A stretch of DNA of 64,000 bases, taken from NCBI GenBank assembly GCA_029624765.1, contig JARSSO010000059.1, positions 62,001-126,000 on the forward strand, written 5' to 3'. The notes below the pieces were generated by a model. It was not told the origin of the DNA and did no database searches. It was given only the letters and a program-made list of their open reading frames with translations. This stretch comes from Candidatus Contendibacter sp. Its GTDB lineage: Bacteria; Pseudomonadota; Gammaproteobacteria; Competibacterales; Competibacteraceae. How positions within the stretch are numbered: the stretch's first letter is position 1; every line of letters begins with the position of its first letter. Below, in pieces: positions 1-64,000 of the stretch. The position numbers were made by a program, and so were the translations under genes.

Positions 1-32
1 GACCTGGAGCCATGTTGGTAATGCCGGTTGAC

Positions 33-57
33 TTAGAGGCTGTATAAAAACGCCTCT
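33..57. repeat. IS5-type terminal-repeat-like motif with short inverted repeat
   Basis: A 6-bp inverted repeat (AGAGGC at 35-40, GCCTCT at 52-57) ends at the stop codon of the glycine-rich gene on the minus strand. The 20 bases at 33-52 match about 15 of 20 positions of the IS5-type terminus found at 14757 and 25393. It may be an orphan transposon end or a weak terminator. There is no clear U-run on the outgoing side, so terminator function is doubtful. Confidence 0.3.
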
Positions 58-593
58 TAGAATTTACTGCCCCAGCCCGACAATCGATCCTGATCCTGGT
101 CATGCAGGCGTGACTGATCCTGATTGTGCAAGCGATCCTGGTCATGATCGCGTGTCCGATCCTGATCGCGATCCCGAATTCGATCCTGGTCGCGCAGTCG
201 ATCCTGTTCCTGGAGCGTAGGAGCCTGTTCCTGATGAGACCGTTGCCTCGCCTGTTCCGACAAACCTTTTGGCCCCGGACCAACGGCGCCGGGACTACCG
301 GCACTGCTTCCTCCAGTTCCTCCAGAACTTGCCCCACTTCCGCCCGCGCCCGAACCACCCGCGCCACCGGCGCCCGAACCACCCGCGCCACCGGCGCCCG
401 AACCACCCGCGCCACCCGCGCCCGAACCACCACCGCCGGCGCCACCGCTGCCCGCGCCACCGCTCGCACCCGCGCCGCCGTACCCACCGGCTTGCGCTTC
501 ATGACTCACGATTTCTACCAAGCCAATACCCAAGATAATGGTGACTCCGGCAATTGCAATCGCTTTCAACACCCCTACAGTTTTATTGTCCAT
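57..593 (-). CDS. exported glycine-rich protein with RDQD-type repeats
   Basis: The ATG at 593 is preceded by a strong AGGAGG ribosome-binding site, so I prefer it to the TTG at 611. The product is about 178 residues. It has a hydrophobic N-terminal segment (about residues 8-27) with a likely cleavage site after the AQA near residue 35. A Gly/Ala/Ser tract of about 70 residues with GGAGGSGA-like units follows, then a charged tail of repeated RDQDR/HDQDR units. The low-complexity composition suggests an extracytoplasmic, disordered or structural protein. I do not recognise a family and assign no function. Two other glycine-tract secreted proteins lie at 4741 and 6691. Confidence 0.7.
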   Translation of the reverse strand: MDNKTVGVLKAIAIAGVTIILGIGLVEIVSHEAQAGGYGGAGASGGAGSGGAGGGGSGAGGAGGSGAGGAGGSGAGGAGGSGAGGSGASSGGTGGSSAGSPGAVGPGPKGLSEQARQRSHQEQAPTLQEQDRLRDQDRIRDRDQDRTRDHDQDRLHNQDQSRLHDQDQDRLSGWGSKF

Positions 594-624
594 GATGCGC
601 CTCCTGACCAATAAATTTCTGATT

Positions 625-652
625 CTTATATTAAATTATCACAATAATGCAA
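625..652 (-). promoter_or_regulatory. probable sigma70 promoter of the glycine-rich gene
   Basis: On the minus strand, TTGCAT (647-652) and TATAAG (625-630) are separated by 16 bp, with the start codon about 32 bp downstream. The surrounding 612-737 interval is unusually AT-rich for this window. A 6-bp inverted repeat, ATAGGG/CCCTAT at 664-681, lies just upstream and could be an operator. Read by eye only. Confidence 0.4.
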
Positions 653-737
653 AGTTAATGTATATAGGGTATTTTCCCTATTCAGTACTAAAAGATACCA
701 AAAATAAGACGAGTATTTAAAACATGAAACTTCTTGA

Positions 738-1691
738 TTAGTCACATTGTTCAGCCGCGCGAAGGATGCGTTCGGGATGGGGTGAAGTGACGGCTGATGC
801 CCGAAGCAATCGGGCAAGAATGACGGACAGATCAAAGTGGCGATTGAACCGATATTGGACCTCGGCGAGGTAGCGATGGGCATACTTGGCGAAATCGAAG
901 GCATGGTAGGGGCCAGAGGATGCGGTCTTCAGATTGCCCAAGAGGGTATTGACGGCCCGGAACGTCTCCAGCTTCACGCTGGCGGGACCACCGCCGGTGA
1001 CGGTGCGCTCATGCGCGGCGCCGGATGCCGTGACGGCCTGAAAGCACCACAGCCCATCGGAAACCACATGAGCCGACGCACACAGCGACTTTTTGGCCCA
1101 CTGGGCTATCGCCTCCTTGGTGAACGCCAGCTTGGTCAGGCAAGCAAACAGCGAGTGGCCGGCCTCGGTCGTCTGCACGGCGGCGATGAAGGGCACCTTG
1201 TTCTCCGAGCCACGGCCGCTCTTGCCGCCGGGCAACGCGCCACCCAGGTAGGCGTCGTCGATCTCGACACGGCCATCGAGTTGGCGCGATTCTTCACGCT
1301 CGCGCATGACCTCCATCAGCTTGTGCTTGATCAACCAGGCCGTTTTGTAGCGCACCCTCAGGTGGTGTTTGAGTTCCAAGGCCGACACGTTGTTCTTGGC
1401 CTGCGTCAGCAAGTGCATGGCCAGAAACCAGGTCGTCAACGGCAGCTTGGTGGACTGAAAGAGCGTGCCGCGGGTCACCGTGGTCTGCGCCCGGCACGCC
1501 GAACACTGCCCATACCGCAGTCCCTTGCGTTCGAAGATACCATGGCGCGTGCAGCCACATTTCGGACAGACAAAACCGGTCGGCCAACGCGACGCCACCA
1601 ACGCGGCGTGGCACTTCTCCTCGGTTCCGTAGCGCTCCATGAACTCCGCTATCGACAGACCTTTTTGAAACTGCACCCGGTTGATCCCCAT
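738..1691 (-). CDS. IS1595-family transposase
   Basis: A 317-residue transposase that appears intact. An N-terminal zinc ribbon (CPKCG followed by CSAC, residues about 41-63) recognises DNA. The catalytic core shows IDDAYLGG near residue 145, VSDGL near 210 and VNTLLGN near 246, the DDE/DDN-type arrangement of IS1595 elements. I could not identify convincing matched terminal inverted repeats on the two sides, so the element boundaries are not given. The gene sits between the promoter region of the glycine-rich gene and the start of the histidine kinase. The insertion may therefore have replaced the kinase's native upstream region. Confidence 0.85.
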   Translation of the reverse strand: MGINRVQFQKGLSIAEFMERYGTEEKCHAALVASRWPTGFVCPKCGCTRHGIFERKGLRYGQCSACRAQTTVTRGTLFQSTKLPLTTWFLAMHLLTQAKNNVSALELKHHLRVRYKTAWLIKHKLMEVMREREESRQLDGRVEIDDAYLGGALPGGKSGRGSENKVPFIAAVQTTEAGHSLFACLTKLAFTKEAIAQWAKKSLCASAHVVSDGLWCFQAVTASGAAHERTVTGGGPASVKLETFRAVNTLLGNLKTASSGPYHAFDFAKYAHRYLAEVQYRFNRHFDLSVILARLLRASAVTSPHPERILRAAEQCD

Positions 1692-1745
1692 CGCGTATCT
1701 CCTTCATCGGAATACGCCAATTATCCACCCCAACAGGCTCGCTAG

Positions 1746-3995
1746 GTGAGCCTGCTGAACTTCGTGGCTAATCAAGTGAAACTTTTTGTCCACAAATGGA
1801 TAACGGCAGGCAGCAAACCACCTCTAGGATGGTTAGCATTAGCCGTTTTATTTACGATATCCATGTTATTTTGGCTTGGCTGGCATGTGTATAACTCATC
1901 ATTGATGATCCAGGAAATACAAGGCATTTATGTCAATAATGACAGTTATTGGCATAAAGTAGTTGATTTATCTAGACAAATGACCCTGTCCTCGCGCACG
2001 GTCGCCATCCATCAGGATACCATCTGGCTGAACAAGTACCGAAGACTGGCGATTGAGTTTGATGTGCTTTTGCAAGCGCAAACCACTTTACGAATTGAAA
2101 ATGAAGATGACATCAATGTACTGGCCAAGGCAAGATCAGCCCGACAAGAACTCAGAATAATAGAAGAATCAGCGTTGGATCAGATTCAATCCGGGCACAG
2201 TGAGGCTGGACTAAAATCTCTGTTCGATGAGAATTATGAACGACAGGAGCAAGTTTTCCTGAACGCTATGAATGACTTTATTGAACAATCCAGGCGGCGT
2301 CTGATCAACAAACTGAACGAAGAGAAGATCAAGGAACTTCAATCGTTATGGGCGGCGTTTTTTATCTTTCTGATTTCTTTTTCCTTCTGGATAATGCTGA
2401 TCCGCCGGTTACAACTTTGGGGAGACATCTTGTCTCAGGAAATCATCGAGCATCGCAAAGCTGAGGAGGCAGCGAGAAAATCCGAGCAGAAATATCAAGA
2501 CTTGTTCGAATACGCCAACGAACCGATCTTCATCGTGGATCCGAACACGCATCGCTTTCTGGATTTCAATCAACAAGCCATGCGTTCTCTCAATTATGAA
2601 CGCCATGAATTGCTTGAATTCCAAGTAGAGGATGTGATTGTGGAAACCACCGAGGGTTGCGATGACAAGATTGTGGAAACGCTTTGCACTGGCGCAAACA
2701 CAGCTTCCGAGTGTATGTTCCGCCGCAAGGATGGCACCCTCTTTCCGGTTGAAATCAGTGGCAGGCTGATCGGCCATGGCGAGAACACGGTTTATCAGTG
2801 CTTCGCCCGCGATATCACCGAGCGCAAACGCTTTCAGGAAGAGCGGTTGCATGCGCAAAAAATCGAGGCCATCGGACAACTGGCCGGTGGAATCGTCCAT
2901 GACTTCGGCAACCTGCTGCTGGCGATCACAGGCTATGTGACAATCGCCGAGAGGCGCCTTCCAGAGTTCCATGCGGCCCTGACGCCCCTGCGACAGATCG
3001 AGCAGGCCACCGAGCAAGCCAATGGCATGGTCAAGGCATTGCTGACATTCGGGTGCAAGCAAGCCATGGAATGGCAACCGGTCGAACTACGCGAGTTGGT
3101 GACAACCACCGTTCAGATTTTCAGGGGGTTTTTGCCTGCGGCCATCACGCTGGAAACCGCCGTCACCGACACACAGGCGTTTTGGGTCAGCGGCGACAAG
3201 ACGCAGTTCCAACAAGTGCTCATGAACCTGATGATCAATGCCCGGGATGCCATGCCGGAAGGCGGTATCCTGCGATTTTCACTCTCCCTGTCGCCGACAG
3301 GCGATAATCGGGTTCCTGCCAGCGCCGATGCCCCTGGTTCCTGGGTCTACCTCCGGGTCAGCGATACCGGCACTGGCATGACACCCGAGATTCAGGCGCG
3401 GATATTCGAGCCGTTTTTCACAACGAAGCCGCGTGGACAGGGCACGGGGCTGGGATTGCCGATGGTCCATGGCATCGTGGTCCAGCACGGCGGACGGTTG
3501 GAAGTGCAATCGGCAGTCGGTCTGGGTTCGACCTTCACTGTCGTGCTGCCCGCCATAACGCCACCGAATTCCGCGCGGCCCGACCCCGCCTCCTGGCCGA
3601 ATCTGGCCCACGGCAAGGGTGAAACAATTCTCCTGGCCGAGGATCATCGCTATGTTCGGGAAATCATGGCGACCATCTTGCAGTCGCAAGGTTACCAGGT
3701 CGTGCAGGCCGACACCGGGACCGCCCTACTGGAAAGCTATCGCACCTGCCAGGCGCGGTTGCGCCTGCTGATCGTCGATTTGGATTTGCCACAGCGCAAT
3801 GGCCTTGACTGCGTGCGACAGATGCGGGCGGAAGGGGAACGATTGCCAGTGATCTTCACCACGGGCATGGAGCCGCCGGCGGATCTGACCGGGCAACTCG
3901 ATGATTCAACCGTGTTACTGCGCAAGCCCTTTCAGATGGCCACGCTCGCGCGTCTGGTCGCCAGCCTCATCGCCGAACAATCGCCGGGGAGTTGA
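1746..3995 (+). CDS. hybrid sensor histidine kinase (PAS-HisKA-HATPase-REC)
   Basis: A 749-residue membrane sensor. TM1 is at about residues 28-47, a periplasmic region of about 150 residues follows, and TM2 is at about 200-220. Then come a PAS domain (about 245-355), a HisKA domain with phospho-accepting H385 in GGIVHDFGNLL, a HATPase_c domain (NLMINARDAM, DTGTGM, GTGLGL) and a C-terminal receiver with probable phospho-acceptor D678 (VDLDLP). The start is a GTG only 55 bp after the IS1595 transposase gene, so the true N-terminus is less certain. The response regulator follows directly, which implies a two-component pair. The signal is unknown. The flanking exported glycine-rich genes could be targets, but that is inference. 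Confidence 0.88.
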   Translation: MSLLNFVANQVKLFVHKWITAGSKPPLGWLALAVLFTISMLFWLGWHVYNSSLMIQEIQGIYVNNDSYWHKVVDLSRQMTLSSRTVAIHQDTIWLNKYRRLAIEFDVLLQAQTTLRIENEDDINVLAKARSARQELRIIEESALDQIQSGHSEAGLKSLFDENYERQEQVFLNAMNDFIEQSRRRLINKLNEEKIKELQSLWAAFFIFLISFSFWIMLIRRLQLWGDILSQEIIEHRKAEEAARKSEQKYQDLFEYANEPIFIVDPNTHRFLDFNQQAMRSLNYERHELLEFQVEDVIVETTEGCDDKIVETLCTGANTASECMFRRKDGTLFPVEISGRLIGHGENTVYQCFARDITERKRFQEERLHAQKIEAIGQLAGGIVHDFGNLLLAITGYVTIAERRLPEFHAALTPLRQIEQATEQANGMVKALLTFGCKQAMEWQPVELRELVTTTVQIFRGFLPAAITLETAVTDTQAFWVSGDKTQFQQVLMNLMINARDAMPEGGILRFSLSLSPTGDNRVPASADAPGSWVYLRVSDTGTGMTPEIQARIFEPFFTTKPRGQGTGLGLPMVHGIVVQHGGRLEVQSAVGLGSTFTVVLPAITPPNSARPDPASWPNLAHGKGETILLAEDHRYVREIMATILQSQGYQVVQADTGTALLESYRTCQARLRLLIVDLDLPQRNGLDCVRQMRAEGERLPVIFTTGMEPPADLTGQLDDSTVLLRKPFQMATLARLVASLIAEQSPGS

Positions 3996-4658
3996 GTGCG
4001 GATGAGTCAGTTGATCACGATTCTGGTGGTGGACGACCACGGGTTGATCCGGGACATGCTGAAGCGGTATCTGGACGAAGAGGCCAACATGCGGGTAGTG
4101 GGCTGCGAGAGCAATGCCCGGGATGCAGTACAAAGTTGCGTCGCCGTGCAACCGGACGTGGTGTTGCTGGATATCGACATGCCGGGATTATCGGCTTTCG
4201 AGGGCGGCCGGCTGATCAAAACCCAATGCCCTGCCACGCGCCTGATCTTTCTCAGCGCGTTCTCGCACGATCATTACATCGAACGGGCTCTGGCGTTGGA
4301 AGCGTCCGGGTACCTCACTAAAAGCGAGCCGCCCGCAGCCGTCATTCAGGCAATCCGGCGGGTGATGGCGGGAACCGTCTGCTTTTCCGATGAGGTTCAG
4401 GCCCGGATCGTGGTCGATCACCAGGGTGCCCGATTGGCGCACACCTTCGAAAGCCGGACCCGGTTGTTGACCGAGCGGGAGTTGGAGATGCTGGCCTATA
4501 TTGCCCGCGGCCTGTCCAAGAAGGAAATTGCCCGGACGGTCGGCATCAGCGTGAAAACCGTGGAGCAGCATTGTACGCATTTGATGGATAAACTGGCCAT
4601 TCACGACCGGGTGGAACTGGCGCGGTTGGCGATTCGAGAGGGGTTGGTGGAGCCTTGA
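3996..4658 (+). CDS. NarL/FixJ-type response regulator
   Basis: A 220-residue regulator with an N-terminal receiver and a C-terminal LuxR-type helix-turn-helix. In the receiver, acidic residues near the N-terminus (VVDDHG) are followed by phospho-acceptor D59 in LLDIDMP. The helix-turn-helix is about residues 160-215 and contains LTERELEML and the KTVEQH recognition region. It begins with GTG immediately after the kinase stop codon. An ATG six bases further in (4002) is the alternative start. The zero spacing implies co-translation with the hybrid kinase upstream. The regulated genes cannot be read from the sequence. Confidence 0.88.
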   Translation: MRMSQLITILVVDDHGLIRDMLKRYLDEEANMRVVGCESNARDAVQSCVAVQPDVVLLDIDMPGLSAFEGGRLIKTQCPATRLIFLSAFSHDHYIERALALEASGYLTKSEPPAAVIQAIRRVMAGTVCFSDEVQARIVVDHQGARLAHTFESRTRLLTERELEMLAYIARGLSKKEIARTVGISVKTVEQHCTHLMDKLAIHDRVELARLAIREGLVEP

Positions 4659-4740
4659 ACACGACTTCGGGGTCCACGTCCGATCCCTCAGCCGCGAACC
4701 CCGGCGAACGCCTGTTCAATCCGAAATGAACGCTGGGTCC

Positions 4741-6552
4741 TTAATTATTCGGTAGTACCTCGGTCAGGTAGATTCCCGCCCAACCGTCTTCTTCCGTGCC
4801 TCCTTCAACGCCCATTCTGGCATTGATCACCAGATTGGTGCCACGGAAACCGTCGCGTTCGAGGCCTAGCTCGGTAATTTGAATACCTGCTGGTGCTTCA
4901 TCAGTATCGAGAGTCCTCCCGGGCATCGTTGTGTCAAGGACGGTCTCAAGCTGGGAGGTCCCATTTCTCTGCAAATAGATGCCGTCTACAGGGTTGACAT
5001 AGACGTGGGTCAGACGGTCGATGTTTCCGGTCCTGGCCTTAAAGGCGACCGAACTGCCTGAAACTGCAATGAAGGCAGACGAACGCCACCGCGCCGGTTC
5101 GCCGTCGTCTTCGTCTTCGCCACCTTCACCGGTGCCGGGAGTCCTGCCCGAAAAGTTCCAGTAGATAAAGTCATCAAAATCATGGTTGGTACGGGCGACT
5201 ATCCGAATCTGACCCGTCTGGCCGTCGTAGACGAAGATGCCCTGGTTGATGGGAACCGGTTTTTCTTGATACCAGTTACCAGTAGTCGGATCGAATGTAC
5301 TGCCTGAGTCACTGCTCTGGCAGTAGGCTATGCGATCCTTATTGCCTTCGGTCGGACAGTAGAGGCGTACCGTCTTGGTCGAATTGCCCCAAGCGCCCCA
5401 GAAGGCCGCGAAACGCCCGTCGTAGGATAGCCCTTCGCCCAGCCCGCTGAAGCTGGGTCCGGTGAGGCCGGGCACTCTTGTACCCAGACCGATGAGCAGG
5501 TTGAGTTGCTCTGGAGGCTGAGAAAGCGGCGCTTGATAGATGCCGCCATAGCTGGGGTTGGCTTCGTTGTCCAGTCCAACGAAAACCGCCTTGCCTGCGG
5601 CTGCGCTGGGGGGAGAGGTCGAGTCAAAGGAGCCAAATTTTTTTCTTATGCCCGCTGGCAACCCGGGGATCTCTGTGTCCGAGCTGGCAATTAGTTGCAC
5701 AGGTGAGGAACCGCCCGCGACTGCATTTGTGAGGACGCGATAGAAGACGCCGGTTTTGGCAGTGCCGCCTTCGGTGTAGTTGCCCTTGAACACGATGGTG
5801 TTGCCGCCGGTCACAGCGGGGGCGCCGGGAAACACGTCGAACATGGTCGGCGGATTGACGCCGGGAACTGCGAAGAACTCGAAGTCGGGGACGGCGCCGA
5901 GCTTGCTGGCGCCGGTGACCAGTGGACCGAGCGGGTTCGTGTAGATCCCCGTGGTCCCGGCCCGGGTCTCATCGCCCTCCTCACCGTACTTCCAGACCGG
6001 CTGATGGTTCCCGCGCGTGGCGATGGTGTCCGACCCCATGTCGATGCGCGGGAAGGACGGGGTCTCGACGAATTTGGTGCCTAGATTGTTCGGCTGGGGT
6101 ACCTCGGTCTTGCGGTCGAGGATGCGGATGATCGGGCTGCCGGCAACCGACATGTCGCGGGTGTAGATGCCGTGGACCGGTTGGTTCGCTTCCCCGGCGC
6201 CACCATTGCCGGCGCCACCATTGCCGGCGCCACCATTGCCGGCGCCACCATTGCCGGCACCACCATTGCCGGCGCCACCATTGCCGGCGCCACCATTGCC
6301 GGCGCCACCACCGCCTCCATCACCTCCCTTGCTCCGTGCCCGAAACACCACCAACCCGTTCACGTTCACTGATGGCTGGTTGTAGCTGTTAAACTTTTTC
6401 TGGCTCGGGGGCATAAGGTCGTTGTTGTTCACAACCGTCTGCCAGGTGAACGACGGGGTTGCGGGGGTCGCCGCCCCGGCCGTGACGGCCGCGATCGCGA
6501 GCGAAAGTATCCCCAGGCCCGCGAGGGCTGGGCTCAGCTTACGAGTGCTCAT
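4741..6552 (-). CDS. exported repeat protein with NxxGxxAF-like units and an AGNGG tract
   Basis: The ATG at 6552 follows GGAAAGGAAGAGACA, a good ribosome-binding site. An in-frame extension to 6603 lacks such support. The product is about 603 residues with a typical signal peptide (residues 1-27, ending AGA/A). The mature part has several units of about 60-80 residues resembling the NxxGxxAF repeat class (VNVNGLVVF, GNTIVFKG, GKAVFVGL, GSSVAFKA), suggesting a beta-propeller-like fold. The first unit is interrupted by a Gly/Asn tract of seven AGNGG pentads encoded by a 15-bp tandem repeat. Function is unknown. It is probably surface or extracellular. Confidence 0.7.
   Translation of the reverse strand: MSTRKLSPALAGLGILSLAIAAVTAGAATPATPSFTWQTVVNNNDLMPPSQKKFNSYNQPSVNVNGLVVFRARSKGGDGGGGGAGNGGAGNGGAGNGGAGNGGAGNGGAGNGGAGNGGAGEANQPVHGIYTRDMSVAGSPIIRILDRKTEVPQPNNLGTKFVETPSFPRIDMGSDTIATRGNHQPVWKYGEEGDETRAGTTGIYTNPLGPLVTGASKLGAVPDFEFFAVPGVNPPTMFDVFPGAPAVTGGNTIVFKGNYTEGGTAKTGVFYRVLTNAVAGGSSPVQLIASSDTEIPGLPAGIRKKFGSFDSTSPPSAAAGKAVFVGLDNEANPSYGGIYQAPLSQPPEQLNLLIGLGTRVPGLTGPSFSGLGEGLSYDGRFAAFWGAWGNSTKTVRLYCPTEGNKDRIAYCQSSDSGSTFDPTTGNWYQEKPVPINQGIFVYDGQTGQIRIVARTNHDFDDFIYWNFSGRTPGTGEGGEDEDDGEPARWRSSAFIAVSGSSVAFKARTGNIDRLTHVYVNPVDGIYLQRNGTSQLETVLDTTMPGRTLDTDEAPAGIQITELGLERDGFRGTNLVINARMGVEGGTEEDGWAGIYLTEVLPNN
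6194..6312 (-). repeat. 15-bp tandem repeat encoding AGNGG pentads
   Basis: About eight head-to-tail copies of a 15-bp unit (GGCGCCACCATTGCC on the plus strand) lie inside the exported repeat protein gene. They are nearly identical, with one copy carrying a C-to-A-type variant at about 6259. The unit length is a multiple of three, so copy-number change keeps the reading frame. This is a candidate variable-number repeat. Confidence 0.9.
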
Positions 6553-6610
6553 TGTCTCTTCCTTTCCAGGAACTGTTGGTTGTTCGTTGCTTGATCCGGG
6601 CACGGCAAAG

Positions 6611-6639
6611 CCGGGGAAGGATTGCTGAACCTTCCCCGG
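6611..6639 (-). terminator. strong hairpin terminator
   Basis: A perfect 10-bp stem (6611-6620 with 6630-6639) has a 9-base loop and lies just after the minus-strand gene ending at 6691. On the minus strand it is followed by a short T-rich stretch. It separates the two exported-protein genes transcriptionally. Confidence 0.7.
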
Positions 6640-6690
6640 CCTGCTTTCAGCCTGCGCTGCTAGACGCTTACGGTGGGTCCGGCTGCCGCA

Positions 6691-7611
6691 TCAGGGGCGC
6701 TGCGGTTTCCCACCGCCGCCGCCACCGCCCGGGATCACGACGATGTCGAGGTAGGCGTCGTTGCCGCCCGCCTCACAGGTTCCAGCGTCACAACCCGTGA
6801 AAGTGACAGCGGGTGTGCTGTTGAACCGGATCCGGTAGTTTCCCGCCGCGCTGACGCGCAGGTTGTACCCGTACACGACCTTGCCGGTGGCGTTGATCTC
6901 GGGCGCGATCGGCTGGAGCGGGACCACAAACGCGCCGGTGTCCAGGTTCTGGACGCTGATCTGCATACCGGCGTCATGAACCACCCACGACGCTTGCCCG
7001 ACATCCTGCGGGATGTCGGTCCAGCCGTTAATCTCGTCACCGCCGGCCTGGTGCCCATAGGCGGAAAGCCGGTCGAGGGTGCTCTGCAGCTTGATGACGT
7101 TGTAGCCCTGCAAGGTCCCGCTCGGAATCGTCCCCAAACCGCCTTCCGCCCCCGTGAAGTCGGTCATGTTCGTGAGAACGATCTCGACCCGAATCGGGCT
7201 GCCGGCCTTCAGCTTCGCGTCACCCGCGAGGTTGTCGCCCCAGGCGCCGAACACCAATGCCTCAGTGTCGTTGAAGCACTGCGCCTTCCAGGTATGCACC
7301 TTCTGGACCCAGTAATAGCCTACGGCGGCGTCATAGCCGGTCAGCGGGGTACCGGTGGGCGGCACCAGATCCGACGGCGCGGCGGGCGAGGTGCCGCAGA
7401 CAAGAGTCCCAAGGCTGCCGACCAGTATGGCCGGCACGGACAGGTTCTGCGCGGCCTCTGAGGTCGGCGGGCCACCGCCGCCACCGCCGCCACCGCCACC
7501 GCCACCGCCACCGCCACCTGCATCAGGTGGTCTTGCCGCAAAGGCTGCGCCGGTAGCCATCGCACCGCTCAGAATGAGCGCAATCGCTATACTTAATTTC
7601 GTGGTTTTCAT
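6691..7611 (-). CDS. exported protein with polyglycine linker
   Basis: A 306-residue protein starting with a classic signal peptide (MKTTKLSIAIAL..., cleavage after AFA near residue 26). The SD GAGGAG lies 10 bases before the ATG. A run of about 16 glycines follows the signal peptide, and a second glycine-rich tail precedes the C-terminus (ending GKPQRP). Between them is an apparently folded domain of about 230 residues with paired cysteines (LVCGTS, QCFND, GCDAGTC) that could form disulfides. I do not recognise the family. Together with the genes ending at 57 and 4741 it forms a local group of secreted glycine-tract proteins around the two-component system. Confidence 0.72.
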   Translation of the reverse strand: MKTTKLSIAIALILSGAMATGAAFAARPPDAGGGGGGGGGGGGGGGGPPTSEAAQNLSVPAILVGSLGTLVCGTSPAAPSDLVPPTGTPLTGYDAAVGYYWVQKVHTWKAQCFNDTEALVFGAWGDNLAGDAKLKAGSPIRVEIVLTNMTDFTGAEGGLGTIPSGTLQGYNVIKLQSTLDRLSAYGHQAGGDEINGWTDIPQDVGQASWVVHDAGMQISVQNLDTGAFVVPLQPIAPEINATGKVVYGYNLRVSAAGNYRIRFNSTPAVTFTGCDAGTCEAGGNDAYLDIVVIPGGGGGGGKPQRP

Positions 7612-8331
7612 GACCCATCTCCTCTAAAGAGGTTTTGTGGGTAACACAATAGAGAAATAACTATATAATTTTAAAGAGCTTTCCGTAGTGCTCGCAGCGA
7701 CCGTTCAGACCATAAAGCGTTTCCCACCTCGCGCCAGTCTTCCCGATGGAGATCACGAATCCATCAGGGATGGTTAGCCTGTCTCTAAAATGGGAAAGCC
7801 CATCACGGAAACTGAGACTACCCTCGGTTTGGCGAACCCGGATGTTCTTCCACGTTCGCCGGTTACACTCGGCCCCGCCTCCCGCCGCTAAAGCAGGAGA
7901 TTCACTTGTCGCGAGAGGTTTTCCACAGAACAATCTTTAATGAAACACCCAGAATCATTCCTTAGGCACCATTTTATTAGCCATAATTTTCTAATAAATA
8001 GGGTTTTTTACTTACCCTTCAAAAATCTTTGTATCTTTTTATGGGCATTTTTTAAGATTTTTGGTCTTTCTATGTTGCTTTTGTTGCTACAAACTTTTTA
8101 GGAGCGCAACCGGATATCGAATTGGAAACTATGGCACAGACCTCGATGCGCAGAGTAGCGTACAGCACCAGGGTGGTTGGAGCTTTCGATGGGGGACCCC
8201 CTCAATTGAGAGGGGGGAACTCATGGCTATCTGGAGAACCTGAACAATCCAGCCTGTTAGATGGATTGCGGGGATGAGAGCGGGCTGGGGATGGGAAATG
8301 AATGTCTGCGCCGGGGGGCAGGCGCGGCGGT
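7612..8331. other. intergenic region without a supportable gene
   Basis: This 720-bp stretch holds an AT-rich segment (about 7940-8100) and several short open frames that match nothing I recognise. A palindrome-centred hairpin lies at about 8197-8217 (CTCAATTGAG core flanked by C and G runs). The frame at 7661-7933 (minus) has no clear ribosome-binding site and no motif. The region probably contains the promoter of the exported gene at 7611. Confidence 0.5.
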
Positions 8332-8598
8332 TCAGGCCGACATGTCGCGGATGTGATGGGTCAGGCGGCTCTTGTGGCGAGCGGCCTTGTTGGCGTGGAT
8401 CAGGCCCTTGCGCGCCATCCGGTCGATGATCGGCACGGCGGTCTGGTATTCGGACTCGGCTTTCGCCTTGTCGCCGGCATCAATCGCCTTGATCACGCGC
8501 TTGATGTAGGTGCGCAGCATGGAGCGCATGCTGGCGTTGTGCTGGCGGTGCTTTTCCGCCTGACGGGCGCGCTTTTTCGCTTGAACGGTGTTGGCCAA
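8332..8598 (-). CDS. rpsT: 30S ribosomal protein S20
   Basis: An 88-residue basic helical protein with the S20 signature ([18 protein letters not shown]..., ending near [11 protein letters not shown]) at the normal family length. The start codon is TTG, as in E. coli rpsT, where the weak start is tied to autoregulation by S20. A GGAGT ribosome-binding site lies just upstream. It is divergent from murJ across a 180-bp shared upstream region, the usual gammaproteobacterial arrangement. Confidence 0.97.
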
Positions 8599-8778
8599 AA
8601 CTCAAGACTCCTTGCAGTGACACGATGGGATGAACGCGGCTGCGTTCGGATGCGAAAAGAATTGGCCATTTTGGCGTTTTCCCGCCCTCTGTCAATCCTT
8701 GACCGCCGCTGACAGTCCCGACCGTTCCCGGCTATCATCCGCGCCTTTCCCATTCGCGCGGCGCGGGACCGCATCCCC

Positions 8779-10314
8779 ATGAGCAAGGCTCTTCTCAAAT
8801 CCACCGGCATCGTCAGCGCCATGACCGGCCTGTCGCGGATTTCCGGGTTCGTCCGCGATATGGTCTACGCCCAGATGTTCGGTGCCGGGGCCGGCACCGA
8901 CGCCTTCTTCGTCGCCTTCCGCATCCCCAACTTCCTGCGCCGGTTGTTCGGCGAGGGCGCGTTTTCGCAAGCCTTCGTGCCGGTGTTCTCGGAATATCAG
9001 ACCCGGCATTCCTCCGAGGAGCTTAAGGAACTGGTCGATCAGGTCGCCGGCACCCTGGGCGCGATCCTGCTGCTGATCACCGCCGTCGGGGTGCTGGCCG
9101 CGCCGGTGCTGATCCTGCTGTTCGCCCCCGGCTTCACCGCCGATGCCAACAAGTATGATCTGACGGTGGCGATGCTGCGGATCACCTTTCCCTATCTGCT
9201 GTTCATCTCGCTCACCGCCTTCGCCGGCGGAATCCTGAACAGTTGCGGCAAGTTCGCCGTTCCGGCGGTGACGACGGTGCTGCTCAACCTGACCATGATC
9301 GCCGCCGCGCTGTGGCTGGCGCCGCAAATGGAAAAGCCAGTGATGGGGCTGGCCTGGGGGGTGTTCGTCGCCGGGATCATTCAGCTCGGCTTTCAGATTC
9401 CGTTCCTCAAGCAGGTCAAGCTGTTGCCGCGTCCGCGCTGGGGCTGGGCGGCCCAGGGGGTCCGGCGAATTTTGAACCTGATGCTGCCGGCGCTGTTCGG
9501 CTCCTCGGTGGCGCAGGTCAATTTGTTGATCGACACGGTGCTGGCTTCGTTCCTGGTCTCGGGCAGCGTCAGTTGGCTGTACTACTCCGACCGGCTGGTG
9601 GAGTTTCCACTCGGCATCTTCGGGGTGGCCCTGGGTACGGTGATCTTGCCCAAGCTGTCCCGTCAACACGCCAGCGCGGAAACGGATGGCTTTTCCCGGA
9701 CGCTGGACTGGGCGTTGCGCTGGGCGCTGCTGATCGGCGTGCCGGCGACGGTGGCGCTCGTCATTCTTTCCGGGCCGATCCTGTCGGCGTTGTTCCAGTA
9801 CGGCGAGTTCGACGCCCGCGACGTGGTCATGTCCACCCGCAGCCTGATGGCCTTTGCCCTGGGCCTGGTGGCGTTCATGTTGATCAAGGTGCTGGCGCCG
9901 GGGTTCTATGCCCGCCAGGATACCCGCAGCCCGGTCAAGTACGGTCTGATTGCGATGGGCGCGAACACCGCCATGGTGTTGATGTTCATCTGGCCGCTGG
10001 CCCATGCCGGACTGGCGCTGGCCACCTCGCTGGCCGCCTTTCTCAACGCCGGGCTGCTGTTTTACAACCTGCGGCGGCGAGACATTTACCGGCCGCGCGC
10101 CGGGTGGCTGAAATTCCTGGTCCAACTGGTCGCGGCGAATCTGGCGATGGGGGTGGTGCTCTGGTTCGGGACCGGCGATCTGGAGCAATGGTTGACCGCC
10201 GGCGCCCGCGAGCGACTGTGGCGTCTAAGCGGGCTGATTCTCGCCGGTGGGGGCAGTTATCTGGTGGCGGCGCTGGCGGTGGGAATCCGGCCACGGCAAT
10301 TGCTGCATGGGTAA
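8779..10314 (+). CDS. murJ: lipid II flippase MurJ
   Basis: A 511-residue, highly hydrophobic MVF-family membrane protein with about 14 transmembrane segments. The N-terminus (MSKALLKSTGIVSAMTGLSR) and the following GFVRDMVYAQMFGAG and RIPNFLRRLFGEGAFSQAF segments are typical of MurJ/MviN. It moves lipid-linked peptidoglycan precursor across the inner membrane. In related bacteria ribF-ileS-lspA-ispH follow it. Here those genes lie about 47 kb away in the opposite orientation. Confidence 0.96.
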   Translation: MSKALLKSTGIVSAMTGLSRISGFVRDMVYAQMFGAGAGTDAFFVAFRIPNFLRRLFGEGAFSQAFVPVFSEYQTRHSSEELKELVDQVAGTLGAILLLITAVGVLAAPVLILLFAPGFTADANKYDLTVAMLRITFPYLLFISLTAFAGGILNSCGKFAVPAVTTVLLNLTMIAAALWLAPQMEKPVMGLAWGVFVAGIIQLGFQIPFLKQVKLLPRPRWGWAAQGVRRILNLMLPALFGSSVAQVNLLIDTVLASFLVSGSVSWLYYSDRLVEFPLGIFGVALGTVILPKLSRQHASAETDGFSRTLDWALRWALLIGVPATVALVILSGPILSALFQYGEFDARDVVMSTRSLMAFALGLVAFMLIKVLAPGFYARQDTRSPVKYGLIAMGANTAMVLMFIWPLAHAGLALATSLAAFLNAGLLFYNLRRRDIYRPRAGWLKFLVQLVAANLAMGVVLWFGTGDLEQWLTAGARERLWRLSGLILAGGGSYLVAALAVGIRPRQLLHG

Positions 10315-10453
10315 GCAGGCCTGATCCAGGAAATTGACAACCGCTGACGGCCATCGGCCGTTCTTTCTACTTCGCCGGGAGTGTGCCAAACTGGCTTGAG
10401 GCGTCGGCACTCGTCGTTCTATCCTGCCGGCAAGCAACGAGGAGGGGACAGCG

Positions 10454-11425
10454 ATGACCAAATATGGCTTCGTCGCATCGGGTGGCGGTTATCGGAGTTT
10501 CTATACCGAAGGCGTGTTGGTCTGGATGAAGAAAAACGACCTGCCGGTCGTGCACATCACCTCGACCAGCTCCGGCAACAACATCGTCGTCGACTACCTG
10601 CTGTGGGACTGGCAAGCGGAGGAGTTGCCGCCGGTCTTGACGCGCACGGTCCGGCTCAGCGTCACCGACATTTTCCACGTCTTTTCCAACTTCCTGGGCT
10701 TGCGGCCACCCTTGCTGCCGAGCGGCACGCATCTTTTCACCGTCGACAAGGATAGCTGCCGCAAGTCGCTGTTGCTCGACGACGCCAAGCGACGCGCGCT
10801 GTTGGCGGAGCATCTCAAGGTTCTGCGCTGGGATATCCGGGCCACCAACGTCACCAGGCGGGAAGGGCGGTTCTTCAAGGTCAACGAGATTCTGGCGACC
10901 ATCGACGACGCCAGCCTCGACGGGTTCATGAACGCCTTTCTGGCCGGAATCACCACGATCCCCTACTTCAAGGCGATCACGATCGATGGCGACTATTACA
11001 TCGAGGGCGGTTATCTCGACAACACGCCGCTGCGCACCTTGTTCGAGGACGACGAAGTCGACGAAATCATCGCCGTCGATTTCACCGATTACGATTATCA
11101 CCGCGAGCTGGACAAGCTGTATCGCTCGAACCTGCTTTCCTTGCCGTTCAACAGCATCGACACGCACCTGCTGGTCAGCGATCTTCAACTGACCTTGCCC
11201 AACGCGCGGGTGTTCGCGCAGGCGAACGTAATCAACGAGATGCTCAAGACCATGGGCAAGCAGACGGCGGAAATCGCCGGCAAGCGCTATTACGCCAAGC
11301 CGTTGCATATCCTGCGGCCCAAGGATTTGGAGAGCATGACGATTTCGCTCAAGGACAGCACGGCGCAGAAGCGTTACTTCGAGCTTGGCCAACAGGAAGC
11401 GGCGGCGCTGTTCAAGTCGTTTTGA
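10454..11425 (+). CDS. patatin-like phospholipase family protein with atypical active site
   Basis: A 323-residue patatin-fold protein with a strong SD (GAGGAGGGGACAGCG before ATG). The oxyanion loop SGGGYRS (9-15) is present. The nucleophile elbow reads STSSG (37-41, serine S39) rather than GxSxG. The usual DGG/A motif carrying the catalytic aspartate reads EGGYLDNTPL, with E184 in the aspartate position. No signal peptide is seen. Patatin-family enzymes hydrolyse acyl esters of lipids. The altered elbow and the Asp-to-Glu change leave activity uncertain. The gene begins just after murJ, at a probable rearrangement junction. Confidence 0.8.
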   Translation: MTKYGFVASGGGYRSFYTEGVLVWMKKNDLPVVHITSTSSGNNIVVDYLLWDWQAEELPPVLTRTVRLSVTDIFHVFSNFLGLRPPLLPSGTHLFTVDKDSCRKSLLLDDAKRRALLAEHLKVLRWDIRATNVTRREGRFFKVNEILATIDDASLDGFMNAFLAGITTIPYFKAITIDGDYYIEGGYLDNTPLRTLFEDDEVDEIIAVDFTDYDYHRELDKLYRSNLLSLPFNSIDTHLLVSDLQLTLPNARVFAQANVINEMLKTMGKQTAEIAGKRYYAKPLHILRPKDLESMTISLKDSTAQKRYFELGQQEAAALFKSF

Positions 11426-11520
11426 TCCATCGCCCGGATCGTCGTAACCGTTCAAACTCCTCTTTGGGATGGGTTGCGTTCCTCCGCCCATCCTAAAGAA
11501 AGCAACTGCTTGTAAGATAA

Positions 11521-11694
11521 AGCGCATCGCCTCACCCGCGTGCGATCTATCGCTTTCTCCTGGTCCTGCAAACGCACGTCAAATTCGAGCGTGACAAGGA
11601 CGGTCGCTGGAGCATCGAGATCGTCAAAGAACCGACTGATAAAACCCTGCTCATGCCGCTGGTGCAAAAGCTGTTGAGTTTTGTTGGAGAATAA
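11521..11694 (+). pseudogene. C-terminal remnant of an unidentified gene
   Basis: A frame open from a stop at 11518 reads into a protein-like C-terminus (AIYRFLLVLQTHVKFERD..., ending LLSFVGE) and stops at 11692-11694. It has no start codon or ribosome-binding site. The composition and charge pattern look like the end of a folded protein, so I read this as a truncated gene. The parent family is not recognised. Confidence 0.4.
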
Positions 11695-11733
11695 CTGCTT
11701 TGCATTAAAACCATTCGGGCGAGAGAACATACC

Positions 11734-12324
11734 ATGTCAACGCCGATAACAGAACGGGAATTACTGAACGCCCAGCCCCATCACCGCTGGACCGTGGCCG
11801 AATATCACCGCATGGCGGAAGTCGGCTTATTGCATGAAGACTCGCGGGTCGAATTGATTGATGGGGAGATCATCGAAATGGCACCGATAGGCAGCGAACA
11901 TGCGGGGCACAACAATCACTTGCTAAGTCTGCTTGCTTATCGTCTGCATGGTAAGGCAGTCGTTGCCGGACAAAATCCAGTGGTACTCAACAATTACGGA
12001 GAACCCCAACCCGATATCGCCTTACTGCGTTGGCGGAATGATTATTACAAGACTGCGCATCCTCATGCTGAAAATGTTTTGCTCATCATCGAAATATCGG
12101 ACAGTACCCTCCGCTATGATCGAGATGTCAAAATTCCTCTGTACGCAAAAAATGGTATCCCGGAAGTCTGGCTGCTGGATATTCAAAATCGCCAACTGGA
12201 AATCTATCGCGAACCAATCAATGGCGAATACCGGCAACGAGATTGCCGCTGCGCCGGCCAGATCGCCCCGATTCTCTGTCCCGACGCCGTGATCGATTTG
12301 GCCGAGCTTTTTTCCAATCCCTAA
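11734..12324 (+). CDS. Uma2-family (DUF820) predicted endonuclease
   Basis: A 196-residue protein of the Uma2 family, which has a PD-(D/E)xK-like fold. It shows HHRWTVAEYHRMAEVG, RVELIDGEIIEM (start of the core), the PDIALLR aspartate, the ENVLLIIEISDST glutamate and the lysine in DVKIPLYAKNGIPEVWLLD. Members are abundant in genomes rich in mobile DNA. Their biological role is unsettled. It lies 13 bp before parC on the same strand and may be co-transcribed with it. Confidence 0.85.
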   Translation: MSTPITERELLNAQPHHRWTVAEYHRMAEVGLLHEDSRVELIDGEIIEMAPIGSEHAGHNNHLLSLLAYRLHGKAVVAGQNPVVLNNYGEPQPDIALLRWRNDYYKTAHPHAENVLLIIEISDSTLRYDRDVKIPLYAKNGIPEVWLLDIQNRQLEIYREPINGEYRQRDCRCAGQIAPILCPDAVIDLAELFSNP

Positions 12325-12337
12325 GCGACCTTTCTGA

Positions 12338-14569
12338 ATGACCGAATTGACTTTCACCGCCGACGGCGCCGAGCGCGTACCGCTCAAAATCTTCACCGAG
12401 AAAGCGTACCTGGACTATTCCATGTACGTCATCCTCGACCGGGCGCTGCCGCACATCGGCGATGGTCTAAAGCCGGTGCAGCGCCGCATCGTCTACGCTA
12501 TGTCCGAACTCGGCCTGAACGCTGGCGCCAAGCATAAGAAATCCGCCCGCACCGTGGGAGATTGTTTGGGCAAATATCACCCGCACGGCGATCTGGCCTG
12601 CTACGAAGCGATGGTGTTGATGGCCCAGCCGTTCTCCTACCGCTATCCGCTGGTGGACGGGCAGGGCAACTGGGGTTCGCCGGACGATCCCAAATCCTTC
12701 GCGGCCATGCGCTACACCGAAGCGCGGCTGTCGCCCTTCGCGCAAATACTGCTGGCCGAACTCGGCCAGGGCACGGTGGACTGGACCCCCAACTTCGACG
12801 GCACGCTGGACGAGCCGGTGTTGTTGCCGGCCCGCCTGCCGCACGTGTTGCTGAACGGCGCCACCGGCATCGCCGTCGGCATGGCCACCGACATCCCGCC
12901 GCACAATCTCGGCGAGGTCGCCGCCGCCTGCGTTCGCCTGCTGGATCAACCCGACTGTGACCTGGACGCTTTGTGCGAACTCGTCCCCGCGCCGGATTTC
13001 CCCGGCGGCGCGGAAATCGTCACTCCCCGCGATGAACTGAGGAAGTTGTACCAAACCGGCAACGGCGCGGTGCGGATGCGCGCCCGCTTCGAGCGGGAAA
13101 ACGGCGACGTGGTGATCACCGCTCTCCCGCATCAGGTTTCGGGCGCCCGGATCATGGAACAGATCGCCGCCCAGATGCGGGACAAGAAATTACCGATGGT
13201 CGAGGACCTGCGCGACGAGTCCGATCATGAGAATCCGACCCGGTTGGTGCTGGCGCTGCGCTCCAACCGGGTGGACGTGGATTTGCTGATGGATCACCTG
13301 TTCGCCACCACCGATCTGGAGAAGAGCTACCGCGTCAACCTGAACATGATCGGCCTGGACGGCCGGCCGCGGGTCAAGAATCTCAAGCAGGTTCTGGAGG
13401 AATGGCTGCGCTATCGCGTCACGACGGTGCGGCGGCGGCTGGAACATCGGCTAAACCAGGTCGAACAGCGCCTGCATATCCTGGACGGCTTGCTGATCGC
13501 CTATCTCAATCTGGACGAGGTGATCCGCATCCTGCGCGTCGAGGACAGGCCCAAGCCGGTGTTGATGGCGCGTTTCCAACTGTCCGACGCCCAGGCCGAG
13601 GCGATTCTGGAAACCAAACTGCGCCATCTGGCCCGACTGGAAGAAATGAAACTGCGGGGCGAGCAGGACGAACTGCGCAAGGAGCAAGAGCAATTGCAAT
13701 TGCTGCTCGGCTCCGACAAACGATTGAAGACACTGATCCGCAAGGAGATTCAAGAGGATGCCAAACGCTACGCCGATCCCCGGCGCTGCCCGCTGGTGGA
13801 ACGGCGGCCGGCGCAGGCCCTGGACGAAACCAGCCTGACCCCGAGCGAACCGATGGTGGTGGTGCTGTCGCAAAAAGGATGGGTGCGGGCGGCCAAGGGA
13901 CGCGAGATCGACGCGGCGGCGTTGAGCTACAAAGCCGGCGATGGCTTTCTCGACCAAGCGCAAGGTCGCAGCAATCAATCGGCGGTGTTTCTCGACACGA
14001 CCGGCCGAACCTACACGCTGCCGGTGGCGGGGCTGGCTTCGGCGCGTGGCTACGGCGAGCCCTTGAGCGGCAAGCTCAGCCCGCCGGACGGGGCCAGTTT
14101 CGTCGGCGTCCTGCTGGGCAACGCCGAGGACCTGTACCTGCTGGCGACCGACGCCGGCTACGGTTTCATCTGCGCGTTCGACGACCTGGCGAGTCGCAAC
14201 AAGGCCGGCAAGCTGGTGCTGACCGTACCGGACGGCGCGCGCATCCTGCCGCCCCTGCCGGTTACCGGAATCGAAACCGACCGCTTGGCGGCGGTGGGCA
14301 GCGGTGGCCGGCTGCTTCTGTTCGCCGTCAAGGAGTTGCCGCGCCTGCCCAAGGGCAAGGGCAACAAGATTCTCGACTTGCCGGGCGAGGAGCGGCTGAC
14401 GATTTTGACCCTCGTCCCGCCGGGACGGGGCCTCGTCCTGACCGCCGGCAAACGGGATTTGAAACTCAAACCGGCCGATCTGGAAAACTATGCGGGCGAG
14501 CGGGGCCGCCGGGGTAAACCGTTGCCGCGCGGCTTTCAGCGGGTGGAGCGGGTGGCCGTGGCGGAATGA
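12338..14569 (+). CDS. parC: DNA topoisomerase IV subunit A
   Basis: A 743-residue GyrA/ParC-type subunit. The N-terminal breakage-reunion domain contains [13 protein letters not shown] and the DNA-cleaving tyrosine in AMRYTEARL. The C-terminal part is a beta-pinwheel ending [17 protein letters not shown]. The [19 protein letters not shown] block and length are ParC-like rather than GyrA-like. The quinolone-determining region reads [12 protein letters not shown], so L86 occupies the position of E. coli ParC S80. It works with ParE (not in this window) to unlink daughter chromosomes. A transposon-terminus-like sequence starts at its stop codon. Confidence 0.96.
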
Positions 14570-14756
14570 GAGCCTCTACAAAAACTATCAGGGCGGCACT
14601 GGCTTTCTGACCGAACAGCAGCGTATTCAAGTCTTCCTGCATTTAAAAGACAAGCCGCACTGTGGCGTGGAAGAACTACGCGGTTATATCGAGGGCCAGT
14701 TTGGGATTGTTTATCAATCGAAGCAATCCTGTTACGACTTGCCGAAAGCAGGAGGA
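14567..14756 (+). pseudogene. IS630-type transposase N-terminal fragment
   Basis: Reading from about 14580 gives GTGFLTEQQRIQVFLHL, a middle HCGVEELRGYIEGQFG and ...KQSCYDLPKAGGL, the winged helix-turn-helix of IS630-type transposases. It has no start and no catalytic DDE domain and is cut off by the IS5-type element at 14757. The first 20 bases (14567-14586) match 18 of 20 bases of the terminus at 14759-14778. Confidence 0.6.
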
Positions 14757-15710
14757 CTGAGAGCCTATACGAAAACTAACATATTGTTTTAAAAGTAAAG
14801 TTAGTGTATAACTTTCGTGAAAATTTTGGTTTGAATTAATTTTGAGAGAGGAGCCACGTCATGACTGATAAAAAATATCCGAGTGATCTAACGGATGAAG
14901 AGTGGGAAGTGATCAAAGCTATCCTCTTTAAAGAAGAAGGTCGCTCAATGGGTAGACCGAGAGAAGTCGATTTGAGACGAGTCTGGGATGCCATTAGCTA
15001 TATCAATAAAACAGGCTGTCAATGGGCGTATTTGCCGCATGATTTTCCACCATCAACCACCGTTAACTATCATTATCAAAAATGGATGAAATCAGGACTT
15101 TTCGAGCGAGCTAACCAGGAAGTTCGGCGGATGCTCCGCAAGAAAAACGGTCGGAACGAAGAGCCGAGTGCTGGGATCATCGATAGTCAAAGCGTGAAGG
15201 GAACGGCGGAATCCGCCGAGGAATCGGGATTCGATGGTGGCAAAAAAGTCAAAGGGAGGAAGCATCATATTGTTGTAGATACAATCGGTTGCGTGCTGGT
15301 TGCCTTGGTTCACGCCGCGAATATTCATGATAGCAAGGGAGCCCACTCGGTCTTGGAACGGGTCTTGGAGGCCGTACCCACCCTACGACGAATCTGGGCC
15401 GATCAAGGCTATCAAGGTCCCTTGATCGAATGGGTTAAAAAGACGTTTTCCTGTGAATTAGAGATCGTCCGTCGTAAAGGCAAGAAGTTTGAGGTACTGC
15501 CGCGACATTGGGTGGTGGAGCGCACTTTTGCTTGGCTCAGTCGTTATCGCAGGTTAGTTAGGGAATATGAGAAAAAACCCGCTTCAAGTATCGCAATGAT
15601 TTATGTTGCTTCTATCCGGATTATGTTAAAAAAGCTGTTCCCTAAAACGAATGAAAAGTGCCCATCATAAATGTGTACCTTGGGTTTATACTTCCCGTAT
15701 AGGCTCTCAG
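14757..15710 (+). mobile_element. IS5-family (IS1031-like) insertion sequence
   Basis: The 954-bp element is bounded by inverted repeats that both read CTGAGAGCCTATACG inwards (14757-14771 and 15696-15710). It contains one full-length transposase gene. Both outer edges have the form CTNAG, typical of the target or terminus context of this IS group, but with different central bases, so a clean target duplication is not visible. It is inserted within the IS630 fragment. The same termini reappear in a short element at 25283-25393. Confidence 0.82.
14861..15670 (+). CDS. IS5-family transposase
   Basis: A 269-residue DDE transposase that appears intact. The N-terminal DUF4096-like region (YPSDLTDEEWEVIKAIL) is followed by the DDE domain: D108 in IIDSQSVKGT, D181 in WADQGYQG and E220 in VVERTFAWLSRYRR. 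GAGAGGAG lies about 10 bases before the ATG. It encodes the enzyme that moves this element and, in principle, could act in trans on the MITE-like copy at 25283. Confidence 0.92.
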   Translation: MTDKKYPSDLTDEEWEVIKAILFKEEGRSMGRPREVDLRRVWDAISYINKTGCQWAYLPHDFPPSTTVNYHYQKWMKSGLFERANQEVRRMLRKKNGRNEEPSAGIIDSQSVKGTAESAEESGFDGGKKVKGRKHHIVVDTIGCVLVALVHAANIHDSKGAHSVLERVLEAVPTLRRIWADQGYQGPLIEWVKKTFSCELEIVRRKGKKFEVLPRHWVVERTFAWLSRYRRLVREYEKKPASSIAMIYVASIRIMLKKLFPKTNEKCPS

Positions 15711-16147
15711 ACCCCGGCAACTGTCCGGGCTTTGGGTTCACGATAAAACGAACGTGGCGCTTCAGGCTCTCCCGCGGGCTCTTAGCCTCCCAGAGGGGTA
15801 TCGTGCTACCACGCTCAACCGATACTCTAACCAATTCCAAACATACAAGGGGACTGAACGGTTATAACCGCATCGGGATTCCGATGCGTTGTTTCTCCAA
15901 AAAGGAGGATGGGAGCGCCTCCAGGTTTTTCTGTTATGGCCCAAAGTCAACCTTGCCAGCAGGGGAGCCATGCGCTTGAGGTCTTCAACAATATCGATCC
16001 CCTCAAGGAAGATGGAATTTTTATGAGTTCCAAAAGGCTTGTAACATGCCGCTGGCACTGATTCGGAATAGCCTGTGGGCCGCAATCTTATCGAGAGGAC
16101 ATGCCCTCTCGTCCTTCACGAAATGGGTCTCCGGTTGAGCAGGGAAG
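15711..16147 (+). promoter_or_regulatory. non-coding leader of the helicase-methylase operon
   Basis: No gene is evident in these 437 bases between the IS element and the helicase. Hairpins are present. CGCATCGG/CCGATGCG (15869-15888) has a 4-base loop. CGAGAGG/CCTCTCG (16092-16111) lies 36 bp before the start codon, and CCCGG/CCGGG lies near 15713-15730. Promoter and operator of the operon should lie here, but I cannot name a promoter with confidence. Confidence 0.45.
16092..16111 (+). promoter_or_regulatory. hairpin in the operon leader
   Basis: A 7-bp perfect inverted repeat (16092-16098 with 16105-16111) with a 6-base loop lies just upstream of the helicase start. It could be a repressor-binding palindrome or an mRNA attenuator. 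Its role is not established by the sequence alone. Confidence 0.35.
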
Positions 16148-19100
16148 ATGCCCAGAATCTTCGACAATATCGAAAAGGCTCTGCTGCCAGCGCTGCAAGA
16201 GACGCTCAGGGTTGCCGAACGCGCGGATTTCTGCGTCGGATACTTCAACCTGCGCGGCTGGCGTCACCTTTCCGGTCATGTCGATCAGTGGGCCGGCGGC
16301 GACGGTCATTGTTGCCGATTGCTGGTGGGCATGCACGTTGCTCCAAGCGATGAACTCCGGCAGGCGCTGGGCACGCGCGAGGAGGACGGATTACTCGACA
16401 ACCAGACGGCGTTACGGGAAAAGCGCCGCATCGCCGAAGAATTCCGCCAACAACTGACTTTTGGCGTTCCGACCAATGACGATGAGGCCGTACTGCGACA
16501 ACTCTCCGGGCAAATCCGCGCCAAGAAGCTGGTCGTCAAGGTTTATCTGCGCTACCCGCTGCACGCCAAGCTCTACTTGCTGCATCGCCAGGACGCCAAT
16601 AACCCGATCACCGGCTTTCTGGGCAGTTCAAACCTGACGCTCGCGGGCCTCGCCAAACAGGGCGAACTGAACGTCGATGTGTTGGAGCACGACGCCTGCA
16701 ACAAGCTGGTCGATTGGTTTGAAGATCGCTGGCGTGACCGCTGGTGCATCGACATTTCCAAGGAACTGGCCGACATCATCGATGAAAGCTGGGCGGGTGA
16801 ACGTCTGGTCCCGCCCTATCACGTCTACCTCAAGATGGCCTATCACCTGGCGCGGGAGGCGCGCGCCGGTCTTTCAGAATTCCGCATCCCCTCGATTTTT
16901 GGCGACTCGCTGTTCGACTTCCAGGTCGCCGCCGTCAAGATCGCCGCGCACCACCTGAACAAGCGCGGCGGTGTGCTGATCGGCGACGTGGTCGGCCTGG
17001 GCAAATCGATGATGGCCACCGCCCTGGCCAAGGTGTTCGAGGACGATTACCACACCGAAACCCTCATCATCTGCCCCAGGAACCTCGTTTCGATGTGGGA
17101 AGACTATGCCCACCGGTATCGCCTGCATGCCAAGGTGCTGCCGTTGTCCAGAGTGCTGACCGAACTCCCGGAGAAAACCCGGCGTTACCGACTGGTGCTC
17201 ATCGATGAATCGCACAACCTGCGCAACCAGGACGGCAGGCGCTGGAAAGTCATCCGCGACTACATCGAGCACAATGAAAGCCTGACCGTGCTGCTCTCGG
17301 CCACACCCTACAACAAAACCTACCTGGACCTTTCCGCGCAACTGGCTTTGTTCCTGAATGAAGACGCCGACATCGGCATTCGTCCAGAAAAACTGCTGGC
17401 TGAACTGGGTGGTGAGCACGAATTCATCCGTCGCCACCAGTGCGGCGTGCGTTCGCTGGCCGCATTCGAGAAGAGCGAATTCCCTGATGACTGGCGCGAT
17501 CTCATGCGCCTGTACATGGTGCGCCGCACGCGCGGCTTTATCATGCAGCACTACGCCCGCGAGGATGATCGCGGTAAATACCTGTTGTTCTCGGATGGGC
17601 GCAAGTCCTATTTTCCGAAGCGTCTGCCCAAGAATCTCCGCTTCAGGATCGACGACGCGAACCCGTCCGATCCCTACGCGAGGTTCTACAGCGATCCGGT
17701 GGTCAATGCGATCAACGAACTGATCCTGCCGCGCTACGGCTTGGGCAACTACATTGCGCCCAAACCCAAGACGCCACCCACGTCCGACCAAGCCAAGATC
17801 ATCGAAGGGCTTTCGCGCGCCGGCACGCGCCTGATGGGTTTTTGCCGGACCAATCTCTTCAAGCGGCTGGAAAGCGCCGGCCCGGCGTTCATCCTGTCCA
17901 TCGAACGCCACATCCTGCGCAACTTTATCGTCTTGCACGCCATCGAGAACGGTTTGGATATCCCGCTGGGCGCGCAAGGGGCCGAACTGCTCGATACCCG
18001 CCATTACGACGAAGACCCCGATGGTCTGTTGGCCGACGACAATGGCGATGAAGACGTTACCGACCCGGCTGCCACCAACAGCCTGCGCGCCGAGGCCGAC
18101 TATCGCGCCCGCGCCGCCAGGGCGTATGAAGCCTACAACGGCCCTTTGAAAAATCGCTTCAAGTGGCTGCCAGGAACGCTGTTCATCAAGGCGCTGGCCA
18201 AGGACTTGCTCGTGGATGCGCGGTCCCTGCTTGGGGTGCTCGCCCTGTGTGGCGAATGGAAGGCCGATGTGGACGCCAAGCTGAATGCTTTGGTCGATCT
18301 GATCCAGCAACGCCACCCGCAAGACAAAATCCTGGTCTTCACCCAGTTTGCCGATACCGCCCGCTATCTCAACGCCCAGTTGGCCGCGCGCGGCGTCAAG
18401 CAGGTGGAGGAAGCCACTGGACAAAGCGCCGACCCGACCTCGCTGGCCTGGCGTTTCTCGCCGGAATCGAATGGCAAACGTCACCTCGTCTCCCCTCTTC
18501 CTCTGGGAAAGGAACCGGGGAGGGTTGGGCCACTGGAAGAACTGCGCGTACTGATCAGTACCGATGTGCTTTCCGAGGGCCAGAACCTGCAAGACGCGCA
18601 CATCATCGTCAATTACGACCTGCCCTGGGCCATCATTCGCCTGATTCAGCGCGCCGGTCGCGTGGACCGCATTGGCCAGCAGTCCGACACCATCCTCTGC
18701 TACTCCTTCGTTCCGGCCGATGGGGTGGAGCGGCTCATCAATCTGCGCGCCCGCGTCAAACAGCGCCTGATCGAAAATGCCGAGGTCGTGGGGTCCGATG
18801 AGAGCTTTTTCGACGACGATACGGACGAGCAACTCATCCGCGATCTCTACACCGAGAAGAACGGCATCCTTGACGACGACGGCGACACCGAGGTCGATCT
18901 CGCCTCCTACGCTTATCAGATTTGGAAGAACGCCACGGATGCCGATCCCACGCTGGCCGCCAGGATCGAAGCCATGCCCAACGTGGTCTACGCCACCAAG
19001 GCGCACGAACACCACCCGGCATCGCCCAGAGGCGTATTGGTCTACATGCGCACCGCGCAGGGCAACGATGCGCTCGCGTGGATGGACGAGGCCGGCAAGC

Positions 19101-19564
19101 CGGTCACCCAGTCCCAGCTCACCATTCTGAAAGCCGCCGCCTGTGCGGCGGACACCCCGGCCCTGCCGCGCACCGAGCATCACCACTCGCTCACGCAACA
19201 GGGCCTGGCGCATATCATCGAAGAAGAAAAATCCTTCGGCGGTGCGCTGGGACGGCCCTCCGGCGTGCGCTTCAAGACCTACGAACGTCTCAAACGGTAT
19301 CGCAACGGCCTAGGTGACAAGCGAGACTTGTTCATCACCGACGCCCATGTGCGCGAGATCGACCGTGCGCTGGAAGAAATTTACCGCTATCCCCTCTGCC
19401 AAACCGCCACCGACACCTTGAACCGCCAGATCAAGGCGGGCATTGACGATCACAAGCTGGCCGAATTGGTACTGAACCTGCGTGAGGATGGCCGCCTGTG
19501 CGTCATCACCGAGGATGAATACCAACGCGAGCCGAAACTCATCTGTACCTTGGGGCTGGCATGA
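16148..19564 (+). CDS. PLD-domain SNF2-family helicase (defence-type)
   Basis: A 1138-residue fusion. The N-terminal part is a phospholipase-D-like nuclease domain with one HKD-type motif: H139-x-K141 in HAKLYLLH, then GSSNLTLAGL. An SNF2/RapA-like superfamily 2 helicase follows, with Walker A GLGKS (K286), DESH (D353), motif III LSATPYN, ILVFTQF, STDVLSEGQN and the arginine-finger motif QRAGRVDRIGQ (Q834). Residues about 778-796 (SPLPLGKEPGRV) are encoded by a dispersed palindromic repeat inserted in frame. The stop overlaps the methylase start (ATGA). DISARM DrmD is a comparable SNF2 helicase paired with a methylase. I infer an anti-phage or restriction role. Confidence 0.85.
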   Translation: MPRIFDNIEKALLPALQETLRVAERADFCVGYFNLRGWRHLSGHVDQWAGGDGHCCRLLVGMHVAPSDELRQALGTREEDGLLDNQTALREKRRIAEEFRQQLTFGVPTNDDEAVLRQLSGQIRAKKLVVKVYLRYPLHAKLYLLHRQDANNPITGFLGSSNLTLAGLAKQGELNVDVLEHDACNKLVDWFEDRWRDRWCIDISKELADIIDESWAGERLVPPYHVYLKMAYHLAREARAGLSEFRIPSIFGDSLFDFQVAAVKIAAHHLNKRGGVLIGDVVGLGKSMMATALAKVFEDDYHTETLIICPRNLVSMWEDYAHRYRLHAKVLPLSRVLTELPEKTRRYRLVLIDESHNLRNQDGRRWKVIRDYIEHNESLTVLLSATPYNKTYLDLSAQLALFLNEDADIGIRPEKLLAELGGEHEFIRRHQCGVRSLAAFEKSEFPDDWRDLMRLYMVRRTRGFIMQHYAREDDRGKYLLFSDGRKSYFPKRLPKNLRFRIDDANPSDPYARFYSDPVVNAINELILPRYGLGNYIAPKPKTPPTSDQAKIIEGLSRAGTRLMGFCRTNLFKRLESAGPAFILSIERHILRNFIVLHAIENGLDIPLGAQGAELLDTRHYDEDPDGLLADDNGDEDVTDPAATNSLRAEADYRARAARAYEAYNGPLKNRFKWLPGTLFIKALAKDLLVDARSLLGVLALCGEWKADVDAKLNALVDLIQQRHPQDKILVFTQFADTARYLNAQLAARGVKQVEEATGQSADPTSLAWRFSPESNGKRHLVSPLPLGKEPGRVGPLEELRVLISTDVLSEGQNLQDAHIIVNYDLPWAIIRLIQRAGRVDRIGQQSDTILCYSFVPADGVERLINLRARVKQRLIENAEVVGSDESFFDDDTDEQLIRDLYTEKNGILDDDGDTEVDLASYAYQIWKNATDADPTLAARIEAMPNVVYATKAHEHHPASPRGVLVYMRTAQGNDALAWMDEAGKPVTQSQLTILKAAACAADTPALPRTEHHHSLTQQGLAHIIEEEKSFGGALGRPSGVRFKTYERLKRYRNGLGDKRDLFITDAHVREIDRALEEIYRYPLCQTATDTLNRQIKAGIDDHKLAELVLNLREDGRLCVITEDEYQREPKLICTLGLA
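18489..18524 (+). repeat. degenerate REP-like repeat inside the helicase gene
   Basis: A diverged copy of the window's C-rich/G-rich palindromic repeat (CTCCCCTCTTCCTCTGGGAA followed by a GGGGAGG arm). It is translated in frame as SPLPLGKEPGRV within the helicase C-terminal half. Confidence 0.55.
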
Positions 19565-22500
19565 ATATGGGCAAACTACAAATCGAACGCTTGCGCGACT
19601 GCCTCCAGTCCTTCGACTTCAAACGCCTGTTTACTGAGGAATTAGGCTGGTCCCACGTCAAGGGCGCCAAGTCGATTCCCGTCACGGTTCAGGAAGACAC
19701 CTGGCAAGCCAGACCCATTGCGGAGCTTTCCGGCGTTGTCGCTTACACCGTCTTGGGAATGCCGGATCGCCCCGTGCGCTTGGCGATCCACAAGGAAATC
19801 TCCCTGCGCTCGCACGAAAACTTGGTCATTTTCGTGGACAGCGACAAAACCACCGCAGCGACCCAAAGCCTTTGGCTGTGGGTGAAACGTGAGGGCAGCA
19901 AGCGCTTCCCACGCGAACACTTGTACGTCAAGGGCCAACCTGGCGATCTCTTCATCTCCAAAATTTCCGGAATCGTGGTCGACATCAACGAGCTGGATGA
20001 ACAGGGGCATTTCCCCCTTGCCCAGCTCGTAGACCGCATGAAGTCCGCGCTGGACGTGGAACGGGTCACCAAGAAGTTTTTCAGGGAATACGATGCCCAA
20101 CGCCTGGTCTTCGTCGAACTGATCCAGGGCATCCCCGACGAGCGGGATCGCCGCTGGTATGCCTCGGTCCTCATGAACCGGCTCATGTTCGTCTGGTTCC
20201 TGCAACGCAAGCACTTTCTCGACGGCGGCAACGCGAACTATCTCGCCGACAAGCTGGCTGTGAGCCAAAGCCGGGGCAAGGACGGTTTTTATAGCGGCTT
20301 CCTGCAAGCCCTGTTTTTCGAAGGATTTGCCAAGCCTCCCGAGCAACGTACTAGCGAAGCCAAGCGCCTGATTGGCGACATCCATTACTTGAATGGCGGC
20401 CTGTTCATTCCCCACCGTCTGGAACGTGAATACGGCCCGGCCATCCGGGTTCCCGATGCCGCGTTCGCGAACCTGTTCAGCCTGTTCGCCGCCTATTCTT
20501 GGAATCTCAACGACACCCCCGGCGGGCTGGACAATGAGATCAACCCCGACGTGCTGGGCTACATCTTCGAGAAATACATCAACCAGAAAGCCTTCGGCGC
20601 TTACTACACCCGTCCGGAAATCACCGAATATCTTTGTGAACGCACCATCCACCGGCTCATCCTGGCGCGCATCAACCCATTTCTCACCCCTCTCCCGCTG
20701 GGAGAGGGGCCGGGGGTGAGGGAACTAGTCGCCCGCAAATTCAATTCCGTCGCCGACCTGCTGCTCAATCTCGACGCGCCCTTGTGTCGCGAGCTGTTGT
20801 TCCGGGTCTTGCCCGACATCAAGTTGCTCGATCCCGCCTGCGGCTCGGGCGCTTTCCTGGTCGCCGCCATGAAGACGCTCATCAACATCTACTCGGCGGT
20901 CATCGGGCGCATCAAGTTCCTCAACGACAAGAGCCTCGCCGAAACGCTCAGGAAATGGGAGGCCGAACACAAGAGCCTCGCCTATTTCATCAAACGCACC
21001 ATCATCACCGACAACCTGTTTGGCGTGGACCTCATGGAAGAGGCAACCGAGATCGCCAAACTGCGCCTCTTCCTCGCGCTGGTGGCCTCGGCCCAGACCG
21101 TGGATCAACTGGAACCGCTGCCCAATATCGATTTCAACATCGTTGCCGGCAATTCACTCATCGGGCTGTTGCGAGTCGATGCCCACGAGTTCGATTCCCG
21201 GCAGGACGATCTTTTTCGCAAGAGCTATCGGCAGGTTTTGGCCGAGAAGAATCGGAAGATCGAGACCTATCGCCATACGGTTGCTTGGGCGGGGGGAATG
21301 GATTTATCCGCGCTCAAGGCCGACATCGAGGAACATAAAGCCCAAGCCCAAGCCACTTTGAACGATTTGTTGCTGGACCAGTGGGATCGGGCGGGCATCA
21401 AGTTTGAGGAAGCGACTTGGGACGCGGCCAAGAGCAAGGAGGGCAAACCGAAAAAGCGCAAGCTGAATCCAGACGACATCGAAGCCCAGCACCCTTTCCA
21501 CTGGGGTTTCGAGTTCGACCAAATCATCCACCAGAGGGGCGGCTTCGACGCCATCATCACTAACCCGCCGTGGGAGATTTTCAAACCCAACGCCAAGGAG
21601 TTCTTCCAGGAGCACTCTAACCTGGTCAGCAAGAACAAGATGACCATCAAGGAGTTCGAGAAAGAGCAAGCGAAGTTATTGAGGGAACCGGAAATCCGCA
21701 CTGCCTGGCTGGAATATCTGTCCCGCTTTCCACACGTGTCCGCCTGGTTTCGCGCCGCGCCGCAATTCAAGAACCAGTCGGCTATCGTGGGCGGCAAGAA
21801 GACCGGCAGCGACATCAACCTCTACAAGCTGTTCACCGAACAATGCGTCAACCTGCTGCGCGAGGGCGGCGACTGCGGCATCGTCATTCCCTCTGGCATT
21901 TACACCGACCTGGGCGCCAAGGGTCTGCGCGACTTGTTGTTCGACCAGAACAAGGTCACCGGCCTGTTCTGTTTCGAGAACCGCAAGGAGATTTTCGAAG
22001 GGGTGGATAGCCGCTTCAAATTCGTCGTACTGACATTCGAGAAGGGCGGCAAAACAGAGAGCTTCCCTGCCGCCTTCATGCGCCACGACGTGGCGGAATT
22101 GGCGGGATTCCCCGGCGAAATGGGCTTGCCCTTGTCCGTGGAACTGATTCGGCGGCTTTCGCCGGATTCCCATTCGGTGATGGAGTTCAAGAGCGAGCTG
22201 GACATCCACATTGCCGAGAAAATGCTCCAGTTCCCGTTGCTGGGGGAGGAGATCGAAGGGAAATGGAACTTGGGTCTAACCGCCGAATTCCATATGACCA
22301 ACGACAGCCATTTGTTCAGGACCGAACCTGGCAAGAATCGTCTGCCGTTGTTCGAAGGCAAGATGATCTGGCAGTTTCAGGCGGATTACGAAAAACCGCG
22401 TTATTGGGTGGATGAGAAGGAAGGGCGAGCGTCAGTTTTGGGACGGCGCGATGACGAAGGTCAGGCTCTGGACTACCAAACATACCGGCTAGGGTTTCGC

Positions 22501-23043
22501 GACATTGCGGCAAACACGAATGAGCGCACCATGGTCGCGGCAATGATTCCGCCCACCTTCCATGGCAACAAGCTACCAACCATTAAGGTGTTTGATGAGA
22601 CCGGGAAACGGATAATCGACAGATCAGATCAGTTATTCATTTGCGCCATCTGGAATAGCTTCATCCTTGACTGGATGCTCCGTCAAAAAGTGACGACCAC
22701 ACTGAATTTCTTTTACCTCTACCAGTTGCCCGTACCCCGCTTTGGGCCGAAGGACACCGGATTCGCTCCCATCGTTAGCCGCGCCGCCCGTCTCACCTGC
22801 ACTACACCGGAATTCGATACCCTCGCTAAAGAAGTCGGCCTGAAGGCCCATCATGATGGCGTGACCGACCCCGCCGAGCGCGCCCGTCTGCGTGCCGAAC
22901 TCGACGGGCTGATTGCCCACCTTTATGGCCTGACTGAAACCGAGTTCGCCCATGTGCTGTCCACCTTCCCGCTGGTGCCTGAACCGGTCAAGATCGCCGC
23001 GCTCAACGCCTACCGCGACGTGGAAAGGGGGTTGATCCGATGA
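19561..23043 (+). CDS. Eco57I/PglX-like N6-adenine DNA methyltransferase
   Basis: A 1160-residue modification enzyme. The N-terminal region of about 370 residues is unidentified (it includes FDFKRLFTEELGW and KGQPGDLFISKISGI). A gamma-class adenine methylase core follows: SAM-binding motif I DPACGSGAF (D424) and catalytic motif IV NPPW (N668). A long C-terminal region of about 450 residues probably holds the target-recognition domain. Size and layout fit type IIG/PglX/DrmMI-like single-chain enzymes. An in-frame REP-like repeat encodes residues about 376-390 (LTPLPLGEGPGV). It overlaps the helicase and ATPase genes by ATGA at both ends, indicating translational coupling. It probably marks self DNA for the linked effectors. 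Confidence 0.87.
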   Translation: MNMGKLQIERLRDCLQSFDFKRLFTEELGWSHVKGAKSIPVTVQEDTWQARPIAELSGVVAYTVLGMPDRPVRLAIHKEISLRSHENLVIFVDSDKTTAATQSLWLWVKREGSKRFPREHLYVKGQPGDLFISKISGIVVDINELDEQGHFPLAQLVDRMKSALDVERVTKKFFREYDAQRLVFVELIQGIPDERDRRWYASVLMNRLMFVWFLQRKHFLDGGNANYLADKLAVSQSRGKDGFYSGFLQALFFEGFAKPPEQRTSEAKRLIGDIHYLNGGLFIPHRLEREYGPAIRVPDAAFANLFSLFAAYSWNLNDTPGGLDNEINPDVLGYIFEKYINQKAFGAYYTRPEITEYLCERTIHRLILARINPFLTPLPLGEGPGVRELVARKFNSVADLLLNLDAPLCRELLFRVLPDIKLLDPACGSGAFLVAAMKTLINIYSAVIGRIKFLNDKSLAETLRKWEAEHKSLAYFIKRTIITDNLFGVDLMEEATEIAKLRLFLALVASAQTVDQLEPLPNIDFNIVAGNSLIGLLRVDAHEFDSRQDDLFRKSYRQVLAEKNRKIETYRHTVAWAGGMDLSALKADIEEHKAQAQATLNDLLLDQWDRAGIKFEEATWDAAKSKEGKPKKRKLNPDDIEAQHPFHWGFEFDQIIHQRGGFDAIITNPPWEIFKPNAKEFFQEHSNLVSKNKMTIKEFEKEQAKLLREPEIRTAWLEYLSRFPHVSAWFRAAPQFKNQSAIVGGKKTGSDINLYKLFTEQCVNLLREGGDCGIVIPSGIYTDLGAKGLRDLLFDQNKVTGLFCFENRKEIFEGVDSRFKFVVLTFEKGGKTESFPAAFMRHDVAELAGFPGEMGLPLSVELIRRLSPDSHSVMEFKSELDIHIAEKMLQFPLLGEEIEGKWNLGLTAEFHMTNDSHLFRTEPGKNRLPLFEGKMIWQFQADYEKPRYWVDEKEGRASVLGRRDDEGQALDYQTYRLGFRDIAANTNERTMVAAMIPPTFHGNKLPTIKVFDETGKRIIDRSDQLFICAIWNSFILDWMLRQKVTTTLNFFYLYQLPVPRFGPKDTGFAPIVSRAARLTCTTPEFDTLAKEVGLKAHHDGVTDPAERARLRAELDGLIAHLYGLTETEFAHVLSTFPLVPEPVKIAALNAYRDVERGLIR
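20683..20721 (+). repeat. REP-like palindromic repeat inside the methylase gene
   Basis: A perfect 10-bp stem CCCCTCTCCC/GGGAGAGGGG (20687-20696 with 20700-20709) is followed by GGGGGTGAGGG. It is the same family as copies at 25318, 47924 and 62007, here in a coding frame without breaking it. Confidence 0.8.
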
Positions 23044-24158
23044 AGCTTCAAAGTGTCCGTGTCCGTAATTTCAAGGCCATCGTCGACAGCAAAACAGTCA
23101 AGCTCGGACCGCTGACCGTGTTCATCGGCCACAACGGCGCGGGCAAATCCAGCCTGATCGAAGCGTTGGAGACCTGGCAGGCCATCGTCCGCGACGGACT
23201 GGACTTGGCCATGCAACGCTGGTTTGGCATTGAGCATGCCCGCCACAAGGGCCAGGAAGCCAGAGAACGAGCGGGCGTCATGGTCAATCCCATCCGCTTT
23301 GAGCTGGCGCTCGGCGACAGTCCCCGCAAGGCGTGCCGCATCGAACTGGAAGCCAATAACGACCCGGCGGCCAACCGGATGTTTATCGCCAGTGAGCGCA
23401 TTTCAGCGCCTGAAAGAGGGTTGATTGTCCGCGACCCGGTTAAAGCGTATGACTTCGGGTACTCCATCCTTCCCTCATCAATGGAGTATTACGCCAAGGA
23501 AGTCCAACACATACACAACTGGCAATTCCTCATGCTGGCCCCCGAACGGATGGGTTTGCCCATCCCCCAGCAACGCACCGGTGGCGGCGTGCGCTTGGCG
23601 CGGGATGGTTCCAACATCGCCGACTTCCTGCTCGACCTGCGTCGGCAGGATCAGAACGCCTTCGACGGCATCGTCGAAACCTTATCCTTTGTGTTGCCCT
23701 ATGCCAAGGACATCCAGCCCTCCCTGACCTCTTCCGAGATCGAGCGCAAGGCTTGGCTGCAATTGACCGAGGCCGACTTCAAGGTGCCGGGCTGGATGCT
23801 CTCCACCGGCACGCTGCGCCTGCTGGCCTTGCTGGCCCTGCTGCGCCACCCCAAGCCACCGCCCCTGATCGTGGTGGAAGAGATCGAGAACGGTCTGGAC
23901 CCGCGCAGCATTCATCTGATTGTGGAAGAAATCCGCAACGCGGTGCTGGATGGCACGACCCAGGTGGTGCTCACCACCCACTCGCCCTATTTACTCGATC
24001 TGCTGACCCTGGATCACTTGGTGTTGGTGGAACGCGATGGCAAGGGGCAACCGGTATTCCACCGTCCCGCTGACGACAACTCGCTGGCGAAATGGGCAGA
24101 GGACTTCGCCCCCGGCAAGCTCTACACCATGGGTGGCCTAACAGGGAGCCGGCCATGA
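23040..24158 (+). CDS. AAA-family ATPase (OLD/RecF-like, AAA_15/21)
   Basis: A 372-residue ABC-type ATPase. Walker A GHNGAGKS is at residues 30-37, the signature-like LSTGTLRLLALL is near 265, Walker B LIVVEEIENGLDP is near 285, and the H-loop LTTHSPYLLDLL is near 325. The opening SVRVRNFKAIVDSKTVKLGP is typical of RecF/SMC-like and OLD-like defence ATPases. No C-terminal TOPRIM is fused. Instead a separate DUF4276-like gene overlaps its stop (ATGA), as in AbiL-like and other two-gene ATPase modules. It probably senses or loads on DNA and controls the partner protein. Confidence 0.9.
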   Translation: MKLQSVRVRNFKAIVDSKTVKLGPLTVFIGHNGAGKSSLIEALETWQAIVRDGLDLAMQRWFGIEHARHKGQEARERAGVMVNPIRFELALGDSPRKACRIELEANNDPAANRMFIASERISAPERGLIVRDPVKAYDFGYSILPSSMEYYAKEVQHIHNWQFLMLAPERMGLPIPQQRTGGGVRLARDGSNIADFLLDLRRQDQNAFDGIVETLSFVLPYAKDIQPSLTSSEIERKAWLQLTEADFKVPGWMLSTGTLRLLALLALLRHPKPPPLIVVEEIENGLDPRSIHLIVEEIRNAVLDGTTQVVLTTHSPYLLDLLTLDHLVLVERDGKGQPVFHRPADDNSLAKWAEDFAPGKLYTMGGLTGSRP

Positions 24159-24754
24159 AAATCGGCTTCATCTTCGAATGCGGACCAGATGGGGCGGACA
24201 AGCAAGTTTGCGAATTTCTCGCCCGCGAGATTCGCCCGGACATCACGCCCCTATCCCGCACCCTGGACAACAAACCCAGATTGCTTCAGGACTGCGGCCT
24301 GGTGACCGCCAAGCTGCTGAAAGAGGGGTGCGAGCGTGTTCTGATTATCTGGGATTTACGCCCGGCGTGGCCCGGCAAGACAGCCTGCCGCAAGGTCGAA
24401 CGGGATGCGGTGCTTGCCTCGCTGACTAAAGCTGGCGTCGCCGACAAACCGGTTTTTCTGGTATGTGTCGAGCAGGAACTGGAAGGTTGGCTGCTGGCCG
24501 ACGAACAGAAGATTTCGGTCTGTCTTTCAACCGATGCCCATCCCTATCGCGTGCCGCGAGTCGGCAAGCCGGACCGGGTAGCCAATCCAAAATCGGTCAT
24601 GATGAATCACTTCAAGACCGCGCGCGGCTGGCGGTATGAAGATCGAACTCACGCCATCAAGGTGTTGCGGGCCGCACCGACAAACTTGTCGCGGCTGCGT
24701 CGCTCGCCGACATTTTCTCGTTTCGAATCGAAGTTGATCGCGGCATTGCCGTAG
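24155..24754 (+). CDS. DUF4276-like partner of the AAA ATPase
   Basis: A 199-residue protein starting at the ATG that overlaps the ATPase stop. Conserved acidic clusters are visible: FECGPDGAD near the N-terminus, VLIIWDLRPAW near residue 70, and EQELEGWLLADE near 110. This pattern matches DUF4276 proteins that accompany OLD-like ATPases and are thought to have a TOPRIM-like metal-binding fold. It is a candidate effector nuclease, held in check by the ATPase. The DprA-like gene follows 12 bp later. Confidence 0.7.
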   Translation: MKIGFIFECGPDGADKQVCEFLAREIRPDITPLSRTLDNKPRLLQDCGLVTAKLLKEGCERVLIIWDLRPAWPGKTACRKVERDAVLASLTKAGVADKPVFLVCVEQELEGWLLADEQKISVCLSTDAHPYRVPRVGKPDRVANPKSVMMNHFKTARGWRYEDRTHAIKVLRAAPTNLSRLRRSPTFSRFESKLIAALP

Positions 24755-24766
24755 CCTGAAAGATAG

Positions 24767-25282
24767 ATGGTCTACATCTCCCCACCACACCACCGCGCCC
24801 AGCACGTCGGGCCTGAACTCGCCGCCCAAATCGTCGACGCTGGCGGGACGGCGCTGCTGGCGGAACCGCTGCTTGGTCTCATCGCCTCCCGCGAATGCCC
24901 CGGCCACGTCCTGCTCGAAACCCTCGACCGCGTGCCCGAATGGGTCACGGCCGGGCGCGTGATTGTCAGCGGCTTTCACTCGCCGCTGGAACAGCAGGTG
25001 CTGCGCTCGGCGCTGCGGCGCAAGGGGCGCGTGGTCAAGGTGCTGGCGCGGGGGATGACCGACTACCGCCCGACGGCGGAAGAGCGCGAACCGCTGGCGG
25101 CCGGCCGGATGCTGGTCGTCACCGCCTGTCCGCCGGAAGTGCGCCGCACCACCCGCGAAACGGCGCTCGCGCGCAACCGATTGATATTGGCGCTGGCGAC
25201 GGAGGTTGTTGCATCCTACGTCTCTTCCAACAGCCCGCTTGCCGGGTTGCTGATCGAGAGACGTGGATTCGAAGTCATTTAG
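24767..25282 (+). CDS. compact DprA/SLOG-like protein
   Basis: A 171-residue protein covering little more than a DprA-type Rossmann core. RVIVSGFHSPLEQQVLRSAL corresponds to the SGxARGxD region of DprA, GRVVKVLARGM to the following strand, and ALARNRLILALA to the RNRIIxGLS motif. It lacks the SAM-like N-terminal and winged-helix C-terminal domains of true DprA and is about half the usual length. It is 12 bp downstream of the DUF4276-like gene, so it is probably the last gene of the defence operon. SLOG-fold proteins in conflict systems often bind nucleotides or single-stranded DNA. The role here is inferred only from position. Confidence 0.65.
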   Translation: MVYISPPHHRAQHVGPELAAQIVDAGGTALLAEPLLGLIASRECPGHVLLETLDRVPEWVTAGRVIVSGFHSPLEQQVLRSALRRKGRVVKVLARGMTDYRPTAEEREPLAAGRMLVVTACPPEVRRTTRETALARNRLILALATEVVASYVSSNSPLAGLLIERRGFEVI

Positions 25283-25393
25283 GGCCTATACGAAAATTAG
25301 CTTCATGAATAAAAACCCTCACCCCCAACCGGCTTCGCCCCCCTCGCTTCGCTCTCCCCAAAGGGCGAGGGGAGTTTTCGTATAGGCTCTCAG
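25283..25393. mobile_element. MITE-like element with IS5-type termini
   Basis: This 111-bp element has inverted ends: GGCCTATACGAAAA on the left (25283-25296) and TTTTCGTATAGGCTCTCAG on the right (25375-25393). The ends match the intact IS5-type element at 14757-15710. The centre has no coding capacity and contains a C-rich/G-rich palindromic repeat (about 25318-25372). It abuts the stop codon of the DprA-like gene and ends 7 bp before the HAD gene. It is probably mobilised in trans by the IS5-type transposase. Confidence 0.75.
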
Positions 25394-25400
25394 CCTCTCC

Positions 25401-26099
25401 ATGATGATCAAGGCAATTACCTTCGACCTGGACGATACGCTCTGGGAAGTCTGGCCGGTGGTCGAGCGGGCCGAGCGGTTGTTGCACGACTGGCTGGCGG
25501 CGCGCTATCCGCGCATCCCGGAGCGATTCACGCCGCTGGAACTGCGCGAGCTGGCGGGCGAGGTCCGCGCCGCCCGCCCGGAAATCGCCCACGACCGGAC
25601 TGCGTTGCGCAAGGAAGCGCTGAATCTGGCCGCGACGCGGACCGGTTATCGGGAATTCGACGTCGAAAGCGCGTTCGCGGTGTTCTTCGTGGCCCGCAAC
25701 GCGGTGGAGCCCTTCGCCGAGGTGCGCCCCACGCTGGAGCGGCTGGCCCGGCGCTACACCCTGGGGTCGCTCTCCAACGGCAACGCCGATCTGCGGCTGA
25801 TCGGGCTGGACGATATGTTCCACCTGTCGCTCAACGCCATCGATGTCGGCGCGGCCAAGCCGGAACCGCCGATGTTCGAGGAAGTTTGCCGCTTGCTGCG
25901 GCTGCGGCCCCACCAGATCGCTCATGTCGGCGACGATCCGGAACACGACGTGGAGGGTGGCCGAAACGCCGGATTTCGCACCGTGTGGGTGAATCGCGCC
26001 GGTCGAAGCTGGCCGGGCGGCCCACGGGCGGATGCGGAAATCGGCGATCTGAGGGAACTGGAGGCGGTGCTGGCGGCCTGGGAAACCGGCTTTGCCTGA
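25401..26099 (+). CDS. HAD-superfamily hydrolase
   Basis: A 232-residue HAD phosphatase-like enzyme. Motif I is TFDLDDTLW with the nucleophilic aspartate, motif II SLSNGNAD, motif III lysine AKPEPPMF, and motif IV HVGDDPEHDVEGG. The cap insert between motifs I and II is helical (type C1). The substrate cannot be deduced. An ATG one codon later (25404) is an equally good start. The MITE-like element ends just upstream, so its native promoter may be disrupted or replaced. Confidence 0.88.
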   Translation: MMIKAITFDLDDTLWEVWPVVERAERLLHDWLAARYPRIPERFTPLELRELAGEVRAARPEIAHDRTALRKEALNLAATRTGYREFDVESAFAVFFVARNAVEPFAEVRPTLERLARRYTLGSLSNGNADLRLIGLDDMFHLSLNAIDVGAAKPEPPMFEEVCRLLRLRPHQIAHVGDDPEHDVEGGRNAGFRTVWVNRAGRSWPGGPRADAEIGDLRELEAVLAAWETGFA

Positions 26100-26113
26100 G
26101 CACTCGTCACCCA

Positions 26114-26141
26114 CCCTCTCTCGCAAGATGGGCGAGAGGGG
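26114..26141. terminator. convergent hairpin, REP-like
   Basis: A stem formed by CCCTCTCTCGC (26114-26124) and GCGAGAGGG (26132-26140) lies between the convergent HAD and SDR genes. A T-run follows at 26155-26160. It could terminate both genes. The arms resemble the dispersed C-rich/G-rich repeat family of this window. Confidence 0.55.
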
Positions 26142-26208
26142 AAAGCGTGGATCGTTTTTTAATTGGCCGGATCGTCGAAAACCCGGCGAAAATGCTCCTT
26201 GACGTCAC

Positions 26209-26946
<738 letters not shown>

Positions 26947-27266
26947 CGTCTTGTCCCCCTCCGGCCACTGGTTCCGCCATCGAACCAGTCCCGATGACTG
27001 ACTGTTGTCGTGTGTTGTTTTATTCACACGGGTTTGTTGTAAATATTAACAGCATCCGGGCGTCAGTAAAAACAAAAACCTACTATGTAAAGATCGCCGA
27101 AGTTGCGGTAAACCTGGGCGATGGGATCGAACGCTGGCGGGTTCCAGGCCGGACATGGCGCGGATCGGTATTACAAATCGTTACAAAACCCCATGCCTGG
27201 CAAAATCCCGGTTACACGCGCGGTGTCCAATAACCGCCGAAGCAACCACAATCCGAGGAATCGACG

Positions 27267-27818
27267 ATGAAGACGTTACGCAAGAACTTGCTGGTCGCCG
27301 CCACGGTCGCGGGTCTGGGATTGACCACCATCGCGCTCGCCGGCCCCTGGGGCGGTCACGGCTCGATGGGCGGCGGCATGGAAGATTGTCCGATGATGGG
27401 CGGCGGTCCGAAGGGACACGGTTGGAGGGGGGGCGACTCCGGACGCCGGATGGAGATGATGCAACAGTTCCATGCCGAACGAATGGAGTTACTGGAAGCG
27501 CGGCTCAAGCTGAAGCCCGAGCAGCGGAATGCCTGGAAGACCTTCCTCGCCGCCCAGGACGCCCATCATGCCGAAATGCTGAAGATCCGACAGGAAATGC
27601 GCGACAAGGAGACGACCGCCATGGCCCATTTCGCCGAGCGAATCCAGGGCATGGAGCAACGGCTGGCCAGCATGAAGACCATGGCCAAGGCGGCGGGCGA
27701 TCTCTACGCCACGCTCGATCCGGAGCAGAAACAGGCCATGGATAAGTTCTTCACCGACGGACCGATGCGCCGGATGATGCGCGGCCCGGAGGGGGCTCCG
27801 GCCCAGCCCGCGCAATAA
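27267..27818 (+). CDS. Spy/CpxP-family periplasmic protein (LTxxQ motif)
   Basis: A 183-residue exported protein: signal peptide to about residue 25 (ALA/G), a Gly/Met/His-rich segment (HGSMGGGMEDCPMMGGG), then a helical domain with two LTxxQ-like motifs (LKLKPEQRNAW near 75, LDPEQKQAM near 155). Spy/CpxP proteins act as periplasmic chaperones or envelope-stress sensors. The His/Met-rich N-terminus might bind metal. A strong terminator follows. Confidence 0.82.
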   Translation: MKTLRKNLLVAATVAGLGLTTIALAGPWGGHGSMGGGMEDCPMMGGGPKGHGWRGGDSGRRMEMMQQFHAERMELLEARLKLKPEQRNAWKTFLAAQDAHHAEMLKIRQEMRDKETTAMAHFAERIQGMEQRLASMKTMAKAAGDLYATLDPEQKQAMDKFFTDGPMRRMMRGPEGAPAQPAQ

Positions 27819-27839
27819 CCCACCCCTTGGCGATCGGCG

Positions 27840-27875
27840 GGGGCGACGCTCGACAGGGCGTCGCCCCTGTGTTTT
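27840..27875 (+). terminator. rho-independent terminator after the Spy-like gene
   Basis: A perfect 10-bp GC stem (27840-27849 with 27858-27867) with an 8-base loop is followed by TGTGTTTTCG. It lies 22 bp after the Spy-like stop codon. Confidence 0.8.
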
Positions 27876-27990
27876 CGTGGCGCACGGTTTTCCCTCGTTC
27901 TTGCCCCCGGACGGAGCGAATCTGTTCTAAATAAACCCGTAAATTTGTTATGTTATCCCGACAACGGCATAACCAACGAAGGGAAGGGCA

Positions 27991-31464
<3,474 letters not shown>

Positions 31465-31583
31465 GGAGCGACCCAGGTGGTTCGGGATGAATCACACTGC
31501 TTTCACCACGAGACTGTCGCGCTGTTCAGGACTACAGTTTCTGGGTCTTGATCGCGATTGTCCGTGGCTTGGGAGAAGGGGTC

Positions 31584-32795
31584 ATGTTTCATTCATTGAG
31601 AAAACCCGACGTTCTGGTGACTACCCTGGCCGCCGCCGGGATTCTGATGGTGACCATGGGCGTGCGTCAGTCGCTCGGCCTGTTCGTCAACCCCTTGATG
31701 CTGTCGACCGGGCTGGGAATCACCACGATCAGTTTTGCCCTCGCCGTCGGTCAATTCGCCTGGGGAGCGGTTCAACCGATTACCGGTGGTCTCGCCGACC
31801 GTTTCGGTCCGCGCGCGGTCTTGATCGGCGGCCTGGTGACGATGGCTCTCGGCAGCGCGATAACCCCGTTCATGACCTCGGGATTCGGCCTGGTCGTCTC
31901 GCTCGGTCTGCTGTCGGCCATGGGCTCGGGGGCGGGGAGTTTTTCCGTCCTGATCGGGGCCGCCGCCCGGCGCTTGCCGGCCGTGGCGCACGGTTCGGCG
32001 GCGGGAGTCATCAACGCCGGCGGCTCGTTTGGCCAGTTCGTGTTTGCGCCGATCCTGCAAAAGCTGATTCAGGCCATCGGCTGGATGGGGACGATGTGGA
32101 CGATGGCGCTGGTGACGTTGGCGGCGTTGCCGCTGGTCGGTGCATTGACCAAGCAGGCGGAAGCGCCGGTCAAACATGTCGGGGATGATAAGGGAGTGCT
32201 GAAGGCTGTCGGCGACTCCTTGCGCAATCCCAGCTATCTGCTTCTCCACGCGGGCTTTTTCACTTGCGGCTTCCATATCGCCTTTCTGGTGACCCATCTA
32301 CCGGGCGAAGTGGTTCTGTGCGGCCTGCCGCCCACCGTCGCCAGTTGGTCGCTCGCCATCATCGGGCTCGCCAACATTTTCGGAAGTCTGTACGCCGGTT
32401 CGTGCGTCGCCCGGTATCGCAGCAAATACGTCCTGGCGGTCATGTACGGCTCGCGCGCCCTGCTGATCGCCGGGTACTTGCTGATGCCAAGGACGCCGCT
32501 CACCTATTATCTGTTCGCGGCGGGTCTGGGCTTCACCTGGCTGGCGACGGTGCCGCCGACCGCCGCCATCGTCGGCAAGCTGTTCGGAGTCCGTTATCTG
32601 GCGACTCTGTTCGGCATGACCTTGCTCTCGCACCAGCTTGGCGGTTTCTTTGGCGCCTATCTGGGTGGGTTGGCCATCACCCGGTTCGGCGACTATGGCT
32701 GGATGTGGTACGCCGACATGACCCTGGCCGCGCTGGCCGCGGTGGTGAACTTGCCGATCCGGGAGGCGCCGGTCGCCAGGCCGGCGGCGGCGTGA
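31584..32795 (+). CDS. MFS transporter
   Basis: A 403-residue major facilitator with about 12 transmembrane segments. The ATG at 31584 is preceded by GAGAAGGGGTC. The conserved MFS motif between TM2 and TM3 reads GGLADRFGPRAV. The sequence style (MGVRQSLGLFVNPL, HQLGGFFGAYLGG) resembles the oxalate/formate antiporter and monocarboxylate-like groups, but the substrate cannot be told. It stands alone downstream of glgB. Confidence 0.85.
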   Translation: MFHSLRKPDVLVTTLAAAGILMVTMGVRQSLGLFVNPLMLSTGLGITTISFALAVGQFAWGAVQPITGGLADRFGPRAVLIGGLVTMALGSAITPFMTSGFGLVVSLGLLSAMGSGAGSFSVLIGAAARRLPAVAHGSAAGVINAGGSFGQFVFAPILQKLIQAIGWMGTMWTMALVTLAALPLVGALTKQAEAPVKHVGDDKGVLKAVGDSLRNPSYLLLHAGFFTCGFHIAFLVTHLPGEVVLCGLPPTVASWSLAIIGLANIFGSLYAGSCVARYRSKYVLAVMYGSRALLIAGYLLMPRTPLTYYLFAAGLGFTWLATVPPTAAIVGKLFGVRYLATLFGMTLLSHQLGGFFGAYLGGLAITRFGDYGWMWYADMTLAALAAVVNLPIREAPVARPAAA

Positions 32796-32931
32796 CGGGA
32801 TGGTCAAGTAGAGGACGCTGTCGTCACCGACGAGGCAACGGCTCGCAAGATCGCGCTGTTTCGCTGCGCGCAGATGATCTGGTGGAGGAAAAGCCTGGGA
32901 TGATCGCGTCCCGCTCGACCGGCGCGCGGCG

Positions 32932-33303
32932 CTACTGCCGGGGACCGTCGGCGATGTCCACCAGCGTATCGCCATGGAAGGTGAGGATTTTCAGAAAAGT
33001 GCCGCGCCCCAGGTTGTATTCCCACTTGTAGACGGGAATGACCCGGCGGGACTCGACCTCATAGGTGGGCGGGCTGGGATAGGGATTGGGCGAGATCGGG
33101 GTGACCATCATGGCGCCGTTGTTCTGGCGCACTACCTGCTCGATAAAACCGTCCTGCCGGGCGCTTTGCGGCTCGCCGCAAACTTCCAGCACCCGCGACT
33201 GGGAATCGCCGGTATTCACCAGATAACCATCGCAGCGGATGCTGTCCGCGCTGGCCGGCGCCGATGGGATCAGGAACAGAAGCAGAAGCAGGAACCGTCG
33301 CAT
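32932..33303 (-). CDS. DUF2845-family exported protein
   Basis: A 123-residue protein with a signal peptide (MRRFLLLLLFLIPSAPASA/DS) and the DUF2845 pattern: RCDGYLVNTGDS, LEVCGEP with two cysteines, and a C-terminal KWEYNLGRGTFLKILTF. I take the ATG at 33303. The longer frame upstream lacks a signal peptide at its start. Function is unknown. It is divergent from the GDT1-like gene. Confidence 0.8.
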   Translation of the reverse strand: MRRFLLLLLFLIPSAPASADSIRCDGYLVNTGDSQSRVLEVCGEPQSARQDGFIEQVVRQNNGAMMVTPISPNPYPSPPTYEVESRRVIPVYKWEYNLGRGTFLKILTFHGDTLVDIADGPRQ

Positions 33304-33497
33304 GAAGTCGTCTCCCAGGATTGTCACTGGTTTCGAGTGTAGATCAAGCAGGGGGTGGGTGGCCAACAATCCCGTGCCGAACGCCGGATTGTTTACTATC
33401 ATGCCTGTCAAGAACCAATAACCACGCGTTCCCGGCCGGGCCGCCGGGCCGCCGCTTAGCCGCCGTGAGACCATCTTCGATGGTCAGACTTTTTCCA

Positions 33498-34082
33498 ATG
33501 GATGAATTCTTCGTCACCGCCTTCACCACGCTGGGGCTGGTCGCCCTCGCCGAACTGGGCGACAAGACCCAACTGGTTTGCATGACGCTGGCCGCTCGTC
33601 ATCCACCAATGCCGGTGCTGAGCGGCGCGGTGCTGGCATTCGCGTTGTTGAATCTCCTTGCGGTCCTGTTCGGCGCTTCCGTCGCCGCCTGGCTGCCCGA
33701 ATGGTTGACGGCCATGGTCGTGGCGGTCCTGTTCGCGGCGTTTGGCGTCAAGGCCCTGCGCGACGCGGGCGCGGAAACGGTCGAGGTCGAGGAGAAAAGC
33801 GGCCGGAGCGTGCTGTTATCCACCTTCGTGCTGATCTTCCTGGCGGAACTGGGCGACAAGACCCAACTGGCCGTGGCGGGCCTGGCCAGCACCCAGGCCG
33901 CGTCGCCGGTCTGGGTCGGCGGCACGCTGGGCCTGGCGGCGGTCTCGGCGCTGGGCGTGCTGGCCGGTCGCACCGTGTTACAACGGTTGCCGCTGCCCCT
34001 GTTGCACCGGATCAGCGGTGTGCTGTTCCTGCTGCTGGCGGTGCTGGCCGGCGGGCGGGCCATCGCCGTGCTGGCCGATTGA
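33498..34082 (+). CDS. TMEM165/GDT1-family (UPF0016) cation transporter
   Basis: A 194-residue membrane protein with six predicted helices and two copies of the hallmark ELGDKTQ motif (near residues 18 and 122), separated by a charged loop (AETVEVEEKSGR). The family includes bacterial Mn2+ exporters and eukaryotic Mn2+/Ca2+ exchangers, with the duplicated E-x-G-D-K-T motif lining the cation path. An ATG at 33480 in the same frame is an alternative start. I see no manganese riboswitch upstream. rarD follows 17 bp later. Confidence 0.88.
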   Translation: MDEFFVTAFTTLGLVALAELGDKTQLVCMTLAARHPPMPVLSGAVLAFALLNLLAVLFGASVAAWLPEWLTAMVVAVLFAAFGVKALRDAGAETVEVEEKSGRSVLLSTFVLIFLAELGDKTQLAVAGLASTQAASPVWVGGTLGLAAVSALGVLAGRTVLQRLPLPLLHRISGVLFLLLAVLAGGRAIAVLAD

Positions 34083-34098
34083 GCGGCGGACCGCGCGC

Positions 34099-35049
34099 AT
34101 GGTTCAACCCGGGTCAGCCTCTCCCCGCCCTTCCGACGCCTCCTTGATCGGCGTGGCGAGCGGATTGGGCTGTTTTGGTCTCTGGGGGGCCTTCCCCATC
34201 TATTTCAAGCTGCTTGGCCATGTCCCGGCCCTGGAGGTGCTGGCGCATCGCGTGCTGTGGTCCGCCGCGCTGCTGCTGGGGCTGATCCTGGCGCAAGGGC
34301 AATGGTCGGCCTTGCGGGCCGAATTTCGCGACCCGCGCCGCCTGGGCTTTTATCTGATGACGGCTCTGCTGATTTCCGGCAACTGGCTGCTGTACATCTG
34401 GGCGGTGCAGCACGGGCGGATTCTGGAAGCCAGCCTCAGCTATTACATCAATCCCCTGGTCAATGTCCTGCTGGGCGTGTGGTTCCTGCGCGAGCGACTG
34501 AATCCGCGCCAATGGATCGCGGTCGCTCTCGCCGCCGTCGGCGTGCTGGTCCTGGTGGTCGGCCAAGGGGTATTGCCCTGGATTTCCCTGACCCTGGCGT
34601 TCAGCTTTGGCGGTTATGGGCTGCTGCGCAAGAAGGCGGGACACGCCGCGACCCTGGGCTTGTGCGTGGAAACCGTGCTGCTCGCTCCCCTGGCCCTGCT
34701 GTTCCTGGCGAACCTGGCGCTGCGCGGCGCCGGCGCGCTCGGCGCCGTGAACGGACAAACCGATCTGTTGCTGCTGGCCGCCGGCCCGGTCACCGTCGCG
34801 CCTCTGCTGCTGTTTCTTCAGGCCACCCGGCTGTTGCGTCTGTCCACCGTCGGCTTGATTCAATACCTGACCCCGACCCTGCAATTCCTGCTGGCAGTCG
34901 CGCTCTACCGCGAACCGTTCACTCCCATTCATCTGGCCGCGTTCGGCTGTATCTGGCTGGCGCTGGCCCTCTACAGCGCCGACGCCTGGTTCGGTCATCG
35001 GCCACAACCCGCCTGGGCCACGACCTCGCGACGTGGAATTTCGTCATGA
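34099..35049 (+). CDS. rarD: RarD-type EamA/DMT transporter
   Basis: A 316-residue, ten-helix drug/metabolite transporter of the RarD subgroup: GLWGAFPIYFKLLGHVPALE, SGNWLLYIWAVQHGRILEASLSYYINPL and LIQYLTPTLQFLLA are RarD landmarks. Substrates of this group are poorly known; chloramphenicol sensitivity in Pseudomonas gave it its name. Its stop overlaps the next gene's ATG (ATGA at 35046-35049), so the transporter and the cyclic-di-GMP protein are co-translated. Confidence 0.87.
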   Translation: MVQPGSASPRPSDASLIGVASGLGCFGLWGAFPIYFKLLGHVPALEVLAHRVLWSAALLLGLILAQGQWSALRAEFRDPRRLGFYLMTALLISGNWLLYIWAVQHGRILEASLSYYINPLVNVLLGVWFLRERLNPRQWIAVALAAVGVLVLVVGQGVLPWISLTLAFSFGGYGLLRKKAGHAATLGLCVETVLLAPLALLFLANLALRGAGALGAVNGQTDLLLLAAGPVTVAPLLLFLQATRLLRLSTVGLIQYLTPTLQFLLAVALYREPFTPIHLAAFGCIWLALALYSADAWFGHRPQPAWATTSRRGISS

Positions 35050-38012
35050 AAGCGCCGGCCGGTTCGATCCGGTTTCGCATCCTCGGGATGTTGATCCTGG
35101 CGATCACCCTGTTCGCGGTCGGAGTGTTGGTCCTGGAACCGGCCAAACCGGGGTGGATCATTCTGTATGACGTGCTGTTGCTGGCCGGCCTGGCGGTCGC
35201 GCTGCTGCATGGGGTGAGCAGGCCGCTGGACCGTCTGATCCACAGCCTGCGCACCGGCGATCCCGCCCTGCTGGATTCCCTGGCGAACCAGGACACCGAA
35301 TTTGGTCAACTGGCCCGGCTGGTTCAAGATTTTTTCCAGCAACAACGCCAACTGGCGGCGGAAATTCAGGAGCGACGCCAGGCGGAACAGACGTTGCGCA
35401 TCTTTTCCCGCGCCATCGAGCAGAGCGCCAACACGGTCGTCATCACCGACCGCGCCGGCGCCATCGAGTACGTCAATCCGAAGTTCGTGGAAGCCACCGG
35501 CTATTCCCGCGCCGAGGCCATCGGTGCCAATCCGCGCATCCTCAAGTCGGGCAAAACCACGCCCGAACAATACGCGCGGCTGTGGCAAACCATCAGCGGC
35601 GGCGGCGAATGGCGGGGCGAGTTTCACAACCGGCGCAAGGATGGCGCCCTGTATTGGGAGATGGCCTCGATTGCCCCGGTCCGCGACGAAACCGGCGCCA
35701 TCACCCACTTCGTCGCGGTCAAGGAAGACATCACCCGGCGCAAGAAGGCCGAAGCGGCGCTGCGCGCGAGCGAACTGAAATACCGCAACGTGTTCGCCAC
35801 CGTCGGCGACGCGCTTTTGATGCTGGACAACCGCGATGGGCGCATCCTCGACGCCAACCCGGCGGCTTGCCGGCTGTACGGCTACAGCCGGAGCGAATTG
35901 CTGGCGTTGCGAGATAGCGATCTGGCCGCCGGGAACGGCGCCAGCGGCGAAATGCCGCGCACGGTGTCGAAACGGTTCACCGACTATCCGCAGCGTCGCA
36001 AGGACGGCACGGTTTTCCCGGCCGATCTGTGGGTACGGCATTTTACCTACAAGGGTTACGAGATCACGGTCGCGGCCATCCGCGACATGACGCCGCTCAA
36101 GCAGGCGGAACAGAAGATCGTGCGGCTGAGCCATTGCTACGTGGCGCTCGGCCGCACCAGCGCCGCCATCATGCGCTGCGCCGATCCCCAGGAACTGTTT
36201 CGGCAAATCTGCCGAATCGTGGCCGATTTGGATCAGATTCGGATTGTCGTGATCGAGTTCGTCGAACCGACCACCGGCGCGTTCCAGCGGGCGGCCCAGG
36301 CCAGCGCGACGTCCGGCCGCTTGCACGCTCCCGCCAGCGCCCCCCTGTCCGGCAACTCCAGCTTGCCTGAAGGCTGGGGCCCCATCGGCATCGCGTTTCG
36401 TCAGGGCGCTCCCGCGGTTTGCAACGATTTTCCAGCCGATCCCAGTCTCCAGATCTGGCGGCCCACCGCCGAGGCGCTGGCAATTCAAGCCGGCGCGGCG
36501 TTTCCGTTGCGCCGGAACAATCAGGTAGTCGGCTGCCTGAGCGCCTATGCGGCCGAGCGGGATTTCTTCAACGCGGATCTGATCGATTTGCTGACCCAAC
36601 TGGCCGGCGAGGTTTCCTTCGCCCTGGACCTGTTCGAGCGCGAGAACCAGCGCAAGCGCGCCGAGGAGCGCATCCATCATTTGGCGACCCACGACGCGCT
36701 CACCGGCTTGCCCAACCGCACCCTGTTGCTCGATCGCCTGGCCCAGGCGCTGCACGCCGCTCAGCGCAAAAAGAATTACGTCGGCGTCCTGTTTCTGGAC
36801 CTCGACCACTTCAAGACCATCAACGACTCGCAGGGCCACGGCGTCGGCGACCAATTGCTGCAAGCGATCAGTCAGCGATTGCGCGACGTCGTCCGGCGGG
36901 AGGATACCCTGGCTCGCCAGGGTGGCGACGAATTTATCCTGGTGCTGGCCGATCTTTCCGAACCCGCCGCCGCCGGCTGGGTCGCCGAGCATCTGTTGCA
37001 GGCGTTGCGCGCCCCGTTCGTGCTGGACCACCAGGCGCTGCATGTCGCCGCCAGCATCGGCATCAGCATTTATCCGCTGGACGCGACCGACCCGCCGACG
37101 CTGATCCGCTTCGCTGACAGCGCGATGTATCAGGCCAAGGCGGACGGCCGCGCCCACTACGCCTTCTTCACCGCCGAACTCAACGTCCGCGTGTCGGAGT
37201 TGTTCACGCTCAGCAACGAATTACGCCAAGCGTTGGAGCGCGACGAATTCGTGCTGCATTATCAACCCCAAATCGATCTGGCGACCGGCCGGCCGGTGGG
37301 AGTGGAAGCCCTGATCCGCTGGCAACATCCCCGGCGCGGGCTGATTCCGCCCGGCCGCTTCATTCCGGTCGCCGAGGAAACCGGGTTGATCGATCCGATC
37401 GGGGAATGGACCCTGCGCGCCGCGTGCGCCCAGGGGCGCCTCTGGCGGGACGCCGGTCTACCGCCGCTGTCGGTCGCCGTCAATCTGTCCGCCAGGCAAT
37501 GGTTGCAGCCCCACCTGGAAAATCAGGTCATCGACGCGCTTCAATCGGCCGGTCTGGAACCGCGCTGGCTGGAGCTGGAAATCACCGAGAACCTGCTGAT
37601 GCGGGATACCGACAAGATGATCGAGACCATGCGCCGGCTTCGCGCCGGCGGCGTGCAATTCGCCGTGGACGATTTCGGCGTCGGCTATTCCAGTCTGCGC
37701 TATCTCAAGCGATTCCCGGTCAGCCGGATCAAGATCGATCAGTCCTTCGTGCGCGACATCCCCGGCGATCCCGACGATGCCGCCATCGCCACCGCCATCA
37801 TTCGGATGGGCAAGAGCTTGCGATTGACCGTGGTGGCCGAGGGGGTGGAAAACCCCGAGCAATTGCGGTTTTTGGGCGAGCAGGGTTGCGACGTGGCCCA
37901 AGGCTATCACTTCAGCAAACCGTTGTCCGCCCCGGAGTGCGCGGAATACCTCGCCCAACTTTGGCGCCGACCCGCCGAGTCACCCGGCCGCAATCACGGC
38001 GATCCGGGTTGA
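35046..38012 (+). CDS. PAS-PAS-GAF-GGDEF-EAL cyclic-di-GMP protein
   Basis: A 988-residue protein starting at the ATG overlapping rarD. Two N-terminal membrane helices (about 9-30 and 37-57) and a HAMP-like linker are followed by a PAS with PAC (about 115-240), a second PAS (245-355), a GAF-like domain (365-535), GGDEF (G626-F630, intact) and EAL (E754-L756 in VEALIRW, with DDFGVGYSSL). Both catalytic motifs look intact, so it may make and degrade cyclic-di-GMP, with direction set by the sensors. Its last 19 bases overlap the end of the convergent nitronate monooxygenase gene. Confidence 0.93.
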   Translation: MKAPAGSIRFRILGMLILAITLFAVGVLVLEPAKPGWIILYDVLLLAGLAVALLHGVSRPLDRLIHSLRTGDPALLDSLANQDTEFGQLARLVQDFFQQQRQLAAEIQERRQAEQTLRIFSRAIEQSANTVVITDRAGAIEYVNPKFVEATGYSRAEAIGANPRILKSGKTTPEQYARLWQTISGGGEWRGEFHNRRKDGALYWEMASIAPVRDETGAITHFVAVKEDITRRKKAEAALRASELKYRNVFATVGDALLMLDNRDGRILDANPAACRLYGYSRSELLALRDSDLAAGNGASGEMPRTVSKRFTDYPQRRKDGTVFPADLWVRHFTYKGYEITVAAIRDMTPLKQAEQKIVRLSHCYVALGRTSAAIMRCADPQELFRQICRIVADLDQIRIVVIEFVEPTTGAFQRAAQASATSGRLHAPASAPLSGNSSLPEGWGPIGIAFRQGAPAVCNDFPADPSLQIWRPTAEALAIQAGAAFPLRRNNQVVGCLSAYAAERDFFNADLIDLLTQLAGEVSFALDLFERENQRKRAEERIHHLATHDALTGLPNRTLLLDRLAQALHAAQRKKNYVGVLFLDLDHFKTINDSQGHGVGDQLLQAISQRLRDVVRREDTLARQGGDEFILVLADLSEPAAAGWVAEHLLQALRAPFVLDHQALHVAASIGISIYPLDATDPPTLIRFADSAMYQAKADGRAHYAFFTAELNVRVSELFTLSNELRQALERDEFVLHYQPQIDLATGRPVGVEALIRWQHPRRGLIPPGRFIPVAEETGLIDPIGEWTLRAACAQGRLWRDAGLPPLSVAVNLSARQWLQPHLENQVIDALQSAGLEPRWLELEITENLLMRDTDKMIETMRRLRAGGVQFAVDDFGVGYSSLRYLKRFPVSRIKIDQSFVRDIPGDPDDAAIATAIIRMGKSLRLTVVAEGVENPEQLRFLGEQGCDVAQGYHFSKPLSAPECAEYLAQLWRRPAESPGRNHGDPG

Positions 38013-39175
38013 TCCAGTTCCGGCGCCGCCGACTTCGACTCCGGCTCCGGCTCCGATTCCGGTTCCGGCTCCGACTCCGGCTTCAAAGCGACCGGCGTGG
38101 ACCCATCCCCGTTTCCCAGCAGAGCCGTCGCCTGTTCCACCCAGGACTTGATCAGTTCGGCCGCCGGGCGATCCTCGCACAAATGGCAGCCCTGGCCGGC
38201 CCACAGCGCCATGAAATCGGTCAAGCCCCGTTCGGCGGCTGCCTGGCGCAAATCCTGGGTCAGCAACAGTTGCAAGGGGAAGCTGGGCAGTTCGGCTTCG
38301 TGGGCGCGCAGTTCGTCGACCAGCCGGTTGCGCAACACCCGGCCGTGGCGACCGGTGAACACGCGGCTCAAGGTGGTGGAAATCTCGCTGCCCTGACGCA
38401 GCAACGCCTGGTAGGCGGGGTGAGCGCCGCTTTCCGGGCAGGCCAGAAAGGCGGTGCCCATTTGTACGCCGGCCGCGCCCAGCACCCGCAGGGCGGCGAT
38501 GCCGCGCCCGTCCATGACGCCGCCGGCGGCGACGATGGGAACCGCGACGTGTTTGGCCAGCAACGGCACCAGGGTGAGGATGCCGACCAGGCCCTGTTCG
38601 GGGTGGCCGACGAAGGTGCCGCGATGACCTCCGGCCTCGGCGCCCTGGGCGATGATGAAATCCACGTTGCTTTCCTCCAGCACGATGGCTTCCAGCAGGT
38701 GGGTGGCGGTGCCCAGGGTGACGATTCCGGCATCCCGCAGCATGTCCAGATACACGTTGTCGGGTGCTCCGAAGATGAAGCTCAGGGCCGGCACGCGCTC
38801 TTGCAGCAGGATATCCAGTTGTTCCTCGAATTCCGGCGGGGTTGGCGGCGCGGGAGGGTCCAGCGGCAGTCCCAGTTCAGCGCGGTAGGGCGCCAACAGC
38901 TCCTGAACATGGGCAATCCGGGCGGGATCAGCCTTGGGTGGAGCAGTGACGGCCAGGTTGACGACGAACGGCCGGTCGGTGAGGGCGCGCACTTCGGCGA
39001 TGGCCCGCCGCAGTGCTTCGGGGTGCAGATAACCGCCGGCCAGGGAGCCCAGCCCGCCGGCGTTCGACACCGCCGCCACCAGGCGTGTCGTACCCGGCCC
39101 GCCGGCCATGGGGGCTTGGATGATGGGGTAGCGGATGCCGAATCGCTCGGTCAGTACGGTGTGAGTCCAGTTCAT
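37994..39175 (-). CDS. nitronate monooxygenase family flavoprotein
   Basis: A 393-residue TIM-barrel FMN enzyme: RYPIIQAPMAGGPGT at the N-terminus, NAGGLGSLAGGY, FIIAQGAEAGGHRGTF with the family's conserved histidine, and PIVAAGGVMDGRGI for phosphate binding. Nitronate monooxygenases oxidise nitronates such as propionate-3-nitronate. The last 25 residues form an acidic repeat (PESEPEPESEPEPES) absent from usual members, encoded by a short tandem repeat at about 38035-38090. The 3' end overlaps the convergent GGDEF-EAL gene. Confidence 0.88.
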   Translation of the reverse strand: MNWTHTVLTERFGIRYPIIQAPMAGGPGTTRLVAAVSNAGGLGSLAGGYLHPEALRRAIAEVRALTDRPFVVNLAVTAPPKADPARIAHVQELLAPYRAELGLPLDPPAPPTPPEFEEQLDILLQERVPALSFIFGAPDNVYLDMLRDAGIVTLGTATHLLEAIVLEESNVDFIIAQGAEAGGHRGTFVGHPEQGLVGILTLVPLLAKHVAVPIVAAGGVMDGRGIAALRVLGAAGVQMGTAFLACPESGAHPAYQALLRQGSEISTTLSRVFTGRHGRVLRNRLVDELRAHEAELPSFPLQLLLTQDLRQAAAERGLTDFMALWAGQGCHLCEDRPAAELIKSWVEQATALLGNGDGSTPVALKPESEPEPESEPEPESKSAAPELDQPGSP

Positions 39176-39340
39176 GATGACGCTGCTCGCGGCTGGGAGT
39201 TGGCGGGACGGCGCGACCGCCTGGGATCAACTGGGCGGAGCAACGGCGAGGAGCGCATTGTTCCATCGGCGGGCAACGATTACCCTATCCGTCGGCGATC
39301 CAGTGCCGTTCTTTCGCCTTACCCTACCCAGAGCTTGATT

Positions 39341-40051
39341 ATGACAAAAAATATCCCACTGAACGAACGCATCATTTTCGCGCTTGATGTCGATTCGCCA
39401 GACGAGGCCGCGCGTTGGCTGGACCGGCTGGGCGAGCAGGTGAATTTTTACAAGGTCGGCCTGCAACTGTTTCTGGCCGGCGGATTCCCGGTCATCGAGA
39501 CGATTTTGGCGCGCGGCCACAAGGTCATGGTCGATTTGAAATTTTTCGACATTCCGGAGACCGTGGCGCTGGCGGTTCGCGCCCTGAAGCATCGGGGCGC
39601 GACCTTCATCACCGTTCACGGCAACGACCCGATCCTGCGGGCCGCCGTGCAGGAGCGGGGCGACGCCCGGATTCTGGCCGTCACCGTGCTGACCAGTTTC
39701 GACGAGTCCGACATGCGCGAGATGGGCTTGACCGGCACCATCGAACAACTGGTCTACCATCGCGCCCGAAAAGCTCTCGATCTCGGCTGCGACGGGGTGG
39801 TTTCCTCGGGGTTGGAAGTGCCCCGGCTACGCGATGGGTTGGGCGAAAAGCTCTTGATCGTGACCCCCGGCATCCGGCCTGGCGCCAACGATGTCGTTCA
39901 GAGCGACGATCAGAAGCGCATCGCGTCGGCGTATGCCGCCATTCGCAACGGCGCCGATCATGTGGTGGTGGGCCGCCCGATTCGCGATGCCAGGGACCCG
40001 GTTGCGGTGGTCAAGGCCATGCGGGACGAGATTACCGCCGCGCTTTCCTGA
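39341..40051 (+). CDS. pyrF: orotidine 5'-phosphate decarboxylase
   Basis: A 236-residue enzyme converting OMP to UMP. It has IIFALDVDSPDEA at the start, the catalytic VMVDLKFFDIPETV (Asp-x-Lys-x-x-Asp variant), a SSGLEV loop, and phosphate-binding TPGIRPG and VVGRPI. Length is standard. DUF924 follows 38 bp later on the same strand. Confidence 0.96.
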   Translation: MTKNIPLNERIIFALDVDSPDEAARWLDRLGEQVNFYKVGLQLFLAGGFPVIETILARGHKVMVDLKFFDIPETVALAVRALKHRGATFITVHGNDPILRAAVQERGDARILAVTVLTSFDESDMREMGLTGTIEQLVYHRARKALDLGCDGVVSSGLEVPRLRDGLGEKLLIVTPGIRPGANDVVQSDDQKRIASAYAAIRNGADHVVVGRPIRDARDPVAVVKAMRDEITAALS

Positions 40052-40089
40052 ACTTTTCTTCAGCCACTCCGCCGGAGGCGATAGCCGCA

Positions 40090-40656
40090 ATGAAGCCGTC
40101 AGCCATCGACGTTGCCCCTTCCAACGAGGTTCTCACGTTCTGGTTCGCGGAGGCGACCCAACCGTTGTGGTTCGCCTCCACCCCGGACTTTGACGAAGCG
40201 TTGCGGATGCGCTTTTTGGTCACCTACCAAGCGGCGGCGGCCGGCCAGTTGGCCGATTGGGAAGCGACGCCCGAGGGCGCGCTGGCCTTGGTGATCGTTC
40301 TGGATCAATTCCCGCTGAACCTGTTTCGGGGTCGGGCGGAGAGCTTCGCCACCGAAGCCGCCGCCCGCGCGGTCGCGGATCGCGCCATCGCGCGCGGCTT
40401 CGATCAGGTCGTGCCTCCGATCCAGCGGCAATTCCTGTACCTGCCGTTCATGCACAGCGAAACGCTGGCCGATCAGGAACGCTCGGTGCGTCTGTACCAG
40501 CAACCCGGTTTGGAAGACAGCCTGCGCTTTGCTCGCCATCACCGCGACCTGATCGCGCGGTTTGGCCGGTTCCCGCATCGCAATGCCCCGCTGGACCGGA
40601 CCAGCACCGCCGAGGAAATCGCCTACCTGGCCTCGCCCGAGGGGTTTCACGGGTAA
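40090..40656 (+). CDS. DUF924-family protein
   Basis: A 188-residue all-helical DUF924 protein: EVLTFWF near the N-terminus, LALVIVLDQFPLNLFRG in the middle, FLYLPFMHSETLADQE, and the C-terminal RFGRFPHRNAPLDR. The family has a TPR-like fold and unknown function. It probably shares a transcript with pyrF. Confidence 0.9.
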   Translation: MKPSAIDVAPSNEVLTFWFAEATQPLWFASTPDFDEALRMRFLVTYQAAAAGQLADWEATPEGALALVIVLDQFPLNLFRGRAESFATEAAARAVADRAIARGFDQVVPPIQRQFLYLPFMHSETLADQERSVRLYQQPGLEDSLRFARHHRDLIARFGRFPHRNAPLDRTSTAEEIAYLASPEGFHG

Positions 40657-40962
40657 TCCGGCTTCCTTGATCGGTGGGCGCTGGTTTCAGATTGAAACAG
40701 CGTGAACTCTCTCTGTTTCAAATTGAAATTACTCCCGCGATCAAAAAAGCAATTATCGCTGATAACCATTTCATAAATAAGGCTATCCGCGCCGGGTGCG
40801 ACTGTGGCATGGAAGATGCTTTTTATCGGTTAAGGTGTTTTATGGCGCCAAGTCCGCTTTGGAGGGATTTAAAACATCATTCCCAAGAACGGCGGATTGT
40901 GTAGATAAACCGAAGCGACATAATCACTGGTAATGTTTCTTATCCACACCCAGGAGGAAAAC

Positions 40963-41577
40963 ATGACAAAACCGAAGCTATACAACGAAAGTATGCGAGC
41001 CAAGCTCAAGACCGGTGATGTGGTCTTGTTTTCTGGTAAGGGAGGCGTCAGCGCCGGTATTAAGTGGGCAACGCTTAGTCGGTGGTCACACGTAGGAATG
41101 ATCGTCTTTCTGCCTGAATATGATTTTGTCACTGTATGGGAGTCCACTACACTGAGCTCCATTGTTGATCTTGACACAAAGGTACCTCGCAAAGGCGTCC
41201 AACTTGTCCCTCTAAGTTCGCGTATTGAAGGCTACGACGGAGAAATTGCAGTACGCCAATTGGATGGCGTTACGTTCGATAGCGACGATATAAAGAGACT
41301 GATGCAACTTCGACGCGAGTTGGCGGGTCGAGAATACGAACAGGACAAAATCGAGCTTATCAGAGCCGCCTATGACGGACCTTTAGGGAGGAATTCTGAA
41401 GACCTTACCAGCCTCTTTTGTAGTGAATTGGTCGCTGAGGCATATCAGCGGCTCGGACTTCTAAGCGAAGAGAAGCCGTCGAATGAATATACGCCGGCAG
41501 ACTTTTCCGAGAAAAAAGTGCTGAAGTTGCTTAAAGGCTCTCTTGGGAAGGAAATTTTTCTGAAAGCAGAAACATAA
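40963..41577 (+). CDS. YiiX/YebB-like permuted papain-fold cysteine peptidase
   Basis: A 204-residue protein starting at the ATG after CAGGAGGAAAAC. It shows the circularly permuted NlpC/P60-papain pattern: TGDVVLFSG near residue 17, then histidine H43 in RWSHVGMI, and the nucleophile C153 in LFCSELVAEAY. Relatives act on peptidoglycan peptides, lipids or proteins. There is no signal peptide, so it is probably cytoplasmic or exported by another route. Base composition is clearly more AT-rich than the flanking pyrF/DUF924 genes, suggesting horizontal acquisition together with the metalloprotease downstream. Confidence 0.75.
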   Translation: MTKPKLYNESMRAKLKTGDVVLFSGKGGVSAGIKWATLSRWSHVGMIVFLPEYDFVTVWESTTLSSIVDLDTKVPRKGVQLVPLSSRIEGYDGEIAVRQLDGVTFDSDDIKRLMQLRRELAGREYEQDKIELIRAAYDGPLGRNSEDLTSLFCSELVAEAYQRLGLLSEEKPSNEYTPADFSEKKVLKLLKGSLGKEIFLKAET

Positions 41578-41590
41578 CCCTGTGGTCCAC

Positions 41591-41620
41591 CGGGTGCTGC
41601 GCGATAAAGCCGCGCAGCGC
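41591..41620 (+). promoter_or_regulatory. intercistronic hairpin between the two protease genes
   Basis: A GC-rich stem, GCTGCGCG (41595-41602) with CGCGCAGC, sits in the 78-bp gap between the papain-like and the leishmanolysin-like genes. No U-run follows, so it may be an mRNA-stability or attenuation element rather than a full terminator. Confidence 0.4.
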
Positions 41621-41655
41621 CAGTGACCTTCACTCTAAACAAGTGAGGCATTACG

Positions 41656-42531
41656 ATGACTACTCTACAACAAATCATTGACGATCTTACGCAAGAAGCC
41701 GCGCGGATTCAAATTCAAGGTCGCGGCCTCCGGCCAGACGAAATGGCTAGAGTGCAGGCTATATATGAAGCCCTTCCGCATCTCAAGAAGGCGCTGGAGA
41801 TTCTGGAAAAAAAGATCCAGTCAACTCTGATAACCTATAAAATCGTTGCCGATCTCGACGGCAAACTGAAACAGGCAGGACGCGTAGCATGTAATTTCTG
41901 GAACCGGTTTGTGATACCCAATTACTCAGTGGTAATCAGGCTGGGATTATTCACATCTAATAGTAATACGATTGCAAGAGCATACAAACCCTACGAAAGG
42001 GATGGGGTGTACTACGGTGTTATCGAGTTCAACACAAAGTACCTGTCAACATTCTCGCGCAATCAAATATCTGGAACCATCGCCCACGAAATAGGCCATA
42101 CTCTAGGCATAGGATGGAACGAATGGGAAAAATTGTTTGACCATTCAAATGGAAAGTTTGATGAATCCGCGATACAGGCAATAAACGATCTAAAGGATAT
42201 GCGTGTGGAAACAGAGTACGGACCGGGCACTCAATACTCCCACTGGGATGAAGAACGCCACGGTGAAGAATTAATGACCGGATTTAAAAATACTACTGAG
42301 CACGTTTTGCCCGTCACCATTGAAATTATGTCTTTGCTCGGCCACCAGGTTGCGGAAAAGCTGCCGAATAAGACGGATTTGAATGCATTGCTTGATTCGC
42401 TCGCTCAAATAACGTTTAGCCGACAAGGCGAAGCGAAATCACTTAACCTAGACCACTTTGAAGAGACTGAAATTTGGGAAAATGTTCCCCATGATCAGCC
42501 CATGAGCAGGAAGAGCAGTAAGAAAGCGTAG
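41656..42531 (+). CDS. leishmanolysin-like (M8-type) metalloprotease
   Basis: A 291-residue protein. The zinc motif HEIGHTLGIGW (H144, E145, H148) is followed at H196-W197 by HWDEERHGEELMTGF, the spacing and motif of leishmanolysin-like metzincins, whose third zinc ligand is the later histidine. The N-terminal 60 residues are helical with no signal peptide. The C-terminus is polar and ends in SRKSSKKA. AT-rich composition is shared with the upstream cysteine-peptidase gene, so they are likely one acquired unit. Target unknown; toxin-like or envelope-directed roles are possible. Confidence 0.75.
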   Translation: MTTLQQIIDDLTQEAARIQIQGRGLRPDEMARVQAIYEALPHLKKALEILEKKIQSTLITYKIVADLDGKLKQAGRVACNFWNRFVIPNYSVVIRLGLFTSNSNTIARAYKPYERDGVYYGVIEFNTKYLSTFSRNQISGTIAHEIGHTLGIGWNEWEKLFDHSNGKFDESAIQAINDLKDMRVETEYGPGTQYSHWDEERHGEELMTGFKNTTEHVLPVTIEIMSLLGHQVAEKLPNKTDLNALLDSLAQITFSRQGEAKSLNLDHFEETEIWENVPHDQPMSRKSSKKA

Positions 42532-42891
42532 ACCCAGACCAACCGAGCCAGCGCGCCTATCGGCTTACGCCTTCGGCTGGCCGATTACGCCTGGCCTTGG
42601 CGGAAATTACCAGGGTCGCCCCATCCGCAAGATCCAAAACAACCATATAAAGGTAAAGCAATGAAAAATGATCGCTATCGCATGATCACCGCGCCCATCC
42701 CCAGCAAATTCACTTCAATCGGCCGCTACATGTTCATGCTGATGGCGTGAAACTTCGCCACCAGCCAGTGGATATTTTCCAAGGGCATCGGTGGAACCAT
42801 TCTCGGCTCAATGCCTGGATGCATCATTGCTTCGCCATCCATCCCTGGCGATATCGAGACCAACCAGGACCATGTACATTTTTGGGCGCGG
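42532..42891. other. gene-debris region, no intact gene
   Basis: A hairpin with ATCGGC/GCCGAT arms at about 42557-42585 could terminate the protease pair. A 29-codon frame at 42661-42750 (MKNDRYRM...) has a start but matches nothing I know. No intact gene is seen. Confidence 0.45.
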
Positions 42892-43023
42892 GACAGCGCC
42901 TTGACCGAGCTGACCGATTTGCAAACCCTCCGCCTCATGGACACGAAGGTCGCCGACCCGTCCCCGCTGGCCGGGCTGGCGGAACTGCGGTTTCTCAACC
43001 TCAACAAGACGATGGTCACCGCA
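42892..43023 (+). pseudogene. leucine-rich-repeat gene fragment
   Basis: About 1.5 leucine-rich repeats are readable (LTELTDLQTLRLMDTKVAD, SPLAGLAELRFLNLNKTMV), like internalin-type 22-residue LRRs. There is no signal peptide or full repeat array, and the homology ends abruptly at the ispH-derived fragment. It is a truncated relic. Confidence 0.55.
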
Positions 43024-43122
43024 GCCCCCTGGGCGAACGCGAATACCCCATTCTCTCCCGCCCCATGCGTTCCGTCACCGCCGTGGCGCCTAGCTCTTGC
43101 TGGCGGGCGGATGCACCTGCTC
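43016..43122 (-). pseudogene. duplicated 3' end of ispH
   Basis: The minus strand here reads [17 protein letters not shown]..., ending with PRGLR and a stop. This parallels the C-terminus of the intact IspH ([19 protein letters not shown], ending PRELR). Nucleotides 43016-43110 align with 57170-57263, including the stop codon, at roughly 80-85 percent identity by eye with small indels. It is a non-functional fragment fused to the LRR relic. Confidence 0.8.
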
Positions 43123-43133
43123 CGTTCGCGGCA

Positions 43134-43161
43134 TTGACAGCGATGCCGTCCAAGCTACACT
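43134..43161 (+). promoter_or_regulatory. probable sigma70 promoter of the formate dehydrogenase operon
   Basis: TTGACA (43134-43139) and TACACT (43156-43161) are separated by 16 bp, immediately after the ispH-derived fragment and about 175 bp before the fdnG start. The long leader could carry regulation. I see no convincing FNR or NarL box. Confidence 0.45.
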
Positions 43162-43336
43162 GAAAGTGTCGCTCCAAAGTGCTGTGCACGGGGTGACAGG
43201 CGCGGGGCCGGCCTGGCTCTGTCCTGGCGGTGCGTCCATCCTCGGAAGCGCCGCCCGGACCCGCCGACAGACTCCCGCGAAGACTCGAATCCCGATCCCC
43301 ACGGGTTCGAGGCAAGGGCAGAGGAGATCAAGAACG

Positions 43337-46300
43337 ATGAACGTCACTCGACGACAATTTCTCAAGGTCACCGCCGCCGGGCTGGGCAGTTCCAGCCTGG
43401 CGATGCTGGGATTCTCGCCGCAGCCAGCGCTGGCGGAGATCCGTAATTTCAAACTGGCCCGCACCACCGAAACCCGCAACACCTGTCCCTACTGTTCGGT
43501 GAGTTGCGGCGTGTTGATCTACTCCCTCGGCGACAAGTCCAAAAACGCCAGGGCCGAGATCGTCCACATCGAGGGCGACCCGGACAATCCGGTCAATCGC
43601 GGCACCCTCTGCCCGAAAGGCGCTGGCTTGCTGGACATGATCCACAGCGCCAACCGGCTGAAGCATCCGGAAGTGCGCGAACCCGGCGCCAGCGAGTGGA
43701 AGCGCATCACTTGGGACGAAGCGCTCGACCGCATCGCCCGGCACATGAAGGCCGACCGGGACGCCAACTTCATCAAGACCAACTCGGACGGCGTCACGGT
43801 CAACCGCTGGAACACCACCGGCTTCCTGGCGAGTTCCGCCGCCGGCAACGAGGCGGGTTATCTGACGCACAAGGTCCTGCGCGGCCTCGGCGTCGTCACT
43901 CTCGACACCCAGGCGCGCATCTGACACGCCCCGACGGTGGCCAGTCTGGCTCCGACGTTCGGGCGTGGCGCGATGACCAACCATTGGGTGGACATCAAGA
44001 ACGCTGATTTAGTCCTGGTCATGGGCGGCAACGCCGCCGAGGCGCACCCCTGCGGGTTCAAGTGGGTGGTGGAAGCCAAGGCCAGCCGCAAGGCCAAACT
44101 CGTCGTCGTGGACCCGCGCTTCACGCGCTCCGCGGCGGTCTCCGATTTCTACGCGCCGATTCGCGCCGGCAGCGACATCGCCTTTCTGGGCGGGGTCATT
44201 CATTACCTGTTGGCCAACGACAAAATCCATCACGAGTACGTCAAGGCGTTCACCAACGCCGCCTTCCTGATCAACGACGGCTTCCAGTTCGAGGACGGCC
44301 TGTTCTCGGGCTACGACGCCGCCAAGCGCAAGTACGACACCGCCACCTGGCAATACCAGCTCGACGGCCAGGGCTTCGTCAAGATCGACGAGACCCTGCA
44401 AAATCCGAACTGCGTGTTCCAGATCATGAAGCGGCACTACGCCCGCTACACCCCGGAGGTGGTCAGCCAGGTCACCGGGACGCCGAAGGCCGACTTCCTC
44501 AATATCTGCGAACTGATCGCCGAGACCGCGGCCCCCAACCGGACCATGACCATCTGCTACGCGCTGGGCTGGACCCAGCACTCGGTCGGTTCGCAAAACA
44601 TCCGCACCATGGCCATGATCCAGTTGCTGCTGGGCAACATGGGGATGGCGGGCGGCGGCGTCAACGCGCTGCGCGGTCACGCCAACGTGCAGGGCATCAC
44701 CGACCAGTGCCTCTATTCCGAGGTGCTGCCGGGCTATCTGAGCGCGCCGGCGGACGCGGACAAGACCCGCGAGGAGTATCTGGCCAAGCGCACGCCCAAG
44801 CCGCTGCGGCCCAACCAGATGAACTTCCCGCAGAACTTCCCCAAGTGGCACACCAGCCTGATGAAGGCCTGGTACGGCAGCGCCGCCAAGGTGGAGAACG
44901 GCTTCTGCTACGACTGGCTGCCGAAGAAGGACGCCGCCTACGACGTGCTGGCCCTGTTCGAGCGGATGCACCAGGGCAAGATGAACGGCTTCGTCTGCCA
45001 GGGCTTCAACCCGCTGGCCTCGGTGTCGCACAAGGCCAAGGTGTCTGCCGGGCTGGCCAAGCTGAAATTCCTGGTGGTGATCGATCCGCTGGCCACCGAA
45101 ACCGCCGAGTTCTGGAAGGATTACGGCGAGTTCAATCCCGCCGATCCGGCCGCGATCCAGACCGAAGTGTTTCGGCTGCCCTCCACCTGCTTCGCCGAGC
45201 AGGACGGTTCCTTCACCAACTCGGGTCGGGTCATCCAGTGGCACTGGAAGGCGGCCGACGGTCCCGGCGAGGCGAGGAGCGATCTGGACATCGTCGGCGA
45301 CCTGTTCGCGCGCTTGCGGGCGCTGTACGCGAAGGACGGCGGGGCCTTCCCCGATCCCGTGCTCGGCCTGGCCTGGCCCTATCGGATTCCCCGGCAGCCC
45401 CATCCCGAGGAAGTGGCGATGGAGATCAACGGCAGGGCGCTGGCGGACGTGACCGACCCGAAGGACCCGACCAAGGTTCTGGCCAGGGCCGGCGAGCAGT
45501 TGGCCGGTTTCGCCCAACTGCGCGACGACGGCAGCACCGCGTCCGGTAATTGGATCTACTGCGGGATGTGGTCGCAGGTCGGCAATCTCACCGCCCGCCG
45601 CGATCCGGCCGATCTGACCGGTCTCGGCCAGACGCTGAACTGGGGTTTCGCCTGGCCGGCCAACCGTCGCATTCTCTACAACCGCGCCTCCTGCGATCTG
45701 GCGGGCAAGCCCTGGGATCCCAGCCGCGCGGTGATCAAGTGGGACGGCACGAAGTGGGGCGGCAACGACATTCCCGACATGCGGCCGGACGCCAGGCCGG
45801 AAGAGGGAGTGATGCCGTTCATCATGAACCCGGAAGGCGTGGCGCGGCTGTTCGCCCCCGAGCGGATGGTCGATGGCCCGCTGCCCGAGCACTACGAGCC
45901 GTTCGAAACCCCGTTGGACGGCAATCCGATGCACCCGAACAATCCCCAGGCAGTCAGCAATCCCGCCGCGCGGATTTATCCGGGCGATCTGGAGTCGTTC
46001 GCCAAGGCCAGGGACTTCCCGTATGTCGCCACCACGTACCGGCTGGTGGAGCATTTCCACTTCTGGACCAAACATTCGCTGCTGAACGCCATCACCCAGC
46101 CCCAGCAGTTCGTGGAGATCGGCGAGGAGTTGGCGCGGGAGAAGGGCATCGCCAACGGCGACCGGGTACGGGTGCGTTCCACCCGCGGCCAGATCGTCGC
46201 GGTCGCGGTGGTGACCAAGCGGTTGCGGACGCTGGAGGTGGACGGCCGGAAGATACACACCGTCGGCATGCCGATCCACTGGGGCTTCCGGGGCGTCACC

Positions 46301-46402
46301 CATCCGGGCTACATCACCAACACCCTGACCCCGTTCGTCGGCGACGCCAACAGCCAGACGCCGGAGTTCAAGGCGTTCCTGGTGAACATCGAGAAGGCAT
46401 GA
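43337..46402 (+). CDS. fdnG: formate dehydrogenase-N alpha subunit, selenocysteine-containing
   Basis: One CDS read through an in-frame TGA at 43922-43924. Upstream residues ...VTLDTQARI and downstream [21 protein letters not shown] join exactly as in E. coli FdnG, placing Sec at residue 196, the same number as in E. coli. The product is about 1021 residues with a Tat signal (RRQFLK), the [4Fe-4S] ligands CPYCSVSC plus a later CPKG, and the molybdopterin bis-MGD domains. It oxidises periplasmic formate and passes electrons to FdnH/FdnI. The start ATG at 43337 follows GAGGAGATCAAG. FdoG is the alternative name; I cannot tell FdnG from FdoG. Confidence 0.95.
43922..43970 (+). promoter_or_regulatory. 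SECIS element directing UGA to selenocysteine
   Basis: The TGA is followed at bacterial SECIS distance by a hairpin with arms GGCC/GGCT around the apical AGTC(T) at about 43941-43952. This matches the AGUCU loop of the E. coli fdnG SECIS. SelB, encoded at 53842, would bind this loop. Confidence 0.8.
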
Positions 46403-46412
46403 GGAGGTCGTC

Positions 46413-47303
46413 ATGGTATGGCAATCATTGGACATCCGCCGCCGTTCGGCGACCACCACCCCGATGCCCCAGGCCCGCGAATCCACCGAGGTGGCCAAGC
46501 TGATCGACATTTCGCAATGCATCGGTTGCAAGGCCTGTCAGGTCGCCTGCATGGAGTGGAACGACCTGCGCCAGGAGGTGGGATACTGCGTGGGGGTATA
46601 CGACAATCCGCCCGACCTGACGGCGAAAGCGTGGACCGTGATGCGCTTCACCGAGCTGGAGAACGACGGGCGGCTGGAATGGCTGATCCGCAAGGACGGC
46701 TGCATGCACTGCCAGGACCCGGGCTGTCTCAAGGCCTGTCCCGCGCCGGGGGCCATCGTGCAGTACGCCAACGGCATCGTCGAGTTCCATCAGGAGCACT
46801 GCATCGGCTGCGGCTACTGCCTGACCGGCTGTCCGTTCAACATTCCGCGCCTCTCCGACCAGGACCACAAGGCGTACAAATGCTCGCTGTGTTCCGACCG
46901 GGTGGCGGTGGGCCAGGTCCCGGCCTGCATCAAGACCTGTCCCACCGGGGCGCTTCATTTCGGCAGCAAGGAGGACATGAAGGAACACGCGGAACAACGC
47001 ATCGCCGATCTCAAGTCTCGCGGCTTTACGAACGCCGGCCTGTACGATCCGCCGGGCGTCGGGGGCACGCACGTCATGTACGTGCTCCAGCACGCCGATC
47101 GTCCGGAATGGTACGCGGGTCTGCCCCAGGATCCGGCGATCAATCCGCTGGTCGAGGTGTGGAAGGGATGGACCAAGCCGCTGGCCATTGGCGTGATGGC
47201 GGCGGGGGTGTTGGCCAGCCTGATCCACTACGTGATGAAGGGGCCGAACGAAATTTCCAAGGAAACCGAGAAGGAGGTGGAAAATGAGACGCGACCCGAA
47301 TGA
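46413..47303 (+). CDS. fdnH: formate dehydrogenase-N beta (iron-sulfur) subunit
   Basis: A 296-residue electron-transfer subunit with four ferredoxin-type cysteine clusters ([39 protein letters not shown] with CIKTC) and one C-terminal membrane helix ([18 protein letters not shown]) that anchors the periplasmic FdnG-FdnH part. It starts 10 bp after fdnG and overlaps fdnI by 20 bp. It carries electrons from the alpha-subunit cluster to heme b in FdnI. Confidence 0.95.
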
Positions 47304-47910
47304 TCTCGATCGGTACACGGCATCGGAACGGGTGACCCATTGGATCGTGGGGATCAGCTTCATCCTCGCCGGGCTGTCCGGGCTGGCGCTGTTTCATCCG
47401 GCCTTCTGGCCGTTCACGATGCTGTTCGGCAGCAGCACCTGGACCCGCATCCTGCATCCCTGGTTCGGGGTGGTGATGGCGGTGGTCTTTCTGCTGATGG
47501 TGCTGCAATTCTGGAAGCTGAACACGATGGGGAAAGTGGATTGGCAATGGCTGGGACGCATTAGAGAGATGGTGAGCGGCGACGACCAGAACATGCCGGA
47601 GCAGGGCAAGTACAATGGCGGGCAAAAGCTGCTGTTCTGGTTGCTGGTGCTGGGCACGGTGCTGCTCTTCGTGTCCGGCATCGCGCTGTGGCGGGCCTGG
47701 TTCCACTTCCCCGTGGAACAGGTCCGCTGGGCGGCGGTGGTTCATGCCGCCACGGCGGCGGTGATGATCGGCCTCATCATGCTCCACGTGTACGCCTCCA
47801 TCTGGGTCAGGAGCACCATCCGCGCCATGTGGTACGGTACGGTGACCCGCGCCTGGGCCAGGCAGCATCACCGCGCCTGGTATCGGCAGGTGACGGGGAT
47901 TGATAAGTAG
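47284..47910 (+). CDS. fdnI: formate dehydrogenase-N gamma (cytochrome b) subunit
   Basis: A 208-residue membrane cytochrome b556 with four helices. Histidines for heme ligation are visible in [22 protein letters not shown] and MLHVYASIW. It takes electrons from FdnH and reduces quinone at the inner membrane. Overlap with fdnH indicates coupled translation. A perfect REP-like hairpin follows 13 bp after the stop. Confidence 0.94.
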
Positions 47911-47923
47911 TGGTATTAACCTC

Positions 47924-47948
47924 CCCCCTCTCCCACTGGGAGAGGGGG
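47924..47948 (+). terminator. REP-like hairpin after fdnGHI
   Basis: A perfect 11-bp stem (47924-47934 with 47938-47948, loop ACT) follows fdnI. It is identical in type to the dispersed repeat within the methylase and ribF genes. Here it is well placed to stabilise or end the formate dehydrogenase transcript. Confidence 0.65.
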
Positions 47949-48143
47949 CTGAGGGATAAAGATTCAATACTTGGAGGGTGTGGCGAAGGCGCTGTATCCT
48001 TGAGACTACCGCCAGACGAGCGTATCCAGGGCGGTATAAGGCAGTAGGGAAAGGTGGGCAGTGATAGGGCAAAGTTTCTGTGTAGCACTGTTATGGCCTA
48101 TTCTGCCTATTGCGATATTAGGCTCCTCTTTCAGGTTCAGGAA

Positions 48144-48358
48144 ATGGAATACGACCCGATTTACAATGATCCAGCAATCAGGCCTCTAATCGATGCTGCC
48201 GCATTGAAAGCAGAGAAGCTGCTTGAGCATGACCCTCGGCGCGGGCAGATGGGATTTTGCTACGTAGGTTGGGCCACGATAAAAAAATCTTGCTGGAAGA
48301 ACACGGCATTGACTGGAAGACCCCGTCAGAGATGAATCCAGGTGTCCTATTCGACTAG
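48144..48358 (+). pseudogene. small conserved-looking protein broken at an A7 run
   Basis: The frame from ATG 48144 (MEYDPIYNDPAIRPLID...) reads sensibly to GWATIKK at a run of seven A (48281-48287). The protein-like continuation, ILLEEHGIDWKTPSEM...LFD ending at 48358, is in another frame. One-base slippage in the homopolymer would restore an intact protein of about 70 residues. It is either a pseudogene or a sequencing/assembly error. Function unknown. Confidence 0.6.
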
Positions 48359-48384
48359 ATGCGGTCGGCGTCTTACCAAGCGAT

Positions 48385-48466
48385 AGCGCGTAGGGCAGGT
48401 AGAGCGAAGCGAAACCCGCCTAATTGGGTGCTGCGCCGGAGACCGCGCTATTGACGAGTGCTGATG
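48385..48466 (+). repeat. 82-bp direct repeat, left copy
   Basis: It starts AGCGCGTAGGGC and contains a GAAGCGAAACCCGCCTAATT stretch. The closely similar right copy is at 49041-49122. The inner part forms an imperfect palindrome (GGGC...GCCC-type arms), resembling a REP/MITE unit. The two copies flank the small toxin-antitoxin pair and attC site. Confidence 0.75.
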
Positions 48467-48528
48467 ACGACGAGGATAGCAAGGCCCCGGTAGCCAAACA
48501 TGGAAAATGTAGATAATCGGTGATAGAC

Positions 48529-48729
48529 ATGAGCATAGTGGAAACCTTAGAAAGACAAGTCGAGCAGCTTGATCCCAAGGAATTAGCAGAATTTCGAGAC
48601 TGGTTTCTTGAATTTGAAGCGGATGCTTGGGATCGCCAAATCGAGCAAGATGCCAAAGCTGGAAAATTAGATGCCTTGGCGCGTAAGGCACTGGAAGATC
48701 ACGCTGCGGGTCGGACTACGCTACTTTGA
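48529..48729 (+). CDS. small antitoxin-like protein
   Basis: A 66-residue acidic, helical protein (SIVETLERQVEQLDPKELAEF..., later WDRQIEQDAKAGKLDALARKALED). The motif DxxIxxDxxxGKLDxL is common in antitoxins paired with RelE/ParE-type toxins. Its stop overlaps the toxin start (TTGA), the classic type II toxin-antitoxin coupling. Confidence 0.75.
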   Translation: MSIVETLERQVEQLDPKELAEFRDWFLEFEADAWDRQIEQDAKAGKLDALARKALEDHAAGRTTLL

Positions 48730-48980
48730 ACCATCACGCTAATCCAGATTTCTGGACATGCTATCGAGCGTTGCCCCAGGAAGTTCAGGTTCTTGCTGAT
48801 AGAGCTTACCTGCTGCTCAAGCAGAATCCCCATCATCCTTCCCTGCGCTTCAAAAAGGTAGGATCGTACTGGTCAGCCAGAATAGGAGGACATCATCGTG
48901 CGCTTGCGGTGCAAGCTTCTGATGGTTTTATCTGGTTTTGGATTGGCACACATGCAGAATACGACAGACTTATCGCCTAA
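48726..48980 (+). CDS. RelE/ParE-like toxin
   Basis: An 84-residue RelE/ParE-fold protein starting with TTG overlapping the antitoxin stop. Features are FWTCYRALPQEVQVLADRAY, NPHHPSLRFKKVG, WSARIGGHHRALA and FIWFWIGTHAEYD. The basic RFKK and the C-terminal HAEYD match this toxin class, which cleaves mRNA on ribosomes or poisons gyrase. Its TAA stop lies inside the R'' box of an attC site, as is usual for integron cassettes. Confidence 0.8.
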   Translation: MNHHANPDFWTCYRALPQEVQVLADRAYLLLKQNPHHPSLRFKKVGSYWSARIGGHHRALAVQASDGFIWFWIGTHAEYDRLIA

Positions 48981-49033
48981 CTGTGGCTTGCACCTGACCC
49001 CGCTATGCGGGGCAGGTGAAGCGGGTCGTTCGG
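48974..49033 (+). repeat. attC (59-base-element) recombination site
   Basis: The 60-bp structure is GCCTAAC (48974-48980), a 22-base left arm (48981-49002), a 3-base loop TAT, a 21-base right arm (49006-49026) and GTTCGGC (49027-49033). The arms pair as CACCTG-A-CCCCGC with GCGGGG-CAGGTG, leaving one extrahelical base. The 7+22+3+21+7 layout equals that of the aadA1 attC. R' differs from GTTRRRY at one base. No integrase gene is in the window. Confidence 0.7.
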
Positions 49034-49040
49034 CTTCTAC

Positions 49041-49122
49041 AGCGCGTAGGGCGAGTAGAGCGAAGCGAAACCCGCCTAATTGGCTTCTGCACCGGAGACC
49101 ACGCCATTAACTTGTGCTGGTG
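49041..49122 (+). repeat. 82-bp direct repeat, right copy
   Basis: It matches 48385-48466 over its whole length with scattered differences. It begins 8 bp after the attC site and ends before the DUF4160-like relic. Confidence 0.75.
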
Positions 49123-49173
49123 TTTGAACAGACAGCAAGACGCGGCCCTGACTACTATCGATATAGCATACAT

Positions 49174-49411
49174 ATGCCAACAGTTCTGAGAATTGGAAAT
49201 TTTCGCTTCTACTTCTACTCAGATGGAGGAAATGAACCTCCTCACATTCATGTACGCTGTTCTAGCGGTGAATGTAAGTTCTGGCTTGTCCCTAATAGCG
49301 TTAGCGCATAATCGTGGTGTACCTCCCCATGATTTAAGAGAAATTGAGAAACTCGTATTTGAAAATTGGCAAACCTTGATTGATAAATACCATGAATACC
49401 ACAATCGTTGA
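49174..49411 (+). pseudogene. DUF4160-family gene with a frameshift
   Basis: The frame from ATG 49174 reads MPTVLRIGNFRFYFYSDGG, EPPHIHVRC and KFWLVPNSV, then hits TAA at 49309-49311. The rest of the family pattern (LAHNRGVPPHDLREIEKLV and IDKYHEYHNR) continues in the +1 frame to 49411. A single missing base near 49300 explains it. DUF4160 proteins typically pair with DUF2442 proteins, as here. Confidence 0.75.
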
Positions 49412-49664
49412 AATAGAGCCTATAGCTATTAGAGCTTGGGCAGAGAAGCGGATGATTCATCTTGAATTAACTGATGGACGGATAGTGGGCTTCCCTGCTG
49501 ATCGCTTTCAGATTCTTAGCCAAGCCTCTGAAAATCAGCTTAAAGAGGTTCAAGTAGAGCTAAGTGGATCTGCACTCAGATGGGACGAGCTTGACGAAGA
49601 CTTGACCGTAGCTGGTGTAGTCGCTGGAAGATTTCAACTCCCATTGCCTAGACAAGCAGCCTAA
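49392..49664 (+). CDS. DUF2442-family protein
   Basis: A 90-residue protein (MNTTIVEIEPIAIRAWAEKR..., LELTDGRIVGFPADRF, and a C-terminal LRWDELDEDLTVAGVVAG) with the DUF2442 pattern of small putative antitoxins or DNA-binding partners of DUF4160. It overlaps the end of the frameshifted DUF4160 gene. Its TAA stop sits inside a GCCTAAC box. Confidence 0.82.
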   Translation: MNTTIVEIEPIAIRAWAEKRMIHLELTDGRIVGFPADRFQILSQASENQLKEVQVELSGSALRWDELDEDLTVAGVVAGRFQLPLPRQAA

Positions 49665-49675
49665 CTGGATGAGTT
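49659..49675 (+). repeat. possible truncated attC (R'' box only)
   Basis: GCCTAAC at 49659-49665 contains the DUF2442 stop codon exactly as at the complete attC upstream, but no paired arms follow. It reads TGGATGAGTTTTAAC instead. It may be a deleted attC site. A chance match of seven bases cannot be excluded. Confidence 0.35.
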
Positions 49676-49697
49676 TTAACGATCAATCTTTGAAACC

Positions 49698-49988
49698 ATG
49701 CGCGTCATCTCTAAGAGGCTAATAAGAGAATTCTGGGAACGTTGTCCAGAATCCAAGCCCGCTTTGGAAGAATAGTTTCGTAAAGCTAGCCAACTTGCAG
49801 CGGCGTCTTTTCCCGAGTTACGGCGAACATTCGGCTCAGCAGATTATGTCGATGGCTACACGCTTTTTGATGTAGGTGGAAACAAATATCGGGTCGCAAC
49901 TGTTATCCACTATGACAAGCAGCGTCTCTATGTCCGGCAGGTCATGACCCACTCGGAATACGATAGAAATGACTGGAGAAGAAAATGA
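49698..49988 (+). pseudogene. HigB-family toxin gene with an internal amber stop
   Basis: The frame from ATG 49698 reads MRVISKRLIREFWERCP..., breaks at TAG (49773-49775), and continues in the same frame with ADYVDGYTLFDVGGNKYRVA and VRQVMTHSEYDRNDWRRK, the HigB mRNA-interferase pattern, to TGA at 49986-49988. One base change would restore it. The stop overlaps the downstream gene's ATG. It is probably an inactivated toxin. Confidence 0.75.
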
Positions 49989-50224
49989 ATGTAGCACTTA
50001 ATATTGAGAAGCTTATTCCTGCTTGGCAAGCACTTAGATCAATTGCCCCACTGTCGCACATCGAGTCGGAAAGCGATTACGAACAGGCTACGAATTTGCT
50101 AAATAGCCTGCTCGATATTGTCCTTGACGATACCAGTCATCCCCTCTATTCGCTTGTTTGCGTAGTTGGCGATCTGATTGAAGCGTATGAAATTAATCAG
50201 GAGCCATTTGTAGCATTCTTGTAA
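49985..50224 (+). CDS. truncated HigA-like antitoxin
   Basis: A 79-residue protein matching the N-terminal part of HigA-type antitoxins (ALRSIAPLSHIESESDYEQA, DDTSHPLYSLVCVVGDLIEAYE) but ending before the helix-turn-helix that normally follows. Overlap with the broken higB (ATGA) supports the original toxin-antitoxin operon. It may be a decaying remnant. Confidence 0.65.
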   Translation: MNVALNIEKLIPAWQALRSIAPLSHIESESDYEQATNLLNSLLDIVLDDTSHPLYSLVCVVGDLIEAYEINQEPFVAFL

Positions 50225-50268
50225 ACAGGGAATTTGGCCAAGTTCAATTTGAGAGGAAACCACATACG

Positions 50269-50691
50269 ATGGCCAGAAGAACATGGGTCTACGATCCCCA
50301 ATCCGGTGGACGAAAAATCCCCGATTCGATCAAACCACGGATCAATCAGCGCATTCAGGACTATGCCGAGAAACATTACGCGGGAAAGTACGCGCGGATT
50401 GATGTTCGATTCCATGGAAAATTCTGCTATATCGATGCTTATACCGAACCAGAGGAGCCAGAAGAATCCCTTCTGAAAATAACGGGTGAGACCCGTGAAG
50501 AATTTCTCAAGCGGATGCGCAATTCGCCAACCCATCTTTGTCGTCTCCGGTACTTCGCTGAAGATCGCTGGTCGATGGCTTTCTACACCTATAGCCATGA
50601 GAAGTACGAGCCCTGTATCTTTCCCAGCGGCAGTTGGGAAGGGACGCCGGAGGAGGCGTTCGCGACTTCCGCCGTCTATTTGCACGACTGA
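50269..50691 (+). CDS. conserved-looking protein of unknown function
   Basis: A 140-residue protein (MARRTWVYDPQSGGRKIPDS..., FHGKFCYIDAYTEPEEPEE, then THLCRLRYFAEDRWSMAFYTYSHEKY and GSWEGTPEEAFATSAVYL). It is well-formed, follows GAGAGGAAACCACATACG, and has no membrane segments. The pattern resembles small proteins found beside toxin-antitoxin modules. I do not recognise a named domain. It ends 9 bp before fdhE. Confidence 0.65.
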   Translation: MARRTWVYDPQSGGRKIPDSIKPRINQRIQDYAEKHYAGKYARIDVRFHGKFCYIDAYTEPEEPEESLLKITGETREEFLKRMRNSPTHLCRLRYFAEDRWSMAFYTYSHEKYEPCIFPSGSWEGTPEEAFATSAVYLHD

Positions 50692-50700
50692 GTGCCCGCC

Positions 50701-51612
50701 ATGACCACCACCATCATCCGTCCTGGACAATTCGAGGTCGCCACCGGCGACATTCCCGAACTGCGCCTTCCAAACTTCCAGCCGTTCGCCAAACGGGCGC
50801 GACGGTTGCGCCAGCTTGCCGCCGGTCACAGCCTCGGCGATTACCTGATGTTCGCCGCCGCCCTGGCGGAGGCCCAGCAGGAACAACTTGATCGACTCCC
50901 GGCCCTGCCGATGCCCGATGCCGAGCTGCTCGCCCGTTGCCGCGAGCACGGCATGCCGCCGCTGGCGCCGGGAGGATGGCCGCGCGATCCGGTCTGGCGA
51001 ACCGTCGTCATCCAACTGGCGGACGCATTGGACGGCATCGCCCCCGCGCCCGCCCGCGCCGCCTTCGCCCGCCTGCGCGAAGCCGGGGACGAGTGGCTGG
51101 AATCTCAAGCGGATCGGTTGCTGATGGGTGATCGGCAGGGGCTGGATGTGGCCTGCGCGCCAGTGATCGGCGCGGCGCTACAGGTCTACTGGACCCGGCT
51201 TGCCGCCGCGCTGGATACCGCCTGGATACCGCGACCGGAGTCGCATGGCCTCTGTCCGGTATGCGGTAGCCCTCCGGTGGCCGGGATCGTGCGCGTCGGC
51301 GACGCGGGCCATGGTCTGCGCTATCTCCATTGCGCCCTGTGCGGCACGGAGTGGCACGTCGCCCGGGCCCAATGCAGCCACTGCGACAACGACAAGGGCA
51401 TCGTCTATTACACGGTGGAGGACCGCAAGGACCCCGTTCAGGCCGAAGCCTGTCCCGAATGCGGAACCTACCTGAAGCTTTGTCGCATGGATCGGGACCC
51501 CGACGTGGAACCGACGGCCGACGATTTGGCGAGCCTCGCCCTCGATTTGCTGACGAGCGAGGAAAAATTCGCCAGGAGCGGCGTCAACTACCTGATATTT
51601 CAGGGAGAGTAG
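50701..51612 (+). CDS. fdhE: formate dehydrogenase accessory protein FdhE
   Basis: A 303-residue maturation factor with four rubredoxin-like CxxC pairs: CPVCGSPP, CALCGTEW, CSHCDN and CPECGTY. FdhE proteins help assemble and redox-activate Tat-exported formate dehydrogenases before export. I take ATG 50701; GTG 50692 is in frame. It sits about 2.8 kb after fdnI, separated by the cassette-like small genes, and leads into the selenium gene block. Confidence 0.93.
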   Translation: MTTTIIRPGQFEVATGDIPELRLPNFQPFAKRARRLRQLAAGHSLGDYLMFAAALAEAQQEQLDRLPALPMPDAELLARCREHGMPPLAPGGWPRDPVWRTVVIQLADALDGIAPAPARAAFARLREAGDEWLESQADRLLMGDRQGLDVACAPVIGAALQVYWTRLAAALDTAWIPRPESHGLCPVCGSPPVAGIVRVGDAGHGLRYLHCALCGTEWHVARAQCSHCDNDKGIVYYTVEDRKDPVQAEACPECGTYLKLCRMDRDPDVEPTADDLASLALDLLTSEEKFARSGVNYLIFQGE

Positions 51613-51694
51613 GTATCGGGTATCCTGCCTGTTCCCCGATATCGAATACCTTTTTCCCAATTTGACTTTGCCCGATTCTGGTTGGAGACGTCCC

Positions 51695-52039
51695 ATGATC
51701 GTGATGAACGCACCCGCCATAACGGAAACTGTCCCGATCGTCACGGATAACGATGGCGTCATTCGCATCGCCGGTACCCGCGTAACCTTGGACACGCTGG
51801 TCGATGCCTTTCAGGAAGGAGCAACCGCCGAGGAGATTGCCCAGCAATACCCTGCCGTACCCTTGGCCGATATTTACTCGCTGATCGGCTACTACCTGCG
51901 CCGACGTCCGGAAATCGAAGAATATCTGGTCCGGCGGCGGCAGGCGGCCGGACGGGTTCGTCAGGAAAATGAAGCGCGCTTCGATCCGGCAGGCATCCGG
52001 GCCAGACTGCTGGCGCGGCGTGCCGGCGGAACCGTCTGA
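51695..52039 (+). CDS. DUF433-family antitoxin
   Basis: A 114-residue protein with the DUF433 helix-turn-helix pattern (GVIRIAGTRVTLDTLVDAFQEG, AEEIAQQYPAVPLADIYSLIGYYL). DUF433 proteins are putative antitoxins partnered with DUF5615 PIN-like proteins, and that partner begins 3 bp after this stop. The pair is inserted between fdhE and selA. Confidence 0.87.
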   Translation: MIVMNAPAITETVPIVTDNDGVIRIAGTRVTLDTLVDAFQEGATAEEIAQQYPAVPLADIYSLIGYYLRRRPEIEEYLVRRRQAAGRVRQENEARFDPAGIRARLLARRAGGTV

Positions 52040-52042
52040 AAC

Positions 52043-52396
52043 ATGCTCCGCTTTGCCGCCGATGAGAATCTGAACAACGATATCGTGCGTGGTCTGCTGC
52101 GCCGTGTTCCGGATCTGGATATCGTCCGAATTCAGGATACCGAACTCTCCGGCGCGGACGATCCTACCGTGCTTGCATGGACTGCGCGAGACCAGCGGAT
52201 TTTGTTGACGCACGATGTCGCCACCATCACCAAGTACGCCTATGACCGGATTCGGGCCGGCCAACCCATGCCGGGTGTCTTTGAGGTCAACCACCAGGTT
52301 GCGGTTGGGGTGGCAATCGACGATCTACTCCTGTTGGCCGAAAGCAGCCTGGAAAACGAATGGGAAGGCCAGATTCTGTATTTGCCGCTGCGTTAG
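52043..52396 (+). CDS. DUF5615 PIN-like toxin
   Basis: A 117-residue PIN-like protein: FAADENLNNDIV with the first acidic residues, RILLTHDVATI with the central aspartate, then GVFEVNHQV. DUF5615 proteins are predicted Mg-dependent RNases paired with DUF433 antitoxins. It is coupled to the gene upstream. Confidence 0.85.
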   Translation: MLRFAADENLNNDIVRGLLRRVPDLDIVRIQDTELSGADDPTVLAWTARDQRILLTHDVATITKYAYDRIRAGQPMPGVFEVNHQVAVGVAIDDLLLLAESSLENEWEGQILYLPLR

Positions 52397-52438
52397 CGTT
52401 GGGAACCGCCAAAATCCATCCATTTTTCCCCGACCCCG

Positions 52439-53845
52439 ATGCCTGACACCCCGATTCCCCACCATCCTCCCTCCGTTGACCGGATACTGAACTGGCCTTC
52501 GGTGGCGCTGCTGCTGACCGAGTACGGCCGGGCGGCGGTGCTGGAGACGGTGCGCGGCTTGTTGGAGGAACTGCGCCAACAGAATCAGAGTGGCGAGGCA
52601 AACGGCCAGGCGCTGACCGAGCCGGTCCTGTCCGCCCGTCTTGGCGAGCGGTTGGCCCGTGCTCACGCCGCCCGCCTGCGGCGGGTGTTCAACCTGACCG
52701 GTACGGTGCTGCATACCAATCTGGGTCGCGCGCCCCTGCCCGAGGCGGCAGTGGAGGCGCTGGTCCTGGCCGCCCGCCATCCTTGCGCGCTGGAATACGA
52801 TCTGGACTCCGGGGGGCGCGGCGACCGCGACGACCTCGTGGAAGGGTGGCTGCGGGAACTCACCGGAGCCGAGGCCGCCACCGTGGTGAACAACAACGCG
52901 GCGGCGGTATTCCTGCTGCTCAACACCCTGGCCTTGCGGAAAGAGGTGGTGATCTCGCGGGGCGAGTTGATCGAAATCGGCGGCGCGTTCCGCATTCCCG
53001 ACATCATGGCCCGGGCCGGCGCCCGGCTGCGGGAAGTGGGGACCACCAACCGGACCCATTTACGGGATTTCGAGAACGCCATCGGTCCGCGCGCCGCCCT
53101 GGTGATGAAGGTCCACGCCAGCAACTACGCCATCACCGGCTTCACCGCCAGCGTGCCCGAAGCCGAACTGGCGCGACTGGCGCACGCGCGCGGCTTGCCG
53201 TTCGTGGTGGATTTGGGCAGCGGTGCCCTGGTGGCGCAGGAGCGCCACGGGTTGCCCCACGAACCGACGCCCCGGGAAACCCTTGCTCACGGCGCCGATC
53301 TGGTCACCTTCAGCGGCGACAAGCTGCTGGGCGGTCCCCAGGCGGGCTTGCTGGTGGGGCGGCGCGATCTGATTCAACGACTCAAGAAGAACCCGCTGAA
53401 ACGGGCCCTGCGGGTCGGCAAGCTGACCCTGGCCGCGCTGGAGGCGGTTCTCCGGCTCCACCGCGATCCCGACCGGCTGCCGGAGCGGCTGGCGACGTTG
53501 CGCCTGCTGACCCGTCCGGCCGCCGACATCGAGGCGCAGGCCGCGCGGCTGTTGCCGGTGCTGCAAGCCGCGCTCGCCGGCTGGCCGGTGGAGGTCGGCA
53601 TCGAATCGGCGCTGAGCCAGATCGGTAGCGGCTCCCTGCCAGTGGACCGGCTGCCAAGCCATGCCTTGGTCATCACTCCCCGGCGCAAGAAGGGCGCAAT
53701 ACTGCGCGATCTGGAAACCGCGCTGCGCCGGCTGCCCATTCCGGTGATCGGCCGGATCGGCGATGGGGCGCTGCGACTCGATCTGCGCTGTCTGGATGAC
53801 GAGGCGGCATTCGTGGCGCAACTGGCGGGGCTGGCCGCGCCATGA
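52439..53845 (+). CDS. selA: L-seryl-tRNA(Sec) selenium transferase
   Basis: A 468-residue PLP enzyme converting Ser-tRNA(Sec) to Sec-tRNA(Sec) with selenophosphate. The PLP lysine is K295 in [13 protein letters not shown], the same number as in E. coli. [33 protein letters not shown] and GTTNRTH are family hallmarks. Its stop overlaps selB (ATGA), giving coupled translation. Confidence 0.97.
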
Positions 53846-55773
53846 TCATCGGCACCGCCGGCCACATCGATCATGGCAAGACCGCCCTGGTGCGCGCCCT
53901 CACCGGCGTGGACACCGACCGCCTGCCGGAAGAGAAGGCGCGCGGCATCACCATTGACCTCGGTTACGCCTACCAGCCGCTGGAGTCGGGAGACATTCTC
54001 GGCTTCGTCGACGTGCCCGGCCACGAGCGGCTGGTGCATACCATGGTGGCTGGGGCCACCGGGATTGATTTCGTGCTGCTGGTGGTGGCGGCGGACGACG
54101 GCCCCATGCCCCAGACCCGCGAACATGCGCAGGTGCTCGACCTGCTGGGCCTGGCGCACGGGGCGGTGGCGCTGACCAAGATCGACCGGGTACCGGTGGA
54201 ACGGGCAAGCGAAGCGTCGGCTGAAATTCGCCAACTGCTGGCCGACACTGGCCTGGCGGAGAGCCCGATCTTCCCGGTTTGCGCCGTCACCGGCGACGGC
54301 ATCGGCGATCTCCGCCGCTATCTGCACGAAGCCGCGCGCCAGACTCCGGCCCGTTGCGGTGGAGAACGATTCCGGCTGGCGGTGGATCGTCGCTTCACCC
54401 TGGCAGGCATCGGTACCGTGGTCACCGGCACCGTTCATAGCGGTTCCGTGCGGGTGGGCGACCGCTTGCTGGTTTCGCCCTCGGGCCGGGAAGCGCGGGT
54501 GCGCGGCATCCATGCCCAGAAGCAGCCGGCGGAGCGCGGCGAAGCGGGCCAGCGTTGCGCCCTCAACCTGGTCGGTCCCGATCTGCACCGGCAAGACATC
54601 CATCGCGGCGACTGGGTGCTGGACGCAACGCTGCACGTTCCGACCGCGCGCCTTGACGTGGAACTGCGGGTGCTGGCGGCCGAGGAACAACCCTTGCGGC
54701 ATTGGACCCCGGTACATGGCCATCTGGGCGCGGCCGATGTCACGGGCCGGGTGGCGGTGCTGGAAGGGGAGGCCATCGCGCCGGGCGCAACGGGACTGGC
54801 GCAACTGGTGCTCGACCAGCCACTGGCCGTCCTGCATGGCGACCGTTTCATCCTGCGCGACCAGTCGGCCCGGCGCACGCTTGGCGGTGGCCGGGTGCTT
54901 GATGTCGCCCCGCCCGCCCGCGGCCGGCGCAAACCGCAACGGTTGGAACTGCTCCGGGCTTTCTCGCACCCAAACCCGGTTGAGGCAGTGCGCCGGGCGC
55001 TGGCCGTGGCGGAGCAGGGGATCGATCTCGGTACGCTGGCGCGACAGTGGAACCTGGGACCGGCGGTGACGGCGGCGCTGGCGGCTTTGCCGGAGGCGGT
55101 GACCGTGCCGGGTTCCAACGGCCCGGTGCTGTTTCCACCAGCGCGCTGGCAGGCGTTGCGGGATGCCCTGCTCGCCGCCCTCGCCGCCGAACACGAAAGC
55201 CATCTCGAACGGCTGGGACCCGACCGCGAGCGCCTGCGCCGCATCGCCGCGCCCGCCCTGGCGCGGCCGGTATTCGCGGCCCTGCTTGACGATCTGGTCG
55301 CGGAGGGGCGCGTCGCCCGAACCGGCCCGTGGGTGCATCTGCCGGACCATCGGGTCCAACTGGCGCCCGCCGACGAGCCGTTGTGGTGGGATGGCATCGA
55401 ACCACTGTTGCGGGCGACGCCCTACAATCCGCCCCGCGTGCGCGACATCGCCCGCCAGTTGGGTTTGGAGGAGGAACGAACGCGACGCCTGCTCAAGCAA
55501 CTGGCGGGCATGGGCGAGGTGTTTCGGGTGGCCCACGATCACTTCTTCACGCGGGCGGCGGTGGCGGAACTGTCGGCCATCGCGCTTGAACTGGCCGAAG
55601 GCGAGGGCGAGGCCCGCGCGGCGAGCTTTCGCGACCGGATCGGCGGCGGGCGCAAAGTCGCGATTCACATCCTGGAATTCTTCGACCGCCTTGGCTACTC
55701 TCATCGGGTAGGAGAGGGGCATCGTATCTTCCGCGATACCCTGCTGGATCTTGCGACTCACGCATCAAAATAA
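53842..55773 (+). CDS. selB: selenocysteine-specific elongation factor SelB
   Basis: A 643-residue translational GTPase: G1 GHIDHGKT, G3 DVPGHE, G4 TKID, EF-Tu-like beta barrels to about residue 350, then winged-helix repeats at the C-terminus ([21 protein letters not shown]) that bind the SECIS loop. It delivers Sec-tRNA to the UGA of fdnG. It overlaps selA, and selC begins 3 bp after its stop. Confidence 0.97.
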
Positions 55774-55776
55774 CTT

Positions 55777-55873
55777 GGAAGGGCGGCGTCATCCGGTGAG
55801 GCGGCCGGACTTCAAATCCGGTGGGGGCCGTCAGGCGGTCCTTGGTGGGTTCGACTCCCACGTCCTTCCGCCA
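55777..55873 (+). tRNA. selC: tRNA-Sec, anticodon TCA
   Basis: A 97-base tRNA of the long selenocysteine type: 8-bp acceptor (GGAAGGGC with GTCCTTCC, one G-T pair), D-arm, anticodon arm CCGGACTTCAAATCCGG with anticodon TCA, long variable arm GGGGGCCGTCAGGCGGTCCTT, T-arm GGTGGGTTCGACTCCCAC, and encoded GCCA 3' end. It aligns throughout with E. coli selC. It reads UGA. No integrase follows, although selC is often an integration site. Confidence 0.97.
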
Positions 55874-55881
55874 ATAAACAC

Positions 55882-55919
55882 CCTCACCCTCAATCCTTTT
55901 TCCAGAGGAAGGGGGAGGT
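55882..55919. repeat. degenerate REP-like sequence after selC
   Basis: CCCTCACCCTC and GGAAGGGGGAGG arms flank a T-rich centre. It is a loose relative of the perfect copies at 20683 and 47924 and may act as the terminator of the selA-selB-selC transcript. Confidence 0.4.
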
Positions 55920-56027
55920 TTACAAGCTGTTATTGACCGGGTCCCGCCTTGGGAGGCGAGCGGTCAAGTTGGTCGCCAGTTTGGCGCGTGACGTTGATCG
56001 AATCGACTTCAACCAGGGAGCACAGCC

Positions 56028-57101
56028 ATGACCAGCCCGGAACCGCTCGCCGCGACCGATCCCGCGTCCATCCGCCTCACAACGCTGACGCATGGCGGCG
56101 GCTGCGGCTGCAAAATCGCGCCCAGGGTGTTGCGCGAGGCGCTGGCCGGCGTCTCGGGCGGCTTTCCCCATCCCGATCTGCTGGTGGGCAGCGCCACCGC
56201 CGACGACGCCGCCGTGTTCCGCCTCAACGACCGGCAGGCGCTGGTGGCGACCACCGACTTCTTCATGCCCATCGTGGACGATCCCCGCGACTTCGGCCGC
56301 ATCGCCGCCACCAACGCCATCTCGGACGTTTACGCCATGGGCGCGATGCCAGTGCTGGCACTGGCGATTCTGGGGATGCCGGTCAACACCCTGCCGCTGG
56401 ATGTGATTCGCCGGATCATGGAGGGCGGGGCCGAAGTTTGTCGCGAGGCGGGCATCGCGCTCGCCGGTGGCCACTCCATCGATTCGCCCGAGCCGATTTA
56501 TGGCTTGGCGGTGATTGGCTTGGCCACTCCCAGCGGCATCAAGCGCAACGATACCGCCCAAGCCGGCGATGCGCTGGTGCTTGGCAAGCCGCTGGGCGTG
56601 GGCGTGCTCAGCGCCGCGTTGAAAAAGGGCCTGCTGGATGCGGCGGGCTATGCGGAGCTGCTGAGGGTTACCACCCAACTCAACACGGTGGGTCAGCGCC
56701 TCGGTGCGTTCGAGGCGGTACATGCCATGACCGACGTCACCGGTTTCGGCCTGCTGGGGCATCTGCTGGAAATCTGCCGGGGATCGGGGCTGGCGGCGCG
56801 GGTTCGGTTTAACTCTCTGCCGGTTCTATCCACCGCCCTAGTCTTGACACCCCAAGGCATCGGCCCCGGAGCCATCGAACGCAACTGGGCCAGCTACGGG
56901 GACGAGGTTCGACTGAGTTCGGGGTTACCCGCCTGGGCGCAACGCCTGCTCTGCGATCCCCAGACCAGCGGCGGGTTGCTGGTGGCCTGCGCGCCGGGGG
57001 CGGTGACGGCAATTCTGGAGTGCTTCCACGCCGCCGGTTTTTTGGAGGCCACCGCTATCGGTACCTTGGAATCCGGTGACCCCCAAGTGATTGTTGCGTG
57101 A
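56028..57101 (+). CDS. selD: selenophosphate synthetase
   Basis: A 357-residue enzyme making selenophosphate from selenide and ATP. The N-terminal glycine-rich active site reads HGGGCGCK, with C26 and K29 matching E. coli C17 and K20, so this SelD does not itself need selenocysteine. ATP-binding DDAAVF and TTDFFMPIVDDPRDFGRIAA follow. It completes the local Sec pathway. Its 3' end is convergent with ispH 68 bp away. Confidence 0.97.
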   Translation: MTSPEPLAATDPASIRLTTLTHGGGCGCKIAPRVLREALAGVSGGFPHPDLLVGSATADDAAVFRLNDRQALVATTDFFMPIVDDPRDFGRIAATNAISDVYAMGAMPVLALAILGMPVNTLPLDVIRRIMEGGAEVCREAGIALAGGHSIDSPEPIYGLAVIGLATPSGIKRNDTAQAGDALVLGKPLGVGVLSAALKKGLLDAAGYAELLRVTTQLNTVGQRLGAFEAVHAMTDVTGFGLLGHLLEICRGSGLAARVRFNSLPVLSTALVLTPQGIGPGAIERNWASYGDEVRLSSGLPAWAQRLLCDPQTSGGLLVACAPGAVTAILECFHAAGFLEATAIGTLESGDPQVIVA

Positions 57102-57169
57102 TCCGCTTCGGCGGGCGACCTGATGAGGTAGTCCTGAAAGACGCCGGCGGACGACCCCCAGCAGGCCAA

Positions 57170-58108
57170 TCACCGCAACTCTCTGGGCAACGCGAACACC
57201 ACGTTTTCCTCCCGCCCCGCGCTTTCCGTCACCGCCGTGGCGCCCAGCTCTTGCAGGCGGGCGATCACCTGTTGCACCAGCACCTCGGGCGCCGACGCGC
57301 CGGCGGTCACCCCGATGGTGGTTTTCCCGGCCAGCCAGGCCGGGTCAATATCCTCGGGGCCGTCGATCAGCCAGGCCGGCGTGCCTTCCTTCCCCGCCAG
57401 TTCCCGCAATCGGTTCGAGTTGGAGCTGTTGCGCGAACCCACCACCAGCAGCAACTGGCAGCGTTGCGACAAATCCTTGACCGCATCCTGCCGGTTCTGG
57501 GTGGCGTAGCAGATGTCGTCCTTGCGCGGCCCCTGGATCCCAGGAAAACGGGCGCGCAGGGCGGCGACGATTTGCGCGGTGTCGTCCACCGACAGGGTGG
57601 TCTGGGTCACGTAGGCCAGCTCGGCGGGGTCGCGCACCGTAAGCGCCGCCACGTCCTCGACCGTTTCCACCAGATACAGCCGACCGCCCCGGCTCTCGTC
57701 GTATTGGCCCATGGTCCCCTCGACTTCCGGGTGACCGGCGTGGCCGATCAGGATGACCTCGCGGCCCACGCGCGCGTGGCGGCTGACTTCCAGATGGACC
57801 TTGGTGACCAGCGGACAGGTGGCGTCGAAAACCTTGAGACCGCGCCGCTCGGCTTCTTCCCGCACCGTTCGCGACACGCCGTGGGCGCTGAAGATCACCG
57901 TCGCGCCGCCGGGAACCTCGTCCAGCTCCTCGACGAACACCGCCCCGCGCTGACGAAGGTTATCCACCACGAAACGATTGTGGACCACTTCGTGACGGAC
58001 GTAGATCGGGGCGCCAAAAAGGTCCAGCGCCCGTTCGACGATGCCAATGGCCCGGTCCACCCCGGCGCAGAAGCCGCGCGGATTGGCCAGATGGATATTT
58101 ACGTTCAT
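57170..58108 (-). CDS. ispH: 4-hydroxy-3-methylbut-2-enyl diphosphate reductase
   Basis: A 312-residue iron-sulfur enzyme, the last step of the MEP isoprenoid pathway. The three cluster cysteines are in [24 protein letters not shown] and [10 protein letters not shown]. The catalytic glutamate region and TGASAPE are present. Length is normal. Part of its 3' end is duplicated at 43016-43122. Confidence 0.97.
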
Positions 58109-58163
58109 GCGGGCCTCGTGGTGGACAATGAATGGTGAATGGCGAATGGTGAATGGTGGACAG

Positions 58164-58652
58164 TCAGGCGGCGGGGTCTTTCAGGTCGCTCGCGCTCCGG
58201 GACCGCAGGCTGTCCAGCAGCAGCAGCGTCGCGCCGACGGTGATGGCCGAATCGGCGATGTTGAAGGCCGGCCAGTACCAGCGGTCGTAATAAAGCTGGA
58301 TAAAGTCGATGACTTGCCCCAGCCAGGCCCGGTCGATCAGGTTGCCGACCGCCCCCCCCAGAATCAGCGCCAATGCCGCCGCCAGCCATTGCTCCTCCGG
58401 CTTGAGTCGCCATAGCCAGACGACCAGTCCGATGCTGACCGCCGTGCCCAGTCCCAGAAAGAACCAGCGCTGCCAGCCGCCCGCGCCAGCCAGGAAGCTG
58501 AAGGCGGCGCCGGTGTTGTAGGTCAGCATCAGGTTGAACCAAGACAGTACCGGGACCGGCTGGTGCATGGCCAGAAAGGTTTCGGCGAGGAATTTGGTGG
58601 CCTGGTCGAGGGCGACCACCAGGACGCTGAGCCAGATCCATTTTTTCAACAT
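58164..58652 (-). CDS. lspA: lipoprotein signal peptidase (signal peptidase II)
   Basis: A 162-residue, four-helix aspartic protease that removes lipoprotein signal peptides. The two catalytic aspartates are in [11 protein letters not shown] and [21 protein letters not shown] near the N-terminus is typical. A GTG at 58664 is an alternative start. The gene overlaps or abuts the Uma2 ORF upstream. Confidence 0.95.
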
Positions 58653-58653
58653 C

Positions 58654-59073
58654 TCAGATCCCACCGCCGAAGATGCTGGCGAAGTCCACGCGAACTCCCT
58701 CGTTCTCCACCACGCCGGCCAGTTGCGCCTTCCGGCCCTGGGCGGTGGAGATATAGATCACTTGCCCATAGGGTTCGATGGTCCACACCGCCGCCACGCC
58801 CGCCTTGAGGAATTTGCCGGCTTTGCGCATCAGCCCATGAATGGGCTGGCTGGGCGAAACGACTTCGACGACGACCGTGGGTAGAACGGTGCACCGGGTT
58901 TGATCTTCGATGAAATTCGGCGCGAGAACGCCGACCCGATAAATGGCGATGTCGGGAATCAGCCCGCCCGCGATATCCAGCATCAGTTCCGGCCAGGCTT
59001 CCCACTGGCCGGATTGCTCGACCGCCAGGATGATCCGGCGGCACAGATAGCTATGGTTGAGGGAAGGACTCAC
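58654..59073 (-). CDS. Uma2-family (DUF820) predicted endonuclease, short form
   Basis: A 139-residue protein containing the Uma2 core: PDIAIYRVGVL, VVVEVVSPSQ with the acidic residue, and KAGKFLKAGVAAVWTIEP with the lysine. It lacks the first 40-50 residues of typical members (compare the 196-residue copy at 11734). It is wedged between ileS and lspA, which normally adjoin, and overlaps the lspA start region. It is probably translated from the ileS-lspA transcript. Confidence 0.82.
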   Translation of the reverse strand: MSPSLNHSYLCRRIILAVEQSGQWEAWPELMLDIAGGLIPDIAIYRVGVLAPNFIEDQTRCTVLPTVVVEVVSPSQPIHGLMRKAGKFLKAGVAAVWTIEPYGQVIYISTAQGRKAQLAGVVENEGVRVDFASIFGGGI

Positions 59074-59091
59074 GACCGGCCATTCTCCACG

Positions 59092-61929
59092 TCAGGCGAA
59101 CCGGCGCTCTTCGCCGGCCCCGAACGCATTGTCCACGCAGCGCCCGCACAGTTCCGGGTGGTCGGCGTTCGTACCCACGTCCTCGCGGTGGTGCCAGCAG
59201 CGCACGCACTTGGCATGGGCGCTGGGCGTCACCCGAATCGCCAGCGGTTGACCGTTCACCTGAACGTCCGCCGCGCCTTCCGGCCTGGCGGCCAGTGGCT
59301 GAACCCGCGCGTAGGAGGTGATGAAGAAAAAGCGCAACTCGTCACCGATTCGCCCCAGATCGCCGGCCAGATTCCCATCGCAATACAAGTCCACTTCCGC
59401 GTCCAGCCCCGAGCCGATACCGCCAGCGACGCGCAGCTTTTCCAGTTCCTTGCTGACTGCCTCGCGCACGGCGATCAGCCGGTCCCAGTAGGCGGCGTTC
59501 AGCGGTTCGTCGTCGCCGACCGCGAACAGCCCGGTATACCAGGTGGTCAGGAACACCGACGGGCCGCGCTCGCCGGGCAGGTTTCGCCAGATTTCCTCGG
59601 CGGTGAAGCTCAGGATCGGCGCCAGCCAGCGGGTCATCGCTTCCAGAATGTGGTGCATCGCGGTCTGCGCCGAGCGGCGGGCGACGCTGTCGCGCCCGGT
59701 GGTGTACTGGCGGTCCTTGATGATGTCCAGATACAGGCTGCCCAGGTCCACCGAGCAGAAGTTGTGAATCTTCTGGTAGATCAGATGGAACAGGTATTGG
59801 TCGTAAGCCTCCAGGATTTCCTCCTGCAAGCGGCGGGTGCGATCCACCGCCCAGCGATCCAGCGCCAGCATCCGCTCCGGCGGCAGCCGGTCGCGGGCGG
59901 GATCGAAGCCGTTGAGATTGGCCAGCAGGAAACGGGCGGTATTGCGCATCCGCCGGTAGGAGTCGGCCATGCGCTTGAGAATCTCGTCGGAAACGCCCAT
60001 CTCGCCGCGATAGTCGGTCGCCGCCACCCACAGCCGCAACACGTCGGCGCCCAGCGAGTTCACCACCTTCTGCGGCGCGACCACGTTGCCCAGCGATTTG
60101 GACATCTTGCGGCCCTGGGCGTCCACGGTGAAACCGTGGGTCAGCAGGCCCTTGTACGGCGCGACGCCGCGCATCGCCACCGAGGCCAGCAAGGAGGACT
60201 GGAACCAGCCGCGATGCTGATCGGAGCCTTCCAGATACAGTTCCGCCGGGAAATGCAGTTCCGGGCGGCGATCCAGCACCGAAAGATGCGTCGTGCCGGA
60301 GTCGAACCAGACGTCCAGGGTGTCGGTGGCCTTGTCGTAGTGCGCCGCGTCCGCGCCCAGCAGTTCCGCCGGGTCGAGTTCGAACCAGGCGTCGATGCCG
60401 CCCTGCTCGATGCGCTGGGCCGCCTGTTCCATCAACTCCAGCGTGTTCGGATGCAACTCACCCGTTCGCTGGTGAGTAAACAGGGTCATCGGCACGCCCC
60501 AGTAGCGTTGCCGGGACACGCACCAGTCCGGGCGATTGGCCACCATGCCCTGAATCCGCGCCTCGCCCCAGTCCGGGGTGAAGCGGAGCTTCTTGATCTC
60601 CGTCAGAGCCTGGGCGCGCAAGGCATGCGGATGATCCATGCCGATGAACCATTGCGCGGTGGCGCGGAAGATCACCGGGGTCTTGTGCCGCCAGCAGTGC
60701 GGATAGCTGTGCTTCAGGCTGGCGACGCGCAGCAGCTTGCCATGGACCTTCAGCGTGTCGATCACCCGCTCGTTGGCGGCGAACACGTGCAGGCCGGCGA
60801 ACAGGGGAGTATCGGGCAGGAAGCGGCCATCCGGCCCGACCGGGTTGTTCACCGGCAGACCGTAGCGCGAGCCGACCACGTAGTCTTCCTGGCCGTGGGC
60901 GGGGGCGGTGTGGACCGCGCCGGTGCCGGCGTCGGTGGTGACGTGATCGCCGAGGATGACCGGCACTTCCCGGTCGTAGAACGGATGGCGCAGGGCCAGC
61001 CCTTCCAGTTCGGCGCCCGGCCCGTAAGCGATCACCTGGTAGCTTTCGACCTGCCAGCGGGCCAGCGAGTCCTTGAGCAGCGGTTCGGCGACCAGCAGCC
61101 GTTCCTGGCCCCGGTCGGTTTCGACTTGCGCGACCACGTATTCCAGCCCTGGATTGATGGCCACTGCCTGGTTGGCCGGCAGCGTCCACGGCGTGGTGGT
61201 CCAGATGGCCACGGCCAGCGGTCCCTTGCCTTCGTGGCCCTCGACATGGTGCAGCCGGGCCATCAGCGCCTCGGGGTTGACCACCGCGAAGCGCACGTCA
61301 ATCGCCAGCGCGTCCCGGTCTTCGTATTCGACCTCGGCCTCGGCCAACGCCGACCCGCAGTCGATGCACCAGTAGACTGGCTTGGAGCCGCGATACAGAT
61401 GGCCGTTGGCGACGATCCGCGCCAGCGACCGCACGATGTCGGCCTCGGCGCGAAAATCCATGGTCAGGTACGGTTTCTCCCAGTCACCCAGAACCCCCAG
61501 CCGCTGAAAATCGGCGCTCTGACTGGCGATCTGCTCGGCGACGAACGCCCGGCAGGCAGCGCGAAACTGGCGGGCGTCCACCTTGACCCCCACTTTGCCC
61601 AGCTTCTTTTCCACTACCTGCTCGATGGGCAGACCGTGGCAGTCCCAGCCCGGCACGTAGGGCGCGTCGAAACCGCTCAGCGTCTTGGCCTTGACGATGA
61701 TGTCCTTGAGCACCTTGTTGACGGCGTGGCCGATGTGAATCGTTCCGTTGGCGTAGGGCGGACCGTCGTGCAACACGAACCTGGGCCGCTCGGCGAATTC
61801 GACGCGCTGCCGCTGGTAAAGGTCCAGTTCGCGCCAATGACGCAGCAACTCCGGCTCGCGTTTGGCGAGATCGGCCTTCATCGGAAAGGCGGTCTGGGGA
61901 AGGTTGAGGGTGTCTTTGTAATCGGCCAC
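59092..61929 (-). CDS. ileS: isoleucyl-tRNA synthetase
   Basis: A 945-residue class I synthetase starting with GTG ([17 protein letters not shown]), which aligns with E. coli MSDYKSTLNLP and follows AGAGGTTCACC. The in-frame extension to 62019 runs through repeat DNA and is rejected. Landmarks are the HIGH region [21 protein letters not shown] in [13 protein letters not shown], an editing domain, and the C-terminal zinc cluster CVRCWHH/CGRCVDN. It charges tRNA-Ile. Confidence 0.96.
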
Positions 61930-61954
61930 GGTGAACCTCTGAAAAAACCGGTGC

Positions 61955-62986
61955 TCAAGCTCTCCCTTCCCGGGACGGGAAAGGAGTGAGAGGTGAGGGG
62001 TTGGCTCCCCTCTCCCCAAGTGGGAGAGGGGCTGGGGGTGAGGGGGTTCCTATACCCCGTGTCGCGAACCAGGCACGGGCGCCCCGTTCGTCCCGCTGAA
62101 TTTGCGCCTGCAAGGCGGCCAGGGATTCGAAGCGTCGTTCCGGACGGAGATAGTGCAGAAAATCCACCTTGACGTGCCGGCCGTAGAGATCGCCCTGGAA
62201 GTCGAGCAGGTGCACTTCCAGGCGCTCGCGCTCGCCTTCGAACGTCGGGCGACGGCCGACATTGGCGATGCCGGGCCAGGGCCGCAGGCCGGGACTGCTC
62301 ATCAGCACGGCGTAGACGCCGTAAACCGGGGTGACGCGACGGTGCGGATGGATGTTGGCGGTCGGAAAACCGAGGGTGCGGCCGCGGCGGTCGCCGTGCG
62401 CCACCCGCCCGCACAGGTCGTAGGGCCGGCCCAGCAGCCGCGCCGCCAGTTCCAGATCGCCCTGGGCCAGCGCCTGACGGACGCGGGTGCTGCTGACCCG
62501 TTCCCCGTCCAGGAGGTAGCTGTGGTTGTCCGCCACCTCGAAATCGTGGCGCCGGCCGGCTTCGACCAGCATCGCGAAATCGCCGGCGCGGTGATGGCCG
62601 AAGCGGAAGTCGTCGCCGACGACCAGATAGCGGATGCCCAGCCGCTGGACCAGCAAATCCTCGATGAATTGCTCCGCCGGCAACGCCGCCAACCGATGGT
62701 CGAATTCCAGACACAACACTCGCTCGATGCCAAGGTCGTCCAGCGCCAGCAGTTTTTCCCGCAGGCGCATCAACCGGGCCGGCGGCGCGTGGGGGCCGGC
62801 GAAAAATTCCTGGGGCTGGGGCTCGAAGGTGATCACCAGTTGGGGCAGGCGCAGGCGCGCGGCCTGGGCGGCCAGTTGGGCCAGGATTGCCTGGTGGCCG
62901 CGATGCACGCCATCGAAATTGCCAATCGTGGCGACGCAGCCTTGGTGGCGGGGCCGCAGGTTGTGTTGGCCGCGAATCAGTTCCAT
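61955..62986 (-). CDS. ribF: bifunctional riboflavin kinase/FAD synthetase
   Basis: A 343-residue enzyme making FMN and FAD. The FAD synthetase nucleotidyl-transferase domain has [16 protein letters not shown]. The riboflavin kinase domain has [18 protein letters not shown] and GVYAVL. The last 30 or so residues ([13 protein letters not shown]..., then [12 protein letters not shown]) are encoded by two REP-like repeats and extend the protein beyond the usual length of about 310. It lies directly upstream of ileS, as usual, but has lost murJ as its neighbour. Confidence 0.95.
61970..62047. repeat. REP-like repeats forming the ribF 3' end
   Basis: Two adjoining palindromes are present: one around CTTCCCGGGACGGGAAAG (about 61970-61991) and a perfect CCCCTCTCCC/GGGAGAGGGG stem (62007-62016 with 62022-62031). 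Both are read in frame as the extra ribF C-terminus. Confidence 0.8.
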
Positions 62987-63069
62987 GCCGGTTTCGGATC
63001 AGGAGTGGCGAACGAAAGGCGGCATTATAGGGACAATTGACGGTTTCTTGACACCGCGCCAATGCGCGC

Positions 63070-64000
63070 TCAATCGGTCTGAAGGTCGCCACGGGCCGAC
63101 AGGCCGGCGTCTCCCGGCCACTCCCACAATTCGCGCGGGTAGTCGCGGTACAGTTCCCGAAACGCCCGCTGATAATGCCGGTCGGCGTGGACAATCCGCG
63201 CCAGTTCCCACGGGCGGGTGAGATGGCGCTCGACCCGCAACGGATTGCGCCGGCCCGCTTCGCCGATCTGCCGCGCCAGCAGCGCGCTGAACTCGCGCAA
63301 CGGCAGCGCGGTCGAGGTGAGCGGATGCATGCAATCGTGCAGGTCGTAGGCATCTCCACACCAAAACCCTGGCCGCGCCGCCTCGTAGTCGGGGGTGCCG
63401 GGCGAAGGGGTGCAGACGGTGAAGCTGCATTGCGCCGGCGGCATGGCGCCGACGTAATCGCGCAGGCGCTGGAACTCGGCGTGACCGTACTCCGGGCGGA
63501 CCATGAATGCGGCGTGGCAGGCGATGCCCAGCCGGCGCAGCGTGTCGTGGGCGCGCTCGTTGTGCGCCACCGTGCCGCCCTTGCGCGCCGCCTTCAACTC
63601 CTGATTGGTGGCGAACTCGAAGCCGACGAACACGCCGTCCAGGCCAATCTCTCGCCAGCGTCGTAACAATTCCGGTGAATGGAGCACCGTCGTGGCGCGC
63701 GCCCAGGCGAAGTACCGTTTCTTGACCCCACGCCGCGCCAGCGCCTCGGCCAGTTCGAAACCGTAAGCCTCGTCGATGAAATTTTCGTCGTCCGAAAAGT
63801 AGACGTGATCGGCGGCGATCCGCGCCAGATCTTCGGCCACCATCTCGGCTGGGCGCGGCCGATGGGCGCCGCCGCACAACAGCGGCACGATGCAGAACGA
63901 GCAGACCATCTTGCAGCCGTAGGAGGTGCGCGCCATCGCCACGGGTGGGAGCAGTACCTGCCAGTCGCGCGGGTTCTCGCACACCCAGATGCAGTAGTAG
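63070..64000 (-). CDS. radical SAM protein (B12-binding type), partial
   Basis: The frame runs off the window edge without a stop, so the N-terminus is missing. The visible part of about 310 residues contains the radical SAM cluster CKMVCSFC, DVYFSDD-like HVYFSDDENFID, GVFVGFEFATNQEL and PSPGTPDYEA, as in B12-dependent radical SAM enzymes that act on unknown substrates. The GTG at 63984 is not likely to be the real start, because upstream codons (YYCIW) continue the frame. It lies 83 bp upstream of ribF, possibly at the edge of an inverted segment. Confidence 0.85.
   Translation of the reverse strand, partial: YYCIWVCENPRDWQVLLPPVAMARTSYGCKMVCSFCIVPLLCGGAHRPRPAEMVAEDLARIAADHVYFSDDENFIDEAYGFELAEALARRGVKKRYFAWARATTVLHSPELLRRWREIGLDGVFVGFEFATNQELKAARKGGTVAHNERAHDTLRRLGIACHAAFMVRPEYGHAEFQRLRDYVGAMPPAQCSFTVCTPSPGTPDYEAARPGFWCGDAYDLHDCMHPLTSTALPLREFSALLARQIGEAGRRNPLRVERHLTRPWELARIVHADRHYQRAFRELYRDYPRELWEWPGDAGLSARGDLQTD

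What the first reader, a model, noticed from the sequence alone, without database searches (positions are those of the whole stretch)
48974..49675. attC site and a second R''-like box in a string of small toxin-antitoxin cassettes: possible integron-cassette (CALIN) remnant
Seen: the 60-bp element at 48974-49033 has the exact box-arm-loop layout of a classic attC, with one extrahelical base and the upstream gene's stop inside R''. The next module (DUF4160/DUF2442) also ends with its stop inside GCCTAAC at 49659. Known: chromosomal integron arrays are rich in toxin-antitoxin cassettes. Inference: this stretch between fdnI and fdhE was built from gene cassettes, with no integrase visible here.
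Basis: partly seen in the sequence, partly recalled or inferred. Interest (0 to 1): 0.62.

Follow-up and report, generated by a model that had tools for sequence, protein, structure and literature searches.

The report
Stranded integron cassettes with toxin-antitoxin genes
Between two formate-dehydrogenase genes, this wastewater bacterium (Candidatus Contendobacter) carries a small, decaying set of integron gene cassettes encoding toxin-antitoxin pairs, while its working-looking integron integrase lies elsewhere in the genome; it is a real but ordinary case of a known phenomenon.

Summary
The element at 48975-49034 is a genuine attC: a covariance model built only from attC sites of this genome's own integron scores it 42.5 bits (E 2e-9), and 32.6 bits when the most similar training site is left out, against 15 bits for the next unrelated hit in the window. 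The genome holds an intact integron integrase on another contig, with an array using the same attC type. The second box (GCCTAAC, 49659-49665) is only a remnant, but in two related genomes the same DUF4160/DUF2442 pair is a normal cassette whose full attC starts at exactly that box. In two other Contendobacter genomes the fdnI-fdhE interval holds different cassettes with their own attC sites, including a HicBA pair homologous to one in this genome's intI-linked array; in two more distant Competibacteraceae fdnI is followed almost directly by fdhE. Best reading: toxin-antitoxin cassettes settled outside the integron, most likely by IntI acting in trans, now degrading. Insertion mechanism and residual activity are inferred. 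By the default two-site rule the interval itself is a single attC plus remnants, so CALIN applies only loosely. New member of a known kind.

The parts
48115..50260 (+). variable interval between conserved fdnI and fdhE flanks that differs from the two nearest Contendobacter genomes (approximate edges)
   Evidence: Alignments to L019 and L020: conserved up to ATA|TT at about 48114 and again from about 50266
48143..48360 (+). degraded small ORF, reading frame broken
   Evidence: Sequence and ORF list: frame is interrupted and continues in another frame to a stop near 48359
48385..48420 (+). REP-like palindrome, copy 1 (GTAG followed by a hairpin)
   Evidence: 36-base unit shared with 49041 and with the same locus in L019 and L020; only two copies in own genome
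48418..48466 (+). GCCTAAT box and attC left-half-like remnant
   Evidence: 87% identical to 49041-49122 copy, resembles the left half of attC; no fold (z +0.3) and no full covariance hit
48529..48729 (+). putative antitoxin ORF, 66-69 aa, overlapping the toxin start
   Evidence: ORF and position only; no Pfam, NCBIfam or PADLOC hit
48726..48980 (+). ParE-like toxin, 84 aa, stop inside R''
   Evidence: PF24732 ParE_like 8e-6, above cut-off; 3' end plus R'' recurs before a full attC in G006:C2
48975..49034 (+). complete attC site (R'' 48975-48981, R' 49028-49034)
   Evidence: Covariance 42.5 bits and 32.6 bits leave-one-out; fold z -4.6; near-identical sites in own C17 array and beside intI in G007
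49041..49076 (+). REP-like palindrome, copy 2
49074..49122 (+). GCCTAAT box and attC left-half-like remnant; same remnant precedes the homologous cassette in G005:C198
   Evidence: Alignment to G005:C198; no fold
49174..49411 (+). DUF4160 gene, broken by a frameshift near 49300
   Evidence: PF13711 5e-10 on the first part; homologue in G005:C198 differs by an indel at this place
49392..49664 (+). DUF2442 gene, stop inside GCCTAAC
   Evidence: PF10387 8e-14
49659..49680 (+). collapsed attC: R'' GCCTAAC, short spacer, R'-like GTTTTAAC; hairpin missing
   Evidence: Relatives G005:C198 and G013:C269 continue from the same GCCTAAC into a full attC; no hairpin here
49698..49988 (+). HigB toxin gene, interrupted by an in-frame TAG at 49773-49775
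   Evidence: PF09907 1.4e-19 on the part after the stop; sequence
49985..50224 (+). putative partner of HigB, 79 aa
   Evidence: ORF and position only; no family hit
40933..41577 (+). YiiX-like permuted papain-fold gene upstream of the second attC
   Evidence: PF05708 2e-6
41571..41641 (+). second attC, 7.4 kb away on the other side of the fdn operon; R' degenerate
   Evidence: 42.7 bits, E 1.8e-9; 43.4 bits in model R2

Best explanation
The fdnI-fdhE interval holds integron gene cassettes that settled outside an integron and are now decaying. Toxin-antitoxin cassettes were most likely excised from integron arrays and inserted here by an integron integrase acting in trans on the folded bottom strand of attC; the genome's own IntI (contig C17) or a close relative is the likely enzyme. 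Afterwards the sites degraded: one attC (48975-49034) is complete, one (49659-49680) has lost its hairpin, and left-half remnants lie near 48418 and 49074. Self-contained toxin-antitoxin pairs would favour retention far from the integron promoter. Shown here: attC identity, intact IntI in the genome, the same modules as full cassettes in relatives, and content that differs between species. Inferred: that IntI made the insertions, that the surviving attC is still active, and that addiction explains retention.
For: attC by covariance model, leave-one-out model and fold. IntI on C17: TIGR02249 496 bits, 2a3v E 6e-96. Same attC type in the C17 array and beside intI in G007:C15. DUF4160/DUF2442 is a cassette with full attC in G005 and G013; ParE-like 3' end before a full attC in G006. 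HicBA homologues in the own C17 array and in the L019 fdnI-fdhE locus. L019 and L020 carry attC sites in this interval; L024 and L025 have fdnI followed closely by fdhE. Left edge of the variable interval is A|TTAGGC.
Against: No clean empty site and no precise G|TT boundary pair was found: the left edge has A instead of G, and the right edge does not resume the sequence seen in relatives. R' of the window attC is GTTCGGC, off the GTTRRRY consensus at one base. REP-like repeats at the module borders leave room for ordinary homologous recombination.
Confidence: 0.8

Rival explanations
1. The interval is the stump of a former complete integron that stood beside fdnI and lost its intI, rather than a place where single cassettes were inserted.
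For: CALINs have been proposed to be degraded integrons (PMC9024848). Several neighbouring modules in all three Contendobacter genomes are cassette-like.
Against: No intI match on this contig above chance level, intI lies on another contig in G000, and no attI was identified here. fdnI and fdhE are adjacent in L024 and L025, so the content is an addition within Contendobacter.
Confidence: 0.12
2. The modules arrived and were shuffled by homologous or illegitimate recombination through repeats (REP-like palindromes, attC remnants), carrying attC sites along as passengers.
For: The 48385 and 49041 repeats flank the ParE-like module; modules break at GCCTAAC boxes shared between species.
Against: The modules are discrete cassettes with attC in several relatives, which repeat-mediated recombination alone does not explain.
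Confidence: 0.25
3. The hairpin is only a transcription terminator or a REP-type palindrome that resembles attC by chance.
For: GC-rich hairpins just after stop codons are common, and a REP-like repeat begins 6 bases downstream.
Against: Strand-specific covariance score 42.5 against 12 bits, leave-one-out detection, near-identical sites in intI-linked arrays.
Confidence: 0.02

Closest known systems
Integron gene cassette with attC (59-base element)
   Same: Short ORF pair ending inside R'', imperfect inverted-repeat attC with extrahelical bases, same attC type as the genome's own integron array
   Different: Lies outside an integron; R' is GTTCGGC; neighbouring sites are degraded
CALIN at a conserved chromosomal locus, as in Xanthomonas (PMC12444791)
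   Same: Cassettes at the same locus in several species, away from intI
   Different: Only one complete attC within the window's interval; IntegronFinder 2 asks for two (PMC9024848)
Cassette insertion at non-classical attG sites (Loot et al. 2024, cited in PMC12901181 and PMC11023631; not read in full)
   Same: Would place cassettes at chromosomal sites without attI
   Different: No attG site was demonstrated here; only an A|TTAGGC left edge is suggestive
Toxin-antitoxin cassettes of sedentary chromosomal integrons such as the Vibrio cholerae superintegron (PMC11023631)
   Same: Several toxin-antitoxin families carried as cassettes
   Different: Small, scattered and partly broken here, and not beside intI

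Membership tests
attC site | R'' and R' boxes around an imperfect inverted repeat with extrahelical bases, strand-specific | tested here: met
   the R' box departs from GTTRRRY at one base, as the GTT is kept
attC site | recombined by IntI through the folded bottom strand | not testable with these tools
   Needs an in vivo recombination assay
Integron gene cassette | gene or gene pair directly followed by attC, found as a unit in different contexts | tested here: met
   DUF4160/DUF2442 with full attC in G005 and G013, ParE-like 3' end with attC in G006
Integron gene cassette | precise boundary at G|TT on both sides | tested here: inconclusive
   3' boundary at 49028 fits; 5' boundary of the ParE-like module not found; left edge of the interval is A|TTAGGC
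CALIN | attC sites without a neighbouring intI | tested here: met
   No integron integrase on the window's contig; intI on C17
[quoted passage not shown]
   One complete attC in the interval; the next is 7.4 kb away; rule from PMC9024848
Complete integron | intI and attI adjacent to the array | tested here: not met
Type II toxin-antitoxin system | toxin gene of a known family with an adjacent antitoxin gene | tested here: inconclusive
   ParE_like, HigB and DUF4160/DUF2442 families found; antitoxins by position only; activity not tested

The most novel reading that the evidence does not exclude
The fdnI-fdhE interval is a preferred, still active docking site outside the integron for toxin-antitoxin cassettes in Contendobacter, exchanging cassettes with intI-linked arrays of the same species pool, possibly helped by REP-like palindromes that abut R'' boxes.
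Probability: 0.12. Interest if true: 0.5.

Novelty: new member of a known kind. Interest (0 to 1): 0.33.

Why it matters
It documents cassettes settled at a conserved locus away from intI in an uncultured wastewater lineage, with three species showing different content and different stages of attC decay. That is a usable natural test case for how cassettes enter the chromosome outside integrons and how toxin-antitoxin cassettes persist there.

Tried and rejected
Rfam gave nothing at the site (only SECIS and tRNA-Sec in the window). The whole-genome covariance search scored only 150 of 3381 candidates and missed the window's own 48975 site, so its attC count is a lower bound. Terminator-only reading rejected. 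The repeat at 48385 and 49041 was considered as a cassette boundary, but its 36-base core is a GTAG-type palindrome that ends at CCCGCC in L019 and L020 too, so it is treated as REP-like. The upstream flank of the fdn operon could not be compared: similarity to the two nearest genomes begins only at about 43123. The toxin protein against plasmids found only distant cyanobacterial hits; PADLOC gave nothing. Papers holding both Competibacter and integron were four and off the subject by title and abstract.

Full report
The window is G000:C59:62001-126000 of a 4.29-Mb genome in 63 contigs. Its FdnI is 97-98% identical to that of two records titled Candidatus Contendobacter (L019, L020).

Observation. 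The attC at 48975-49034 is real. A covariance model built from seven attC sites of this genome's own C17 array scores it 42.5 bits, E 2.1e-9, and scores a second site at 41571-41641 42.7 bits; the next hit in the window has 15.1 bits. One training site (C17:5618) resembles the window site, so I rebuilt the model without it: 32.6 bits, E 1.3e-6, next 15.3. In 868 kb of fdnI flanks from 78 other loci only one Uliginosibacterium locus exceeds 18.8 bits, with two adjacent hits. The bottom strand folds at -18.8 kcal/mol, z -4.6. The second box at 49659-49665 has neither hairpin nor covariance hit. E-values from these models are rough; the gap in bits is the firmer argument.

Integrase. None lies near the window's site, but contig C17 encodes an IntI of 330 aa (TIGR02249 496 bits; E 6e-96 to 2a3v, the Vibrio integron integrase structure) with a run of attC sites leading away from it. 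The window's attC type occurs in that array (C17:5618 complete, C17:6066 truncated) and 0.6 kb from intI in another Contendobacter genome (G007:C15:3317, intI from 4001). Further attC hits lie on C9, C28, C34, C50 and C54.

Cassette identity. The DUF4160/DUF2442 module aligns with G005:C198 up to the last base of GCCTAAC and no further; beyond it the relative runs into a full attC, and G013:C269 shows the same arrangement with an attC on each side. The window keeps R'' and has lost the hairpin. The end of the ParE-like toxin gene with its R'' recurs in G006:C2 in front of a full attC. A HicBA pair (HicA by PF07927; HicB by position) that is a cassette in the own C17 array has a homologue in the fdnI-fdhE locus of L019.

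Locus history. In L024 and L025, both titled Competibacteraceae, fdnI is followed by fdhE within about 100 bases. In the window, L019 and L020 the interval is filled with different modules, and L019 and L020 carry attC hits there (25.9, 18.9 and 19.3 bits; the two weaker ones are homologous to each other and have both boxes). The variable part begins in the window at A|TTAGGC, which is compatible with an IntI crossover but is not proof. Damage is common: the first ORF and DUF4160 are frameshifted and HigB has an in-frame TAG; sequencing or assembly error cannot be excluded for a MAG. The ParE-like pair beside the complete attC is intact.

Interpretation. These are integron cassettes outside an integron, in decay. 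Conserved-locus cassette clusters away from intI are known in Xanthomonas (PMC12444791), and cassette insertion at non-classical attG sites has been reported (Loot et al. 2024, cited in PMC12901181; I did not read that paper). With a single complete attC the interval does not meet the two-site rule for a CALIN, so I use that word only loosely. IntI acting in trans is the best mechanism; repeat-mediated recombination probably helped to rearrange the modules. Toxin-antitoxin function is inferred from family and gene order.

Noticed in passing
window 41571-41641 with ORF 40933-41577: A second attC (42.7 bits) behind a YiiX-like (peptidase C92) gene, on the other side of the fdn operon, with a degenerate R' box; an M8-like metalloprotease ORF follows.
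   Followed up: partly
window 48385-48420 and 49041-49076; also upstream of attC in L134, L132, L014: GTAG-type palindromes (REP-like) directly abut attC R'' boxes in several Contendobacter loci; in the own genome the 36-base core occurs only twice, both here, and one full-length Y1 transposase gene exists on C19.
   Followed up: partly
L135 1707-1743, L139 1646-1682, L014 from about 157: Three attC sites are interrupted at R' by sequence resembling the 5' end of an attC-targeting group IIC intron; Rfam group-II-D1D4-3 matches weakly, below gathering score, in two of them.
   Followed up: partly
G000:C9:11229-12964 and G000:C50:3-6649: Partial IntI matches near attC hits on two further contigs suggest additional, broken integrons in this genome.
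   Followed up: no
L061 9107-9204 and 9512-9603: Two attC-like hits about 3 kb beyond fdnI in Uliginosibacterium sp. 31-16.
   Followed up: no
window 43919-43977 and 55777-55869: Selenocysteine insertion element in the fdnG reading frame and tRNA-Sec downstream of selB, as expected for a selenoprotein formate dehydrogenase.
   Followed up: no
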